Assembly (NCBI GenBank): GCA_027493945.1
Contig: JAOSJU010000002.1
Coordinates: 248,001 to 312,000, forward strand
DNA from: Burkholderiaceae bacterium
GTDB taxonomy: Bacteria > Pseudomonadota > Gammaproteobacteria > Burkholderiales > Burkholderiaceae_E
Reading direction: 5' to 3'
Length of the DNA: 64,000 bases
The translations under genes were made by a program, and so were the position numbers. Below, piece by piece: positions 1-64,000 of this stretch. Each line of letters begins with the position of its first letter. The stretch's first letter is position 1. The notes under the pieces are model-generated. The model searched no databases. It was given only the letters and a program-made list of their open reading frames with translations, and was not told where the DNA came from.

Positions 1-906
1 AAGCTGGCCGAGCGCGTGACCTTCGTGCTGATTCCGCCGCTGCTGCTGATCTTCCCGGTCCTGGGAACGATCTTCCTCGGCGTGGCCACCCCGACCGAAG
101 GCGGCGCGATGGGCGCCATGGGTGCGCTCGTCATGGCGGTGCTGCGCAAACGCCTCAGCTGGCAGCTGCTCGAGCAGGCGCTGGCGACGACCACCCGGCT
201 GTCCTCGTTCGTCATGTTCATCCTGGTCGGCGCGACCATCTTCAGCATGGTGTTCCAGTCGGCCGACGGTCCGGTGTGGGTCGAGCACCTGTTAAGCAAG
301 CTGCCCGGCGGACAACTGGGCTTTCTCATCTTCGTGAACATCCTGGTGTTCGTGCTGGCGTTCTTCCTCGATTTCTTCGAGCTCTCGTTCATCGTCGTGC
401 CGGTGCTCGCGCCGATCGCGGACAAGATGGGGATCGACCTGATCTGGTTCGGCGTGCTGCTCGCGGTCAACATGCAGACCTCGTTCATGCACCCGCCGTT
501 CGGCTTCGCGCTGTTCTACCTGCGGTCGGTCGCCCCCGAAAAGCCCTACGTGGACAACGTCACGGGCAGGACGATGGAGCCGGTCACGACGATGCAGATC
601 TACAAGGGTGCCATTCCCTTCCTGATCCTTCAGTTGACGATGGTCGCGGTCCTGATCGCCTTCCCTGCCCCGGTCACCGGCAATCTCGACAAGAAGCCCG
701 AGGGCGACATGGAGGCGGTCGGCACGCGGATCCTGCAGCAACTCGAGAGCGCGCCAGGCTTCGACGCTGGCGCGCCGGTATCGGGCGACGGTGACAGCGC
801 CGACGCGCCGGCGGCGGGCGACAGCGACAACACCGACACGCCGCCGCAGAACGAGGACGCGGACGATCCGGTGAAGGCTCTCGGGAAACCGATCGAGAAG
901 CCATAG
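1..906 (+). CDS. TRAP transporter large permease (DctM), 3' part
   Basis: This is the C-terminal part of a DctM-type large membrane subunit of a TRAP transporter. The reading frame is open from base 1, so the true start lies outside the window. Several hydrophobic segments are visible, with the conserved loop NMQTSFMHPPFGFALFYL near residue 160, typical of the last third of DctM. An acidic tail rich in Asp, Ala and Pro (about residues 240-300) extends past the last membrane helix and is not usual for the family. The gene converges on the TRAP binding protein downstream, with a bidirectional terminator between them. Substrate cannot be told; the pairing suggests a carboxylate or 2-oxoacid. Confidence 0.9.
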   Translation, partial: KLAERVTFVLIPPLLLIFPVLGTIFLGVATPTEGGAMGAMGALVMAVLRKRLSWQLLEQALATTTRLSSFVMFILVGATIFSMVFQSADGPVWVEHLLSKLPGGQLGFLIFVNILVFVLAFFLDFFELSFIVVPVLAPIADKMGIDLIWFGVLLAVNMQTSFMHPPFGFALFYLRSVAPEKPYVDNVTGRTMEPVTTMQIYKGAIPFLILQLTMVAVLIAFPAPVTGNLDKKPEGDMEAVGTRILQQLESAPGFDAGAPVSGDGDSADAPAAGDSDNTDTPPQNEDADDPVKALGKPIEKP

Positions 907-956
907 CCCGCACCGGGCAATCGACCCGGATCACGGGTCGCAAGCTCGCTCCGGTC

Positions 957-990
957 GAAAAAAACCGCGGCCCCGGGCCGCGGTTTTTTC
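957..990. terminator. Bidirectional intrinsic terminator
   Basis: A perfect GC-rich stem (AACCGCGGCCC / GGGCCGCGGTT) is flanked by a run of A on the left and a run of T on the right. It can therefore end transcription from both converging TRAP genes. Confidence 0.85.
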
Positions 991-1022
991 TTCGAGGGCG
1001 GCGCAGCCGCCCTGAGGCTGCG

Positions 1023-2104
1023 TCAGATCTTCAGCGAAGCCATGGTCTGCGTGAACTGCAGCTCGGACACGCGGTTCCAGAGGATCTGGTCGCGCTGGAA
1101 GGCCCGCAGGTCGTCGAAGATCTTCTTGAATTCCGGCGACTTCGCGGAATGCTCCGCGTAGACTTCCTGCGCGGCCTTGAAGCCGGCCTCGACGACGCTC
1201 TTCGGGAACGGCAGGAACTTGATGCCGCTGGCGACGATGCGCTTCAGCGCGGGCGGATTGAGCGCCGGTACTTGGTCGTGCCGTCGTTGTAGGCCACCGC
1301 CGCCGCCGCCCGCACGATCGCCTGGTTCTCGGGCGAGAGCTTGGCAAACGCCTTCTTGTTGATGAAGAAGTCGAGGTCCGCGCCGCCCTCCCACCACGCG
1401 TTGTAGTAGTAGAACTTGGTGACCTTGTTGTAGCCGAGCCGCTCGTCATCGTACGGGCCGACGAATTCGGCCGCATCGAGCGTGCCCTTTTCCAGCGCCC
1501 GGTACACCTCGCCCCCGGGCATGTTCTGCGCCACCACGCCCAGTTTCGCCATGGACTCACCGAACACACCGCCGCCCAGGCGCATCTTCAGGCCCTTGAG
1601 GTCCGCCGGCGACTTGATTTCCTTGCGGAACCAGCCGCCCATCTGCGTGCCGGTGTTCAGCGCGCTCAGCGTGAAGAAGTTGTACTTGGCGAACAGCTCG
1701 TCGAGCAGCTTGCGCCCGTTGCCCTGGTCCTTCCAGGCCAGGTTCTGGTTGGCAGTCAGGCCGAACGGCACCGCGCAACTGAACGCAAAGGCGGGATCCT
1801 TGCCGGTGTAGTAGTAGGCGGCCGTTTCACCCATCTCGATCGTGTCGTTGGCCAGCGCATCGACGATGCCGAACGGGGGAATCAGCTCGCCGGCCGGGTG
1901 AACCGACACCTCGAACTTGCCGCCCGAGAGGGCCTTGACGGTTTCGGAGAATTTCACCGCGCAGCCGTGCAGGGTTTCCAGCGCCTTCGGAAAGCTCGTG
2001 GCAAGGCGCCAGCGAACCGCTTCCTGCGCATGCACGGCCGGTGCCACGCCGGCGGCCAGAATGCCGGCCATCCCGGCATTCTTGATCACGGAACGTCGAT
2101 CCAT
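1023..2104 (-). CDS. TRAP substrate-binding protein, TakP/DctP type (frameshifted)
   Basis: Periplasmic binding protein of a TRAP transporter, of the mannitol/chloroaromatic (COG4663, TakP-like) type. It starts MDRRSVIKNAGMAGILAAG, a twin-arginine-like signal peptide, and GGAGC lies just before this ATG. The motifs GPYDDERLGYNKV and YYYNAWWEGG are typical of the TakP group. The frame breaks near 1272: the sequence up to YNDGTTKY is in one frame and ALNPPALKRIVASG onward in another. The two halves together give the usual length of about 360 residues, so a lost base is more likely than a dead gene. The neighbouring DctM fragment is convergent and probably belongs to the same system. Confidence 0.88.
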
Positions 2105-2264
2105 CGTGTGGTGCTCCAGTTTTCGTTGATGAAGGGCCACCAGCGCACGGCCCGGGATAACCCTGATCATGCCCGCCGGGCGGGACATGCGCGAAGTGTA
2201 AACGGGATCGAGATTCCCACGAGCGACTCATGCCGAATCGGCAGCCCCTCACGCGGGACTGCGC

Positions 2265-3728
2265 TCAACGCTTGCGCCTGGGCAGGAGGTCGGTGCAGGT
2301 GCCTTCGTGAACCTCGGCAGCCTGGCCGATCGACTCGCCCAGCGTCGGATGCGGATGGATCGTTCGGCCGATGTCGGTGGCGTCGGCACCCATCTCGATG
2401 GCCAGCGCGATCTCGCCGATCATGTCGCCCGCGTGCGTGCCGACGATCGCGCCGCCGACGATCCGGTGCGTCTGCTCGTCGAACAGCAGCTTGGTAAATC
2501 CCTCGTCGCGCCCATTGGCAATCGCGCGGGCCGACGCCGACCACGGGAACACCGCCTTGCCGACCGCCAGTCCCTGCGCGCGCGCCTCGTCCTCGGTCAG
2601 GCCCGCCCAGGCGATTTCCGGGTCGGTGTAGGCGACCGACGGGATCACCCGCGCGTCGAAGAAGCTCTTCTGTCCGGCCGCCGCCTCGGCGGCCACGTGG
2701 CCCTGGTGCACCGCCTTGTGCGCCAGCATCGGCTGGCCGACGATGTCGCCGATCGCGAACACGTGCGGGAGGTTGGTGCGCATCTGACGGTCGACCGCGA
2801 TGAAGCCGCGCTCGCCCACCGCGATGCCGGCGCGCTCGGCGCCGATCTTGCGGCCGTTGGGCGCGCGGCCGACCGCGCTCAGCACGAGGTCGTAGAGTTG
2901 CGGCTCGGCGGGCGCGCCCTCGCCCTCGAACCAGACGCGGATGCCCTCGGCCGCGGCCTCGGCGCGCACGGTCTTCGTGCGCAGCATCACGCGGTCGAAG
3001 CGCTTCTCGTTGTGCCGCTGCCAGACCTTGACGAGGTCGCGATCGGCGCCGGTCATCAGCCCGTCGAGCATCTCGACCACGTCGATGCGCGCGCCCAGCG
3101 TCGCGTAGACGGTGGCCATCTCCAGGCCGATGATGCCGCCGCCGATCACCAGCATCCGCTTCGGAACCGCGGGCAGCTCCAGCGCCCCGGTGGAATCGAC
3201 GATGCGCGGATCTTCGGGCAGGAACGGCAGCCGCACCGGCATCGAGCCCGCGGCAACGATCGCCTGCTCGAAGCGCACCACCTGCTTCTCGCCGGTCTTG
3301 TCCTGTCCGGCACCGGTGGTGAGCTCGACCTCGAGGTGGTTCGCATCGAGGAAATGACCGTAGCCGCGCAGCACCCGCACCTTGCGCGACTTCGCCATCC
3401 CCGACAGCCCGCCGGTGAGCTTGCCCACGACCGCCGCCTTGTGCGCGCGCAGCCGGTCGAGGTCGATGCGCGGCGCGTCGAATTCGACGCCGGCGCGCGC
3501 GAAGTGGCGCGCCTCGTCGATCACCGAGGCGACGTGCAGCAGCGCCTTCGACGGGATGCAGCCCACGTTCAGGCACACGCCGCCCAGCGTCGCGTAGCGC
3601 TCGACCAGCACCGTGTCCAGGCCGAGGTCGGCCGCGCGGAAGGCCGCCGAGTAGCCGCCGGGCCCGCCGCCGAGCACCAGCAGGCGGCATTCGAGGTCGG
3701 GCACCTTCACTTCGATCGTCTGGCTCAT
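2265..3728 (-). CDS. lpdA: Dihydrolipoamide dehydrogenase (E3), lipoyl domain missing
   Basis: E3 of the pyruvate dehydrogenase complex, which reoxidises dihydrolipoyl groups with FAD and NAD+. Visible motifs are the FAD site GGGPGGYSAAF, the redox disulfide GGVCLNVGCIPSK, the NAD site GGGIIGLEMATVYA and the C-terminal HPHPTLGE with the active-site His. The protein begins MSQTIEVKVPD, which is exactly how the lipoyl domain of many betaproteobacterial LpdA proteins starts, but then jumps straight to the FAD domain (ECRLLVLGGGPGG). The lipoyl domain and linker, about 110-120 residues, are absent. It is the third gene of aceE-aceF-lpdA, 38 bases after aceF. Confidence 0.95.
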   Translation of the reverse strand: MSQTIEVKVPDLECRLLVLGGGPGGYSAAFRAADLGLDTVLVERYATLGGVCLNVGCIPSKALLHVASVIDEARHFARAGVEFDAPRIDLDRLRAHKAAVVGKLTGGLSGMAKSRKVRVLRGYGHFLDANHLEVELTTGAGQDKTGEKQVVRFEQAIVAAGSMPVRLPFLPEDPRIVDSTGALELPAVPKRMLVIGGGIIGLEMATVYATLGARIDVVEMLDGLMTGADRDLVKVWQRHNEKRFDRVMLRTKTVRAEAAAEGIRVWFEGEGAPAEPQLYDLVLSAVGRAPNGRKIGAERAGIAVGERGFIAVDRQMRTNLPHVFAIGDIVGQPMLAHKAVHQGHVAAEAAAGQKSFFDARVIPSVAYTDPEIAWAGLTEDEARAQGLAVGKAVFPWSASARAIANGRDEGFTKLLFDEQTHRIVGGAIVGTHAGDMIGEIALAIEMGADATDIGRTIHPHPTLGESIGQAAEVHEGTCTDLLPRRKR

Positions 3729-3766
3729 GGGCGGCTCGTCGCGATGATGGGTCCAGGGTCGTGGAA

Positions 3767-5162
3767 CTACAGCACTGCGCGCCGGAAATCGGCGAGCAGT
3801 TGCGAAAGGTACACGTTGAATCGCGCCGCGGCCGCGCCGTCGATCACGCGATGATCGTACGACAGCGACAACGGCAGCATCAGCCGCGGCTGGAACGCGC
3901 TGCCGTCCCAGACCGGGCGCATCGCCGAGCGGCTCACGCCGAGGATCGCGACTTCCGGCGCATTGATGATCGGCGTGAACGAGGTGCCGCCGATTCCGCC
4001 CAGGCTCGTGATGGTGAAGGTTCCGCCCTGCATCTCCGAGGGCGCGAGCTTGCCCTCGCGCGCCTTCGCGGCGAGCGCGGCGGTCTCGCGGGCCAGCTCC
4101 AGCACGCCCTTGCGATCGGCGTCGCGGATCACCGGCACCACCAGGCCGTTGGGCGTGTCGGCCGCGAAGCCGATGTGCCAGTAGCGCTTGAGCACCAGCG
4201 ACTCGCCGTCGAGCGAGGCGTTGAACTCGGGGAACTTCTGCAGCGCCGCCACGCAGGCCTTCATCAGGAACGCCAGCATCGTGACCTTGATGCCCTGCTT
4301 TTCGTTCTCGCGGTTCAACTGCACGCGCAAGTCTTCGAGCGCGGTGATGTCGGCCTCCTCGTGATTGGTGACGTGCGGGATCATCACCCAGTTGCGGTGC
4401 AGGTTGGCCGCCGAGATCTGCCGGATGCGCGCGAGCGGCTTCGTCTCGATCGGCCCGAAGCTCGCGAAGTCGATCTGCGGCCACGGAATCAGCCCGAGCG
4501 CAGCGCCGCTCCCCCGCGGGCGCGGCGCCCGCGGCCGGCGCGCCGGCCTGCGCGACGACGCCCTTGACCCATTCGCGCACGTCGTCGTGCAGGATGCGCT
4601 GCTTCGGCCCCGACCCGCGCACCAGCGACAGGTCGACACCCAGTTCGCGCGCGAAGCGGCGCACCGACGGCGACGCGTGCGGCTTGACCACCACCGCGTC
4701 GGCGCCGTTGCCGATCAGGCTCGCGGCAGGCGGCGCCTGACGCGCAGGCGCCGGCGCGGGCCCGGAAACCGCAGCCGCGGCATCCGAAGGCGCGGTGCCG
4801 GCTTCTGCTTCGATCGGCGCAGGCTCGGCCGGTGCCGGGTGCGTGGCCGCGGCCGGTTCTGCCGCCGCCGCGGGGGTTTCAGGCACCGCCGGCGCCTGCG
4901 CGGCCGCCGCTGCGCTCGCCCCGGCAGCCTCCTCGAGTTCGAGCACCGTCGAGCCCTTCGACAGCTTGTCGCCGATCTTCACCTTCAGCGACTTCACCAC
5001 CCCGGCCGACGACGACGGTATCTCCATCGACGCCTTGTCCGACTCCACCGTGATCAGCGACTGCTCCACCTCCACACGGTCGCCCGGCTTCACCAGCACC
5101 TCGATCACCTCGACATCCTTGAAATCACCGATGTCGGGCACCTTCACTTCGATCGTTGCCAT
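3767..5162 (-). CDS. aceF: Dihydrolipoyl acetyltransferase (PDH E2, frameshifted)
   Basis: Core acetyltransferase of pyruvate dehydrogenase. Domains in order are one lipoyl domain (residues 1-75, lipoyl-Lys in ESDKASMEIPSS), a long Ala/Pro linker, the E1/E3-binding domain (ASPSVRRFARELGVDL) and the catalytic domain ending in SLSYDHRVIDGAAAARF, which carries the His-Asp motif. The frame breaks near 4500-4515 in the linker just before the catalytic domain, next to a run of C. Both parts are fully conserved. Start ATG at 5162, 27 bases after aceE. Only one lipoyl domain is present; many relatives have two or three. Confidence 0.93.
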
Positions 5163-5189
5163 GTCGACGTTGCCTCGTGAAGGAGCCGC

Positions 5190-7901
5190 TCAGGCGTGGT
5201 GCGGATTGGTCTTGGACGGGTCGATTCCGTACTTGCGGACCGCCTCGGCAACCTTCTTCGCCGTGATGACCCCCTCCTCGGCCAGCGACTTCAGCGCCGC
5301 GACCGCCACGAAGCGGCGATCGACCTCGAAGTGCTCGCGCAGCCGGTAGCGGAAATCGGAGCGCCCGAAGCCATCGGTGCCGAGCACGTGGTAGCCGCGG
5401 CCCCGCGGCAGGAACGGGCGGATCTGGTCGGCGAAGATCTTCATGTAGTCGGTGGACGCGACCAGCGGCCCCTGGGTCTTCTCGAACAGTTTCGCGACGT
5501 ACGGCTGCTTCGGCTTGTCGGCCGGGTGCAGCAGGTTCCAGCGCTCGCAGTCGAGGCCGTCGCGGCGCAGCTCGGTGAAGCTGGTGATGCTCCAGACGTC
5601 GCCCGCGACGCCCCAGTCCTGTTCGAGCATCTCCGCGGCGGCGAGCACCTCGCGCAGGATCGTGCCCGAGCCGAGCAGCTGCACCCGATGCTCGGCCTTC
5701 TTCGCGCCGGGGCGCAGCAGATAGCCGCCGCGGACGATGCCCTCCTCGTCGCCCTTGCGCAGCCCCGGGTGCGCGTAGTTCTCGTTCATCATGGTCAGGT
5801 AGAAGTAGACGTTCTGCTGCTCCTGAACCATGCGCTTCAGGCCGTGGTGGATGATCACCGCCACTTCGTGCGCGAAGGTCGGGTCGTAGGAGACGCAGTT
5901 CGGGATGGTCGAAGCCAGCACGTGGCTGTGGCCGTCCTGGTGCTGCAGACCTTCGCCGTTCAGCGTGGTGCGACCGGCCGTGCCTCCCAGCAGGAAGCCG
6001 CGCGCCTGCATGTCGCCGGCGGCCCAGGAGAAGTCGCCGAAGCGCTGGAAGCCGAACATCGAGTAGTAGGTGTAGAAGGGAATCATGATGCGGTCGTTCG
6101 TCGAATACGACGTCGCCGCGGCGAGCCACGAGCAGAACGCTCCCGCCTCGTTGATGCCCTCCTGCAGGATCTGCCCGGCCGCGTCCTCGCGGTAGTACAT
6201 CACCTGGTCCTTGTCGACCGGCGTGTACTTCTGCCCTTCGGGCGCGTAGATGCCGAGCTGGCGGAACATGCCTTCGAGGCCGAAAGTGCGCGCCTCGTCG
6301 GGCACGATCGGCACCACCCGCGGCCCGAGCGTCTTGTCGCGGGTGAGCGCGGTGAGCACGCGCACGAAGGCCTGCGTGGTCGAGATCTCGCGCCCTTCGG
6401 CAGTGGGTTCGAGCACTGCCTGGAACATCTCGAGGCCGGGCACCGCCAGCGTCTCGCTCGCGCGCCGCCGCCGCTGCGGCAACGAGCCGCCCAACGCACG
6501 ACGCCGCTCCATCATGTACTTCATCTCCGGGAGTTCCGGATCGGGCATGTAGAACGGAATCTCGTCGAGGCGCTCGTCCGGAATCGGGATGCTGAAGCGA
6601 TCCCGGAACATGCGAATCGACTCCGCGTCGAGCTTCTTCAACTGGTGCGTCGGGTTCTTCGCTTCGCCCGCGTGGCCCAGCCCGTAGCCCTTCACCGTCT
6701 TGGCCAGGATCACCGTGGGCTGCCCGCGATGGTGGTAGGCCGCGTGGAATGCCGCGTAGACCTTGTGCGGGTCGTGGCCGCCGCGGTTGAGCCGCCAGAT
6801 GTCCTCGTCGGTCATCCGCGAGACCATCTCGAGCAGCTTCGGGTGCTTGCCGAAGAAGTGCTTGCGCACGAACGCGCCGTCGTTGGCCTTGTAGGCCTGG
6901 TATTCGCCATCGACGGTCTCCATCATCACTCGCTGCAGGATGCCGTCCTTGTCGCGGGCGAGCAGCTTGTCCCAGTAGGAGCCCCAGATCAGCTTGATCA
7001 CGTTCCAGCCCGAGCCGCGGAAATCGCCTTCGAGCTCCTGGATGATCTTGCCGTTGCCGCGCACCGGGCCGTCCAGGCGCTGCAGGTTGCAGTTGATGAC
7101 GAAGATCAGGTTGTCGAGCTTCTCGCGCGAGGCCAGGCTGATCGCGCCCAGCGATTCGGGCTCGTCCATCTCGCCGTCGCCGCAGAACACCCAGACCTTG
7201 CGGTTGCTGGTGTCGGCGATGCCGCGCGCGTGCAGGTACTTCAGGAAGCGCGCCTGGTAGATCGACATCAGCGGGCCCAGGCCCATCGACACCGTCGCGA
7301 ACTGCCAGAACTCGGGCATCAGGTTCGGGTGCGGGTACGACGACAAACCCTTGCCGCCGACCTCCTGGCGGAAGTGGTCGAGTTGCTCCTCGGTGAGTCG
7401 CCCCTCGAGGAATGCGCGACCATAGAAACCCGGCGCCGAATGCCCCTGGAAATAGACCAGGTCGCCGCCGTGCCCCTCGTGCGGCGCGTTCCAGAAGTGG
7501 TTCATGCCGGTGCCGATCATCGTCGCCAGCGACGCGAACGAGGCCAGGTGGCCGCCGAGGTCGCCGCCGTCGGGCGGGTTGTGCCTGTTCGCGCGCACCA
7601 CCATCGCCATCGCGTTCCAGCGGATGAACGAGCGGATGCGCTCCTCGTAGGCGGCGTTGCCCGGCGAGCGGGCTTCCAGGTGCGCCGGAATCGTGTTGAC
7701 GTAGGCGGTGTTCGCCGAGAACGGGATGAAAGCACCCGAGCGGCGCGCCTTCTCGATCATCCGTTCGAGCAGGAAGTGCGCGCGCTCCGGCCCTTCGCGG
7801 TCGATGACCGCCTCCAGCGAGTCGAGCCACTCCTGCGTCTCGACGGCGTCGGCGTCCTGCGGGTCGTTGGCGGCCAGCGGCCGCGACGGAAGCGCTGACA
7901 T
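5190..7901 (-). CDS. aceE: Pyruvate dehydrogenase E1, homodimeric type
   Basis: Thiamine-diphosphate-dependent E1 that decarboxylates pyruvate and acetylates the E2 lipoyl group. At 903 residues it has the full length of the homodimeric proteobacterial type. Visible landmarks include NTIPAHLEARSPGN near the N-terminus, the diphosphate/Mg site GDGEMDEPESLGA, and SWLAAATSYSTND with FYTYYSMFGFQR in the pyrimidine domain. ATG at 7901 was chosen because AGAGGAG lies 6 bases upstream; the frame is open 22 codons further but without a ribosome site. First gene of the aceE-aceF-lpdA operon, with a promoter 38 bases upstream. Confidence 0.97.
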   Translation of the reverse strand: MSALPSRPLAANDPQDADAVETQEWLDSLEAVIDREGPERAHFLLERMIEKARRSGAFIPFSANTAYVNTIPAHLEARSPGNAAYEERIRSFIRWNAMAMVVRANRHNPPDGGDLGGHLASFASLATMIGTGMNHFWNAPHEGHGGDLVYFQGHSAPGFYGRAFLEGRLTEEQLDHFRQEVGGKGLSSYPHPNLMPEFWQFATVSMGLGPLMSIYQARFLKYLHARGIADTSNRKVWVFCGDGEMDEPESLGAISLASREKLDNLIFVINCNLQRLDGPVRGNGKIIQELEGDFRGSGWNVIKLIWGSYWDKLLARDKDGILQRVMMETVDGEYQAYKANDGAFVRKHFFGKHPKLLEMVSRMTDEDIWRLNRGGHDPHKVYAAFHAAYHHRGQPTVILAKTVKGYGLGHAGEAKNPTHQLKKLDAESIRMFRDRFSIPIPDERLDEIPFYMPDPELPEMKYMMERRRALGGSLPQRRRRASETLAVPGLEMFQAVLEPTAEGREISTTQAFVRVLTALTRDKTLGPRVVPIVPDEARTFGLEGMFRQLGIYAPEGQKYTPVDKDQVMYYREDAAGQILQEGINEAGAFCSWLAAATSYSTNDRIMIPFYTYYSMFGFQRFGDFSWAAGDMQARGFLLGGTAGRTTLNGEGLQHQDGHSHVLASTIPNCVSYDPTFAHEVAVIIHHGLKRMVQEQQNVYFYLTMMNENYAHPGLRKGDEEGIVRGGYLLRPGAKKAEHRVQLLGSGTILREVLAAAEMLEQDWGVAGDVWSITSFTELRRDGLDCERWNLLHPADKPKQPYVAKLFEKTQGPLVASTDYMKIFADQIRPFLPRGRGYHVLGTDGFGRSDFRYRLREHFEVDRRFVAVAALKSLAEEGVITAKKVAEAVRKYGIDPSKTNPHHA

Positions 7902-7938
7902 GGAATCTCCTCTTTCCTGCGTTGGATCGTTGTGTCCG

Positions 7939-7967
7939 ATTCTAGGAAGAGCCCCCGCAAATGACAA
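7939..7967 (-). promoter_or_regulatory. Sigma-70 promoter of the PDH operon
   Basis: On the minus strand, -35 TTGTCA and -10 TAGAAT are separated by 17 bases, about 38 bases before the aceE start codon. Upstream (about 7976-8020) is an AT-rich stretch with two copies of ATATCG and a partial dyad that could bind a regulator; this last point is a guess. Confidence 0.75.
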
Positions 7968-8066
7968 GGCAAATTTTTATATCGAGGAACGTTTTCCCAT
8001 ATCGTGGTATTTCGTCCACCATCGAGGGCCGATCCCCATCGACCCTCCGCAAGCGCGCCGCCCACA

Positions 8067-8344
8067 CTAGTGTCGTGAGTTGCAAATACGTGGCGTCGAG
8101 ACGGGTCGAAACGGGGCGGGAACAAGGCGCGCGAGCGGGTCGATACCGGGTGGTATCGACCCGCTTGCGTAACGCAGTGCCCGCCCCGTTTCGACCCGCC
8201 CCGAAGGGGTTCGACCAGACGGCGCCCTCGCACGCCCGACCGCCATGGCAGATACCACCCGGTATCTGCCATGGCGGATCGGCCGCACGATCATCACCGT
8301 CTGGTCGAATCTCGACGCCACGTATTTGCAACTCACGACACTAG
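8067..8344. repeat. Cloverleaf inverted-repeat element A (MITE-like)
   Basis: A 278-bp element with perfect 35-bp terminal inverted repeats (8067-8101 and 8310-8344), both ends reading CTAG outward. Inside are two separate stem-loops. The first has outer arms 8103-8120/8180-8197 and an inner hairpin 8135-8164 with loop GGGT. The second has outer arms 8210-8222/8297-8309 and an inner hairpin 8240-8277 with loop ACCC. The two loops are complementary, and the 16-base cores at 8142-8157 and 8251-8266 are reverse complements. No transposase gene is inside. TA at both borders (cacTA / TAggt) fits a TA duplication of the IS630/mariner kind. It ends 20 bases before the sensor-kinase ATG. Confidence 0.85.
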
Positions 8345-8364
8345 GTACACTGCCTGATCGCGCC

Positions 8365-11169
8365 ATGAAAACGCCGAACGACCCTTCGACCCGACGTGCC
8401 GAGATGCGCGCCATCCGCTGGCTGTCGCTCACGCACGCGTTCGGAATCGGCCTGTTCGCGCTGCTGATGGCCAGCTTCTTCTGGTACCTGCGCGAGGTCG
8501 AGGTCGACCAGCAGAAGCAGGCCCTCTATCGCGACGTGGCCAGCGCGCAGACCGCGCTGCGCCGCGAACTGCGCGACGACCAGGACGAGGTCGGCCTGGT
8601 CGCCGAAGAATGGATGACGCGCGCGCGCCGCAGCCCGGGCGCCGCCGCCAAGGCGGTCGAAGACTTCCTCGCGCGCCGCATGTCGGCGGTCTACGTGGCG
8701 CTGGTCGACGCCGACGGGCGGGTCCTGTGGTCGGGGCACGCCCGCGGCGTGGTGCCGATCGGCACGCGTGCGCGCGGGGCCTCGATCACCGACGCGGCCG
8801 GGGTCGAGGCGCTCGACGAGATCCGGCAACGCCAGCGGCCCGTGTTCACACGGCCCTTCTCAAGCCCCGCCAGCGACGTGCTGGTCGAACTGCACGCGCC
8901 GATCTACGACGACTCCGGCTTCACCGGGGCGGCGATCGTCGGCTACTCGCTGAACCGCATGCTCGGCGGCTCGCTGCTGCAGACGATCCGCGACCGCTAC
9001 CAGTTGTCGATCGTCGATCGCGACGGCAACAACCTGGTCAGCTCGTCGCTGTTCGAGATCGACCTCGCGCACCTGAGCTACGAGCTGCCGCTCGATCCGC
9101 CGGGCCACGGCGTGAGGCTGCGCGCCTTCGCGTACGACATGCAGCCGCACCTGATCGACCGCTCGCTGGTGGCGGCGGTCATCGGCCTGTCGCTGGCGAT
9201 CCTCGCCACGCTGATGATGCTCTGGCGTCACGCACGCCGGCGCCTGTTCGCCGAATACGAGCGCGACCGGCTGTTCACGCTGTCGCCCGACCCGCTGTGC
9301 GTGTTCGAGCTCGACGGCACGCTGGTGCGCGGCAACCCCGCGTTCGAAAGCGTGCTGGGCGCCGGCGAGCGGCGCCGGCGCATCGACCGCTGGGTGCACC
9401 CCGACGACCGCGTCCAGGTGACGACCGCATTGGCGCAGATCGCCGAGCCGGGCGCGAGCTCGGCGAGCTTCGAGGCGCGCTTTCGTGCGCGCGATCCGTC
9501 GCACGCGATCCGGTCGGGCACCGGCTTCGAGGCGGCGGGCGGCATGCCGACCGACGCGTCGGCGCCACCCACGGTGTGGCGCTGGCTGCACTGGTCGCTG
9601 CGCCGCGACGCCGACGCCGAAGCGCCGCGCCCGCTGCTCTACGCCGTGGCGCGCGACGTCACCGAGCGGCGCAACGCCGAGCTCGCGCTGGCGGCACAGA
9701 CCGCCTTCCGCGAAGCGATGGAAGACTCGATGCTCACCGGCATGCGCGCCTTCGACATGGACGGGCGCATCACCTACGTCAACCGCGCGTTCTGCCGGAT
9801 GGTCGGCTTCGAGGCGAGCGAACTGGTCGGCTCGCTGCCGCCCTACCCGTACTGGCCGCCCGGAAGCACCGAGGCCAACCACGAAAACCTGGCACGCGTG
9901 CTGCGAGGCGACATGCCTCCCAGCGGCTTCGAGGTGAAGGTCAGGCGCAAGGACGGCTCGCTGTTCGACGCGCGGATGTACGTCTCGCCGCTGATCGACC
10001 GCCGGGGCCGCCAGACCGGCTGGATGACCTCGATGACCGACGTCACCGAGCCCAAGCGCATCCGCGAGCAGCTGGCCGCGGCCCACGAGCGCTTCACCAC
10101 GGTGCTCGACGAGCTCGACGCGGCGGTGTCGGTGGTGGCGCGGCCGCTCGACGGCAGCGCCGACCACGCCGAACTGCTGTTCGCCAACCGCATGTACCGT
10201 CGGCTCTTCGGCGCCGACAGCCGCCGCCACGAATCGCTGCTCGCCACCCGCGACATCGATGTGCCCGACGGTCCGACCGAGATTTTCGACGCCACGCTCG
10301 GGCGCTGGTTCGAGGTGCGCAGCCGCCAGATCCGCTGGGTCGACGGCAGCGCGGTCGAGATGCTGGTGGCCACCGACGTCACGCGCCGGCGCGACATCGA
10401 GGAGCAGCAGCGCGAGCAGGAGCGCAAGCTGCAGCGCACCGCGCGGCTGGTGACGATGGGCGAGATGGCCTCGTCGCTCGCGCACGAGCTGAACCAGCCG
10501 CTCACCGCGATCGCCAACTACTGCATGGGCCTGTCGGCGCGCATCCGCGCGCGCGCGGCCGCCGGCGAGTCGATGCCGGCCGACGAGCTCCTCGCGCCGC
10601 TGACCAAGACCGCGGCGCAGGCGGCGCGCGCCGGTGAGGTGATCCGGCGCATCCGCAACTTCGTCAAGCGCAGCGAGCCCGAGCGGCGCCGCTGCGAGAT
10701 CGCCGCGATCGTCGCCGACGCGGTCGGGCTGGCCGAGATCGACGCGCGCCGTCTCGGCATCCAGGTGGTTACCGAAATGCCCGCCGAGCTGCCGCCGCTC
10801 TATGCCGATCCGATCCTCATCGAGCAGGTGCTGCTGAACCTGCTGAAGAACGGCATCGAGGCGATGCGCGACGCACCCGCCGATCGCCCGCGCGTGGTCA
10901 GGCTCGCGGTCGAGCTGGCCGACGGCCACGCCGAGTTCAGCGTCACCGACCACGGCAACGGACTGCCACGCGACGCGCGCGAACGGCTGTTCGAGCCCTT
11001 CTTCACCACCAAGGCCGAGGGCATGGGCATCGGACTGAACATCTGCCGCTCGATCGTCGAGTCGCACAAGGGCCGCCTGTGGGCCGAGAGCCCCGCGGCC
11101 GGCGGCTGCAGCTTCCGCTTCACGCTGCCGATGGCCTCCCGGGTACCCGCCGTCGCCGACACCGCCTGA
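8365..11169 (+). CDS. PAS-containing membrane sensor histidine kinase
   Basis: A 934-residue hybrid-free sensor kinase. The order is membrane helix 1 (about 18-40), a periplasmic sensing region (about 45-265), membrane helix 2 (about 268-290), at least two PAS domains and probably a third, a HisKA domain with phospho-acceptor His707 in SLAHELNQPLTAI, and a HATPase domain with NLLKNGIEAM and GMGIGLNICRSIVE. The HELNQPL box is typical of the FixL/DctS/TodS group, which pairs with LuxR-type regulators such as the next gene. The ATG at 8365 lacks an obvious ribosome site; a TACACT box at 8346-8351 may be a -10 element. Signal unknown, perhaps an organic acid. Confidence 0.9.
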   Translation: MKTPNDPSTRRAEMRAIRWLSLTHAFGIGLFALLMASFFWYLREVEVDQQKQALYRDVASAQTALRRELRDDQDEVGLVAEEWMTRARRSPGAAAKAVEDFLARRMSAVYVALVDADGRVLWSGHARGVVPIGTRARGASITDAAGVEALDEIRQRQRPVFTRPFSSPASDVLVELHAPIYDDSGFTGAAIVGYSLNRMLGGSLLQTIRDRYQLSIVDRDGNNLVSSSLFEIDLAHLSYELPLDPPGHGVRLRAFAYDMQPHLIDRSLVAAVIGLSLAILATLMMLWRHARRRLFAEYERDRLFTLSPDPLCVFELDGTLVRGNPAFESVLGAGERRRRIDRWVHPDDRVQVTTALAQIAEPGASSASFEARFRARDPSHAIRSGTGFEAAGGMPTDASAPPTVWRWLHWSLRRDADAEAPRPLLYAVARDVTERRNAELALAAQTAFREAMEDSMLTGMRAFDMDGRITYVNRAFCRMVGFEASELVGSLPPYPYWPPGSTEANHENLARVLRGDMPPSGFEVKVRRKDGSLFDARMYVSPLIDRRGRQTGWMTSMTDVTEPKRIREQLAAAHERFTTVLDELDAAVSVVARPLDGSADHAELLFANRMYRRLFGADSRRHESLLATRDIDVPDGPTEIFDATLGRWFEVRSRQIRWVDGSAVEMLVATDVTRRRDIEEQQREQERKLQRTARLVTMGEMASSLAHELNQPLTAIANYCMGLSARIRARAAAGESMPADELLAPLTKTAAQAARAGEVIRRIRNFVKRSEPERRRCEIAAIVADAVGLAEIDARRLGIQVVTEMPAELPPLYADPILIEQVLLNLLKNGIEAMRDAPADRPRVVRLAVELADGHAEFSVTDHGNGLPRDARERLFEPFFTTKAEGMGIGLNICRSIVESHKGRLWAESPAAGGCSFRFTLPMASRVPAVADTA

Positions 11170-11193
11170 AAACCTGTGTCATCCTTGCGCCCC

Positions 11194-11864
11194 ATGAGCA
11201 CCAGTCGTTCTCCCGAACCCGCGCATCTCGAGAGCCCGCCCGCCGGCGCCGCGGGCCTGGTCTACGTCGTCGACGACGACGAAGCGGTCCGCGACTCGAT
11301 GCGCTGGCTGCTCGAAGCCAACGGCTTCCGGTGAGCACCTTCGCCAGCGCCGAGGAGTTCCTGGCGCGCCTGCCCGACCCCGAGCCGGTCGCCTGCCTGC
11401 TGCTCGACGTGCGCATGCCCGGCATGTCGGGGCTCGAGCTGCACGAGGAGCTGGTGCGCCGCGGCTCGGCGCTGCCGCTGATCTTCATCACCGGCCACGG
11501 CGACGTGCCGATGGCGGTATCGCGGATGAAGAAAGGCGCGCACGACTTCCTCGAAAAACCGTTCAGCGACGTGCAGCTGCGCCAGCTGGTCACCGATTGC
11601 CTGGCCCGCGCGGCGGCCGCGCAGCGCGATTTGCACAGCGACCGCGACGCCAGCGTGCGCATCGAGCGGCTCACCGGGCGCGAGCGTCAGGTGCTCGAAC
11701 TGATTGTCGCCGGCCGGCTGAACAAGCAGATCGCCGACGACCCGGGCATCAGCATCAAGACGGTGGAAGCGCACCGCGCCAACATCATGGACAAGCTGGG
11801 CGCGCGCACCATGGCCGACCTGATGCGCATCGCGCTCAGGGCCGGCGCTTCGCGCGCGAACTGA
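11194..11864 (+). CDS. FixJ/LuxR-family response regulator (frameshifted)
   Basis: Partner of the upstream kinase. The receiver begins LVYVVDDDEAVRDSMRWLL, with the phospho-Asp in LLLDVRMPGMSG and the Lys in HDFLEKPFSD. A LuxR-type DNA-binding domain follows (LTGRERQVLELIVAGRLNKQ, then ISIKTVEAHRANIMDKLGA). The frame breaks at about 11331, where EANGFR runs into a stop; restoring one G in the GG before TGAGC gives EANGFRVSTFASAEEFL. The break is thus probably a lost base. It starts 24 bases after the kinase. Its 3' end overlaps the convergent tungstate regulator by 29 bases. Confidence 0.88.
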
Positions 11865-12852
11865 CCGGCTCGTAGCCCGGCGTGGAGCGAGCGCGCGTGC
11901 GCAGCGCGCGCACCAGCGCCTTCACCGCCGGCACCTCCGCCAGCGAGCGCGCGCCGCAGAGGTAGTACAGCTCGGTGCCCACCGGCACGAACGAGAGGCC
12001 GAACTGCGAGGCGGCGGCGCGCAGCCCGAAGCCGGCGTCGGCCGCGCCGGCGGCGACCGCCGCCGCCACCGCGAAGTGCGTGAACTCCTCGCGCTCGTAG
12101 CCGCGAATCTGCCGCGGCGCCAGGCCACGCTCGGCGATCAGGCGGTCGAACCAGGCACGCGTGGCCGCGCCGCGCTGGCGGTTCACGAAACGCAGCCCGG
12201 TGCGTGCGAGGTCCGCCACGTCTTGCACGCGCAGCGGATTGCCGCGCGCGACGATCAAGCCCTGCTCGCGCCGCATCACCGCTTCGACGAACAGCCGCGC
12301 GTCGCGAAACGGCGCCGGGCGCAGGCGCAGCGGCGGCAGCGGCTGCGGCAGGTGAAAGCCCGCCAGCTCGGCCTGCCCGGCCGCGAGGGCGGCCAGCGCA
12401 TGCTCGGAGCCCATGAAGCGCACGCCGATGCCGCCGGCCTCGTCGGCCGACAGCGCCTCCTGCAGCAGCAGGTCGTGACTGGCGGCCAGCCGCAGCGCCG
12501 GCGCCGCGGCAGCCCGCGGCAGCGCATCGAGCACCGCGGCCATTGCATCGGCCGGCCCGGCCAGCCGGCGCGCGGCCTCGCGCTCGAAGCGGGCGCCGGC
12601 GCGAGCCAGCGCCGCGCCGGCCTCGGTGAGGCGGCTGCCGTGCCCCTTGACGCGCTCGACCAGCGGCACCCCGAGCAGCCGCTCGGCGCGCACCAGCTTG
12701 CCCCACGCGTTGCGATAAGAAACTCCCAGTGCCGCGGCGGCCGCGCTGACCCGCGGCACGGCCTCCAGTTCGCACAACAGCCGCGCGAGCCCGGACAGGT
12801 CGAGCGACTCGTCGCCGACGTTCAACGCAATGCCATGAACGAGCCGAAGCAT
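11836..12852 (-). CDS. LysR/ModE-type HTH regulator with substrate-binding-like domain
   Basis: A 338-residue regulator with an N-terminal winged helix of the ModE/LysR sort (AAAAALGVSYRNAWGKLVRA, about residues 35-60) joined to a periplasmic-binding-protein-like sensor domain (about 110-320, PBP_like type). Proteins of this build are usually found next to molybdate or tungstate transporters. Here the gene is divergent from tupBCA with only about 50 bases between, so it most likely senses tungstate or molybdate and controls that operon. That role is inferred from context. The shared AT-rich spacer (12850-12900) is the likely operator region. Confidence 0.8.
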   Translation of the reverse strand: MLRLVHGIALNVGDESLDLSGLARLLCELEAVPRVSAAAAALGVSYRNAWGKLVRAERLLGVPLVERVKGHGSRLTEAGAALARAGARFEREAARRLAGPADAMAAVLDALPRAAAAPALRLAASHDLLLQEALSADEAGGIGVRFMGSEHALAALAAGQAELAGFHLPQPLPPLRLRPAPFRDARLFVEAVMRREQGLIVARGNPLRVQDVADLARTGLRFVNRQRGAATRAWFDRLIAERGLAPRQIRGYEREEFTHFAVAAAVAAGAADAGFGLRAAASQFGLSFVPVGTELYYLCGARSLAEVPAVKALVRALRTRARSTPGYEPVSSRAKRRP

Positions 12853-12899
12853 CGAAACTCCATATATGCAATCGAATTCCTATTGAATCATGCGGCTGC

Positions 12900-13619
12900 G
12901 TGATTGCCTATACTGTGGCGGTGTTTACGCAATCGCTCGTGCAGGCGATCGGCCTGCTCCAGTCCTTCGAGAGCGACGTCCTCGAGATCGTCGCGCTGTC
13001 GCTGCGCGTGAGCCTCACCGCCGTGACCATCGCCACGCTCATCGGGTTGCCGCTGGGCGCACTGGTAGCGGTCGCGCGGTTCCCCGGGCGAAGCGCCGCG
13101 GTGGTACTGCTGAACACCTTCATGGGTCTGCCGGCGGTCATCGTCGGCGTCACGGTCTACCTGCTGCTGTCGCGAAGCGGCCCGCTCGGCTCGCTCGGCC
13201 TGCTGTTCACCCCGTCGGCGATGATCGTCGCCCAGACCTGCCTCACGCTGCCGCTGATCGCCGCGCTTGCGCGCCAGACGGTCGAGGATGCCTGGCGCCA
13301 GCACGGCGAGACGCTGCGCTCGTTGCGCGTGCCGATGGCCGCGCGCGTGCGCGTGCTGCTGTGGGACTGCCGCTTCTCGCTGGTGGCCGTGGTGCTGGCG
13401 GGGCTCGGCCGGGCCATCTCGGAAGTGGGCGCGGTGATGATCGTCGGCGGCAACATCGACCGCGCCACGCGGGTGATGACCACTGCCATCGCGCTCGAGA
13501 TCAGCAAGGGCGACATGGCGCTGTCGATCGCGCTGGGCATCGTGCTGATGAGCCTCGTGCTCGCGCTCAACATCCTCGCCAGCGGCGTGCGCGCCGCGGC
13601 CATGCTGCGCCATGGCTGA
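12900..13619 (+). CDS. tupB: Tungstate ABC transporter permease
   Basis: Inner-membrane permease of a TupABC tungstate importer. About five to six membrane helices are visible, with the ABC-contact loop around EDAWRQHGETLRSLRVP and ISEVGAVMIVGGNI, both characteristic of TupB. The start is uncertain. GTG at 12900 opens the frame, but GTG at 12921 (VFTQSLVQAIG) fits family length better, and a TATACT box lies at 12909-12914. The last 8 bases overlap tupC, so the genes are translationally coupled. Confidence 0.88.
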   Translation: MIAYTVAVFTQSLVQAIGLLQSFESDVLEIVALSLRVSLTAVTIATLIGLPLGALVAVARFPGRSAAVVLLNTFMGLPAVIVGVTVYLLLSRSGPLGSLGLLFTPSAMIVAQTCLTLPLIAALARQTVEDAWRQHGETLRSLRVPMAARVRVLLWDCRFSLVAVVLAGLGRAISEVGAVMIVGGNIDRATRVMTTAIALEISKGDMALSIALGIVLMSLVLALNILASGVRAAAMLRHG

Positions 13620-14352
13620 GCCGCTGCTGCGCCTGCGCGCGGTGTCGTTCCGCCCCACCGGGCGCACGGTGCTCGACGATATCGACTTCGAATGGGACGA
13701 CAGCGTGCGCGTGTGCGCGCTGATCGGCCCCAACGGCGCCGGCAAGTCGGTGATGCTGCGCACCGCGCACGGCCTGCTCGAACCCGACTCGGGCGAGGTG
13801 CGCTTCGAGGGACGCCCGCCTCCCGGCAAGGGCCTGGCCTTCGAGGGACAGGCGCTCGTCTTCCAGCACCCGTCGCTGTTTCGCGGCAGCGTGCTGGAGA
13901 ACCTGCTTCTGGTGCCCGATCCGCGCGGCCGCTCGCGAGGCGACCGGCGCGAGCGCGCGCTGCAGATGCTCGACCGCGTGGGGCTGCGCTCGCTCGCCGG
14001 CGCGCCCGCGCTGAAGCTCTCCGGCGGCGAGCGCCAGCGACTCGCACTCGCCCGCGCCTGGCTCACCGAGCCGCGACTGATGCTGCTCGACGAACCCACT
14101 GCGAGCCTCGATCCATCGGCCACCGACCAGGTCGAGCAGCTGATCGGCGACATCCGCGCCAGCGGCTGCCAGGTGCTGATCGTCTCGCACAACCTGGGCC
14201 AGGCCGCCCGACTGGCCGACGAAGTGGTGTTCATCCATCACGGCCGGCTGCTCGAGCGCCAGCCCGCCGCCGCGTTCTTCGATCGTCCTCGCACCAGCGA
14301 GGCCCGCCACTTCCTTCAAGGAGCCCTGCCATGGCAACTGACCGCCGCCTGA
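13612..14352 (+). CDS. tupC: Tungstate ABC transporter ATPase
   Basis: ATP-binding subunit of the tungstate importer, 246 residues. Walker A is GPNGAGKS, the Q-loop lies in LVFQHPSLF, the signature is LSGGERQRLALARA, Walker B is LMLLDEPTASLD and the switch His is in IVSHN. It overlaps tupB by 8 bases and tupA by 22 bases. The gene order permease-ATPase-binding protein is unusual, since tupA is usually first. Function is well supported by its two neighbours. Confidence 0.9.
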   Translation: MAEPLLRLRAVSFRPTGRTVLDDIDFEWDDSVRVCALIGPNGAGKSVMLRTAHGLLEPDSGEVRFEGRPPPGKGLAFEGQALVFQHPSLFRGSVLENLLLVPDPRGRSRGDRRERALQMLDRVGLRSLAGAPALKLSGGERQRLALARAWLTEPRLMLLDEPTASLDPSATDQVEQLIGDIRASGCQVLIVSHNLGQAARLADEVVFIHHGRLLERQPAAAFFDRPRTSEARHFLQGALPWQLTAA

Positions 14353-15188
14353 CCCCACAACCGAGGAGACGCCTCGCCGCCCTCGCCGGCGCGATGCTGC
14401 TCGCCGCCGGCCTGGGCGCCGCCGGCGCCGCGCAGGCACAGACCTCGATCACCGTCGCGTCGACCACGTCGACCGAACAGTCTGGCCTGTTCAAGCACCT
14501 GCTGCCCGCGTTCGAGAGCAAGACCGGCATCCAGGTGAAGGTCGTCGCGGTAGGCACGGGCCAGGCGCTCGACATCGGCCGGCGCGGCGACGCCGACGTG
14601 GTCTTCGTGCACGACGCGAAGGCCGAGGAGAAGTTCATCGCCGAGGGCGCGGGCGTGAAGCGCTTCGAGGTGATGTACAACGACTTCGTGCTGGCGGGCC
14701 CGAAGAGCGACCCGGCGAAGATCGCCGGCGGCAAGGACATCCTCGAGGCGCTGCGCCGCATCGCGGCCGCGGGTGCCCCGTTCGCATCGCGCGCCGACCG
14801 CAGCGGCACGCACGCCGCCGAGCTGCGCTACTGGCAGGCCGCCGGCGTCGACCTCGCCCCCGGCAAGGGCAAGTGGTACAAGGAAACCGGCTCCGGCATG
14901 GGCCCGACGTTGAACACCGCCGCCGGCATGAACGCCTACGTGCTCACCGACCGCGGCACCTGGCTGTCGTTCAGGAACCGCGGCGACCTCGCGATCCTGG
15001 TCGAGGGCGACAAGCGGCTCTTCAACCAGTACGGCGTGATGCTGGTGAACCCGCAGAAGCACCCGCAGGTGAAGAAGGAAGCCGGCCAGAAGTTCATCGA
15101 CTGGCTGGTCTCGGCCGAAGGCCAGGCGACGATCGCCGGTTACAAGGTGAACGGCGAGCAGCTGTTCTTCCCGAACGCGGCGCATTGA
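14331..15188 (+). CDS. tupA: Tungstate-binding periplasmic protein
   Basis: Binding protein of the tungstate importer, 285 residues. A signal peptide (Arg-rich start, hydrophobic core AALAGAMLLAAGLGAAG, cleavage after AQA) is followed by VASTTSTEQSGLF, the TTS(T) anion-binding signature of TupA. Further landmarks are RRGDADVVFVHD, SRADRSGTHAAEL and YVLTDRGTW. ATG at 14331 has AAGGAG 7 bases upstream. It overlaps tupC by 22 bases. With tupB, tupC and the divergent regulator it forms a complete tungstate uptake system, which points to tungsten or molybdenum enzymes in this organism. Confidence 0.93.
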   Translation: MATDRRLTPQPRRRLAALAGAMLLAAGLGAAGAAQAQTSITVASTTSTEQSGLFKHLLPAFESKTGIQVKVVAVGTGQALDIGRRGDADVVFVHDAKAEEKFIAEGAGVKRFEVMYNDFVLAGPKSDPAKIAGGKDILEALRRIAAAGAPFASRADRSGTHAAELRYWQAAGVDLAPGKGKWYKETGSGMGPTLNTAAGMNAYVLTDRGTWLSFRNRGDLAILVEGDKRLFNQYGVMLVNPQKHPQVKKEAGQKFIDWLVSAEGQATIAGYKVNGEQLFFPNAAH

Positions 15189-15205
15189 GGATCGGGCGCG
15201 CGTGC

Positions 15206-15211
15206 TATACT
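15206..15211 (+). promoter_or_regulatory. -10 box of the tRNA-Arg gene
   Basis: TATACT stands 10 bases before the tRNA. A TTGAGG at 15185 could be the -35, but the spacer is short (15). Confidence 0.5.
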
Positions 15212-15221
15212 GCGCGGCTTA

Positions 15222-15298
15222 GCGCCCGTAGCTCAGTTGGATAGAGTACCTGGCTACGAACCAGGGGGTCGTGGGTTCGAATCCTGCCGGGCGCGCCA
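15222..15298 (+). tRNA. tRNA-Arg (ACG)
   Basis: A full 77-base cloverleaf with encoded CCA. The acceptor GCGCCCG pairs with CGGGCGC, the D arm is GCTC-AGTTGGATA-GAGT, the anticodon stem is CCTGG/CCAGG with loop CTACGAA (anticodon ACG, read with inosine), and the T arm is GTGGG-TTCGAAT-CCTGC with weaker pairing. It decodes CGU/CGC/CGA arginine codons. A terminator follows directly, then gene debris, which suggests the 3' end has served as an integration site; no second copy of the tRNA end was noticed. Confidence 0.97.
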
Positions 15299-15308
15299 GT
15301 CAAATCAA

Positions 15309-15335
15309 GGGGTTAGCTAGAGCTAGCCCCTTTCT
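15309..15335 (+). terminator. Intrinsic terminator after tRNA-Arg
   Basis: Stem GGGGTTAGCT / AGCTAGCCCC (one G-U pair) is followed by TTTCTCTTT. It ends the single-gene tRNA transcript. Confidence 0.85.
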
Positions 15336-15360
15336 CTTTCTGGCCGGGCCAACAGGCGCG

Positions 15361-15380
15361 GAATTACCCCGGGGTAATTC
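15361..15380. repeat. Perfect 20-bp palindrome
   Basis: GAATTACCCCGGGGTAATTC is perfectly self-complementary and lies between the tRNA terminator and the gene fragments. It may be a protein-binding site or a recombination scar. Confidence 0.6.
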
Positions 15381-15393
15381 GCCTCCGACGTGA

Positions 15394-15540
15394 GAGGTTC
15401 CTGCAGGTGCAGGCGCTCGAGGCCTCGGTGCATCGGTGATGGGCGCGTTCGACGAGGCGCGCACGGCGGAGTTGTTGCGCCTGCCGGCGAACGAGAAGGC
15501 CCTCTACCTGATGCCGGTCGGCCGCCGTGCGAGTCCCTGA
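15394..15540 (+). pseudogene. C-terminal fragment of a nitroreductase-family gene
   Basis: About 48 codons without a start. They read GARGLGASVMGAFDEARTAE, then a stretch ending LYLMPVGRR and a stop. This is the last part of a nitroreductase/SagB-type oxidoreductase: the GLGA...GAFD turn and the final LPxGxxxLYLMPVG strand. The rest of the gene is missing upstream, so it is a remnant. It lies between tRNA-Arg and an insertion-sequence fragment, in line with repeated insertion and loss here. Confidence 0.65.
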
Positions 15541-15731
15541 CCTGGCCTGCCGGGTGGGCGGTACGGGGCGCGCCGCATCCCGCCGTAGAGCTTCTTCCAG
15601 CGGCTGAAGGTCAGCGGCGAAATCCCGAGCCGGCGGATCAGCTCGGCCTCGGGCGTGCCCGCCTCGGCCTGGCGCAGGGCGGCTACGATCTGCTCGATCG
15701 AGAACCTGCGCCTCGTCACGTCGAACCACAT
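15504..15731 (-). pseudogene. IS3-family OrfA fragment
   Basis: The reading RRRFSIEQIVAALRQAEAG, followed by ELIRRLGISPLTFSRWKKLYGGM, is the helix-turn-helix of IS3/IS911-type OrfA transposase proteins. In intact elements a leucine zipper (ELKRLKELEEEN-like) comes next. Here the frame drifts into unrelated sequence and ends, and no OrfB is present. A truncated copy with no visible IS ends. It overlaps the end of the nitroreductase remnant on the other strand. Confidence 0.75.
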
Positions 15732-15754
15732 GCGTGCCTGCCTGCGTCCGCCGA

Positions 15755-15838
15755 TCAGCGCGAACCGTGCCGCCACAGGACGAAGACCAGCCAGAACACG
15801 GCAAGCAGGATGTAGAGATTCCAGTCGGCCCCTTGCAT
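15755..15838 (-). CDS. 27-residue single-helix membrane peptide
   Basis: The peptide MQGADWNLYILLAVFWLVFV, then a short basic end LWRHGSR. Nearly all of it is one membrane helix. GGAGGG stands 8 bases before the ATG, a better ribosome site than most genes here, so it may be translated. It may equally be the start of a membrane protein gene cut by the neighbouring IS3 fragment, which begins 24 bases downstream. Function unknown. Confidence 0.4.
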   Translation of the reverse strand: MQGADWNLYILLAVFWLVFVLWRHGSR

Positions 15839-16016
15839 CGCTCTTCCCTCCTCGCCCGAACGTGACCGGGCGCCATGTCGGCCCCAGGTCGAGCGTGGGC
15901 TCCGGGAGACGCGGCGCTGCGCAGCGACAGTCGGAACTTCCGTCGACCGATTGTCGCCAAAAATGCGCCGTTCGGCGGTCGAGCGACAGGAACTACGTCA
16001 CCCCGCGCCGACCGGG

Positions 16017-16634
16017 CTAGAAGTGCATCGACAGGCCGATCAGCGCCTCGCCTTGCGTGAAGGTGTCGCCCTTGATCGTGACCATGCAGCCGCCCGAGCA
16101 GAACAGGCCACCCTCGCTGTTCACGAGCGTGAAGTACGCGCGCGCCTCGAAGCGCAGCGCCACGTTCGCGGCAAGCGGCAACTGGTAGCCGAGGCCGAGA
16201 CTCATCGACGGGCGCCATTCGCTCGAGTAGCCGCTCGGGCCCGGGCTGAACTGCGTCGCCCCGAAACCGCCGGCCACGTAGGGGCCCCGGCCGATCGGAC
16301 CGCCGAAGAAGTTGGTGCCGCCGATGTGCAGGTAGGTCACCGAAATGGACCGGCCGTTCAGGGTCGCCGCCGCCGAGCCGGGCGGCGCGCCGACCTCGAA
16401 CTTCGAGCCCCGGTGTGAGACGAAGAACTGCACCTGGCGGCTGGCGTCCACCGCGAAGTCGAAGCTCGCAGCGATGCTGCCCGAGGCCTTCACGTCGATC
16501 GACTGTCCGGTGTCGACGTCGGTGAATCCGCCGGTGCTGCGATAGCCGCCGTAGAGCGTGATCGCGTTGTCGGCCGCGAGGGCAGCGAGGGGCGACATCG
16601 CGATCGCCGCAGCCAGGATCGTCATCGAACGCAT
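16017..16634 (-). CDS. Outer-membrane beta-barrel protein
   Basis: A 205-residue protein with a clear signal peptide (MTILAAAIAMSPLAALAA) and alternating hydrophobic/polar strands ending in the C-terminal Phe (ALIGLSMHF) typical of outer-membrane barrels. It resembles small OmpW/porin-like barrels; one Cys pair sits near residues 183-187. Ligand unknown. The start codon is immediately next to inverted-repeat element B: transcription from upstream must run through that element, and no Shine-Dalgarno sequence remains before either candidate ATG (16634 or 16625). Confidence 0.75.
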   Translation of the reverse strand: MRSMTILAAAIAMSPLAALAADNAITLYGGYRSTGGFTDVDTGQSIDVKASGSIAASFDFAVDASRQVQFFVSHRGSKFEVGAPPGSAAATLNGRSISVTYLHIGGTNFFGGPIGRGPYVAGGFGATQFSPGPSGYSSEWRPSMSLGLGYQLPLAANVALRFEARAYFTLVNSEGGLFCSGGCMVTIKGDTFTQGEALIGLSMHF

Positions 16635-16903
16635 TAGGGCCTGTTCACACTACGATCGTCCCCGCGTGAGTCCGAAAAAAGCGCGCAATCAAGGCGCAAA
16701 GCGCAGCCGTGGCGGGGCCACGGCGAGCATTTGCAACGCGGAGTGCGCGCTTTTTTCGCACTCACCCTCCGGGCCGGGGCCTGCCGGGCCGCCACACTTC
16801 GTTGCCGGCTCCTTGCGTGGCACCGCCACGCGCGTCGCCGGCGCCTCGTTTGGCGGCCCGGCAGGCCCCGGCGCGGGGACGATCGTAGTGTGAACAGGCC
16901 CTA
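16635..16903. repeat. Cloverleaf inverted-repeat element B (MITE-like)
   Basis: A 269-bp element with perfect 32-bp terminal inverted repeats (16635-16666 and 16872-16903). Two long stem-loops lie inside. The first has arms 16666-16687/16744-16765 (22 bp, one mismatch) enclosing hairpin 16706-16724. The second has arms 16773-16794/16851-16872 (22 bp, perfect) enclosing hairpin 16815-16831. The plan is the same as element A at 8067-8344, though the bases differ. TA stands at both borders (catTA / TAgtc), as expected for a TA target duplication. There is no coding capacity for a transposase. It separates egtD from the barrel gene and abuts the latter's start codon. Confidence 0.85.
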
Positions 16904-16945
16904 GTCGTCCGCGGATGATCGTCATCGGTTCATGGCCGCGTCGCT

Positions 16946-17917
16946 TCAATCGGCATCATCGGGCGCGGCTGCGCTCGAAGCCCCGTTCCACGTCGCCGGC
17001 CGCGCCATCAACACCGCAAACCAGTCGCGCTCGTCGGTCCAGCTCGCCTGCAACCCGAGTCCCGCACGCCCGAGCAGCGCGGCGAATTCGTCGAGCCGGT
17101 ACTTGTACGAGTTCTCGGTGTGGATCCGCTCGCCGGCGGCGAAGCGGCGCTCGCCGCCTGGCCAGCTCACGCGCAGGGCGCGGCGCGCCTCCAGGTGCAT
17201 CTCGATGCGGCTGTGCGTCGCATCGAAGAAGGCGACGTGGCGCCAGTCGGCCAGCACGAAATCGGTGCCGGCGATCCGGTTGGCCCTGCGCAGCACGTTG
17301 AGGTTGAACGCCGCCGTCACGCCGAGCGGATCGTCGTAGGCGGCCTGCAGCGTGGCGGCGTCCTTCACCAGGTCGATGCCGATCAGCAGTGCGCCGGTGT
17401 CGTCGAGTTGGGCGCGCAGTCCGGTGAGGAAGCGCTGCGCTTCGTCGGGCGTGAAGTTGCCGATCGACGAGCCCGGATAGAAGTACAGGCGCCGCTCGCG
17501 CGCAATGCGCGCGGGCAGCTCCAGCGGTCGCGTCAGGTCGGCGCCGACGCCGGTCATCACGACATTCGGGAAGCGCCGCTGCAGTGCCTCGAGCGATTGC
17601 CGCAGGTAATCGACCGAGATGTCGACCGCAACGTACTGGCGCGGACGCAGCGCCCCGAACAGGCCGGCCGCCTTCTCGCCGTTGCCGGCGCCCAGGTCGA
17701 TCAGCGTGCAGCCCTCGCATCCGAACGCGGCGGCGATCTCGCGTTCGCGCGCGCGCAGGATCGCGCGCTCGGTGCGCGTGGGGTAGTACTCGTCGAGCTC
17801 GGTGATCGCGTCGAAGAGCGTCGAGCCCAGCGAGTCGTAGAAGAACTTCGGCGCGATCCACGCGCGCGGCGCGCGCAGTCCGGCGAGCAGCGCGTCGCGC
17901 TCCGGATCGGAGGGCAT
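16946..17917 (-). CDS. egtD: L-histidine N-alpha-methyltransferase (ergothioneine)
   Basis: Methylates histidine three times with S-adenosylmethionine to give hercynine, the first step of ergothioneine synthesis. At 323 residues it has the family length. The SAM site is LIDLGAGNGEKA; other landmarks are PKFFYDSLGSTLFDAIT at the N-terminus, YFYPGSSIGNFTP, GIDLVKD and FNLNVLRRAN. ATG at 17917 was chosen because it overlaps the stop of the preceding gene (TGATG). It is the third gene of the egtB-VOC-egtD operon. Confidence 0.95.
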   Translation of the reverse strand: MPSDPERDALLAGLRAPRAWIAPKFFYDSLGSTLFDAITELDEYYPTRTERAILRAREREIAAAFGCEGCTLIDLGAGNGEKAAGLFGALRPRQYVAVDISVDYLRQSLEALQRRFPNVVMTGVGADLTRPLELPARIARERRLYFYPGSSIGNFTPDEAQRFLTGLRAQLDDTGALLIGIDLVKDAATLQAAYDDPLGVTAAFNLNVLRRANRIAGTDFVLADWRHVAFFDATHSRIEMHLEARRALRVSWPGGERRFAAGERIHTENSYKYRLDEFAALLGRAGLGLQASWTDERDWFAVLMARPATWNGASSAAAPDDAD

Positions 17918-18297
17918 CAGGCAAGGTTCTCGTGGATACAGAGGAAGTTGCCCTCGGTGTCCTTGAACCACGCCGCCTTCTCGGCGCCGAGCACGCAGAC
18001 GTGATCGACCGTCTTCAGGCCGGGCAGGTCGTAGTCTTCGAAGACGACGCCGCGCGCCTGCAGTTCGGCGATCTCCGCGGCGATGTCCTTCACCTCAAAG
18101 CTGACCGCGGTGTGTTCCGCGCGCGTGCCTTCGGGCTTCGGGAACAGTGCGAGCGTGGCGCCGCCGCAGCGGTACCTGAACTTGCCGTCGGGCGACTGCC
18201 CGAGCGGAGACAGGCCCAGCCCGCCTTCGTAGAAGCGGCGCGCCCGCTCCAGGTCGATCACCGGGAGCATCGTCGTGACCAGGGCGTTTCCGAGCAT
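17917..18297 (-). CDS. VOC/glyoxalase-fold protein between egtB and egtD
   Basis: A 126-residue single VOC-fold protein (MLGNALVTTMLPVIDLERA start, WFKDTEGNFLCIHENLA end). The closing DxxGN-(x)-E-type strand fits a metal-binding bleomycin-resistance/glyoxalase member. GGGAGG precedes the ATG by 6 bases. It is 113 bases after egtB and overlaps the start of egtD by one base, so it is translationally coupled to an ergothioneine gene. Activity unknown; a link to thiol or sulfoxide handling in this pathway is only a guess. Confidence 0.8.
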   Translation of the reverse strand: MLGNALVTTMLPVIDLERARRFYEGGLGLSPLGQSPDGKFRYRCGGATLALFPKPEGTRAEHTAVSFEVKDIAAEIAELQARGVVFEDYDLPGLKTVDHVCVLGAEKAAWFKDTEGNFLCIHENLA

Positions 18298-18410
18298 GTC
18301 GGCCTCCCATGCGTCCGGGTGTGGAACGAACATTATTCTCCTTCGGCCGGCACGACGAAAGCCCGTCACTCCCGGTCCGTCACGCCCGGTGCCCGCTCCG
18401 TCGCGAGCGC

Positions 18411-19743
18411 TCAGGCCCGGTCGCGGGCCAGCCGAAGGCCGGTGAACTGCCAGCGCTGGTGCGGATAGAAGAAGTTGCGGTAGGTCGGACGCAGGTGCCC
18501 GCGCGGCGTCACGCACGAGCCGCCGCGCAGCACGTACTGGCCGCACATGAACTTGCCGTTGTATTCGCCGACCGCCCCCTCGGCGATCCGGAAGCCGGGA
18601 TACGCCGAGAAGGCGCTCGCGGTCCACTCCCAGACGTCGCCGTAGAGTTGGCGCAGCGGTGCCTGCGCATCCAGCGCCGCGGGCCGCGGCCGGAAGCGTC
18701 CGCTCGATGCCAGGTTGCCGTCGATCGGCTGCGTGCGGGCCGCGACTTCCCATTCGTGCTCGGTCGGAAGCCGTGCGCCGCGCCAGCGCGCGAAGGCGTC
18801 GGCCTCGAAGTACGAGATGTGCGAAACCGGCGCTGTCGGGTCGAGCGCGAGCTCGCCGCGCAGCGTCATCTGCGTCCACGCGCCGTCGCGCCGCTCCCAG
18901 TAGAGCGGGGCCTGCCAGCCTTCGGCCTGCACCCTGGCCCAGCCGTCCGCGAGCCACCAGCGCGGCTCGTGGTAGCCGCCATCGGCGATGAACTCGCACC
19001 ACTCGCCGTTGGTCACGAGCCGGTTGGCGGGAGTACGGCGCCAGCGCCACGCGATGGCGCGGCCGTTCGCAGTCGAACGCGAAGTCGCTGCCCTCGTGCC
19101 CGACCTCGAAAAGGCCGCCGTCGTAGTCGACCCAGGTCGCAACGGCCGCTGCGCGCGGCGCCGGCGACGCGTCGACGGCCGCCAGCAGCGGGGCCGCGGC
19201 GTCAGCCCTGTGCACCGTGCGCCAGGCCGGCCTCAGCGGGTTTTGCGCGAACAGGTGCAGCAGGTCGGTGAGCAGCAGCTCCTGGTGCTGCTGCTCGTGC
19301 TGGATGCCCAGTTCGACCACCTCGAGCGCCGCCAGCGGCAGAGGTCCCGCGAGAAGCGCCGACAACGCCTCGTCGACGTATCGCCGGTAATCGACGATTT
19401 CGCCGATCGCCGGGCGAGTCAGCATCCCGCGCCGCGGCCTCGGCTGGCGTGGTCCGACCGCTTCGTAGTACGAATTGAACAGGAACCGATAGCGGGAGTC
19501 CGCCACCCGGTAGCCCGCGGCGTACCGACCGAGCACGAACTCCTCGAAGAACCGGGTGGTATGCGCGAGATGCCACTTCGACGGACTCGCATCGTCCATC
19601 GACTGGACCGTGACGTCGGCGTCGCTCAAACCCTCGATCAGCGCGAGCGTGCATGCCCGGCAGTCGAACAGTCGCTGCCGCAGGCTCTGCTGTTGCCCGA
19701 CTCCGGTCGGCTCGACGGCCACCGGCTCGATGCGGGTCGGCAT
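18411..19743 (-). CDS. egtB: Hercynine oxygenase / sulfoxide synthase (frameshifted)
   Basis: Non-haem iron enzyme joining hercynine to a thiol (gamma-Glu-Cys or Cys) with O2. The N-terminal DinB-like domain has [13 protein letters not shown] and the iron-binding HxxxHxE in [15 protein letters not shown]. The C-terminal formylglycine-enzyme-like domain has [35 protein letters not shown] and [19 protein letters not shown]. The frame breaks near 19030 between the two domains; both sides are conserved. ATG at 19743 has GAGGGGGAGGG upstream. egtC and egtE are not in the window, as in many proteobacteria that carry only egtB and egtD. Confidence 0.92.
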
Positions 19744-19869
19744 CGCTCGACCCTCCCCCTCGGTTGGCAAACGCCCATGCTACGCCTCGCGCGCAGCCTT
19801 CCGGCGTCCGCCGGGGCGCTCATGGGGATAGAGTCGCGGCATCGCCCGAGCCAGTGAGCCGCTACCCGC

Positions 19870-20890
19870 ATGGACCCCGCCATCCTCGTCGTCTGGTCGA
19901 AGTTCGTCGCCTGCGGCGCGGTGATCGCGGTGGCCGGCCGCGAGGTCTGCCGCAGCGCCGACGTGATCGCGCAGGCCACCGGGCTGAGCGGCGGATGGAT
20001 CGGCTCTGGCGCTGGTAGCGGTGGTGACCTCGCTGCCGGAACTGGCCAGCGGCGTCACCGCGGTGACCGTCGCCGCGGCACCGAACGTCGCGGTGGGCAA
20101 CGCGCTGGGCGCCTGCGTGCTGAACCTGATGATGGTGGGCATGCTCGACCTGCTCCATCGCGGCGAGCCGCTGTACCGGCGCATCGCCGCAACCCATCTG
20201 CTGTCGGCCGCGTTCGGCGTCCTGCTGCTCGCGCTGGTGACCTTCGGGCTGCTGCTCGGAACCGGCGCCCCGATGGGCCTGCCGGCGGTGCCGCTTCACG
20301 TCGGCTGGTATACGCCGCTGCTGATCGCGCTCTACCTCTTCGCGCTGCGCGCGATCTTCCTGCATGACCGCTCGTTGCAGCCTGCGCCGCGGTCGGCGAA
20401 TCCGGCGGCCCCGATGCTGCGACGCGCAGTGATCCGCTTCGCGCTCGCCGCCGTCGTCGTCGTGGCAGCGGGCATCTGGCTGCCGTTCCTTGCAATCGAG
20501 CTCGCGCACCACCTCGGCTGGAGCCGCAGCTTCGTCGGCACGCTGTTCGTGGCGCTGGTCACCACGCTTCCCGAACTCTCGGTGACCATCGCGGCGCTGC
20601 GCATCGGCTCGATCGACCTCGCGGTGGGCAACCTGCTGGGCAGCAACCTGTTCAACACCGCGATCATCGCGATCGACGATCTGTTCTACCCGGGTCACCC
20701 GTTGCTCTCGGATGTCTCTCCGGTGCACGCACTGACGGCCCTCTCCGCGCTCGTGATGACGGCGCTCGCGACGATCGGCCTGGTGCTGCGCCCCGGCAGC
20801 CGGGTGCTGCGAACCACGAGCTGGGTGAGCCTCGGGGCGCTGCTCGCCTTCGTGCTCAACGCGCTCGTGGTGTTCCTGCACGGCGATTGA
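19870..20890 (+). CDS. CaCA-family sodium/calcium-type exchanger (frameshifted)
   Basis: Membrane cation antiporter of the YrbG/CaCA superfamily. The two inverted alpha repeats show as VTSLPELASGVTAV and VTTLPELSVTIAALR, each with the acidic P-E motif, followed by GNALGACVLNL and GNLLGSNLFNTAI. About ten membrane helices. The frame breaks near 20003: GLSGGWIG should continue into LALVAVVTSLPEL, and one extra base shifts it. The start MDPAILVVWSKFVACG at 19870 matches the family. The 3' end overlaps the convergent recombinase by 35 bases. Ion specificity is not readable. Confidence 0.85.
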
Positions 20891-22559
20891 GCGCCGCAGC
20901 ATAGGCCGCGGCGGCCCCGGGCAGGCCCGGCGCGGCATACAGCCATGCCGTGGTGCGCCGATCGCGGTGGCCGAGCAGCTGCCCGACTAGGTCGAGGTCG
21001 CCGGGCCTGTCGTTCAGCACCAGCGCAGCGGCGAGGTGCCTGAACCCGCTCGGATTCAGCGCGATGCCGATCACGCGGCGCGTTTCGGCGGCGATGCCGT
21101 GGCGCAGCGCCGCCTCGCCGAGCCGCGATCCGTCGGGCCGCGCGAACAGCCATCCGTCGGGGTTCGGCAGCAACGATGAATGGCAGTGGTCGAGGTAGTC
21201 GTCGACGATCGCCTTCGTCGACCCGGCGATCGGGCATTCGGGCGCGAGCGCCGGCGCTACGCCGCCCGCCGCGAGCGACATCGGTCCTTGGCGCCCCGCG
21301 GGCCGACGCAATTCGTGCCCGAGCCTGAGACCGGCCAGCTGCCCGAGGCGCAGCGGCACCGCGAGCAGCAACGCGATGGCCACCCCGAGTTGCGCCTTGC
21401 GCACCGCCCGCGGCTGCAGCGAGCGGCCCCCGGCCGCTTCCGCGAACAGACGCTCGGGCAGCGCCAGCAGTGCCGCGAGCGCCGCCGGGTCGGCGAACGG
21501 CTCGACCGCCTTTCGACTGCGCTCGGCCAGGCCGGGTGCCGCACCGCCCAGGCGCCGCTTGGCTTGCCCCAACTGGTCGAGCTGCGATGGGGGCGCCTTC
21601 ACCCACTGGCGGGCGACGCCGAACAAGGTGACCGCGAGTCCGCGCACGAATGCGCCGGCACGTCGCTCGCCACCCTCTCCGAGGTATTCGCCCAGCACCA
21701 GCTTGAAGTTGACCGGCTCGACCAGTGCCGCGAGGTCGATCACCCGCCGCGTGTACCCGAGGCGGCGTGCCAGCGCCGATGCCGCCAGCCGCAGGTGCTC
21801 GCCGCGCAGGCGCACCGTGGCCGGTGACAGGCTGCGCGGCGAGCCGTCGCGGGCAAGCCGCCCCGAGCGCGCTGCCCAGTCGAGATAGCTTTCCAGGTCG
21901 CGCCGGAACGTAACCGGGAACGCGTCGAGCGGCAGCCGTTGCGGCCGCGCCGGGCGCACCGGGGCCGCGAGCCGCACCCGGGGCCAGCCCGCGACCGCGC
22001 CCGCCGCCTCGTTCCAGCAGGTCGCCGCCTGATTGCGGAAGGCCCGGGAGCGGGCTTCGCCCGCGGTCGCCGCGATGCGCCGCGCGATCGCGTCGACCAG
22101 TGCACCGGACACCTGCTCGGGCTCGACGCCCGCCGCCGACGCCTCGCGGATCAGTCGTGACAGGCCGTAGCGCAGCCTCGGCGTCGGCAGGCGCTCGCGC
22201 AGCGCTGCCCAGCGCGGCGCCAGCGTCGTGCCCCGCGGCGGGGGCGCGGCTGCGCCCCCTTGCAGTGCGATCGCTCGCCTGACCCGCCAGCGGATGTTGG
22301 CCACCGTCTTGTCGGAACGGCCCCGGGCCGGCTTCGGTACCCGGGCCAGGCGACGGTCGAGTTCCGCCGCGTCGGCCGGCGTGGACGCCGCGTCGGTGCC
22401 GAGCATCGCGCACAGCGCGCGGATCGCGGATCGATCGTCGCGCCGGTCGCGCTCGGGGAGTTCGGCGGTCGCTTCGAGCCAGACCTGCAGCTGCGCGAGG
22501 CTGCGCGCCGGGGTGCCGGAGCGTCCGGAAGTCGGAAGACGCACATCGATCGGGGTCAT
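20856..22559 (-). CDS. Tyrosine recombinase-like protein, degenerate active site
   Basis: A 567-residue protein whose C-terminal third has the tyrosine-recombinase fold: box I Arg in AVPLRLGQLAGLRL, box II PSGFRHLAAALVL, then QLLGHRDRRTTAWLYA with the second His and the nucleophilic Tyr. In box II the usual first His (HxxRH) is Ser. The long N-terminal part lacks a recognisable SAM-like domain by eye but holds a helix-rich region near residues 200-330. Start taken at ATG 22559 (MTPIDVRLP); 22589 is also possible. No att sites or partner genes were seen, so it is not clearly a phage integrase. Function unknown. Confidence 0.7.
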   Translation of the reverse strand: MTPIDVRLPTSGRSGTPARSLAQLQVWLEATAELPERDRRDDRSAIRALCAMLGTDAASTPADAAELDRRLARVPKPARGRSDKTVANIRWRVRRAIALQGGAAAPPPRGTTLAPRWAALRERLPTPRLRYGLSRLIREASAAGVEPEQVSGALVDAIARRIAATAGEARSRAFRNQAATCWNEAAGAVAGWPRVRLAAPVRPARPQRLPLDAFPVTFRRDLESYLDWAARSGRLARDGSPRSLSPATVRLRGEHLRLAASALARRLGYTRRVIDLAALVEPVNFKLVLGEYLGEGGERRAGAFVRGLAVTLFGVARQWVKAPPSQLDQLGQAKRRLGGAAPGLAERSRKAVEPFADPAALAALLALPERLFAEAAGGRSLQPRAVRKAQLGVAIALLLAVPLRLGQLAGLRLGHELRRPAGRQGPMSLAAGGVAPALAPECPIAGSTKAIVDDYLDHCHSSLLPNPDGWLFARPDGSRLGEAALRHGIAAETRRVIGIALNPSGFRHLAAALVLNDRPGDLDLVGQLLGHRDRRTTAWLYAAPGLPGAAAAYAAALNRRAGTPRAR

Positions 22560-22836
22560 GGTCGGCGTGGCGGCGGCGAGAGCCAACAATCCTGATGTCG
22601 AGAATACTCCATCTATATACGACGAACAATTACATTATTGAATTCCCGAAGCTCGTGGACACGATGGCTGATGATCGATTGGCGATAGAGCGCGCAGCGC
22701 GAGTCGGCGCCTGTCCGAGAAAGCGAAGCAACCGCCTGGGGGCCGACGGTCCGGGCCCCGCGTGCGCCGACCAGGCGCTTCCGCCGAACAGTGCGTCCGC
22801 ATCCCCGTCCGGAGCGCCCGGCGCCGCCGGGCCGCC

Positions 22837-24147
22837 CTACCCGCCCATCATCCGGCCAGGCAGCCAGGTCGCGATTTCCGGAACGAAAGCCAGCAGCACC
22901 ATCGTGAGCAGCATGATCGCGACGAACGGCATCGCGCCCAGCAGCACGGTGGTGAGCGGCACCTGCGGCGCAACGCCCTTGAGCACGTAGAGGTTCAGAC
23001 CGACCGGGGGCGTGATCAGCCCGACCTCCATGTTGATCGTGAAGATCACCGCGAACCAGATCAGGTCGAAGCCGTTGGCCTCGAGCACCGGGGTGAGGAT
23101 CGGCATCACCATGACGATGATCGCCACCGGCGGCAGGAAACACCCCGCGAGCAGCAGGAACGCATTGATCGCCAGCATCAGCACCCAGCGGTTCAGGCCG
23201 AGGTCGACCAGCGCCTGTGCCGCGGTCTGCGTGACGTAGAGCAGCGACATCATGTACGAGAAAATCGCCGCCGCGCCGATGATCATCAGGATCATCGTCG
23301 ATTCGCGCACCGTCTCACTCATGATCCGCCACAGGTCGTCGGCGCGCCAGGCGCGGTAGATCGCGACGACCAGCATCAGCGCGAGCACCGCCGAGATTGC
23401 TGCCACCTCCGACGGCGTGGCGATGCCCCCGTACATCGCGTAAGCGATCGCAATGATGATCGCGATGAACGGCGTGACGCGCCCGAGCCCGTGCATCTTC
23501 TGGGCCAGCGTGTAGCCGGCAACCTCGGTTTCGACCCCGCGGCGCGACAGCAGCGTGGCCACCCACGCGTACAGCGAGAAGAACACGACCAGCAGGATGC
23601 CGGGCACGATGCCGGCCAGGAACAGGCGCCCGATCGAGGTTTCGGTCGCCAGCCCGTAGAGGATCATCGTGATCGACGGGGGAATCAGGATGCCCAGCGT
23701 GCCGCCGGCGCAGATCGAACCGGTAGCCAGTGCCGGCGATACGCCCCGGCGCAGCATCTCCGGAACCCCGGCCTTGCCGATCGCCGCGGCGGTTGCCGGG
23801 CTCGAGCCGCAGATTGCCGAGAACACGCCGCAGGCGAGGATGTTCGCGATCACCAGGCCGCCGGGCATCCGCGCCAGCCACCGATGCAGCGACTCGTAGA
23901 TGTCGCGCCCCGCCGCCGACGATCCGATCGCCGCGCCCAGCAGCACGAACAGCGGGATCGTCAGCAGCGCGAACGAGGCCAGCTCGTCCATCATCACGAT
24001 CGGCACGTTGGCGAGACTGCCGAATCCCTGGAACGCCACCAGGAAGCCCACCGAGACCAGCGTCAACCCCCAAGCGATCGGCAGGCCGGAGAACAGCACG
24101 AACAGCGTGATCACGAGGATCAGCAGCCCCACCTGCATTTCAGTCAT
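22837..24147 (-). CDS. dctM: TRAP transporter large permease (DctM)
   Basis: Complete 436-residue large membrane subunit, with about 12 helices. Family landmarks are IPLFVLLGAAIGSS, CGSSPATAAAIGKAGVPEM, GTLGILIPPSI and NMEVGLITPPVGLNLYVLKG. It overlaps dctQ by 8 bases and is the last gene of a dctP-dctQ-dctM operon on the minus strand. Substrate is probably a carboxylate; the IclR regulator next to the operon is in line with control by a catabolite. Confidence 0.95.
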   Translation of the reverse strand: MTEMQVGLLILVITLFVLFSGLPIAWGLTLVSVGFLVAFQGFGSLANVPIVMMDELASFALLTIPLFVLLGAAIGSSAAGRDIYESLHRWLARMPGGLVIANILACGVFSAICGSSPATAAAIGKAGVPEMLRRGVSPALATGSICAGGTLGILIPPSITMILYGLATETSIGRLFLAGIVPGILLVVFFSLYAWVATLLSRRGVETEVAGYTLAQKMHGLGRVTPFIAIIIAIAYAMYGGIATPSEVAAISAVLALMLVVAIYRAWRADDLWRIMSETVRESTMILMIIGAAAIFSYMMSLLYVTQTAAQALVDLGLNRWVLMLAINAFLLLAGCFLPPVAIIVMVMPILTPVLEANGFDLIWFAVIFTINMEVGLITPPVGLNLYVLKGVAPQVPLTTVLLGAMPFVAIMLLTMVLLAFVPEIATWLPGRMMGG

Positions 24148-24634
24148 GCGCGAGGCTCTCCGGCTCGGGCGAGCGAATCAGCTCGACCACGTATTGCAGC
24201 GCGGTCAGGCCGAGCCCCACGGGCATGGTCAGGTACAGCGGCCACTTGTACGGCGCCCAGGTGCTCTCGGTGCGCTCGCCGCGCAGGAACGACTCCCAGG
24301 CGAGCTCGCCGCCCAGCACCGCCAGATACAGGCACACCAGCAGGCCGACGATCGCCACGACGATCGCCAGCCGCGTGCGGTGGCGCTGCGGCAGGTAGTG
24401 CGACAGCAGGTCGACGCCGACGTGGCCGTTGGTCTTCAGCGTGTAGGGCGAGGCCAGGAACAGCGACGCCACCATCATGTAGACCGAGAACTCGATCTCC
24501 CAGAAAGTGGAGTTTCCCAGCGCCCGGTAGATCACGCTCCAGGTGATGACGACCGAGGCGGCCACCAGCAGCACCGCCGCGACGACCGCCAGAGCGTCGC
24601 CGAGACGGTCGACCGCCCGAATGAAGGCGCGCAT
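24140..24634 (-). CDS. dctQ: TRAP transporter small permease (DctQ)
   Basis: 164-residue small membrane subunit with four helices. The conserved stretch FWEIEFSVYMMVASLFLASP is followed by GHVGVDLL, which is diagnostic for DctQ. It starts 8 bases after dctP ends and overlaps dctM by 8 bases, so all three subunits are made together. Confidence 0.95.
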   Translation of the reverse strand: MRAFIRAVDRLGDALAVVAAVLLVAASVVITWSVIYRALGNSTFWEIEFSVYMMVASLFLASPYTLKTNGHVGVDLLSHYLPQRHRTRLAIVVAIVGLLVCLYLAVLGGELAWESFLRGERTESTWAPYKWPLYLTMPVGLGLTALQYVVELIRSPEPESLAHD

Positions 24635-24641
24635 GCGCGGC

Positions 24642-25646
24642 TTATTTCACCTGCAGCAGCGCGTCCATCAGGTCCTTGGCCTCGGGAGAGAGCGCGGCAA
24701 ACTCCTTCCATGAGGTTTCCTTGGCCAGCGCAAGCCACTCGTCGAACTCGGCCTTGGTCATCTGGTGCACCTTGCCGCCGGCCTTGCGATAGGCCTCGGC
24801 CATCTTCTCGCCGGCCTCGCGCTGCAGCTTCAGGAAGTATTCGTCGGACTTCGCCGCGGCCTCCTCGAAGATCTTCTGCTGCGCCGGCGTGAGCTTGTCC
24901 CAGTGCTGCTTCGACATCACCAGCGGCTGCATCAGCATCCACAGCGTGTATTCGCCGGGCACCGTGGCGTGCTTCGTCTGCTCGTACAGCCGCATGCTCA
25001 CGAAGGTCTCGGCCGAAGTGAGCGTCGCATTGAGCACGCCGGACTGCAGCGCCGGATACAGCTCGCTCGAGGCCATGCTGACCACCGAGGAGCCTGCGGC
25101 CTTCAGCATCGATTCGAAGGTCGGGTCGGCCGCGCGCATCTTCAGGCCCGCCACCGACTTCGGATCGGTGATGTCGCGGTCTTTCGCCGCGAAGCCGCCC
25201 GGCGTCCACCACCAGGTGACGATGTGCACGCCGTTCCTGTGCGCCAGCGCCTGCAGCTTTTCCTGGTACGCCGATTTCTTCAGGCGCATCGCGAAGTCGA
25301 GGTTCGGGATCGTGCCCGGCAGGATCACCGCCGAGAATTCCTTCGCCTTGCCCGCCGCGTACGACATCGGGAAGACCGCCATTTCGAGCGTGCCGTTCTG
25401 CAGCGCGTCGAATTGCGCGACCGGCTTGATGCCCAGCGAGCTCGACGGGAAGATCCGGAACTTGATGTTCTTGTCGTGCTTCGTCACTTCGTCGACGAAC
25501 ACCCGCGTTGCGAGGTCGCGCCCGTCGGCGTTCGCCTTGAACTGGTGCGAGATCTTGATTTCCTGCGCGTTCGCGCCGGTGCTCGCGCCGAACGCGAATG
25601 CCAGCGCCGCCACCAGTGCCGCCCCGATCCTGACCGTGCCCGCCAT
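24642..25646 (-). CDS. dctP: TRAP substrate-binding protein (DctP)
   Basis: 334-residue periplasmic binding protein with an N-terminal signal peptide ending GASTGANAQ. The ligand-arginine region is LKMRAADPTFESMLKAAG, and SELYPALQSGVLNATLTSAE is a typical DctP loop. ATG at 25646 has AGAGGAGA upstream; longer forms lack a ribosome site. First gene of the dctPQM operon, divergent in function but on the same strand as the IclR gene upstream (121-base gap). Ligand unknown. Confidence 0.93.
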   Translation of the reverse strand: MAGTVRIGAALVAALAFAFGASTGANAQEIKISHQFKANADGRDLATRVFVDEVTKHDKNIKFRIFPSSSLGIKPVAQFDALQNGTLEMAVFPMSYAAGKAKEFSAVILPGTIPNLDFAMRLKKSAYQEKLQALAHRNGVHIVTWWWTPGGFAAKDRDITDPKSVAGLKMRAADPTFESMLKAAGSSVVSMASSELYPALQSGVLNATLTSAETFVSMRLYEQTKHATVPGEYTLWMLMQPLVMSKQHWDKLTPAQQKIFEEAAAKSDEYFLKLQREAGEKMAEAYRKAGGKVHQMTKAEFDEWLALAKETSWKEFAALSPEAKDLMDALLQVK

Positions 25647-25767
25647 GCCGTCTCCTCTGTCGTAGGCGCCTCCCGAAAAGGGGCAGCCGCCGCGTTCTGT
25701 TCGTGATCGGCGTCGAATATGCGTGGTGCCGCGCCGGCCTGTCAACCGGGGCGAAACCCTGCCGCCT

Positions 25768-26526
25768 CTATCCGAAAGTCGCGCGCATCGCGTCGGCCGC
25801 CTCGCGCAGCCGCGGCACCTGGCCGAGCAGTTCGTCGAGCGTCATGCGCCCTTCGGGGGCCTGCACCGCGACCGCCGCGCATGCGCGCTGCCGATCCAGC
25901 ATGACCGGTACCGCGATCCCGTTCAGGCCGCGCAAATGCTCGGCGCGGTTGATGCCGATGCGTCGCCGCCGCGTCTCGGCCAGGTCACGCGCGAGCACCT
26001 CGGGATCGACGATGGTCGAACCGGTGTAACCGCGCAGCGACAGTTGTGCGAGCAGCCGCTCGCGCTGCAACTTCGGCAACAGGCTGAGCAACAGCTTGCC
26101 GCTCGAGGTTGCGTGCAGCGGAACGTGCGATCCGGGTACGAGCATCATCCGCAGCGGCCACGAAGTCTCGACGCGGTCGAGGTAGACGATGTCGATCCCC
26201 GCGAGCGCGGTCAGGTTGCAGGTCTCGCCGATCGTGTCGACGAGTCGTTGGAGGATCGCGCGGCGCTGCTGGCGCAACGGGCCGTTCATCAACGCGTCGA
26301 CTCCGAAGCGCTCGACACGCACGCCGAGTTGCAGCCGACGCCCCGCGGGCTCGCGGGTGAGCAGCCCCGCCGACTGCAGCTGACCGACGAGACGGTGCAC
26401 CGTCTGCTTGGGCAGTGCGAGCGCCTCGACAATCTCGGCGAGCGTGCAGCCGTCGCTCTGCGCGGCGACCACCTCGAGCACGCGGAACGCCCGCACCGCC
26501 GCCGCATTGGACTGATTGCTCTGCAT
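25768..26526 (-). CDS. IclR-family transcriptional regulator
   Basis: 252-residue regulator with an N-terminal winged helix (TLAEIVEALALPKQTVHRLV, about residues 25-55) and a C-terminal ligand-binding domain (LHATSSGKLLLSLLP, GIAVPVMLDRQRACAAVAV). The start at 26526 (MQSNQSN) was chosen because GGAG lies 6 bases upstream; ATG at 26538 and 26556 are alternatives. It sits between the TRAP operon (same strand) and the tctCBA operon (divergent) and could control either or both. The 174-base spacer before tctC is the likely operator region. Confidence 0.9.
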   Translation of the reverse strand: MQSNQSNAAAVRAFRVLEVVAAQSDGCTLAEIVEALALPKQTVHRLVGQLQSAGLLTREPAGRRLQLGVRVERFGVDALMNGPLRQQRRAILQRLVDTIGETCNLTALAGIDIVYLDRVETSWPLRMMLVPGSHVPLHATSSGKLLLSLLPKLQRERLLAQLSLRGYTGSTIVDPEVLARDLAETRRRRIGINRAEHLRGLNGIAVPVMLDRQRACAAVAVQAPEGRMTLDELLGQVPRLREAADAMRATFG

Positions 26527-26559
26527 TCGAGTCTCCATGTCCGTCGTGCATCGCAAATT

Positions 26560-26588
26560 ACATTAATCGGGACTTTGTTGCAGCGCAA
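26560..26588 (-). promoter_or_regulatory. Candidate promoter of the IclR gene
   Basis: On the minus strand, TTGCGC and TAATGT are separated by 17 bases, about 34 bases before the chosen start. It overlaps the AT-rich centre of the divergent spacer, where the regulator itself could bind. Confidence 0.45.
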
Positions 26589-26700
26589 TTCCACCTAACA
26601 TGATTCAACCGTCGCGCCCGGCGAAGATCGATCCGCTCCCCGAGAAAGGCCCCGCGCGCGTGACATCCGGACGAGCGCCCGTACCGACGAGGAGACCACG

Positions 26701-27684
26701 ATGCCTGCACCGAACCGACCCGCACTCTCCCGCAAACCCGATCCTTCGCGCCGCGCGCTGCTGTCGGCCGCCGGCGCGCTTGCGTTGTCGCCGGCGCTGT
26801 CGCGGGCCGAAGACAAGTTCCCGTCACGGCCCATCGAATTCGTCGTGCCGTGGGGCGCGGGCGGCGGCGCCGACCAGCTGGCACGGCGCACCGGAAAGCT
26901 GCTCGAGGCCGAGCTCAAGGTGTCGCTCCCGGTGCTGAACATCCCCGGCGCCACCGGCAACACCGGCACCGCCAAGCTGCTGTCGGCACCGGCCGACGGC
27001 CAGACGATCTGCATTCTGATCGGCGACACGCTCGCCACGCTTGCCGGCGGCAAGGGCCGCTGGAAACTCTCCGACATCACGCCGCTGGGCGTGATGATCC
27101 GCCAGCCCAGCGGGCTGTTCGTGAAGAACGACGCGAAGTGGAAGAACTTCGCCGAACTGCTCGCCGACGCGCGCACGCACGAACTGAAGGTCGGCGTCAC
27201 CGGCTTCGGCAGCGTCGACGAGATCCTGGTCAACCAGATGAACGCGAAGGGCTACAAGTTCCGCGTGGTGCCCTTCGCCGCTCCCGGCGAACGCTACACT
27301 TCGGTACTCGGCGGCCACGCCGACATCGTGATCGAGCAGGCCGGCGACGTGCGCTCGTTTCTCTCGAGCGGGCAGATGCGCCCGGTCGTGTTCTTCGCCG
27401 ACCAGCCGCAGACCGGCTATGCTCAGATCCCACTGGCGAAGGACTCGGGCTTCACGCTGGTAATCAGCCAGTTCAGGGCGATCGTCGTGCGCGCCGGCAC
27501 CGACCCGAAGCACGTGGCCACGCTGTCCGCGGCGATCGAGAAGGCGGCGCGAACCGACGACTTCCGGCAGTACCTCACGGACGAGCTCGCGTTCGCCGAC
27601 AGCTACATTCCGGCGGACAAGGCCTCGGCGTTCCTCGCGACCGAGCTCGGGCGGATCGAGTCGAACATGCCCGCGAAGTCCTGA
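26701..27684 (+). CDS. Bug-family (TctC) periplasmic binding protein
   Basis: 327-residue tripartite tricarboxylate transporter binding protein. It has a Tat-like leader (SRRALLSAAGALALSPALS) and the Bug landmarks PIEFVVPWGAGGGADQLARR and NIPGATGNTGTAKLL. GAGGAG precedes the ATG. First gene of the tctC-tctB-tctA-aldehyde dehydrogenase-ligase operon. Usual ligands are small carboxylates; the enzymes encoded downstream point to a C2-C3 acid such as sulfoacetate, which is inference. Confidence 0.93.
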   Translation: MPAPNRPALSRKPDPSRRALLSAAGALALSPALSRAEDKFPSRPIEFVVPWGAGGGADQLARRTGKLLEAELKVSLPVLNIPGATGNTGTAKLLSAPADGQTICILIGDTLATLAGGKGRWKLSDITPLGVMIRQPSGLFVKNDAKWKNFAELLADARTHELKVGVTGFGSVDEILVNQMNAKGYKFRVVPFAAPGERYTSVLGGHADIVIEQAGDVRSFLSSGQMRPVVFFADQPQTGYAQIPLAKDSGFTLVISQFRAIVVRAGTDPKHVATLSAAIEKAARTDDFRQYLTDELAFADSYIPADKASAFLATELGRIESNMPAKS

Positions 27685-27711
27685 CGCCGGCAGCCCGAAG
27701 GAACGACGCAG

Positions 27712-28317
27712 ATGACGCGACGCATGAGGCATGCGCTGCCGCACCTGGTGATGCTGCTGGTCTCGGCGCTGCTGTACTGGGCGGCGATGCAGATCGACAC
27801 GCGCGCCGCCGAGGGCGGGCGGCGCATCGGGCCCGATTTCTGGCCGAAGGCCATCATCGTGATCATGGGCGCGTTGTGCCTGTACGAGGTTGTCAAGCGG
27901 CTGGTGGTGAAGAGCAGCTTCACCGCCGAGGGGCTCACCGGCGAGCTGCATCAGAACCCGGCCGGGCCCGCGCCGGTCGCCGAGGAGACGGCGGCGGCCG
28001 CCGGCGCTACGCCGGACTCGGGGCAGCAACCGCAGCGCGAGTACCCGGGGCGGCTGCTGGCCGGAATCGTCCTGATCGCGGCGTTCGCGCTCGGCGTCGA
28101 CTGGCTGGGATTCTTCGTGGCCACGGCGGTGTTCCTGGCGGCGTTCATGCTGATCGGCGGCCTGAGGCGGCCGCTGCTGGCGTGCGCGATCGGAGTGGCG
28201 GGCAGCTTCGCGCTGATCGTGATCTTCATGCGCGTGGCCTACATCTCGCTGCCCCCGGGTGCGGGGCCGTTTCGCGAAGTATCGCTGGCGCTGCTGCGCC
28301 TGCTCGGCGTGAGCTGA
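27712..28317 (+). CDS. Tripartite tricarboxylate transporter small subunit (TctB)
   Basis: 201-residue membrane protein with four helices. Recognisable parts are the N-terminal IGPDFWPKAIIVIMGALCL, which is the TctB signature (GPxxFP), a hydrophilic loop rich in Ala/Glu/Pro (about residues 75-105), and two C-terminal helices. It lies between tctC and tctA with short gaps (27 and 13 bases). Confidence 0.9.
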   Translation: MTRRMRHALPHLVMLLVSALLYWAAMQIDTRAAEGGRRIGPDFWPKAIIVIMGALCLYEVVKRLVVKSSFTAEGLTGELHQNPAGPAPVAEETAAAAGATPDSGQQPQREYPGRLLAGIVLIAAFALGVDWLGFFVATAVFLAAFMLIGGLRRPLLACAIGVAGSFALIVIFMRVAYISLPPGAGPFREVSLALLRLLGVS

Positions 28318-28330
28318 AGGAGCACGAACG

Positions 28331-29862
28331 ATGGACGTGCTGACGCACCTGCTCGGCGGCGTGGCGACGGTGCTCACGCCGCTGAACTTCCTGGTGCTGC
28401 TCATCGGGCTGGTGCTGGGCATGCTGGTGGCGGTGCTGCCCGGGCTCACGCTGGTGATGGGAGTGGTGCTGGCGCTGCCCTTCACCTACAAGATGGGCGT
28501 GGGTCCGGCGCTGATCCTGCTCACCGCGATGTACGCCTCGGGCACCTACGCGGGGGCGATCACCTCGATCCTGTTCCGCATTCCCGGCGAGCCGATGGAC
28601 GTGCCGCTGCTGTGGGACGGCTACGAGATGACGCGCAAGGGCAGGCCGCGCGCGCGCTGGGCTGGTCGCTGGCCGCCTCGTTCATCGGCGGAATTGCTTC
28701 GGCGGTAATGATGGTGGCGATGGCCGAGCCGGTGGCACGCGTGGCACTGAGCTTTTCGTCGCCCGAGTTCTTCGCGATCCTGTTCTTCGGACTGATCAGC
28801 GTAGTGGCACTGTCGGGCGACTCGGTGGTGAACGCGCTGGTGAGCCTGTGCATGGGCTTGCTGATCGCGACGGTGGGCGTGGACGCGATCTACGGCGCCG
28901 AGCGCTTCGCCTTCGAGCAGCCGTTCCTGCTCGACGGCATCGAGTTCCTGCTGGTGATGGTGGGCGCCTACGGCATCGGCGAAGTGCTCACGCGGCTGCG
29001 CGCGGGCTTTGCCTCCGAAGCCGGCGCGGCGGGCGACGGGCAGGCGCGCTTTCGCACTGCGCTGCCGCGCTGGGCCGAAATCGCGCGGATGAAGTTCACG
29101 CTGCTGCGCGGCACGCTCACCGGCGTGGTGGTGGGTATCGTGCCGGGGGCCGGGGCGACGGTTTCGGCCTTCGTCGCCTACGGGCTGGAGAGCCAGTACG
29201 GCGCCAACCGCAAGCAGCTGGGCACCGGAGCGCCCGAGGGCATCGTGGCGGCCAAGTCGGCGGCCACCGCGTCGGTAGGGGGCGCGCTGGTGCCGCTGCT
29301 GGCGATGGGCATCCCGGGCAGCGGCGCCACCGCGATCATCCTGGCGGCGTTCCTGCTGCACGGCATCCAGCCCGGCCCGCAGGTGTTCGTGAGCAGCACC
29401 GGCCTGGTCTACACGGTGTTCGCGGCGGTGTTCCTGTCGATCATCGGCATGTGCGTGCTGGGCTACTTCGCGATCAAGCCGCTGTGCAAGGTGCTCGATG
29501 CGCCGGAGGCCATCGTCTCGGCCTTCGTGGTGGTGTTCTGCTTCGTCGGCGCGTTCGCCGCGCGCAACAGCCTGTCCGACCTGTACGTGATCTCCGCCTT
29601 CGGCCTGGTGGGCTACCTGTTCGAGCGCTTCCGCTTCCCGATCGCCCCGCTCGTGCTGGGCACGATCCTCGGGCCGCTGGCCGAAACCAATTTCATGACC
29701 ATGATGGTGAGCTTCGACAACGACTGGACGGTGCTGTTCCGCCGTCCGATCAGCGCCGCCGTGATGCTGCTCGCCCTCGCCGGGCTGCTCTGGCCGCTCG
29801 TGCGCGCGGTGCAACAGAAACGTCGCAACGCGCGCTTTCCCGAGAGGACAAGACAGGCATGA
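28331..29862 (+). CDS. Tripartite tricarboxylate transporter large subunit (TctA, frameshifted)
   Basis: Large permease of about 510 residues. Family landmarks are VLGMLVAVLPGLTLVMGVVL, ASGTYAGAITSILFRIPGEP, VVVGIVPGAGATVSAFVAYG and LAMGIPGSGATAIILAAFLL. The frame breaks near 28638: YEMTRKG should run into QAARALGWSLAASFIGG, and a missing C explains it. The stop overlaps the ATG of the aldehyde dehydrogenase gene (ATGA), so uptake and metabolism are coupled. Confidence 0.9.
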
Positions 29863-31274
29863 GCGATACCGCAAACGAGACCGCGGAAGCGGTGCGGCAG
29901 GTCGTGCGGCGCGCGCGCGCCGCGCAGGCGATCGCCGATGGCTGGAACCAGGTGCGCGTCGACGAAGTCGTCGCGGCCGCCGCTTGGGCGATCCTCGAGC
30001 CGGGCCGCAACCGCGAGCTGGCCGAACTGGCCGTGGCCGACACCGGCGTGGGCAACGTCGACGACAAGATCCGCAAGAACCATCGCAAGACGCTCGGCCT
30101 GCTGCGCGACCTGCACGGCATGAAGACGGTCGACGTGATCGCCGAGTATCCGGAGCTCGGCCTGGTCGAGATCGCGCGGCCCGTGGGCGTGGTCGCAGCG
30201 ATCACGCCGTCCACCAATCCGGGGGCCACGCCCGCCAACAAGATCCTCAACGCGCTGAAGGCGCGCAACGCGGTCGTGGTCGCGCCCAGCCCGAAGGGCC
30301 GCGGCACCTGCGCGAAGCTGCTGGAGTTCATCCACGCGCAGTTCGACCGCATCGACGCGCCGCGCGACCTGGTCCAGATGCTGCCGGGCGCGATCACGAA
30401 GGAAGCCACCGCGGCGCTGATGCGCGAGGCCGACCTGGTCGTCGCCACCGGTTCGCAGAGCAACGTCCGCGCCGCCTACACCTGCGGCACGCCGGCCTTC
30501 GGCGTGGGCGCAGGCAACGTGGCGGCGATCGTCGACGAGACCGCCGATTGCGAGGCGGCAGCCGGGCGCATCGTGCGCTCCAAGACCTTCGACAACGCCA
30601 CCAGTTGCTCGTCCGAGAACAGCGTCGTCGTCGTGCGCGCCGCGCGCGACCGGCTGGTCGCCGCGCTCGCCGCGCGCGGCGCGGTGCTGCTCGACGACGC
30701 GCGCAAGGCGGCGCTGCAGCGCGCGATGTGGCCCGGCGGCAAGCTCTCGGCCGACGTGATCGGCAAGTCCGCCCGCGAGATCGCCGCGGTCGCCGGCTTC
30801 GACGAGCTCGCGCAGCGCGCCGGCCTGCGCGTGCTGATGGTCGCCGAGTCGGACTACGGCCCGGCACACCCGTTCTCGGGCGAAAAACTCTCGCCGGTGC
30901 TCGCGCTGTACGTCGCACAGGATTTCGACGACGCGCGGCGCATCGTGCAGGGCATCTACGCCTACATGGGCGCCGGGCACTCGGTCGGCCTGCACAGCAC
31001 GGTCGACGCCCGCGCGCTCGAGCTCGGCCTGCGCCTGCCGGTGGCACGCGTGATCGTCAACCAGATGCACTGCATCGCCACCGGCGGCAGCTTCGACAAC
31101 GGCCTGCCCTTCTCGCTGTCGATGGGATGCGGCACTTGGGGCGGCAACAACTTCAGCGACAACCTGAACGTGCGCCACTACATGAACGTCACGCGCATCG
31201 CCCGGCCGATCCCGGAGCGGGTACCCGGGCTCGAAGACCTGCTCGGCGCCTTCTTCGCGAAGCACGGACGCTGA
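29859..31274 (+). CDS. CoA-acylating aldehyde dehydrogenase (SauS-like)
   Basis: 471-residue enzyme of the CoA-acylating aldehyde dehydrogenase group, with the catalytic Cys in FDNATSCSSENSVVV, as in PduP/AdhE-type enzymes. NAD(P)-binding and structural landmarks are GVVAAITPSTNPGATPANK and PSPKGRGTCAKLLE. The C-terminal CIATGGSFDNGLPFSLSMGCG and WGGNNFSDNLN resemble sulfoacetaldehyde dehydrogenase (acylating). With the adjacent ligase it could turn sulfoacetate via sulfoacetyl-CoA into sulfoacetaldehyde. That substrate is inferred from gene pairing; no xsc gene is in the window. Overlaps tctA by 4 bases. Confidence 0.8.
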   Translation: MSDTANETAEAVRQVVRRARAAQAIADGWNQVRVDEVVAAAAWAILEPGRNRELAELAVADTGVGNVDDKIRKNHRKTLGLLRDLHGMKTVDVIAEYPELGLVEIARPVGVVAAITPSTNPGATPANKILNALKARNAVVVAPSPKGRGTCAKLLEFIHAQFDRIDAPRDLVQMLPGAITKEATAALMREADLVVATGSQSNVRAAYTCGTPAFGVGAGNVAAIVDETADCEAAAGRIVRSKTFDNATSCSSENSVVVVRAARDRLVAALAARGAVLLDDARKAALQRAMWPGGKLSADVIGKSAREIAAVAGFDELAQRAGLRVLMVAESDYGPAHPFSGEKLSPVLALYVAQDFDDARRIVQGIYAYMGAGHSVGLHSTVDARALELGLRLPVARVIVNQMHCIATGGSFDNGLPFSLSMGCGTWGGNNFSDNLNVRHYMNVTRIARPIPERVPGLEDLLGAFFAKHGR

Positions 31275-31285
31275 ACGGCGCGGCG

Positions 31286-32852
31286 ATGGGCATCGAGCAC
31301 CACTGTCCCGACGATCCGCGCACGGTCACCGCACTGGTCGACGCGCGGGCCGCCGACCGGGGCGACGCCACCGGCTGGTCGCCACCGAAACCGGCCGCAC
31401 GCTCGGTTTCGCCGGGCTGCAGGCGTCGTGCCGGCGCATCGGCGAGCTGCTCGGGCGCCACGGCATCGGCGCCGGCGAGAACGTGGCGATCGTGATGCCC
31501 AACGGCATCGCGACGGTGCGGCTGCTGATGGGCGCGATGTACTGCGGTCGCGCAGTCGTTCCGGTGAACCTGCTGTCGCAGCCCGAGCAGATGCGCTACG
31601 TGATCGGGCACGCCGGTTGCCGGCTGATCTTCGCTTCGCCCGACTGGGCAGCGCGGCTGTGCGAGATCCTGGCCGGCAGCGACCCGATGCCCGCGATCGT
31701 CGAGGTGGAATCCGATGCGGCGACGATCCCCGGCGAGGTGGAAGCCGACGGCGAAGGCCAGCGCGACGCGCCGCAAGCGGCGCCTTCGCCGGACGACCTC
31801 GCGCTGCTGATGTACACCTCGGGCACCACCGGCAAGCCCAAGGGGGTCATGCTCACGCACGCCAACCTCGCCGCGAACGCGCACGCGATCAGCCGCGAGC
31901 ACCGGCTCGGTCCCGCCGATCGCGTCGCGGCGGTGCTGCCGCTCTATCACATCAACGCGTTCGCGGTGACGATGCTCGCGCCGCTCGCGCACGGCGGCAG
32001 CCTGGCGATCGCGCCGCGCTTCTCGGCGGCCCGCTTCTGGCCGATGGTCGTGGCCCATCGCTGCAGCTGGATCAACGTGGTGCCCACCATCATCAGCTAC
32101 CTGCTCGAGGGCGATTCGCCGTCGCGCGAGCAGCTCGCGGCGATCCGCTTCTGCCGTTCCGCTTCGGCCGCGCTGCCGCCCGAGCATCACCGCGCCTTCG
32201 AGGCGAAATTCGGCATCGGCATCATCGAGACGATGGGCCTGACCGAAACCGTGGCGCCGGCCTTCAGCAACCCGATCGATCCGCGAGCGCGCCGCATCGG
32301 CTCGGTGGGCCGGCCCTCGGGTTGCGAGGCGCGCATCGTCGATGCGCAGGGCCGGCCCCTGCCCGACGGCGCAACCGGCGAGATCCTGATCCGCGGGCCG
32401 CAGGTCACCCGCGGCTACTACCGCGACCCGGACGCCACCCGCTCGGCCTTCCTCGACGGATGGCTGCGCACCGGTGACCTCGGGCGGCGCGACGCAGACG
32501 GGTTTTTCTACGTCACCGGGCGGATCAAGGAGCTGATCATCAAGGGCGGCGAGAACATCGCCCCGCGCGAGATCGACGAGGTGCTGCTGCGCCACCCGGC
32601 AGTGGCCGACGCCGCCGCGGTCGGGCTGCCCGACCGGCACTACGGCCAGGAGATCCTCGCCTGCGTCATCGTCCGCGAGGAGCGGCGCGCCCGCAGCCCC
32701 GAGGACGAGCAGTCGCTGCGCGAGGAACTGCGCGCGTTCTGCCAGGCACACCGGGCCACTACAAGACGCCCCGGGAGATCCGCTTCGTCGACGAACTGCC
32801 CCGCGGCCCCTCGGGAAAGGTGCAGCGGCTCAAGCTCGTCCAGGACTCCTGA
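31286..32852 (+). CDS. AMP-forming acyl-CoA ligase (SauT-like, two frameshifts)
   Basis: Adenylate-forming ligase of about 520 residues. The phosphate loop is LMYTSGTTGKPKGVMLTHAN; other motifs are MGLTETVAPAFSNP, WLRTGDLGRRDADGFFYVTG and GRIKELIIKGGENIAP. The catalytic Lys lies in the C-terminal RGPSGKVQR. Two single-base breaks, near 31371 (DAT to RLVATETGRTLGF) and 32748 (FCQAH to GHYKTPREIRF), each fixed by one base. It follows the acylating dehydrogenase by 11 bases. Together they match the sulfoacetate-CoA ligase/dehydrogenase pair described in Cupriavidus necator, but other small acids are possible. Confidence 0.8.
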
Positions 32853-32876
32853 TCCGGGCGCCGCGAACCGCCCGCG

Positions 32877-33444
32877 CTACTTGGGCGGGATCGGCGCCGG
32901 CACCCGGTTATGGACCGGCTCGATCGATCGAAGGTACGCGAACAGTGCCTTCAGGTCGCCGTCGGTGAGCGCGTTCAGGGCGAACCAGGGCATCGGCGGC
33001 AACAGCTCGCGCCCGACTCCGAGGTGCTTGCCGGTGCGCATGGTCCGGATGAATGCTTCCGCCGTCCATGCGCCTAGGCCGGTTTCCTTGTCGGGTGTGA
33101 GGTTGGCCGCGAAACTGACGCCCCGGGGGGCCGGCCCAGGCTGTCAGGTCGGGCGAGGCGAGCGCCCCCCAACCGTCGGGCGCGAGCACCGCGGCAGGTA
33201 CGGGCGGCAAATGCGCGTCGGCCGGGTGTCCGGACAGCCGGCGCGAGGCGTCCGGAGCGGGTCCGCGGGGTGTCATCAGCTTCGGGGTGTGACAGTCGTT
33301 GCAGCCGCCGAACTCGGCGAGGTACTGCCCGCGCCGGACCTGATCGCCTTGCCGGGCCGCCGCCGTGGCAGTCACCGCTTGCGTCACGCCCGTCGCGACC
33401 AGGACCGATGCGACGGCGCCGAAGATGATCGTGCGTGCGCCCAT
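32877..33444 (-). CDS. Class I c-type cytochrome (frameshifted)
   Basis: About 189-residue exported cytochrome: an N-terminal signal sequence (TIIFGAVASVLVATGVTQAV), haem motif GGCNDCHTPK, and the distal Met region PPMPWFALNALTDGDLKAL followed by FAYLRSIEPVHNRVPAP. The frame breaks near 33125-33133 in a CCCC-GGGGGG run; both sides are typical of monohaem cytochromes that accept electrons from periplasmic dehydrogenases. GGGAGG precedes the ATG at 33444. It converges with the acyl-CoA ligase and is not obviously in an operon. Confidence 0.82.
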
Positions 33445-33567
33445 GGCAGCCTCCCGGGGAAACGAGAAGCAATCAGTCTGCGACTGGCGACTGCGCGTGT
33501 CAATGCGCCGCTCGCGGCAACGATCAGGCCCTATGATGGCGCCTTCGATCTGCGACAGGCATTCCGC

Positions 33568-33988
33568 ATGAGCAAGACCACGACGATGAAGGTCGAAGTG
33601 CGCTTCGGCGACTGCGATCCCGCCGGAATCGTCTTCTTTCCCCGCTACCACCGCTGGATGGACGCGGCGTCGCTGCACTTCTTCATGAGTTTCGGGGTGC
33701 CGCCGTGGCATGAGCTCGAAGCGCATCAACGGCATCATCGGCACGCCGATGCTCGAGCACCATACCCGCTTCTTCAAGAGCGCCACCTACGGCGAGACGC
33801 TCGAGATCCGTACCGAGGTCGAGGAATGGCGGCCGAAGGTGTTCGTCCAGAAGCACACGATCCACCGCGGCGACGACCTGATCTGCGAGAGTCACGAGAC
33901 CCGCGCCTTCTGCATGCGCGACCCGGTCGACCGCAAGCGCATCCACGCGGTGCCGATTCCCGAGGACATCCTGGCGCGCTGCCGCTGA
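33568..33988 (+). CDS. Hotdog-fold acyl-CoA thioesterase, 4-HBT/YbgC type (frameshifted)
   Basis: About 140-residue hotdog thioesterase with the active-site loop FGDCDPAGIVFFPRYHRWMD (catalytic Asp in DPAGIV). It is followed by GIIGTPMLEHHTRFFKSATY and SHETRAFCMRD. The frame breaks near 33715. It resembles 4-hydroxybenzoyl-CoA thioesterase, and its position next to an operon for phenol-type carboxylation makes an aromatic CoA ester a plausible substrate. That link is inference, as the gene lies on the opposite strand. Confidence 0.78.
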
Positions 33989-34069
33989 GCGCCGGCAGCG
34001 ACCGGGTGCGCGGCGCCCGGCCCGTCCTGCGGCGCCCGGCCGATTGCGCGGCGCCGGTTGCTGCGACGC

Positions 34070-34696
34070 TCAGCCGGTCGCCACCCGCAGCGCGCTGCGC
34101 TCGGCCTGCGGCGCCTCGAGCGCCGCGCCGCGATCGTGGCCGCTCCAGCGGCGGAACAGCTTGTGCTCGACGCCGACCTGGTCGAGCGCCTTGCCGATGC
34201 TCTGGTGCACGATGTCCATGATCGACTCGGGCCGATGGTAGAACGCCGGCATCGGCGGCAGGATCGTCGCGCCGCAGTCGGCCGCGCGCGTCATCAGCTC
34301 CAGATGCCCCTTGTGCAGCGGCGTCTCGCGCACCATCAGCACCAGCGGGCGGCGCTCCTTCAGCGTCACGTCGGCGGCGCGCACGACCAGGTTGTAGGTG
34401 AACGAGTTCGCGATCGCCGACAGCGTCTTGACGGTGCACGGCGCGACGATCATGCCGCGCGTGCGGAACGACCCGCTGGCCACCGCGGCGCCCACGTCCT
34501 TGTTCGGATAGACGACGTCGGCGAGCGCGCGCACCTCTTCGAGCGAGTGGTCGGTTTCGATCGCCAGGTTCATCCCGGCCGCCTCGCTCAGGATCAGGTG
34601 CGTCTCCTGCCCCAGCTCCTTGAGCACGCGCAGCAGCTCGACCCCGTAGACGACGCCGGTGGCGCCGGTGATGGCCACGACCAATGGCAAGCTCAT
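34070..34696 (-). CDS. ubiX: UbiX-type flavin prenyltransferase
   Basis: 208-residue enzyme making prenylated FMN, the cofactor of UbiD decarboxylases. Landmarks are AITGATGVVYGVELLRVL, SGSFRTRGMIVAPCTVKTLS, VLMVRETPLH and LPPMPAFYHRPESIMDIV. Last gene of the six-gene minus-strand operon, after the CBS gene (23-base gap). Its presence in the operon supports the UbiD-type protein needing prenyl-FMN. The last 20 residues (GAALEAPQAERSALRVATG) go beyond the usual end. Confidence 0.93.
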   Translation of the reverse strand: MSLPLVVAITGATGVVYGVELLRVLKELGQETHLILSEAAGMNLAIETDHSLEEVRALADVVYPNKDVGAAVASGSFRTRGMIVAPCTVKTLSAIANSFTYNLVVRAADVTLKERRPLVLMVRETPLHKGHLELMTRAADCGATILPPMPAFYHRPESIMDIVHQSIGKALDQVGVEHKLFRRWSGHDRGAALEAPQAERSALRVATG

Positions 34697-34719
34697 GTTC
34701 GACCTTCCTCGTTCATGGT

Positions 34720-35403
34720 TCATGCGGCCTGCGGATGCCGCCGGGCATCCACCGCTTCGATCACCGGAAAGCCGGCGGCCTCGAGCGCCCCGACCACCAG
34801 CGAGACGTCCTCGGCGTGGAAACGGATGATCACGCGCTTGTGCGGATACTCGTCCACGACCTGCGCGCCGTGCGAGCCGATCGGATAGATGCCCTGCAGG
34901 ACCGCGCCCGCTGCCTCGGCAACGTCCGTAATCCGCCCCAGCACCCCGGGCCCGAGCCGCGTCGGTGCCAGCGTCACGCCGCTGCGCCGCTCCCAGGCGC
35001 CCAGGCAATGCGCGGCGAGCTGAAAAATCTCGTTGGCCGAGATCACGCCGGCGACCCGCTCCCCGTCCATCACCGGGAACTGCGCGACGCCCAGCTCCTG
35101 GCCGCGGCGCAGGCAATGCTCCATCGTGTCGTTCACCTGCACGGTAGCCGGGTTGCGCACCATCACGTCGCGCACCCTGAGCCGCGTGACGAAGAAGGCG
35201 AACTCGTCGGGATCCTGGGTGCGCAGCACGAACTGCCCCATTCGCAGCAGGTTCGCGCGCGTGACCAGCCCGCGCAGGCGCCCGTCGTCGACCACCGGCA
35301 GGGCGTGCAGGTTGTTGTCGCTGATCAGCCGCTTGGCCTCGGACACCAGCGTGTCGCTGGGGATCGTCATCGGCTCGGGATGCATCCAGTTGCGCACCAG
35401 CAT
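34720..35403 (-). CDS. CBS-domain subunit, phenylphosphate synthase PpsC-like
   Basis: 227-residue protein with two CBS domains (about residues 1-60 and 75-130: VRNWMHPEPMTIPSDTLVSE and VRDVMVRNPATVQVNDTMEH) and a C-terminal ACT-like part. In Thauera the third, 24-kDa phenylphosphate synthase subunit is a CBS protein of this size that stimulates the other two. The ATG follows the upstream stop by 5 bases. Role in the complex is inferred from family and operon. Confidence 0.82.
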   Translation of the reverse strand: MLVRNWMHPEPMTIPSDTLVSEAKRLISDNNLHALPVVDDGRLRGLVTRANLLRMGQFVLRTQDPDEFAFFVTRLRVRDVMVRNPATVQVNDTMEHCLRRGQELGVAQFPVMDGERVAGVISANEIFQLAAHCLGAWERRSGVTLAPTRLGPGVLGRITDVAEAAGAVLQGIYPIGSHGAQVVDEYPHKRVIIRFHAEDVSLVVGALEAAGFPVIEAVDARRHPQAA

Positions 35404-35408
35404 CGCCG

Positions 35409-36672
35409 CTACTCCTGCGCGGCGGCGGCGAGCGCCGGTGCCTGCGCCTGTCGGAACAGTCCCACGAACTCGTCGACCGCGGCGCGCGCGAACTCGGGCG
35501 TGTACAGGTGCAGGTCGACTTCCCTGAGGCGCCCGGGCTCGTCCAGCCGCTCGCGCAACCGCGCGACGAAGGCCGCATCGGCCAGCGGGTCGTGGATCGG
35601 CCGGCCCTCGCGGTCCAGCGACGACCAGCCCTTCGTCGGCACGAGAAAGGTCCGAGGGACCGCGCGCGCGGTTCAGCCGCCCGGCGATCACGTCGGCAGC
35701 CTGGCGCAACTCGTCGGCAGTGGTGCGCACCTGCACGCGCAGGCGATCCTGCACGTACTGCGGCCGGTCCTTCGTCTTCTCGAGCATGTCGGCCCGGCCG
35801 CCGTAGGACAGGATGTCCAGCCCGCAGGGCGCGAGCACCATCGGGATGCCGGTCTCGACCGCCGCCATCAGCCGGTCGGGGCCGGGATCTCGATTGCCCT
35901 TGAACAGGTGCTCGATCACCCCTCCGATGCAGATGTCGAGCACGCCGTGGAACGCGCCGTCGCGGATCATCTCCTCCATTGCGCGATCGCCCTTGCCCTG
36001 CGCATGGCAGACGATCGGCGTGAAGCCCGCCTCCTCGAGCATGCCGAGCGCCGCCTGCACCGCCATCTCGCCGAAGCCGAACGAGGACACCGCCACGCAG
36101 GGCTTGTCGAACCGGATGTTCGTGCCCTGCGTCATCTCGACCATGCCGCAGATCGCGCCGACCGCGTTGACGATCTGCGCGCGCAGCAGCGGGTTCATCT
36201 TCACGATGTCGAGCACCGTGTGGTGCATCGTGATGTCGCGCGTGCCCACGTACTGGTCGACGTAGGCCGGGTGCGCTGCCATCGGCGAAGCCATCAGCTT
36301 GGGCATGCCGAAGGGCAGCCGCTTCATGATCGAGGTAGCCACCAGCGTCGCGGTGCCCCCGCCGATGCCGATGATGCCGTGCACCCTGCCCTGGCGCACC
36401 AGATCGTCGACGATTGCCGCCGCGCCGCGGATCTGGTTGTCGGTGGCCGCGTCGCGGTCGCTGCGGTACTTCTCGCGCACCACCTCGATCGGAAGCCCGC
36501 CGCGCGCGGCCACCTCCTCGGTGCGGATGTCGCCGGGAAACGGGGGCGGCTCCTCCATGCTGAAATCGAGCAGGATCGGATCGTGCCCGCGCGCAGCGAT
36601 CAGATCCTTCACGAACACGATGTCCTCGCCCCGGGTATCGAGGTTGACGACGATCACGATCCCTTTCTTCAT
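35409..36672 (-). CDS. UPF0261/Tm-1-like protein of unknown function (frameshifted)
   Basis: About 420-residue protein of the UPF0261 (Tm-1-like ATP-binding) family. The N-terminal half starts KKGIVIVVNLDTRGEDIVFV and has GIIGIGGGTATLVATSIMKR; the second half has CGLDILSYGGRADML and ends PTKGWSSLDREG then HDPLADAAFVARLRERLDEP. The frame breaks near 35657. Distant relatives bind ATP, but the bacterial role is unknown. It is fourth in the operon, between the UbiD-type gene and the CBS gene, and is not part of the classical phenylphosphate gene set. Confidence 0.8.
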
Positions 36673-36720
36673 CTCCGCCGGCCCCCTTCTCCCTTCCCCC
36701 TTCCCCCTTCTCTTCTCCAG

Positions 36721-38223
36721 TCACTTCTTCTTGACCTCGGGCCGCGTCAGCCGCCCGATCATGTCGGCCACCGGGCTCACGCCGGGGAAGCCATACTCGT
36801 TCCAGCGGTCGGACACGCGCTGCAGCATCGCGCGGTCCATGAAGATCTCCTCCGGCTTGTTCTTCCACTCGTAGGGCGTGCAGGCGTCGAGGATGATCCG
36901 GCTGGTGATGTCGCGCGCCTCGATCGGCAGGCCCGGATCGAGCGGCGTCGAGCGTCCCCGGTCGATGATCTGCGCCGAGCGCTTCGGGTCGAAGCGCGTG
37001 GCCAGCGCCCACCAGACCCGGTCCATGTCGTCGGCCTCGATGTCGTGGTCGACGACGATCACGCCCTTCAGCCCGTAGTGGCCGGTGGTGCTCGCGATCA
37101 CCGCGTTGCCGACGTGGTTCGAGTGCCCGGGATACATCTGCTTGACCGAGACCACCGCCCAGAACCGGCCGGTGGCGGCCGCCGGCAGGTACACGCTCTG
37201 GATGCCCGGAACGCGCATCGTCTCCAGGTCGTACCAGAGCGCGCCGGTGCGGTTCAGCGACTGGATCATGTGGATGTCGTTGATCGGCTTGCCGACCGTC
37301 GTCGACCAGAAGACCGGCTTGTTCCGGTGCAGGATCCGCTTCACGCGCAGCACCGGCTTCGGGTAGTCCTTGCCCTTGTTGCCCGAGTAGTAGCCCGTGT
37401 ACTCGCCGAACGGACCTTCGTCCATCAGTTCGTTCGGGTCGATCCAGCCTTCGGCAATGATCTCCGCATTCGCCGGCAGCGTGAGCCCGGTGAGCTCCGA
37501 CTTGAACACCGGCACCGGCCGCCCGCGCAGCGCGCCGGCGATGTCGTACTCGTCGGTGCCCGCGCTCACCAGCGTGGAGCCCGCGAGGAAGAGCACCGGG
37601 TCGCAGCCGACGACCGCCGCCGCCGGCATGAGCTCGCCGCGCTCCTGGTACTTCTTCATGTGCATGTCGCCATGCTTGCCCTTGATGATCTGCGAACCGA
37701 GGATGTTCTTGCCCAGCACCTGCGAGCGGTAGGTGCCGAGATTGGTCCAGCCGGTGTCGGGGTCCTGCGTCACCAGATAGCCGGCGGTGACGAAGAAGCG
37801 CCCGCCGTCGTCCGGGTAGAACCAGGGCACCGGGAACTTCTCCGGGTCGACCGCGTCGCCCTCGATCACGTTTTCCATCACCGGCGGGTTCTCGACGTGG
37901 GTCGGCTTCACCATCTGCTTGGTGGTGAGCTCCATCCACTTGCGCGAGAGCTGGCACATCGTCAGGCCCGGATCCTGCTCGAGCGCGATCGCGATGCGCT
38001 CCGGCGTGGTGAACGCGCTGGTGAACACCGGAATCGAATGCCCCTTGACGTTCTCGTACAGCAGCGCCGGACCCTTCTTCTCCTCGTTGACTTTCGAGAC
38101 GTGGCACAGCTCGTACTTCCAGTCGACCTCGGCCTTCACGCGATGCAGCTGGCCGTTGGCCTCCAGCGCAGCGATGTAGCTGCGAAGGTCGTCGATCAGC
38201 CCCACTTCCGTCCTTGCGTTCAT
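36721..38223 (-). CDS. UbiD-family (de)carboxylase, phenylphosphate carboxylase-like
   Basis: 500-residue UbiD-family protein, the size of the alpha/beta subunits of phenylphosphate carboxylase. Landmarks are CDPVLFLAGSTLVSAGTDEY, EIIAEGWIDPNELMDEGPFG and EYTGYYSGNKGKDYPKPV (E-x-x-x-R type prenyl-FMN/substrate region nearby), and VKQMYPGHSNHVGNAV. Classical systems carry two UbiD paralogues plus small subunits; only one is here. GGAG precedes the ATG. With the three synthase-type subunits it would carboxylate a phosphorylated phenol to a 4-hydroxybenzoate-type acid; substrate is inferred. Confidence 0.88.
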   Translation of the reverse strand: MNARTEVGLIDDLRSYIAALEANGQLHRVKAEVDWKYELCHVSKVNEEKKGPALLYENVKGHSIPVFTSAFTTPERIAIALEQDPGLTMCQLSRKWMELTTKQMVKPTHVENPPVMENVIEGDAVDPEKFPVPWFYPDDGGRFFVTAGYLVTQDPDTGWTNLGTYRSQVLGKNILGSQIIKGKHGDMHMKKYQERGELMPAAAVVGCDPVLFLAGSTLVSAGTDEYDIAGALRGRPVPVFKSELTGLTLPANAEIIAEGWIDPNELMDEGPFGEYTGYYSGNKGKDYPKPVLRVKRILHRNKPVFWSTTVGKPINDIHMIQSLNRTGALWYDLETMRVPGIQSVYLPAAATGRFWAVVSVKQMYPGHSNHVGNAVIASTTGHYGLKGVIVVDHDIEADDMDRVWWALATRFDPKRSAQIIDRGRSTPLDPGLPIEARDITSRIILDACTPYEWKNKPEEIFMDRAMLQRVSDRWNEYGFPGVSPVADMIGRLTRPEVKKK

Positions 38224-38258
38224 GTGTGCTCCGTTGTCAGAACGTTTGCCTGGTTGAC

Positions 38259-39386
38259 CTAGTTCACTTTCTTGCCCTGCAGAAGGCTCGAGAGGATGTA
38301 GTCCATCGCCGATCCCGCCGATCCGGTCACGGCTGCCTGGCTTCGGCTGCTCCAGACCGTCTCGGGCCGGGCCTGGAGAATGAAGATGTTCCCGCCCGAG
38401 GGAAGGTCCTTGTCGACCGCCCATTCGATGTCCATCGGGCGACCGTAGTGCTTCTCGATCTGCTTGCCCATCCACGCCAGTTCGGTGATCTCGTCGTCGA
38501 TCAGCGACTGCACCCGCTGGCGTTCGAACGGCACCTCCACCGCCCGAGAGGTCTGCGTCTTCGGGTCGACCGTGTAGCAGAGCTCCTTGCACGAGATCGT
38601 GCGGTCGATGATGTCCAGCGTGATCTTGTTGACCACGAAGTGATCCGGCGTGACCTCGCCGGACACCACCGACTCGCCGAAGCCGAAGTTCGAGTCGATC
38701 ACGATCACCGAGCGATCGCCGTTGGCCGGATGAATCGTGAACATCACGCCGGCGGTGTACGAGTTGGCCATCTTCTGCACGCCGACGCTGATCGCCACGT
38801 CGCGCTCGGAGAACCCCTTGTTCGCCCGGTAGGCGATCGCGCGCGCGGTGTACAGGCTCGAGATGCAGCGACGCACGTGCGCGAGCACCTCGTCGACGCC
38901 GCGGATCCACAGGAAGGTGTCCTGCTGGCCGGCGAAGCTCGCGTCGGGCAGGTCTTCGGCGGTCGCGCTCGAGCGCACCGCCACCGGCACCGCCGGCAGG
39001 CCGCAGCGCACCGCGAGCTTGCGGTAGCACTCGGCCACGAGGTCTTCCAGCTCGGTGGAGAACGGCTGCGCCTCGATCGCCGCACGGATCGCCGCGCTGA
39101 CGCGCTCGAGCGCGTCGAGATCGCCCGTGCCGACATCGGTGAGCAGCCCCGCGACCTCGCGATCCAGCCCCGCGCCGCCCATGAAGCTGCGAAAGCCGGC
39201 GGTGGTGAGCGCGAAGCCCGGCGGCACGCGCACGCCCGCGTGGATCAGCTCGCCGAGCGACGCGCACTTGCCGCCGACCAGCGGCACCGACTCCTTCAGG
39301 CACTCCTCGAACCAGCAGACCGCGGGGGCGCCGGCGAGCGCGTCGCCGGCTGCCACGCTGCCGATCGGGTCAGCCAGGTTGGCCAT
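38259..39386 (-). CDS. ppsB: Phenylphosphate synthase ATP-binding subunit (PpsB-like)
   Basis: 375-residue protein matching the N-terminal ATP-grasp part of PEP synthase: VGGKCASLGELIHAGVRVPP, VAVRSSATAEDLPDASFAGQ, AGVMFTIHPANGDRSVIVID and NIFILQARPETVW. In phenylphosphate synthase this 40-kDa subunit transfers the ATP phosphoryl group to the His of the other subunit. ATG at 39386 has GAGGGTG upstream and follows the ppsA stop by 11 bases. Second gene of the operon. Confidence 0.88.
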   Translation of the reverse strand: MANLADPIGSVAAGDALAGAPAVCWFEECLKESVPLVGGKCASLGELIHAGVRVPPGFALTTAGFRSFMGGAGLDREVAGLLTDVGTGDLDALERVSAAIRAAIEAQPFSTELEDLVAECYRKLAVRCGLPAVPVAVRSSATAEDLPDASFAGQQDTFLWIRGVDEVLAHVRRCISSLYTARAIAYRANKGFSERDVAISVGVQKMANSYTAGVMFTIHPANGDRSVIVIDSNFGFGESVVSGEVTPDHFVVNKITLDIIDRTISCKELCYTVDPKTQTSRAVEVPFERQRVQSLIDDEITELAWMGKQIEKHYGRPMDIEWAVDKDLPSGGNIFILQARPETVWSSRSQAAVTGSAGSAMDYILSSLLQGKKVN

Positions 39387-39397
39387 CGCGCCCACCC

Positions 39398-41233
39398 TCA
39401 GCGGGCGATGGTGACCGCGCCGGTCGAGCCGTCGACGCGCAAACGCATGCCGGTCTTGATGACCTTCGTCGCGTGCCCGGTGCCCACTACCGCCGGCATC
39501 CCGTACTCACGGCAGACGATCGCCGCGTGGCTCATCACCCCGCCCACGTCGGTGATACAGGCGCCGATCTTCGCGAAGGCCGGTGCCCAGGACGGCGAGG
39601 TCGTCGGCGCGACCAGGATCTCCCCCTCCTGCAGTTCGCCGACCTCCCCCACCGTCCTGCACACCCGGGCCCTGCCCTCGACGACGCCGGGGCTGCCGGC
39701 GAAGCCCTTGAGCTCGGTGATGGTGTTCGGGTCGGCGACCTCCTGCACCGACGCCCAGTCGGCGAGCGACTTGTTGGTCACGCCCCAGAGCACGATCGTG
39801 AAGGGTTCCTGGATTACCTCGGGCGCGGTGCCGATCGCCGGCGGCGCGCTCCACTCCTTGAACTTCTGCATCACGCCCTTGCGCCAGGTGATCTCCTTCG
39901 GCCAGGTCGCAGTGCCGCGCGGGGTCACGCCGGTGGCCCAGGCGGTGACGATGTCCCAGAGGGCCGACTTGATCTCGTCGCGCCGCAGCAGCCAGACATC
40001 CTCGACGTCCTCGATGACGCCGTGCTCCTGCATGATCGCGCCGACCTCGCGCATCTTGTTCCAGAAGACCGAGTGGAACCAGTGCTCGACGTAGAACAGG
40101 TGGTTCTCGACGTACGGGAACACCGTCTTCGCGCAGCCGAGCAATTCGTCGAACTGCTTGCGGTCCTCTTCCTTCTCGATCAGGTCGCGGTACTCCTTCG
40201 TGATGCGATCGCGCTCGGCGCGCACCTTCTCGGTCGGCCGGTCGACGCTCTGGCCCTGCTCGAGCTTCCTGACGTAGGTGGCGATGCCCGACAGCGGCAC
40301 GTTCATCTGGTCGTTCCACGAACGGTCGTGGTGGAACCAGCCGGTGCCGGTGGAAATGTTGAACCAGGGCTCGCGCGCCAGGTTCAGCGAGGTCAGCCAC
40401 TCCACGCCTTTCGGCAGCTTCTTCAGCGCGGCCTCGACGTCGGTCCACTCGGGGCTGAAGGTGACGACCTCGTCCACGCCCAGCTCGATCGCGCGCCGCG
40501 CCAGTTTCTTCAACTCCTCGTCGGGCTGGTACATCAGCACGTCGATACCCGAGATCATCTGCGTGACGCGCTGCGTCGGGATGCTCGGGAACAGCTTCTG
40601 CACGAAGTCGAGGAAGAACACGTAGGCGGCGTAGCCCGGGTTCAGGAACTCGAAGTGGTATTGCCAGCACTTGATGCCGAGGTTGATCAGGTCGTCGTAG
40701 TTCTTCAGCAGGTGGTAGCCGTTGGAGGCGCCCAGCGCATCGGTCACCACCGACATGTCCTCCATCTCGGCCAGCCGCGGAATCTGCAGCGCCTCCAGCT
40801 CGCGGATGGTGGCCTCCATCTTCACCTTCCACTTCGCCTCGAGATCGTCCCAGTTCTTGTAGTAGAAGCCCGCACGCTCCATGAAGTTCGGCACACGCTT
40901 GCCGATTTCTTCCGGGTCCTTCACCGGCACCGGCGAGATGTAGACGTAGCCGTTGATGATCCGGTGATCGACGCCGCGCACCGGCGGCACCATGAAGATC
41001 CGGTTGTTGAACTGCGACAGGGCCAAATACCGGGCCTCGTCCCAGATCGTGTCGAACGGATAGAGCGGCTCCGGGTAGTGCAACCCGTCGTAGAACCAGA
41101 ACGTCTCCTTCTCGTACTGGTTGCGCGCGGCGTCGTCGGTGACGAACTGGTACTGGTACGGATACATCCGCTCCCAGCCCTCGGTGCCAGGAATCGTTTG
41201 CGCCTTGACCTCGTGCGGCACTGGAAATTTCAT
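39398..41233 (-). CDS. ppsA: Phenylphosphate synthase catalytic subunit (PpsA-like)
   Basis: 611 residues, the size of the 70-kDa subunit of Thauera phenylphosphate synthase. The C-terminal swivelling domain has the phospho-His in DVGGVMSHAAIVCREYGMP, as in PEP synthase. The N-terminal part (MKFPVPHEVKAQTIPGTEGW) and central helical part bind the phenolic acceptor. The enzyme makes phenylphosphate from phenol and ATP with release of AMP and phosphate. ATG at 41233 has AGGGGAGC upstream. First gene of the operon, about 70 bases after a sigma-54 promoter. Confidence 0.9.
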   Translation of the reverse strand: MKFPVPHEVKAQTIPGTEGWERMYPYQYQFVTDDAARNQYEKETFWFYDGLHYPEPLYPFDTIWDEARYLALSQFNNRIFMVPPVRGVDHRIINGYVYISPVPVKDPEEIGKRVPNFMERAGFYYKNWDDLEAKWKVKMEATIRELEALQIPRLAEMEDMSVVTDALGASNGYHLLKNYDDLINLGIKCWQYHFEFLNPGYAAYVFFLDFVQKLFPSIPTQRVTQMISGIDVLMYQPDEELKKLARRAIELGVDEVVTFSPEWTDVEAALKKLPKGVEWLTSLNLAREPWFNISTGTGWFHHDRSWNDQMNVPLSGIATYVRKLEQGQSVDRPTEKVRAERDRITKEYRDLIEKEEDRKQFDELLGCAKTVFPYVENHLFYVEHWFHSVFWNKMREVGAIMQEHGVIEDVEDVWLLRRDEIKSALWDIVTAWATGVTPRGTATWPKEITWRKGVMQKFKEWSAPPAIGTAPEVIQEPFTIVLWGVTNKSLADWASVQEVADPNTITELKGFAGSPGVVEGRARVCRTVGEVGELQEGEILVAPTTSPSWAPAFAKIGACITDVGGVMSHAAIVCREYGMPAVVGTGHATKVIKTGMRLRVDGSTGAVTIAR

Positions 41234-41314
41234 CGCTTGCCTGCTCCCCTGGATCGTGGATGCCCGTCGGGCGGCCGGGCCTGCGACGCGCCCGGGACTC
41301 GATGGCGATATCGA

Positions 41315-41330
41315 TGCAATCGCCGTGCCA
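41315..41330 (-). promoter_or_regulatory. Sigma-54 promoter of the phenylphosphate-type operon
   Basis: On the minus strand TGGCACG-GCGA-TTGCA is a full match to the -24/-12 consensus TGGCACG-N4-TTGCA. It stands about 80 bases before the ppsA start and faces away from the activator gene. Confidence 0.9.
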
Positions 41331-41500
41331 CCGCGCGTTGCGCGCAGCAGCAACGCGGCCGCCCGTCGGCGCGGACGATCGCGCCGCGCGCGGCCAGCAG
41401 CGGGCTTCGCGGGGCAATTGGTGCACCCGCACAGCCGAACGCCCGTGCAACGCCTCGCTGCCGCCCGCGGACCACGGGCGACACCGCCGACCCTTGCTCG

Positions 41501-41543
41501 TTTGATCATTTCCGCGGCGGCGCGCGGCGGCGGTTTGATCATT
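41501..41543. promoter_or_regulatory. Two activator-binding sites (UAS) for the DmpR/XylR-type regulator
   Basis: TTTGATCATT occurs twice (41501-41510 and 41534-41543), 33 bases centre to centre, about three helical turns. The TTGATCA core is that of XylR/DmpR sites. They lie about 180-220 bases upstream of the sigma-54 promoter, the usual distance for looping activation. Confidence 0.75.
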
Positions 41544-41601
41544 TGCTGAAGCGTGGCCGCGCAGCGGCTCGCGCAGCGTTCTGCGCGACGAGCCCCATCG
41601 G

Positions 41602-41615
41602 TTGACATCGATCAA
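41602..41615 (+). promoter_or_regulatory. FNR/Anr-type box before the activator gene
   Basis: TTGAC-ATCG-ATCAA differs from the FNR consensus TTGAT-N4-ATCAA by one base. It lies about 63 bases before the activator ATG, where it could activate transcription under low oxygen. It could also be a weak third activator site. Confidence 0.5.
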
Positions 41616-41677
41616 GGCGCCTGCGGGTGGCGGCGCCTAGAAGTGATCTCTTCCCTTCACGGGCCGGAAGCAAGGCG

Positions 41678-43509
<1,832 letters not shown>

Positions 43510-43513
<4 letters not shown>

Positions 43514-43974
43514 CCGACCCGCTCCACGAACGGGTGCTCGCGTACCTGCGCGCGCACCATGTGACGACGCTCGCCACGCAAGGCCCGGCCGGGCCCTGGG
43601 CGGCGGCGGTTTTCTACGCAAGCGACGGCTTCACGCTGTACTTCCTGTCGGCGCCGGCGACGCGGCACGCCACCGAACTGGCCGCGCACGCCCGCGTGGC
43701 GGCCACCATCCAGGACGAGTGCGTCGACTGGGCCGCGATCCAGGGCATCCAGCTCGAGGGCGAGGCCCGCGAACTGCACGGCGAGCAGGCCGAGCGCGCG
43801 CGCGCGGTCTATGGCGCGAAGTTCCCGGTGCTCGGCAGCGCCGACCGGGCGCCGGCACCCATCGCTGCCGCCTTCGCGAAGGTCCGCTGGTACCGGATCG
43901 TCCCCGATCGCCTCTACTTCGTCGACAACTCGGTGCGCTTCGGACATCGCGACCAGCTGATTCCGGCCGGCTGA
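43510..43974 (+). CDS. Pyridoxamine-phosphate-oxidase-fold flavin protein
   Basis: 154-residue split-barrel protein of the PNPOx-like group: HHVTTLATQGPAGPWAAAVF, DGFTLYFLSAPATRHATELA, VAATIQDECVDWAAIQGIQL and VRWYRIVPDRLYFVDN. It likely binds FMN, F420 or haem; substrate unknown. The ATG overlaps the activator's stop (ATGA), so it is translated with the regulator and may belong to the same low-oxygen or aromatic response. Confidence 0.82.
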
Positions 43975-44052
43975 CCCCGAAGCCTGCGCCGGGCCCGCCG
44001 GGCCGCGTGCGACAATGACCGCACGCCAGCATCCCCGGGAAAGCCGAAGCTC

Positions 44053-44481
44053 ATGAAAACCAGCGCGCGCAACCAGTTCGCCGGCAAGGTCGCCGCAGTC
44101 AGGCGCGGCGCGGTCAACGACGAGATCGAGCTCGCGATCGCCGGCAACCAGCGCATCATCGCCACGGTCACCCGGGAGAGCACCGAGAACCTGGGGCTGG
44201 CGCCGGGACGCGAAGCCTTCGCGCTGGTGAAGGCCTCGTCGGTGTTCCTGATGGTCGATGGCGACACCGCGAAGCTTTCCACCCGCAACCGGCTGGCCGG
44301 CAAGGTGGCGCGCGTCGAACCCGGCGCGGTCAATGCCGAGGTGCTCGTCGAGCTGCCCGGCGGCGGCACGGTGGCCGCAATCGTCACGATCGACAGCGCG
44401 AACAAGCTCGACCTTCGACCGGGCGAGCCGGTGACCGCGCTCTTCAAGGCATCCAGCGTCATCGTCGGCACGTCCGACTGA
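44053..44481 (+). CDS. Double-Mop molybdate/tungstate-binding protein (molbindin)
   Basis: 142 residues made of two tandem Mop (TOBE) domains: NQFAGKVAAVRRGAVNDEIE and NRLAGKVARVEPGAVNAEVL, each ending FALVKASSVFLMV or TALFKASSVIVGT. Such molbindins bind and store molybdate or tungstate in the cytoplasm. It stands alone, but fits with the tungstate importer at 12.9-15.2 kb. Confidence 0.92.
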   Translation: MKTSARNQFAGKVAAVRRGAVNDEIELAIAGNQRIIATVTRESTENLGLAPGREAFALVKASSVFLMVDGDTAKLSTRNRLAGKVARVEPGAVNAEVLVELPGGGTVAAIVTIDSANKLDLRPGEPVTALFKASSVIVGTSD

Positions 44482-44542
44482 CTTCCGGAGCTGGAATGCC
44501 CATCGCGCTCGGCGCTCGCGCGGCGACCGGGCATCGCGCCCG

Positions 44543-47088
44543 ATGCCCGACCTGACACCGGACCGCACCGGGCTCACATCCGCGCAAGCCGCCGAGCGGC
44601 TGCGCGTCGAGGGCCCCAACGAGCTGCCGCGCCCCGGCGTGCGCAGCCTGGGCCGCATCGTGGTCGACGTCGTGCGCGAGCCGATGTTCGGCCTGCTGCT
44701 CGCGGCCGGCGCCGTCTACCTGCTGCTCGGCGATCTCGCCGAGGCCCTTCTGCTGGTCGCGTTCGCGTCGATCTCGGTGGCGATCGCGGTCGTGCAGGAG
44801 AACCGCAGCGAGCGCGTGCTCGAGGCGCTGCGCGACCTCACCAGCCCGCGCGCGCTGGTGATCCGCGCCGGCCAGAGGCTGCGCATTCCGGGCCGCGAAG
44901 TGGTGCGCGGCGACCTGATCGTGCTCGGCGAAGGCGACCGCGTGGCCGCCGACGCGATGCTGCTCGAATGCGCCGACCTGATGGTCGACGAATCGCTGCT
45001 CACCGGCGAATCGGTGCCGGTACGCAAGACCGCCGCGACGCAGCCGCGGCAGGCGGGCGCGGCGGCCGAGCTCACGCCCGGCGGCGACGACCTGCCCACG
45101 GTGTTCGCCGGCACGCTGGTGGTGCGCGGTCAGGGCATCGCATGCGTCGAGGCCACCGGCGCGCGCAGCCGCATCGGCCACATCGGCCAGACGCTGGGCG
45201 AGATCGTGAGCGCCACGCCGCGCCTGACGCAGCAGACGCGCGGCATCGTGCGCGCGGTGGCCGTGGTCGGCCTGGCCTGCTCGGTGCTCGCGGTGCTGCT
45301 CTTCGGCTGGTTGCGCGGCTCCTGGCTCGACGCGCTGCTGGCCGGCATCGCGCTGGGCATGTCGATGCTTCCCGAGGAGTTTCCGCTGGTGCTCACCGTG
45401 TTCATGGTGATGGGCGCCTGGCGGCTGTCGAAGGCGCGCGTGCTCACGCGGCGCGCCGCCGCGATCGAGACGCTGGGCGCGGCCACCGTGCTGTGCACCG
45501 ACAAGACCGGCACGCTCACCGAGAACCGGATGACGATCGTCGAACTGCGCACGCCCGGGGCGCGGTTGCGGCTGGCCGAAGCAGGTCCGGCGCCGTGGCC
45601 GGCGGCCATGCAGCGGCTGCTCGCCGCCGGCACGCTCGCGAGCGCACCCGAACCCTTCGACCCGATGGAACAGGCGTTCCATGCACTGCAGGCGAAGAAC
45701 GGTGGCGCGGCTCCGCCGATGCAGCTCGCGCACGCCTGGCCGCTGCGCCCCGATATGCTCGCGGTCACGCACGCCTGGCAGGCGGCCGGCGACAGCGGCT
45801 GGCAGGTCGCCGCCAAGGGCTCTCCCGAGGCGATTGCCGGGCTGTGCCGGCTCGACGCGGAGCACGTCGCGGCGCTGCGGCGCCAGGTCGACGAGATGGC
45901 TGCCGACGGCCTGCGCGTGCTCGGCGTGGCCGAAACGCGCCACGACGAGCCGTTGCTGCCCGAGTCGCCACAGGGCTTCGGGTTCGACTTTCTCGGCCTG
46001 GTCGGGCTCGAAGATCCGGTGCGCGAAAGCGTGCCCGACGCGGTGCGCGAGTGCCGCGAGGCAGGCATTCGCGTGGTGATGATCACCGGCGACTACCCGC
46101 AGACCGCGCGGGCGATCGCAGCCCGCGCCGGCATCGAGGACGGCGCGGTGCTCACCGGCAGCGACATGCGGCAGATGGATCCGGCCGCGCTGCGCGAGGC
46201 GGTGCGCCGCGCCTCGGTGTTCGCGCGGATCATGCCCGAGCAGAAGCTGCAGCTGGTGCAGGCGCTCTCGGCCGCCGGCGAAGTCGTTGCGATGACCGGC
46301 GACGGCGTCAACGACGCGCCGGCACTGAAGGCCGCCGACATCGGCATCGCCATGGGCAGCCGCGGCACCGACGTGGCGCGCGAAGCTTCGTCGCTGGTGC
46401 TGCTGGACGACGACTTCGGCTCGATCGTGCGCACCGTGCGCCTGGGTCGGCGCATCTACGACAACCTGCGCAAGGCGATGACCTACATCCTGGCGATCCA
46501 CGTGCCGATCGCCGGCATGGCGCTGCTGCCGCTGCTCACCGGCCTGCCGATCGTGTTCTCGCCGGTGCACATCGCGTTCCTCGAGATGGTGATCGACCCG
46601 GTCTGCTCGATCGTCTTCGAGGCCGAGCGCGAAGAGGCCGACGTGATGCGACGCCCACCGCGCAGGCCCGACAGCCGGATTCTCTCCGGCGGCGTGATCG
46701 CCTGGAGCCTGCTGCAGGGACTGCTCGCGTTCGTGCTGGTCGGAGCGACCTACCGGGCGCCGCGCGCGCCGGCGCCTCCGATGCCGAGGTGCGCACCGTC
46801 GCCTTCGTGGCGCTGGTGCTCGCGAACCTCGCACTGGTCCTGGTGAATCGTTCCTGGAGCGTGCACCCGATCCGCCAGATCACGCGACCGAACCGGGCGC
46901 TGCTGTGGGTCGTCGCAGTCGCCGGCGGCCTGATCGCACTGGCGCTGTCATGGCCGCCCGCGACTGCCCTGTTCCGCTTCGGCGCATTTCACTGGCACGA
47001 CCTTGCGGTGGCCGCGGCGGCCGCGCTGATCCTCGCCGTCGTGCTCGACCTGTTCAAGGCCGCCTGGCGCAAGCGGCTGGCGGGCTGA
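44543..47088 (+). CDS. P-type cation-transporting ATPase (frameshifted)
   Basis: About 850-residue P-type ATPase of the P2 (Ca2+-ATPase-like) kind. The actuator has LLTGESVPVRK, the phosphorylation site is CTDKTGTLTEN, the nucleotide domain has the hinge MTGDGVNDAPALKAADIGIA, and the membrane motif is MLPEEFPLVLTVFMVMGAWR, giving PEEFP instead of PEGLP. No N-terminal metal-binding domain. The frame breaks near 46768: the last two to three helices (VRTVAFVALVLANLALVLVN onward) are in another frame. Ion unknown; it is next to an envelope/metal-stress sigma operon. Confidence 0.88.
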
Positions 47089-47100
47089 GTCCGAATGAAA

Positions 47101-47136
47101 CCGGGCCCGCCGGAGCTTGCGCTCCGGCGGGCCCGG
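47101..47136. terminator. Perfect 16-bp hairpin between convergent genes
   Basis: CCGGGCCCGCCGGAGC and its exact reverse complement flank a TTGC loop. It sits between the ATPase stop and the convergent exported-protein gene. There is no T run, so it may work as a weak bidirectional terminator or RNA 3' stabiliser. Confidence 0.6.
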
Positions 47137-47175
47137 ACCCAACAGACCCAGCGGACCAGGCCGCGGGCGTGGCGG

Positions 47176-47700
47176 TCAGTGCGCGACCTGCGGCGCTTTC
47201 CAGCCCGGATGGTCGAAGTAGTTGCCGTACTGCTCGAGCGAGTGCACGACCTTCACGACGCCGGCGCTGCGTTTCTGCTTCGCCTGCTTGCCCTGCAGGA
47301 TCTCGTTGCCCGCCATCAGATCGGCGAGGATCACGTGCAGCACCTCGTCGGCCTTCGGATCGAGCTTGCAGTTCTGCACGATGTGGGCGATCTGCGCGTC
47401 GATCTCGCCGCCGAGCGCGTCGTACTGCGCGGTGCTCATCTTGCCGCGATGCACCGCCGGCAGCTTCGCACCCACCGCGTCGCGGATCTTCGTCATGCCC
47501 TGGCGCAGCGGGTCGTCGGTCGTCCACTTCTTGCCGGCGTTCAGTTCGAGCGCGTGGGCGTCGTGCCCGTGCGAATGCTCGTTGGCCGCCCAGGCTGCGG
47601 TGCCGGCGAGGGTGCCGGCGGTCAGGACCGCGGCCGCCAGCAGGCCGCTCAGACTGCGCCGGATCCGGGTCGAGGTGCCGGTCGTGTCGTGGGAATTCAT
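47176..47700 (-). CDS. Exported His-rich protein of unknown function
   Basis: 174 residues. A twin-arginine-like/Sec leader (TRIRRSLSGLLAAAVLTAG, cleavage after AWA) is followed by a His-rich stretch (NEHSHGHDAHALELNAG), then a helical body with one Cys (IVQNCKLDPKADEVLHVILA) and GNYFDHPGWKAPQ at the end. Family not recognised with certainty; the His-rich start suggests metal binding. It follows the ECF operon and has its own ECF-type promoter (47760-47788), so it is probably a regulon member. Confidence 0.7.
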   Translation of the reverse strand: MNSHDTTGTSTRIRRSLSGLLAAAVLTAGTLAGTAAWAANEHSHGHDAHALELNAGKKWTTDDPLRQGMTKIRDAVGAKLPAVHRGKMSTAQYDALGGEIDAQIAHIVQNCKLDPKADEVLHVILADLMAGNEILQGKQAKQKRSAGVVKVVHSLEQYGNYFDHPGWKAPQVAH

Positions 47701-47759
47701 CGGTTCATCTCCGTGTTCGGGTGGCACGGCCGGCGCGCCCTTCGCGCCTGCCATGACCC

Positions 47760-47788
47760 GTTGAACGAAGATCGACGCGAAATGTTCC
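47760..47788 (-). promoter_or_regulatory. ECF-type promoter of the His-rich protein gene
   Basis: On the minus strand GGAACATTT...TTCGTTCAAC, with GGAAC and CGTTCAAC 16 bases apart. It is nearly the same as the box before the sigma gene at 49394-49422. It lies 60 bases before the start codon. Confidence 0.75.
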
Positions 47789-47806
47789 CTTGGCCGAAGC
47801 CGGTTC

Positions 47807-47860
47807 AGAGCCTGTGAATGAATCCGCCGCGCCCGAGCGGCGGATGCGTTCACAGGCTCT
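47807..47860. repeat. Stem-loop at the end of the ECF operon
   Basis: Arms AGAGCCTGTGAA (47807-47818) and TTCACAGGCTCT (47849-47860), with an inner hairpin ATCCGCCGC/GCGGCGGAT (47822-47845). It begins in the stop codon of the periplasmic helical-protein gene and may end or attenuate the operon transcript before the next promoter. Confidence 0.65.
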
Positions 47861-48333
47861 CAGTCCCGGTGCAGCTGCTCGAAGCCCGAAACGCCGGACG
47901 GCTGGCTGCGCAGCAGCTGCGCAAGCCGCTCGCGCTGGCCCGCGTCGAGGATCTCGCGTTCGCGCAGCAGCTGCTCGATCACGATCCGCTGGCGCTCGTC
48001 CTGCAGCTGCGCGATGCCGGCGCGTTCGGTCTCGATCCGGGCGACGTCGGGCGTCTCGGCGAAGATCTCGTCGATCAGCCGGTTGCGACGCTGCAGGATC
48101 TCGCGGCCGCCGTCCGCGAGCCGCCCGATGAACGCCGTCTCGGCATCGTGCCAGCGGTGCTGCTGGTCGTCCGACAGCGACAGGTAGCGCGCCAGCCCCG
48201 GGAAGCCGTCCGCGGCGCCTGCCTCATGACGCACCGCGCCCGGCCCGAAAGCCCGATAACCGACTGCCCCGAGCACCCCGAGATTCACCAGTAGCGACAG
48301 GATCAGCGCCAGGCGCAGCGTGGATGCCTTCAT
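47860..48333 (-). CDS. Periplasmic helical protein, Spy/CpxP/CnrX-like
   Basis: 157 residues with an N-terminal membrane anchor (LALILSLLVNLGVLGAVGY) that has no clear cleavage site, then an all-helical periplasmic part (YLSLSDDQQHRWHDAETAF; ILQRRNRLIDEIFAETPDVA; LQDERQRIVIEQLLREREIL). This is the Metal_resist/Spy/CnrX helical-hairpin fold. In CnrYXH-type systems such a protein is the metal sensor of an ECF sigma factor. Here it is third in the sigma/anti-sigma operon and overlaps the anti-sigma stop by 4 bases. The sensor role is inferred. Confidence 0.78.
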   Translation of the reverse strand: MKASTLRLALILSLLVNLGVLGAVGYRAFGPGAVRHEAGAADGFPGLARYLSLSDDQQHRWHDAETAFIGRLADGGREILQRRNRLIDEIFAETPDVARIETERAGIAQLQDERQRIVIEQLLREREILDAGQRERLAQLLRSQPSGVSGFEQLHRD

Positions 48334-48800
48334 CGCGCGACTCCCCGGCCCCCCGCGGGCCGCGCGAAGCAGGCATCGGTGCCGACGCACAGGCTGCCCG
48401 GCGCGACCGGGTCGAACACCGCCAACGCCGCGACCCGCGGCGTGACAACGCCGGCCGAACCCGCCATCAGCCCCATGCCCATGAAGAGGCCGAGCGACAG
48501 CGCAGCCCCGGCGCCCAGGCCTACCGGCACGAACTCGAACCAGCGCCGCCGCGGCGGCGGCGCCGGTCGGGGCCTGGCGGTGGCCGCCAGCCGGTGGCGG
48601 ATCACTTCGGAGAGATCGAAGCCGAGCTTTTCCTCGGGCAACTCGCGAAGCTCGTCGCGCAGCCCGCGCAGGCTTGCGAGCATCCCGCCGCACTGCGCGC
48701 AGACCGCGAGGTGAGACTGCAGCTGCGCGCGCTCGGCCGCGCTCTGCTCGTGGTCGAGGTAGGCCGAGATCTCGACCGTCCTCGGGCAGGATTCAGGCAT
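48330..48800 (-). CDS. Zinc-finger anti-sigma factor
   Basis: 156 residues. An N-terminal anti-sigma domain with the zinc motif HLAVCAQC (His-x3-Cys-x2-Cys) is followed by a Pro/Arg linker and one membrane helix (VGLGAGAALSLGLFMGMGLM, about 95-115). The periplasmic tail holds two Cys (SLCVGTDACFARPAGG). It overlaps the sigma gene by 8 bases and the third gene by 4 bases. It should hold the sigma factor at the membrane until a periplasmic signal acts. Confidence 0.88.
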   Translation of the reverse strand: MPESCPRTVEISAYLDHEQSAAERAQLQSHLAVCAQCGGMLASLRGLRDELRELPEEKLGFDLSEVIRHRLAATARPRPAPPPRRRWFEFVPVGLGAGAALSLGLFMGMGLMAGSAGVVTPRVAALAVFDPVAPGSLCVGTDACFARPAGGRGVAR

Positions 48801-49356
48801 CGTGACGCTCCCCGGTTGCACGTCCGTAGCGTTCGAGCAGCGCCGCCCGCGCCCGGGCAATGCGCGACTTGACCGTTCCTTCCTGGATTGCCAGCGTCGT
48901 CGCGATTTCCGCGTACGACAGTTGCTCGATCTCGCGCAGCAACAGGATCTCGCGATGCTCGGGCGGCAATTGGCGCAGCACCGCGTCCAGCAGCCCAAAA
49001 CGCTGCCGCAGATCGACCTGCTCGTCGGGCGCCGGCTGCTGCGCCGCGAAGTCCGCATCTTCCTCGATCGGCACGAATTCCACCGTCCCGCGCCGACGCA
49101 GCAGGTCGAGCGCGCCGTTGCGCGCGATCTGGAACAGCCAGGTGCTGAACTGCGCCTGCGGCTCCCAGCGCGGCAGCGCTTGCCATGCCTTCATGAAGGT
49201 GTCCTGCGTCAGGTCCATCGATTCGTCGCGCGATCCGGTCATCCGCAGCACGAAGCGGAAGACGCGGTCCTGGTGCCGGCGAACCAGTTCGGCGAACGCG
49301 CGCTGGTCCCCATCGCGGGCTCGTTGCACCAGCAGGCTGTCTTCCGCCGTCATCAA
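48793..49356 (-). CDS. ECF (RpoE-like) sigma factor
   Basis: 187-residue sigma-70 family factor with region 2 (FAELVRRHQDRVFRFVLRMT, DLTQDTFMKAWQALPRW) and region 4 (LPPEHREILLLREIEQLSY, AEIATTLAIQEGTVKSRIAR). It has the length and build of ECF factors. First gene of sigma/anti-sigma/CnrX-like operon. A GGAAC-N16-CGTT promoter 38 bases upstream suggests autoregulation. Confidence 0.93.
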   Translation of the reverse strand: MMTAEDSLLVQRARDGDQRAFAELVRRHQDRVFRFVLRMTGSRDESMDLTQDTFMKAWQALPRWEPQAQFSTWLFQIARNGALDLLRRRGTVEFVPIEEDADFAAQQPAPDEQVDLRQRFGLLDAVLRQLPPEHREILLLREIEQLSYAEIATTLAIQEGTVKSRIARARAALLERYGRATGERHDA

Positions 49357-49393
49357 GGCGGATTTCCTCCACTGGTCAACGCCGCGACACCCG

Positions 49394-49422
49394 GTTCAAC
49401 GAACGGAGCGGGCAAATGTTCC
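49394..49422 (-). promoter_or_regulatory. ECF-type autoregulated promoter of the sigma operon
   Basis: On the minus strand GGAACATTT...TTCGTTGAAC, with GGAAC and CGTTGAAC 16 bases apart. Same boxes and spacing as at 47760-47788. It stands 38 bases before the sigma start codon. Confidence 0.75.
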
Positions 49423-49485
49423 ATCGGTCCATCGGACCGATGGTATTCCGGACGCACCCCTGGCGGCGCGGGGCGGTGATGCCTT

Positions 49486-49680
49486 TCAGGCGGCCCGGCG
49501 GGAATACACGAAGTCGCGCGGTCCCCAGGCGAGCTCGAACTCGCCGCGGGCGTGCTGCAGTTCCAGCCAGGTGGTGCCGGCTTCGGCGTGGTGCGGTGCA
49601 GCCTGCAGCACCCGGCGATGAACCGACTCGAGGTAGGTGATCCGTGCGCCGTAGTAGAGAATCTGCGCCCAGCGAATCAT
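49486..49680 (-). CDS. Small protein of unknown function
   Basis: 64 residues: MIRWAQILYYGARITYLESV, then a mixed polar stretch ending GPRDFVYSRRAA. No signal peptide or membrane helix is clear. The ATG overlaps the stop of the next small gene upstream (4 bases), so the two form a pair. Family not recognised. The rather Tyr/Trp-rich composition and coupling favour a real gene. Confidence 0.5.
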   Translation of the reverse strand: MIRWAQILYYGARITYLESVHRRVLQAAPHHAEAGTTWLELQHARGEFELAWGPRDFVYSRRAA

Positions 49681-49865
49681 GACTGCCTCCCTTCGACATC
49701 GTGCTGGTCTCCGAACTGGATGACCGCGTCGTCGAACCAGACCCGCGCCTGCGGGGATCGCTCGGCCACGACCAGCATGTAGGCGAACGCGGACTCGTAT
49801 TCGCCGAAACTGCACTGGCCGCCCGAGCCATCGGGGTACTTCCATGTGACGGTGTGGGTGTTCAT
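49677..49865 (-). CDS. Small protein of unknown function
   Basis: 62 residues from ATG 49865 (MNTHTVTWKYPDGSGGQCSF), with VVAERSPQARVWFDDAVIQF further on; ATG 49886 would add 7 residues. TAAGG precedes the chosen start. It is coupled to the following 64-residue gene. Soluble, no known motif seen. Confidence 0.5.
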   Translation of the reverse strand: MNTHTVTWKYPDGSGGQCSFGEYESAFAYMLVVAERSPQARVWFDDAVIQFGDQHDVEGRQS

Positions 49866-50046
49866 GGCCTTACTCGGATGCGTCATTTTTTGACGCCGAG
49901 CGGCACCTTCCGAGGAAATCGTTCACCGTCGCCCGCGGCGAACGGTCATCGAGCGCCGCCGGGCGGCGGGATCGTGAAGGAATTCACGCGTTCCCGGCAA
50001 CCCCGGGCGCGCGACGGATCGAGCGGTGGCGGCAGCGCCGCCACCC

Positions 50047-50780
50047 TCAGGGCGCCGCCCTCACCTCGATCGCGTTGACCACCTCGTCGACCGCGAACAG
50101 CGCCCAGGCGTCGAACTCGGCGCGGCGGCGCTCCTCCTCGGTACTCACGGCGCCCGACAGCGTCACCACGCCGTTCTGGCAGACCACCGTGATCTGGTCG
50201 CGGCGCACCACCGGGTCGATCTCGTAGACCAGCCCCAGTGCGTCGATGATCTCCCCGTCGTTGTCTTCCTCGGGGGCACCACCTCGAGCGAATTGATCAC
50301 GTCGCGGCAACCCGCGGTCCACCAGGCCAGCACGCCGACGAGCCGCTTGTGCGACAGGCTGATGACCGTACCCTCGAAGGTGACCACGCCGTCCTGGACG
50401 GCGAAGTCGATCGCACCGGCACTGCGCGCGACAACGTCGCGCAGCGTCCGGGCTCGCCCTTTGGCGAGCACCCGCATCGCGCAATCGCGCAGTTCCGGCT
50501 CACCGAGCAGCAAAGCGGCCAGCGCATCGCGAATCTCGCCGTCGGCACGCTGTTGCACTGGCGCGACGTGCAGGCGATCGACCACCCCGCGCACGCCGTC
50601 GACCGCGGCAGCCAGCCGAAGCGCGCGCTTCCTGGCCGCCACGCTCTCGACCTCGCCTTCGAGCACGACCGCGCCCGCATCGACTGCGATCCGCAGCGGA
50701 TAGCGATGAAGGTTGACGCGGCGCTCGTATTCGAGCGCCGCGCGCACCTGCTTCACGATGGTCTCCGCAGCGCTGGTCAT
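50047..50780 (-). CDS. Triple-BON-domain protein (frameshifted)
   Basis: About 244 residues with three BON-like repeats: RIAVDAGAVVLEGEVESVAA, IDFAVQDGVVTFEGTVISLS and ITVVCQNGVVTLSGAVSTEE. There is no signal peptide, so it is a cytoplasmic or OsmY-like stress protein. The frame breaks near 50275 in a GGGGG run between the second and third repeats. GGGAGA precedes the ATG. BON proteins bind membranes or ligands; role here unknown. Confidence 0.82.
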
Positions 50781-50900
50781 GGCATCTCCCTCGCATCGGC
50801 CTGGTGCGCCAGATACCTTGCGCCGCATCGCCGACGCCGATGCTGACCTGCATCAACGACGCATCGCCCTGCCCATGCGCTCCCGAGCGATAATCCGCTC

Positions 50901-51395
50901 ATGGAGTGGTCCACCTGGTTTGCCTTCTTCCTCGCATCGTGGGCGATCAGCATCTCGCCGGGGGCGGGAGCGGTTGCCGCGATGAGCGCAGGCCTGAATC
51001 ACGGCGTTCGTCGCGGCTACGTCACGACCGTCGGGCTGGTGCTGGGCATCTGGACGCAGCTGACGGTGGTCGCCATGGGCCTGGGCGCGCTGGTGGCAAC
51101 CTCCCACACCGCGTTCCAGGCCGTCAAGTGGGCCGGGGTGGCGTACCTGGTATTCCTGCTGGCGGTGTTGCCGCAGTTCCTCGATGTCTCCGCGACGCTC
51201 TGGCCCCAGTACCTGATCATGGGTCTGACCCTGAGCTTCACCGACTTCGTCGTGATGGGCGGCTACATGGCGATTGCGGCGGGCCTGCTGCGCGCCCTCG
51301 AGTCCGCGGCGCACGTGCGGCTGATGAACCGCGTCTTCGGGACGCTGTTCATCGTCGCCGGCGCATTGCTGTCGGTCTTCAAGCGGGGCGCCTGA
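50901..51395 (+). CDS. LysE/RhtB-family exporter with an internal gap
   Basis: 164 residues; the family normally has 200-210. It starts typically (SISPGAGAVAAMSAGLNHG) and ends typically (VRLMNRVFGTLFIVAGALLS). After KWAGVAYLVFL it jumps directly to LAVLPQFLD; the usual 40 or so residues between, with a membrane helix and the LxNPKA motif, are missing without loss of frame. Amino-acid efflux is the family role. The protein may be inactive or the gap may be an assembly error. Confidence 0.75.
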   Translation: MEWSTWFAFFLASWAISISPGAGAVAAMSAGLNHGVRRGYVTTVGLVLGIWTQLTVVAMGLGALVATSHTAFQAVKWAGVAYLVFLLAVLPQFLDVSATLWPQYLIMGLTLSFTDFVVMGGYMAIAAGLLRALESAAHVRLMNRVFGTLFIVAGALLSVFKRGA

Positions 51396-51415
51396 GCCGC
51401 AAGCGGCCGGATGCT

Positions 51416-52105
51416 TCAGCGTTTCGCGGCCGCGTCGAGCACCAACTCGATCCTGCGGCGAATCGCGTCGGCGGCCTGCGCATCGCCGGCGGCCTGGGCG
51501 CGCTTCTCCAGCACGCCCAGCCAGGCCAGCAGCGGGCGGCGCCACCCCTGGGCCGAGGCGGTGTCCACCGCCGCGGCCATGCCCGCGGGCGCGATGTTCC
51601 CGGTGCGAAACAGCGCCCCGGCCGCGACGAGCCGCGACAGCGGATCGTCGATCGCGGCGAGCGTGGCGCCCTGCGTCGACGCCGCCCGATGCTGCGTCAC
51701 CACGGCCCGATGCGCAGCGGGCAACAGCGTTGCGTCGAGCCTCTCCCATTGGCCCCCGAGATAGGCCGCGTAGGCGCGCGCGGCCGCGCCGGCATCCTGC
51801 GCCAACGGCCGGAAGGCCGGGCAATCGTCGAATTCGAGGCTCGCCACCTGCAGCGCGCACCGGGTGAGCTCGGCCTGCGCGACGAGCCGCGCGTCGCCGG
51901 TGCTCGCCAGCTCGCTGCGCGCCCGCGCGAACTCCTGCGCGGCAACGCGCGACTCGCCGCGCAGCCAGGCCGACTCGAAGGCGTCGAGCGCGCCGCGCGC
52001 ATCGAGCCGCCACTGCGGCGGCACCGGGCCGCTCGCGCAGGCGGCCAGCAGCGCGGCGGCGACCAGCGCGGCGGCGAGGCCGGGCAACGCGCGTCGCGCC
52101 GTCAC
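51416..52105 (-). CDS. Lipoprotein of the MCE transport set
   Basis: 229-residue lipoprotein with a leader ending in the lipobox LLAACASG. Starts with GTG at 52105, overlapping the MCE gene stop (GTGA). The body is Ala-rich and helical with no known catalytic motif (ARARSELASTGDARLVAQAE). Lipoproteins often end MCE operons, where they link to the outer membrane. Confidence 0.75.
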   Translation of the reverse strand: MTARRALPGLAAALVAAALLAACASGPVPPQWRLDARGALDAFESAWLRGESRVAAQEFARARSELASTGDARLVAQAELTRCALQVASLEFDDCPAFRPLAQDAGAAARAYAAYLGGQWERLDATLLPAAHRAVVTQHRAASTQGATLAAIDDPLSRLVAAGALFRTGNIAPAGMAAAVDTASAQGWRRPLLAWLGVLEKRAQAAGDAQAADAIRRRIELVLDAAAKR

Positions 52106-53104
52106 GGCAGCCTCAGCTCGGTGTCGCGGCTGAACGGCCACTTGCGGTTGATCTCGTCGATCAGCTGCCCGGCCTTGCGCAGGCTCGACTCGATCTCGGC
52201 GCGCAGCGCCTGCAGGTCGGCGGTGGCGGCGCGCGTGTCGCCGGCGATCGCCTGCGCGTCGGCAAGCAGCGCGTCGAGCCGCGCGAGACTCTGGCGCGCG
52301 TCGCCCAGCATCGCATTGACCTGCTGCACCGCGCGCTGCGTCTCGTCGACCACGCCGCCCTCGCCCAGCACGCGCCGGTCGGCCGTCGCCAGCGTGCCCT
52401 CGAGCTTGCTGCCCGAGGCCGTCGAGGCGGCGCGCCAGCGCGTCGACCGAGGCGAGCACCGCGTTCGCTCGCCCGATCGCCTCGATCACCTTCTTCGCCT
52501 CTTCCTCGCTGCCCAGCAGCGCGGTGAGCATCCCGTAGCGCCCGCCCATCCGGTCGGTGAGCGTGCGCAGGCCTTGCAGGCCACGGTTCACGTCGGAATC
52601 TTCGGCCGTCATCCGCTCGACGTTCTCCACCAGGCGCTTGACGCTCGCCACCAGCGCCGGCAACTCGTCGGTGGTGTCGCCGCGCAGCACCGGCCGCACT
52701 GCGCCGTCGGGAAGCGGCGCATCGCCGAGGTCGCCGGTGAACGCGCGCAGCCGCGCCCCGCCCACCAGCCCGCGCTCGAGCGTGAACACGCTGGAAGCGC
52801 GCAGCCATTGGGCGGCCGAGCGCGGCACGTCGACCTCGATGCGCGCCTGGCCGGTGCGCGCCAGCTCGATGCGCTGCACGCGGCCCACCGGAAAGCCCGA
52901 GAAAGTCAGGTCCGAGCCTACCGACACGCCCTCGGCGTTGTCGGCCATCAGCACCAGGCGCTGCGTCTCCTCGAAGGTGCCGCGCGCATAGAGCACGTAG
53001 CCCAGGAACGCCGCCAGCAGGCCGAAGGTGAACACCAGCAGCAGCGTCGCCTTGGCGCCGACGTTGCGCACGGGTTCGACGTTTCGCGGCTCGTCTTCGG
53101 CCAT
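52102..53104 (-). CDS. MlaD/MCE-domain protein (frameshifted)
   Basis: About 333 residues: one N-terminal membrane helix (ATLLLVFTFGLLAAFLGYVL), then the MCE domain (AEGVSVGSDLTFSGFPVGRV), and a long helical C-terminal part. It forms hexamers in phospholipid transport. The frame breaks near 52420: VDALARRLDGLG should run into SKLEGTLATADRRVLGEGG. Eight bases after the permease gene. Confidence 0.85.
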
Positions 53105-53111
53105 GTCGCCC

Positions 53112-53918
53112 TCAGGCGTAGGTGACGCCGAGAAAGACGATCTCGACCAGCCCGAGCGCGGCGCCCAGCCGCACCATGCCGCGGCGCACCGCGGCCGACA
53201 CCTGCGCGCGCTCGCGCCGGATGCCGAGTGCCGCGGCAATCGGGATCGCCCCGACCGCCACGCCGAACAGCATCGTCTTGATCAGGAAGCCCGCCACGAT
53301 CAGAGGATCGAACACGTGGCCGGTGACGCGAACGAAGGAGCCCACCGCCCATGGCGACAATCCGTAGAGTTCGACATAGGTGAGCGCGAGCGCAACCAGG
53401 CCGTTCGACAACGTGAGCAGCATTACCGCCACCGGGGCGCCCACCGCGCGCGGCACGAGTTCGACCGCGAGCGGATCGCGCCCGGCGCGCGCCAGCCGCT
53501 CGAACTCGCCGTCGACGTGCTTCAGCGCCACCTCCGCGCCGGTGGCGGCACCCGAGCGCAGCCCGACGAACAGCGCCGCGAACAGCGGGATCAGCTCGAG
53601 CGCGAGCACGCGCACCGTGAGTTCGAGCGCGTACTGCGCCAATCCGTAAGCCTGCGCCGTGCCGATCACGATGCGCACCAGCACCAGGCCGAGCACCGCA
53701 AAGGCGAGCGTGAATCCCGGCAGCGGCAACCAGGCCGAGAAGTGGATCTGGCGCGCCGCAACCAGGCGCGCGTCGCGGCTCCAGACCGACGGCGACAGCG
53801 CGGTGACCACGACCACCGCCGCGAACCGGATCGCGCGCAGCCGCCCCGCCAGGGCGCCGGAAAGGCTTGCGCGCCACGCACCGGCCTCGCGAATCATCGA
53901 AGGGCGAGGTTGCGACAT
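53112..53918 (-). CDS. MlaE-type ABC permease
   Basis: 268-residue permease of the MlaE/PF02405 family with five or six helices. Landmarks are ELIPLFAALFVGLRSGAATG and ALKHVDGEFERLARAGRDPL, the coupling region for the ATPase, then VPRAVGAPVAVMLLTLSNG. The order permease-MCE-lipoprotein is standard except that the ATPase (MlaF) gene, usually between or before, is absent here. It may use an ATPase encoded elsewhere. Confidence 0.85.
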   Translation of the reverse strand: MSQPRPSMIREAGAWRASLSGALAGRLRAIRFAAVVVVTALSPSVWSRDARLVAARQIHFSAWLPLPGFTLAFAVLGLVLVRIVIGTAQAYGLAQYALELTVRVLALELIPLFAALFVGLRSGAATGAEVALKHVDGEFERLARAGRDPLAVELVPRAVGAPVAVMLLTLSNGLVALALTYVELYGLSPWAVGSFVRVTGHVFDPLIVAGFLIKTMLFGVAVGAIPIAAALGIRRERAQVSAAVRRGMVRLGAALGLVEIVFLGVTYA

Positions 53919-53989
53919 GCGGCGATGATAGCGCGCGCCGCCGGTCGAGCGCCGCAGGCTGGTTCGCAGGCTGACGCTGGCCGGCCGCT

Positions 53990-55300
53990 TCAGGTCACCG
54001 CACCGGGCTCCGACCCGAGCACCAGCGATTCCGAGACGTCATCGTATTCGTACAGTTCGGCGTAGCGACCCCATTCGATCGCCACGTCGAGCGTTTCGCG
54101 CGCGTACTGCTCCGTCAGGTGATCTTCGAGCTCGGCTTCGAAGCGCACGCGCGGCGCCCGTCCGTTCGGGCGCGCCTGCAGCACGCTGCGGATGTACGCC
54201 ACCAGCGGGACGCCGCGCAGCGCATGCGCGCAGAAGATGCGCTTGCGCTGCTGGGTGTCGGCCTCGGCGTACTGGAGCCCGGACGGCGTCAGCACGATGT
54301 CGCCCTGCGCCACCTCGGCCAGCCCGAGCAGGTGCAGCGCCTCGGCCACCGGAAGCAGTTCGTCGAGCTCCAGATGCAGCAGGTGCGCCACCTCCGGCAG
54401 GTCGGCGCGGCCCCGGTGCGGGGCGGCGGCAACCGTCTCGAGCAGGCCGGCCATCGCGTTGACCGACACGCCCCGCAGGTGTCTCGCAATCGGAGGCTCG
54501 GCCGCGCGCACCGGCTCGCCCGCACGCGCGGTGATCTGCGCATAGATGTCCTCGACCGCCTGTCGAAACGGCGCCGACAGCCGGTCGCGCGGATGCGGCA
54601 GCTCGATGCGCAGCTCGGCCTGCACCCTGCCCGGATTGGCCGACAGGACGATCACGCGATCGCACATGAACACAGCTTCCTCGATGTTGTGCGTCACCAG
54701 GACAACCGCGCGGATGTTCAGCTTCGATTCGGTCCACAGGTCGAGAAAATCGGTTCGCAGCGTCTCGGCGGTAAGCACGTCGAGCGCCGAGAAGGGCTCG
54801 TCCATCAGCAGCAGCACGGGATCGACCACCAGCGCACGCGCAAAACCGACGCGCTGCTGCATGCCGCCGGAAAGCTCGCGCGGATAGGCACTTTCGAAAC
54901 CGTCCAGGCCAATCAGGTCGATCGCGGCGATCGAGCGGCGCCGCGCCTCGTCCTCGTCGACGCCGAGCGCGCGCAGGCCCAGCGAGACGTTCCCGAGCAC
55001 CGTCAGCCACGGAAACAGCGCGAAGCCCCGGAACACCATCGCGATGCCCGGGGCGGGCCCCTCGATCGGCCTGCCCTCGAAGAACACGCCACCGTCGCTC
55101 GGGGCAATCAGCCCCGCGATGCTGCGCAACAGCGTCGACTTGCCCGAGCCCGAGCGCCCCAGAATGCCCACGATCTCGCCCGAGCGAATCTCCATGTCGA
55201 TCGCGTCGAGCACCAGCACCTCGCCGGTGGCGCGGGGAAAGCGCCGGGAAAGCCCGGAGACTCGCAGCAGAGGCTCGTCGGGCATCGGATCGAGCCTCAT
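53990..55300 (-). CDS. ABC ATPase with C-terminal AAA-associated domain
   Basis: 436 residues. The ATPase half resembles nitrate/taurine importers: Walker A GRSGSGKST, signature LSGGMQQRVGFARAL, Walker B VLLLMDEPFSALD, switch His in VTHN. The C-terminal 150 residues (ARHLRGVSVNAMAGLLETVA, then DIVLTPSGLQYAEADTQQRK) are the AAA-associated domain found on this ATPase subgroup. Overlaps the permease stop (ATGA). No binding protein is encoded nearby. Confidence 0.88.
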   Translation of the reverse strand: MRLDPMPDEPLLRVSGLSRRFPRATGEVLVLDAIDMEIRSGEIVGILGRSGSGKSTLLRSIAGLIAPSDGGVFFEGRPIEGPAPGIAMVFRGFALFPWLTVLGNVSLGLRALGVDEDEARRRSIAAIDLIGLDGFESAYPRELSGGMQQRVGFARALVVDPVLLLMDEPFSALDVLTAETLRTDFLDLWTESKLNIRAVVLVTHNIEEAVFMCDRVIVLSANPGRVQAELRIELPHPRDRLSAPFRQAVEDIYAQITARAGEPVRAAEPPIARHLRGVSVNAMAGLLETVAAAPHRGRADLPEVAHLLHLELDELLPVAEALHLLGLAEVAQGDIVLTPSGLQYAEADTQQRKRIFCAHALRGVPLVAYIRSVLQARPNGRAPRVRFEAELEDHLTEQYARETLDVAIEWGRYAELYEYDDVSESLVLGSEPGAVT

Positions 55301-57017
55301 TGCAGGCGAAAGCGGCGCTCGGTGGCGTCGTAGAGCGGTCGCCACAGCAGGCGGTTGAAGGCGACCACGAAGGCGCACATCATCGCCACGCCGAGCGCGA
55401 TGCGCTCGTAGTCGCCCGCCTCGGTGTTCACCGCGATGTACGCGCCCAGCCCGTGGGCGACGATGCTCTGCTCGCCCCAGTGCACCGCCTCGGCGACAAT
55501 CGTCGCGTTCGAGGCGCCGCCCCATGCGGTGATCGCGCCGGTGACCGCATAGGGCGCGATGCCCGGCAACAGCACGGTGCGCCATCGCAGCCAGCCCTTC
55601 ACCTGCAGGCTGCGCGCGATCTCGAGCAGGTCCTGCGGGATCGCACTCGCGCCGGCGATCACGTTGAACAGGATGTACCACTGCGCTCCGAGAATGATCA
55701 GCGGGCTCAGCCAGATCTCCGGGTTCAAGTGCAGGCGCACGATCGCGAACACCGCCAGCGGAAACAGCAGGTTCGCCGGAATCGCCGCGAGGAACTGCAC
55801 GAGCGGCTGCACCCGCGCGGTCCATCGCGGCCGCAGCCCGATGGCGACGCCGACCGGCACCCAGACGAGCAACGCGAGCGCGGTCAGGACCAGCACGCGC
55901 GCCAGCGTGACGCCGCCCAGGCCCAGCACGCGCAGCCACTCCGCGGCGTCGAACGCGCCGAACAGGCGCAGCGCGTACCAGGCGCCTGCGGCGGCCAGCG
56001 CAAGCATTGTCGCGTACCACGCGATGCCGCGAGCGGCGGCACCCCAGCGACGCGACGGTGCCGCCAGGCGCCACAGGCGCTCGAAGCGACCCATCGTCGC
56101 CGTGCGCAGCAGGCGTCGCGCACGCGCGTCCACGCGCCGCAACAGTTCGGTGCGGCGCCACGCCGACAGCAGCCAGCTGCGCGCCGCGCCCTCCGGGCGC
56201 AGCGGGCCCGGGCGGAACTGCTCCGACCAGGCCACCAGGGGCCGGAAAACCAGGACGTCGTACAGCACGATGACGACGAGCATCGTCGCGAGCGCCCAGC
56301 CGATCGCCGCCAGGTCGCGATCGGCGATCGCCACCGCGACGTACGAACCGATTCCCGGCAACGGAAACGTGTGCGCGCCCACCGAAATCGCCTCGGAGGC
56401 GACCACGAAGAACCACCCTCCCGACATCGACATCATCATGTTCCAGACGAGGCCGGGTATCGCGAACGGAACGTCGAGATGCCAGAAGCGCTGCCACGCC
56501 GAGAGCCGGAACGAGCGCGCCGCATCCGACAGGTCGGACGGAACCGTGCGCAGCGCCTGGTAGAAGCTGAACGTCATGTTCCAGACCTGGCTGGTGAAGA
56601 TCGCGAAGATCGCCGCCAGCTCGGCACCCAGCACCGATCCGGGAAACAGGCTCAGGAACAGCACGACGGTGAACGACAGGTAGCCCAGCACCGGCACCGA
56701 CTGCAGCACGTCGAGCAGCGGCATCAGCACCGATCTCGCGCGCGCGTTGCGCGCGGCCAGCGTGCCCACCACGAACGTGAACACGAGCGACGCTCCCATC
56801 GCCGCGAACATCCGCACCGTGGTGCGCAGCGCGTAGCCGGGCAGTTGTCCCGGGTCGAGCGAAATCGCCGAGGCTTCGAGCGTGCCGAGCGGCGCGCGCA
56901 TCTGCTGCGCGGCCAGCGTGAGCAGCGCGATCGCGCCGAGCAGCAGCGCAACCGCGAGCAGATCCCACCGGTTCGCGCCGAGCCGGATCGCGAGGGGGAG
57001 GCGTGCAGGCGCCGCAT
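55297..57017 (-). CDS. Two-domain ABC permease (frameshift near start)
   Basis: About 573 residues holding two BPD_transp_1 permease domains in one chain. The first has SVPVLGYLSFTVVLFLSLFP and AWQRFWHLDVPFAIPGLVWN; the second has VQFLAAIPANLLFPLAVFAI and QVKGWLRWRTVLLPGIAPYA. No start codon is in the main frame; ATG at 57017 (MRRLHASP) joins it if one base is restored in the CCCCC run near 56996. Pairs with the ATPase downstream. Fused permeases of this kind are common partners of AAA-associated ATPases. Substrate unknown. Confidence 0.82.
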
Positions 57018-57064
57018 GGCCGCGGATTATTGCAAGGATCCGCGGCCGCGCGGCCCGATGCCTG

Positions 57065-58064
57065 CTACAGCAGTTGCGCGCGCAGCTCGGCCGGGCTCTT
57101 CGGCGACAGCAGCGCCGGCGCGATGTCGAAGACGGTGCGCGCGCCGAACTCGCGGGCCTGCGCGAGCCGGAACGCGGCGCGCGCATACGCGACGAGCACG
57201 CTCGCGGTGAACTCCGGATTGCTGTCGAGCTCGAGCTTGAACTCGACGAGCTGCGGGGTGTCCTCGCCGGTCTTGCCGGTGCGCAGCACGAATCCGCCGT
57301 GCGGCATCGCCGAGTGCTCGCGCCGCAGCGTCTCGGCATCGATGAATCGGACCGTGGTGTCGTAGTCGGCGAAGTAGTCGGGCATCGTGACGATTGCGCG
57401 CTCGACCGCTGCCGCGTCGGCGCCCTCTTCGAGCACCACATAGCATTCGCGCGTGTGCTTCTCGCGGGTGGACAGCGCCGGCCGCTCGCCGCTGCGCACC
57501 CGCTCGATCGCCTGCGGCACCGGCACCGTGTACTGCACGCCCGCGCGCGCCCCGGGCACCCGGCGGATCGCGTCGGAATGGCCCTGGCTGAGCCCGCGGC
57601 CCCAGAAGGTGTAGGTCGCGCCGTCGGCGAGCACCGATTCGCCGTACACGCGCGCCAGCGAGAACAGGCCCGGATCCCAGCCGACTGCGATCACCGCGGT
57701 GCGGTCGTTGGCGCGAGCCGCGCGATCGACCGCGTCGAAATACTCGGGGATCCGCGCGTGCGTGTCGAAGCTGTCGGCGGTGTTGAAACGCGCGGCGAGC
57801 GCCGGCCCCTGCTCGGGGAGGTCGGACTTCGAGCCCCCGCAGAGCACCAGCACGTCGATGCCGGCGGCGAAGGCGTCGATCGCGTCGAGCCGATGCACCT
57901 GGGCACCCAGCGTGCGCACCGAAGCGGGATCGCGCCGCGTGAAGACGCCCGCGAGCGCCATGTCGGGGGTTCTGCGCGATCGCCGCCTCGACGCCGCGCC
58001 CGAGATTGCCGTAGCCGGCGATGCCGATCCTGATCTTCTGGTTCACGATCGATGCCCCGCGCAT
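57065..58064 (-). CDS. ddh: meso-Diaminopimelate D-dehydrogenase (frameshifted)
   Basis: NADPH-dependent enzyme turning tetrahydrodipicolinate straight into meso-DAP for lysine and cell-wall synthesis. About 330 residues: Rossmann start IRIGIAGYGNLGRGVEAAI, then GVFTRRDPASVRTLG, LVLCGGSKSDLPEQGPALA, VIAVGWDPGLFSLARVYGES and FWGRGLSQGHSDAIRRVPGA. The frame breaks near 57965 in CCCCC, fixed by removing one base. Start is either ATG 58064 or GTG 58046. This one-step route is less widespread than the succinylase route. Confidence 0.9.
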
Positions 58065-58149
58065 TCGCGCCTGTTGGAAAGGCGCGATTATGCTACGCGC
58101 CGGCCCTTGCCCCCGGGCTGCAGGAGGAATGGCGAGCGCAGCGGCGTAG

Positions 58150-58372
58150 TCAGCCGAACGCGCAGCTGCCCGGCCCGTCCGGGTGGCCGCAGGAACCGCA
58201 GGGCGCCGGCATCGGTGCCGCCGCCACGCTCGCCGCCGGCGTGGCGAACACCGAGAGCTGCTTGTCCAGGCTGCCGGAACGGCAGTTCGGGCATTCGGGC
58301 GTCGCGCCCGAGCGCACCAGTGGTCTCGAACCGGTGGCCGCAGTCGCGACAGGCGTATTCGTAGATCGGCAC
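58150..58372 (-). CDS. FmdB-family zinc-ribbon protein (frameshifted)
   Basis: About 74 residues. GTG start at 58372 with AAGGAGG upstream gives VPIYEYACRDCGHRFET, the FmdB/CxxC_CxxC signature; the second Cys pair is in TPECPNCRSGSLDKQLSVF. The frame breaks near 58321 between the two pairs. A C-terminal CGSCGHPDG adds more Cys. Described as putative regulatory proteins; role unknown. Confidence 0.82.
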
Positions 58373-58506
58373 GGCGAAGTCCTCCTTCCGTTTCGCATAA
58401 CCGGGCGCAATGATACGGCCTGCGGCGCGTTGCGCGGCGCGGGCCGTGCGCCGCCCGCGACAGCATGCCGCGCTGTCGACCTGTTTCGCAGAAAGGGGGC
58501 TCATCG

Positions 58507-59729
58507 ATGGATCGCGAGTTTGTTGCCGATGACGAAGGGCTGCGCCACGCACTCGAGCTGCTGCGCCGCGATCACGCGGATGCCGGTTCGGTCGACCTGC
58601 CCGACCATCTGCCCGAACATCTGCCGGACGCGGGGCTCGGAGCCCGGCAGGCGCTCGACCTGCTGGCGCCGATCGTGCTGGGCCGTGCAGCCCGGTTGAA
58701 CGCCCCGACCGCGTTCGCGCACATGGATCCTCCGACCCCGTGGATCACCTGGGCCACGACGCTGTGGAACGCGTCGCTGAACCAGAACCTGCTGCATCCG
58801 GCGACCGCGCCCGCGGCGCGGGAACTCGAAGCGAAGGTGCTCGCGTGGCTCGCGCCCTGCTTTGGCATGTCGGGCGGCCACATGACGCCGGGATCCACGC
58901 TGGCCAACCTGACCGCGCTCTGGGCCGCGCGCGAGTGCGCCGGCATCCGCGAGGTCGTGGCCTCCGCGAGCGCGCATCTGTCGGTCGGCAAGGCGGCACA
59001 CCTCCTCGGCCTGGGCTTCCGGCAGCTGCCGGTGGATCGATCGGGTGTGTTGTTGCGCAACGCGTTGCCGGCCGACCTGTCGCGCGCAGCGCTGGTGCTG
59101 ACCGCGGGCACGACGAGCACCGGCGCCATCGACCCGCTCGACGCGACGGACCGCGCAGCGTGGACTCACGTGGACGCGGCCTGGGCGGGGCCGCTGCGAC
59201 TCACTCGCCACGCTGCCCGACTGGACGGCATCGAGCGCGCCGACTCGGTCGCGGTCTCGGCGCACAAGTGGCTGTTCCAGCCCAAGGAATCCGCGCTGGT
59301 GCTGTTTCGCGACAACGCGAAGGCCAGTGCGGCGATCAGCTTCGGCGGCGCCTACCGGCCGTGCCCAACGTCGGCGTGCTGGGCTCGCACGGCGCGACCG
59401 CCGTGCCGCTGCTGGCGACGCTGCTCGCCCGGGGCCGAAGCGGCGTTGCCGCACGGATCGAGCGTTGCGTCGAGCTCGCCGGGCGCTTCGCGCAGTTCGT
59501 CCGCGACGACGCGCGCCTCGAATTGCTCGCGCCGCCGCAGACGGCCATCGTCGCCTGGCGCCCGCGTGACGCCACAGCGTTCGAACGCATCCGGCAGGCG
59601 CTGCCCCCGGGTTCCACGTCGACGACGACGCTCGGAGGCGAGCCGTGGTTCAGGAACGTGGCCGCCAATCCGAATGCCGACGTCGGGCTTGTCACGCAGG
59701 CGGTGCGCCGGGCGCTGGACGCGGCGTGA
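58507..59729 (+). CDS. PLP-dependent decarboxylase-like protein (frameshifted)
   Basis: About 407 residues of the group II PLP decarboxylase fold. Landmarks are MTPGSTLANLTALWAARE, VLTAGTTSTGAIDPLD, HVDAAWAGPLRL (PLP Asp) and the Schiff-base Lys in VSAHKWLFQPKESALVLF. The frame breaks near 59358; the second part (VPNVGVLGSHGATAVPLLAT) is in another frame. It is shorter than most amino-acid decarboxylases, and the substrate is unknown. AAGGGGG precedes the ATG. Confidence 0.8.
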
Positions 59730-59759
59730 GCCAATCGTGAGTCACCGCAGAGATCATGT

Positions 59760-59788
59760 TTGACGATAGTATCTCCGCGCGATAGTAT
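59760..59788 (+). promoter_or_regulatory. higBA promoter with repeated operator
   Basis: TTGACG and TAGTAT are separated by 17 bases. GATAGTAT occurs twice (59765-59772 and 59781-59788) across the spacer and -10, a likely HigA-binding repeat for autoregulation. Confidence 0.7.
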
Positions 59789-59794
59789 TCGCTC

Positions 59795-60073
59795 ATGCCG
59801 ATTCAAACGTTCCGTTGTCGCGACACGGAAGCGCTCTTCAACGGCCATCGCGTCGCCCGCTTCAGGAACATCGAGACTGTCGCCATGCGAAAGCTCGCGA
59901 TACTCAACCGGGTGGTACGGGTCGAGGAACTCCGGATTCCGCCCAACAACCGCCTCGAAGCGTTGAAGGCTGACCGCCGGGGCCAGTGGAGCATCCGCAT
60001 CAACGACCAGTGGCGAATCTGCTTCCGCTTCGTGGACGGTCGCGCACGCGACGTGGAGATCGACTATCACTGA
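59795..60073 (+). CDS. higB: HigB-type toxin (RelE superfamily)
   Basis: 92-residue mRNA interferase of the HigB/RelE fold: MPIQTFRCRDTEALFNGHRV, LEALKADRRGQWSIRINDQW and RICFRFVDGRARDVEIDYH. It cleaves mRNA on the ribosome until held by HigA. Toxin-first order is typical of higBA. Starts 6 bases after the -10 box, so the transcript leader is very short. Confidence 0.93.
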   Translation: MPIQTFRCRDTEALFNGHRVARFRNIETVAMRKLAILNRVVRVEELRIPPNNRLEALKADRRGQWSIRINDQWRICFRFVDGRARDVEIDYH

Positions 60074-60084
60074 AAGCCAACGAC

Positions 60085-60378
60085 ATGCGCAAGGTTCCCT
60101 ACCCTGATCCAGGCGAAATCCTGCTCGAAGAATTCCTCCGACCGATGGGCATCTCGGCATATCGGCTCGCCAAGGACATCGGCGTGCCACAGATGCGCAT
60201 CAGCGAAATCGTGGCCGGCAAGCGCGCGATCACCGTGGACACCGGACTGCGCCTGTCCCGATACTTCGGCCTGAACGACAGCTTCTGGACCGGGCTGCAA
60301 CTCGATCACGATGCGGCCCGTGCCAAGGACGAACTGGCGGACGAGTTGGAGAGAATTACCCCGCGGCAGCCGGCCTGA
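60085..60378 (+). CDS. higA: HigA-type antitoxin (Xre family)
   Basis: 97-residue antitoxin: PYPDPGEILLEEFLRPMGIS, then the helix-turn-helix AYRLAKDIGVPQMRISEIVA and KRAITVDTGLRLSRYFGLND. It neutralises HigB and represses the promoter. ATG at 60085 follows higB by 11 bases. Confidence 0.93.
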   Translation: MRKVPYPDPGEILLEEFLRPMGISAYRLAKDIGVPQMRISEIVAGKRAITVDTGLRLSRYFGLNDSFWTGLQLDHDAARAKDELADELERITPRQPA

Positions 60379-60387
60379 GCAAAGCCC

Positions 60388-61191
60388 TTATTTCCGGGCG
60401 CCGGCCTGCCGGTCGTCGGCCGCGCCCGCCATCCCTGTGCCGCGCAAGGCGGACAGCAGGTCGCCGAACTCCATGGGAAACGGGAAGACGATCGTCGTGC
60501 TGCCCTGCGTGCCGATCGCCGCGAGCGTGTTCAGGTAGCGCAGCTGCATCGCCTCGGGGCGCGCCGAGAGGATCTCGGCAGCCTCGAAGAGCTTCTGCGC
60601 GGCCTGCTCTTCGCCCTCGGCACTGATCACTTTCGCGCGCCGCTCGCGCTCGGCCTCGGCCTGGCGGGCGATGACGCGGATCATGCTCTCGTCGAGGTCG
60701 ACGTGCTTGATCTCGACGTTCGAGACCTTGATTCCCCACGCGTCGGTCTGCGCGTCGAGGATGTCCTGGATGTCGTTGTTCAGCTTGTCGCGCTCGGAGA
60801 GCATCTCGTCGAGGTCGTGCTTGCCGAGCACCGAACGCAGCGTCGTCTGCGCGAGCTGGCTCGTCGCCTGCTGGAAGTCCTCGACCTGGATCACCGCCTT
60901 GTCCGCCTGCACCACCCGGAAATAGATGACCGCGTTCACCTTCACCGAGACGTTGTCGCGCGAGATCACGTCCTGCGTCGGAACGTCGAGCACCAGCGTG
61001 CGCTGGTCGACGCGCACCATCTGCTGCACGTACGGCAGCAGCAGGATGAGCCCCGGCCCCTTCACGCCGGTGAAGCGGCCGAGCGTGAAGACGACGCCGC
61101 GCTCGTACTCGCGAAGGATGCGCACCGACGCCGCGAAGATCGCGACGACGATGACGAGGATGGGCACGTAAAAGGCCAGGCTGACCAGCAT
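60388..61191 (-). CDS. Slipin/SPFH-domain membrane protein
   Basis: 267 residues: one N-terminal membrane hairpin ([20 protein letters not shown]), then the SPFH domain ([60 protein letters not shown]) and a coiled region. Slipins form oligomers in membrane microdomains. 31 bases after the NfeD gene; the NfeD-slipin pair is a conserved unit. GAGGAG precedes the ATG. Confidence 0.93.
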
Positions 61192-61222
61192 CGGGATCTC
61201 CTCGCAACTCGTTGCGAAACGT

Positions 61223-62690
61223 TCAGGATTCGGCGGCGACGCGCAGGACCAGCCCGTCGACCGACACGATGCGCACGCGCTGACCCGGCGCGAGCGGCGC
61301 GTCGCCGATCGCCTGCCAGCGCTCGCCGGCGGCGAGCACGCGCCCGCGACCGTCGTTCCATTCGATGACCGTGGCATGCTCGCCGAGCATGCCGCGCTCT
61401 CCGGTCTGTACCGGTCGCCGGCGCGCGCTCCACAGCATGCGCAGCACCAGCAGCGAGAATGCGAGGCTGGTCGCGACGATCGCGCCGATCGATGTCCACG
61501 GTACGCCGAAGCGGGGCGCGTCGGTGTCGATGAGGATCGTCGCGCCGAGCACGAAGGCCACGGCACCGCCGAGCGCAGCCACCCCGGCCGAGGGCGTGAA
61601 CGCCTCGGCGATCATCAGCAGCAGGCCGAGCACCACGAGCCCGAGCCCGGCGTAGTTCACCGGCAGCACCGACAGCGCGTACAGGCCGAGCAACAGGCAG
61701 ATGGCGCCGATCGTCCCCGGGTACAGCGCGCCCGGGTGCATGAACTCCAGGATCAACCCGTAGAAGCCGATCGTCATCAGGATCAGCGCGAGACTCGGGT
61801 TCGTCAGCACGGACAGCAGCTGCGTGCGCCAGTCGGGATCGAGCGCCTGCTGCGCGAGCCCGCGAGTCTTCAGTTCGACCTGCTCGCTGCCGACCGACAC
61901 CGTGCGCCCGTCGGCCTTTTTCGAGCAGGTCGTCGACGCTGGTGGCGATCAGGTCGATCACGCGCTGCGCCCTGGCGTCCGTTGCCGACAGGCTCGCCGC
62001 GTCGCGCACCGCGCGCTCGGCCCAGTCGGCATTGCGCCCGCGCATCTCCGCAAGCGAACGGATGTAGGCGACCGCGTCGTTGATCGCCTTGGCCGCCATC
62101 GTCGAGTCGGGCTCGCGGCTGCGTCGCGCGGTCGGTGCCCCCTGCCCCTCGGGTTTGGCCGCCTTGTCGTCGTCGCGGCCCGTCGCGCCGTCGCCGGCGG
62201 GCTTCGACCCGTCGCCACCTCCGAACGGAAGTCCGCCGCCGATCGCCACCGGCGTCGCCGCGCCGAGATTCGTGCCCGGCGCCATGGCTGCGACGTGGCA
62301 TGCGTAGAGGATGTAGGTGCCCGCGCTCGCTGCGCGTGCGCCGCCCGGTGCGACGTAGCCGAGCACCGGAACCGGCGAGGAGACGATCGCGCGCACGATC
62401 TCGCGCATCGAAGTGTCGAGCCCGCCCGGCGTATCCATGCGCAGCACGACGACCGCGGCGCCGTCGCGCGCCGCACGCGAGATGCCGCGAACGACGTAGT
62501 CGGCGCTCGCCGGGCCGATCGCGCCTTCGAGCGTGAGGACGACGGCGTTGCGTGCGGCGGCTTGCACCGGGGTGGCGATCGAAGCGAACACCGTGCCCGC
62601 GATGCCCAGCACGATCGCTGCACACCGAACCAGCGCGCGAGCCGAAACGGGCCTCGCGCCCGGGGAGTCTGTCGGCGCAAGTCGGGTCAT
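61223..62690 (-). CDS. NfeD1b-type membrane serine protease (frameshifted)
   Basis: About 489 residues. A signal sequence, then a ClpP-like protease domain with [20 protein letters not shown], the Ser in [17 protein letters not shown] and Lys in [19 protein letters not shown], a Gly/Asp-rich insertion, four or five membrane helices ([20 protein letters not shown]) and a C-terminal OB (NfeD) domain. The frame breaks near 61918 in a T run. Works with the slipin encoded downstream in membrane quality control. Confidence 0.9.
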
Positions 62691-62746
62691 GCGTCCGATG
62701 ATACGTTCGATCTCCCGAACGAAGGCATCAACACCACCTGGCGGAG

Positions 62747-63926
62747 TCAGTCGCTGATCGCCCCGACGAGTTGCGCGCGGCTGCGCGGGGCCTTCGACGC
62801 GATCATCGCCGTGGCGGCCTCGACCCGGCCCCAGGTGTTCCACAGCAGCACGCCGCGCACGCGGCCCTCGCGCAGGTAGTAGATCACTCCCTTCCGGAAC
62901 GGTTCCTTCCAGTCTTCGACGACCTCGGAGGCGCGAATCGAGCTCGCCCACCGCCTCGTAGCCGAGGTCGAAGAGGTCGGAGTAGAAGAAAGGCAGATGG
63001 TGGTACGGCTCTGCCCGACCGGCCATGTTGCGCCCGGCCACGCGCCCCATCGTGTTGGCGTTGTCTTCGTGCTCGAGGCGCAGGCGGCGATCCAGGACAG
63101 GGCTGTAGAAGCTGGCGACGTCGCCCGCGGCAAGGATGTCAGGATTGCCGGTGCGCAGGTACTCGTCGACCACGATGCCGTTGTCGACGGCCAGCCCGGC
63201 CGATTGCGCGAGTTCGACCGCCGGAAGGATCCCGATGCCCGCCACCACCGCATCGGCCGACACCTCGGACGTGCCGGCCGACAGCACGACGCGTGCGCCC
63301 TCCCTGCGCAGGCCGGTCACCGACTGGCCGGACAGGACGGTCACCGATCGTTCCCGGAAGTAAGCGTCGAGGAAGGCCGACAGGCTGCGGGGATAGATGC
63401 GCGAGCCGATGCCCTCGTCGGGAAACACCATGGTGACGCGCTTGCCGTACATGGCCAGCGCCGCGGCGATCTCCGAGCCGATGAAGCCTCCGCCGATCAC
63501 CGCGAAGCTCGCGCCGCCATCGGCGAGTTCGCGCAGCCGAAGGTAGTCATCGAGCGTGCGCAGGTAGATCGTGCCTTCGTCGGCAAAGGGCAGGCGCCGG
63601 GGCGCCCCGCCGGTAGCCAGCAGCAGCTTCTCCCAGGCATGGACGTTTCCCGCGTCGTCGGTGACCGTCTTCTTCGCCGCGTCGAGCGCGACGACCCGCT
63701 TGCCGAGGTGGATCTCCACGCCGGGACCCGCGACGTCGCGCGAGATGGCCGCGACGGTCTTCTGGCCGGTCCACAGCGCCTTCGACAGCGGCGGGCGATC
63801 GTAGGGAGCATGCTTCTCCGCGCAGATGACGGCAATGCGGCCGTGCGGGTCGATCTCGCGGATGCCGCCGACCGCGGCGGCGGCAGTCATGCCGCCGCCG
63901 ACGATCATGTACTCGTGTGGCTTCAT
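62747..63926 (-). CDS. FAD-dependent ferredoxin-reductase-like protein (frameshifted)
   Basis: About 393 residues: FAD site YMIVGGGMTAAAAVGGIRE, YDRPPLSKALWTG, NAD site FAVIGGGFIGSEIAAALAMYG, and the second FAD motif LRTGNPDILAAGDVASFYSP. It ends with a reductase C-terminal domain (GVIYYLREGRVRGVLLWNTW). It resembles rubredoxin/ferredoxin reductases and AIF-like proteins. The frame breaks near 62940. ATG at 63926 has GAAGAGG upstream. No ferredoxin is encoded nearby. Confidence 0.87.
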
Positions 63927-64000
63927 CGGGCACCTCTTCACGTGGTGCCTGCGGCTCGCGGCGCCCTTCGCCCCGCGCCGCGGGCGCACGAACCACTGTA

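Follow-up and report, generated by a model that had tools for sequence, protein, structure and literature searches.

Why do two palindromes whose sequences differ share one architecture within a single stretch of bacterial DNA, and what maintains it? A first-pass annotation of a 64,000-nucleotide stretch from a Burkholderiaceae genome (the whole stretch analysed, hereafter the window) had described two palindromes of 270-280 bp with nested internal hairpins, perfect ends of 32-35 nt and TA at their borders, lying directly upstream of coding sequences, and had proposed a MITE or a mobile leader. Both elements, here called A and B, were located in the window as palindromes of the type A-B-B'-C-C'-A' (Table 1), each enclosing two nested hairpins and folding far beyond expectation (z = -22.2 for A and -17.5 for B against 200 dinucleotide shuffles, none of which folded as well). 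The described size fits A, and B proves slightly shorter. The terminal arms of A extend over 48 nt (8067-8114 against 8297-8344) at 88% identity, with the outer 35 nt at 100%. Both elements are short, multi-copy, flanked by terminal inverted repeats and devoid of a transposase gene, so their description as MITE-like stands. An Rfam search of the window returned one tRNA above the gathering score and no known RNA family at A or B; a tRNA-Arg(acg) gene lies about 1.3 kb before B. The likely reading, in our view, is that A and B belong to a single structural superfamily of MITEs (non-autonomous DNA transposons) that share a chassis and are moved in trans.

Table 1. Features of elements A and B and of neighbouring genes, in window positions
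Feature	Position	Strand	Remarks
Element A with CTAG borders	8067..8344	.	4 full genome copies, 97-100% identical
Element A proper, flanking target letters excluded	8070-8341		272 bp
A left terminal inverted repeat	8067..8101	+	35 nt, no mismatch to 8310-8344
A right terminal inverted repeat	8310..8344	-
A arm 1, foot motif CNAGGC-stem-AACGNNG	8123..8177	+	53 nt inside element
A arm 2, hairpin tip	8240..8277	+
Element B with TA borders	16635..16903	.	18 full or nearly full genome copies, 90-100% identical
Element B proper, flanking target letters excluded	16637-16901		265 bp
B left terminal inverted repeat, GGGCCTGTTCACACTA.., IS5-type end	16635..16666	+	32 nt, 100% with 16872-16903
B right terminal inverted repeat	16872..16903	-
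B arm 1, hairpin H1	16684..16748	+	covariance model R1, 86.7 bits (sequence itself a member of R1); foot motif 16690-16741
B arm 2, hairpin H2	16797..16848	-	same foot, 53 nt inside right end
aceE	5190-7901	-
PAS sensor kinase	8365-11169	+
tRNA-Arg(acg)	15222-15298
Weakly OMP-like ORF, under its cut-off	16017-16634	-
egtD	16946-17917	-

The ends of B point to the enzyme that may move it. Searching for PF13340 (DUF4096) transposases and their flanks in 26 genomes (own and relatives), 4 of which have them, yielded an element of 833-839 bp with inverted ends in two genomes of the same genus, G014 and G004 (loci L295 and L296; CTAGGGCGTGTTAACACTAA in L296), and the end of B, GGGCGTGTTCACACTA, agrees with that of this IS5-type element at 15 of 16 letters. 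Its first frame matches PF13340 at 78.1 bits, over the cut-off, and NF033580 (IS5 family) at 107.2 bits, just under the cut-off of 110; its second frame matches PF01609 at 47.2 bits, over the cut-off. This partner is presumably a member of the IS427 group. Because the ends of B match those of an IS whose frames match these profiles, B is best read, as far as such matches reach, as an IS5-type MITE, and the IS630 connection that had been suggested for it falls away. For A, no second paired element with A-like ends was found in its own genome. Allowing up to 3 mismatches, the ends of A give one match each in four others among 300 genomes of the order, which is about the level of the three control matches, the ORFs at these four loci having been judged by eye without a profile; the own genome holds 8 DDE_3 matches, and the fetched DDE_3 loci contain no A-like end within 3 mismatches. 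IS630-type enzymes choose CTAG, and CTAG stands at both borders of A in all four copies; an IS630-type origin for A may be proposed by analogy only.

The borders of B are less uniform. TA flanks the window copy on both sides, as annotated, whereas of the 39 B-type elements in the fetched loci whose flanks differ from one another, only 18 have TA at both borders, 11 have it on one side and 10 on neither; in several, the right border adjoins an IS110 element. Six B copies that border IS110 or a remnant of it were omitted from the list of joined flanks. From this list the window copy was taken for an empty-site search, in which none of 18 genomes of the genus kept both flanks. A repeated IS110-family element (assigned by an NF033542 match, with genes scanned in L111) lies exactly at one end of B in 5 of the 18 copies (L111, L114, L121, L123 and L124), as though the end of B were its target, and in L118 an end of B is joined to the apparent other end of the same IS110-family IS. 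The own genome (4.28 Mb in 4 contigs, 88.8% complete) also contains 7 single A-like ends beside the 8 ends of the four A copies, against 4 control matches; near position 4001 of L135, L136, L137 and L138 stand solo A ends of 17-53 bp with no second end, three of the four in exact CTAG context. One B copy (L045:1501-1767) has its second arm inverted in place, 98% identical to the reversed arm, and a B-type element at L159:2931-3202 is nested in the tip loop of a different hairpin element. A plasmid search returned no copy of B, and partial matches to one single-hairpin element in 6 plasmid records.

What unites A and B lies inside these ends. An asymmetric foot, CNAGGC-stem-AACGNNG, is common to arm 1 of A and the two arms of B; its first C stands exactly 53 nt inside the element end, target letters not counted, in A (plus strand) and in B (both strands); arm 2 of A lacks the motif, a scan of its minus strand giving no match. 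The idea that structure is kept while sequence differs is therefore right for the fold and too sweeping for the letters, since foot and end distance are identical in A and B. The same 53 nt recurs in three of four single-hairpin elements checked in the own genome, L147 giving no match to the strict pattern. In 369,297 bases the foot pattern turns up 54 times outside elements, once together with a strong hairpin. Two further kinds of element in the own genome repeat stretches of B arm 1, the third kind (family C) at 88% over 65 bp and the fourth at 78-83% over 47-61 bp; both are single hairpins of 159 bp with ends other than those of B.

To follow this hairpin further, a covariance model (R1) was built from 30 hairpins, window B included and A excluded; its members were picked by an exact 34-letter pattern, so that the inner letters of H1 are over-represented. 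A scan for the exact core pattern, one genome per species, gave at least 111 stretches; among the matches listed most are Burkholderiales by title, 30 of the 111 coming from one Rhizobacter MAG, and the listed titles also include one Pseudomonadales, one Acidobacteria and a few given as Proteobacteria only. R1 itself has 38 matches in the own genome, 36 in G002 and 29 in G023, and matches 27 of 61 genomes (own and relatives). Across the order it matches 50 of 300 genomes, own included, in 35 of 134 genera and 25 families. These matches sit in palindromes with many different ends, the end types having been counted by eye without clustering. Element ends could be set in 38 of 49 hand-picked loci: 22 elements measure 150-168 bp (16 of them 160-163), 3 measure 193-197 bp and 13 measure 252-274 bp. 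Counted from the edge of the inverted repeat, and so possibly with target letters included, the distance from end to foot is 54-57 nt in 29 of the 38 and 52-59 nt in 33. At seven loci with other elements R1 matches twice, once on each strand; the two matches are separated by 106-107 nt at six of these loci and by 203 nt at one. Tandem hairpins at a spacing of about 122-135 bp occur in other genera (L352, L356 and L096).

A itself gives no match to R1 at E 0.05 (locus L001), and neither do the A-like loci L092 and L100; the other three of five A-like loci do match (L096 at E 3e-8, L088 at 0.002, L089 at 0.004). On foot, spacing and these matching relatives, A may be grouped with B. The failure of R1 on A itself could instead be taken to mean that A and B are ordinary MITEs, internal-deletion products of two ISs whose likeness is mere convergence, as any palindromic MITE would fold so. 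MITEs with TA borders and stable folds are indeed common (PMC4133298, PMC10969869), and for B an autonomous partner exists. Convergence would, however, have to place one and the same foot exactly 53 nt deep in two arms of B and one of A, do so again in single-hairpin families with third and fourth kinds of end, and yield the R1 hairpin in 25 families of the order. Nor is the hairpin a retained part of the autonomous element: H1 was considered as a piece of the IS5 element, and R1 finds no match in L295 or L296 and three weak, chance-level matches elsewhere. We regard an origin as ordinary MITEs, alike by convergence only, as quite unlikely.

The pairing of the hairpin is maintained while its letters change. 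In 56 aligned hairpins, both-side changes occur in 20 of 22 pairs, cells are paired in 91.4% of cases against 30-38% for slid structures, and double-change cells number 309 against 99.3 +- 8.2 in shuffles; in 30 hairpins the corresponding count is 82 against 24.8 +- 4.6. The unpaired foot is nearly fixed in the same 56 (AGGC in 53-55 per letter, AAC in 53-56, the closing G in all 56). Compensatory changes among copies, which the first-pass annotation had named as a check, are likewise present in B: among 25 copies (17 of the own genome's 18, all but L039, plus 8 from relatives), 50 of 113 pairs are changed on both sides against 13.5 +- 2.6 in shuffles, with 133 double-change cells against 25.8 +- 4.1. 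All these counts are inflated by relatedness, and alignments A2 and A3 were fitted to the R1 structure. G-U pairs account for 43 of 148 non-Watson-Crick cells, or 23 of 78 without the three most departing pairs, and mutation in single steps, at a transition bias between 2 and 4, would yield 25-33%. Because paired letters change together and G-U pairs are few, at about the level of single mutations, it is probably on DNA and not via RNA that the pairing is maintained, whether one arm corrects the other or selection acts on the hairpin.

Covariation of this kind might also be expected if the elements were mobile RNA leaders or 3' elements whose fold acts in neighbouring transcripts as a terminator, a stabiliser or a blocker of the ribosome site. 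In the window the placement looks suggestive: A ends 20 bp before the ATG at 8365 (+), and B touches the ATG of the ORF at 16017-16634 (-). This upstream position holds for the two window copies and not for most others, with genes called by a self-trained codon model (80% coding in the window). The element edge completes a stop codon in 2 of the 4 copies of A and in 5 of the 18 of B; because the first letter of either element is a G that follows TA, the codon formed is TAG. A third copy of A is at a frame that is still open where it is cut, others are intergenic, and start codons are nearby in a minority. The 4 A and 18 B copies thus show no consistent place upstream of starts. Among harmless sites (stop or intergenic) in 390,272 bases of the own genome, stops make up 18 of 59 CTAG, 77 of 1026 TA and 55 of 113 CTSAG sites. 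Only B is clearly in excess at stop codons (p 0.009), a point in favour of a role in RNA; A (2 or 3 of 4; p 0.09, reckoned for 3 of the 4 copies) and the single-hairpin copies of the own genome (7 of 10, p 0.15) have no clear excess. Stop-codon targeting as a special mechanism was considered and set aside, the target motif and the loss of harmful insertions largely explaining the pattern, B excepted.

Single-hairpin relatives (L182-L292) have symmetric ends, yet their insertions at TCA keep to one strand: among 76 elements, exact duplications are TCA/TCA in 38 and TGA/TGA in 4, all four of the latter from one Rhizobacter MAG. This orientation, too, would suit an RNA element, as would the frames at these sites. 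In a count that kept the 46 of 113 hairpins with an exact duplication, 37 lie on a TGA that ends a frame open for at least 100 codons, compared with 82 of 460 random TGAs. Open frames are nevertheless a weak sign, because the DNA is GC-rich and the shifted frame is open at 28 of the same 46 sites; in addition, 12 TCA elements end no long frame, against fewer TGA ones (small numbers). With few G-U pairs and copies of A and B varying in position, a function in RNA appears unlikely, and the mobile leader was abandoned as the main reading of these elements.

The strand-specific TCA insertion, together with an imperfect hairpin that has a fixed foot and a bulge and occurs once or twice in opposite orientation, also recalls REP/REPIN-like systems, in which a Y1 (RAYT) transposase acts on single-stranded hairpins, and the hairpin-rich genomes G022, G017 and G060 do have one or two Y1 matches. 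Yet the own genome, G002 and G023, with the R1 counts given above, have no Y1_Tnp match (own and G023 are incomplete), and no R1 match lies beside 29 of 30 fetched Y1 loci (L381 left out). With Y1 genes absent or unlinked to the hairpins, membership in the REPIN/RAYT systems was rejected, and we think such an origin highly improbable. An attC-like site was considered on shape only and not adopted.

If A, B and their relatives are MITEs of one superfamily, how did they come by such different ends? The end of L429 matches 16 of 17 letters of the end of an own-genome PF13340 element, L293 (L297 and L301 alike), and that of L426 matches 22 of 26 letters of the end of a DDE_3 (IS630-type) element, L310, while A-like ends beginning TAGTGTC.. 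carry the hairpin in L349, L420, L433 and L434. A single ancestral MITE could have been inherited vertically, its ends diverging along with its transposases and with no exchange between IS5-type and IS630-type ends; many ends do begin alike, as G[AG][GA][CG][CG]TGT by eye. This would require drift between the ends of unrelated enzymes, DUF4096 (IS5-type) and DDE_3 (IS630-type), and B arm 1 and family C are 88% identical over 65 bp under unlike ends in the same genome. Vertical descent of this kind is therefore rather unlikely in our judgement, and we infer from the sequences that ends were probably exchanged and did not simply diverge on an inherited chassis. The occurrence of the same hairpin design under unrelated ends, and in many families of Burkholderiales, suggests that the core persists while the transposon ends responsible for its movement change. 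More tentatively, and as a conjecture that could well prove wrong, what is really inherited may be the hairpin module, independent of any one transposase and living as a parasite on transposition: it would take up IS5-type, IS630-type and other DDE ends in turn, its 53-bp arms and foot being fixed by a putative host factor or replication step that acts on the extruded DNA hairpin.

The superfamily reading can be put as a working model. The chassis consists of a 53 bp terminal stem that starts with the end of some DDE transposon, followed by a hairpin with an asymmetric foot in which CNAGGC lies opposite AACGNNG; many members also have a second internal loop (GCA/GA) and a bulged A. With one hairpin the element comes to about 160 bp, and with two in opposite orientation to about 265-275 bp. 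The transposase whose ends an element bears would move it in trans, presumably an IS5-type enzyme for B and an IS630-like CTAG enzyme for A, with duplication of TA, and ends would be exchanged between families while the chassis stays. Pairing would be kept up on DNA, by correction from arm to arm or by selection on the extruded hairpin, and a host factor that handles the hairpin is perhaps the reason for this upkeep. The copies that persist would be those whose insertion is harmless, in intergenic DNA or at stop codons.

MITEs are usually regarded as deletion derivatives of one IS (PMC4133298, PMC10969869). One architecture with a fixed foot and spacing, under many ends and across 25 families, contrasts with that view. 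If ends are exchanged, a small element outlives its transposases, and a host function for long palindromes may be the reason. As a practical consequence, R1 would annotate many unexplained intergenic palindromes in Burkholderiales. TA-bordered MITEs are already well known; a shared chassis under unrelated ends appears to be unreported. A literature search, mainly of open-access papers, found no report of one, and searches with six stretches of element letters returned only papers unrelated by title. Neither Burkholderia nor hairpin is mentioned in the main text of the 2024 review PMC10969869, and new stem-loop families in bordetellae are mentioned in PMC2267715.

Several known systems share parts of this design. 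With the MITEs of IS630/Tc1-mariner elements, A has in common the CTAG at both borders of all its copies; it differs in that no autonomous partner was found and in having the foot and spacing of an IS5-type MITE. That group includes RUP and cyanobacterial MITEs. In Neisseria, a related group, the Correia elements (CREE/NEMIS) are mobile and measure about 105-155 bp; by description they resemble A and B in their palindromic form and TA borders. REPINs and BIMEs with RAYT likewise place many conserved hairpins in a genome, either singly or as opposed pairs, whereas elements of the A and B type are far longer, have long terminal repeats and occur with Y1 genes absent or unlinked. B corresponds to the ISs and MITEs of the IS5 family (IS427 type) in its ends, in its TA/CTAG setting and in having a partner whose two frames match PF13340 and PF01609; a two-frame transposase and TA duplication characterize the IS427 group (PMC4133298). 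The interior of B sets it apart, being a two-hairpin chassis common to other end types and without an R1 match in L295 or L296. Finally, TIMEs are Tn3-derived miniature elements of 262 bp that resemble A and B in their constant length and in their presumed mobilisation in trans, and differ in their Tn3-type ends of 38 bp, in duplications of 5-6 bp and in usually being present as a single copy (PMC4133298).
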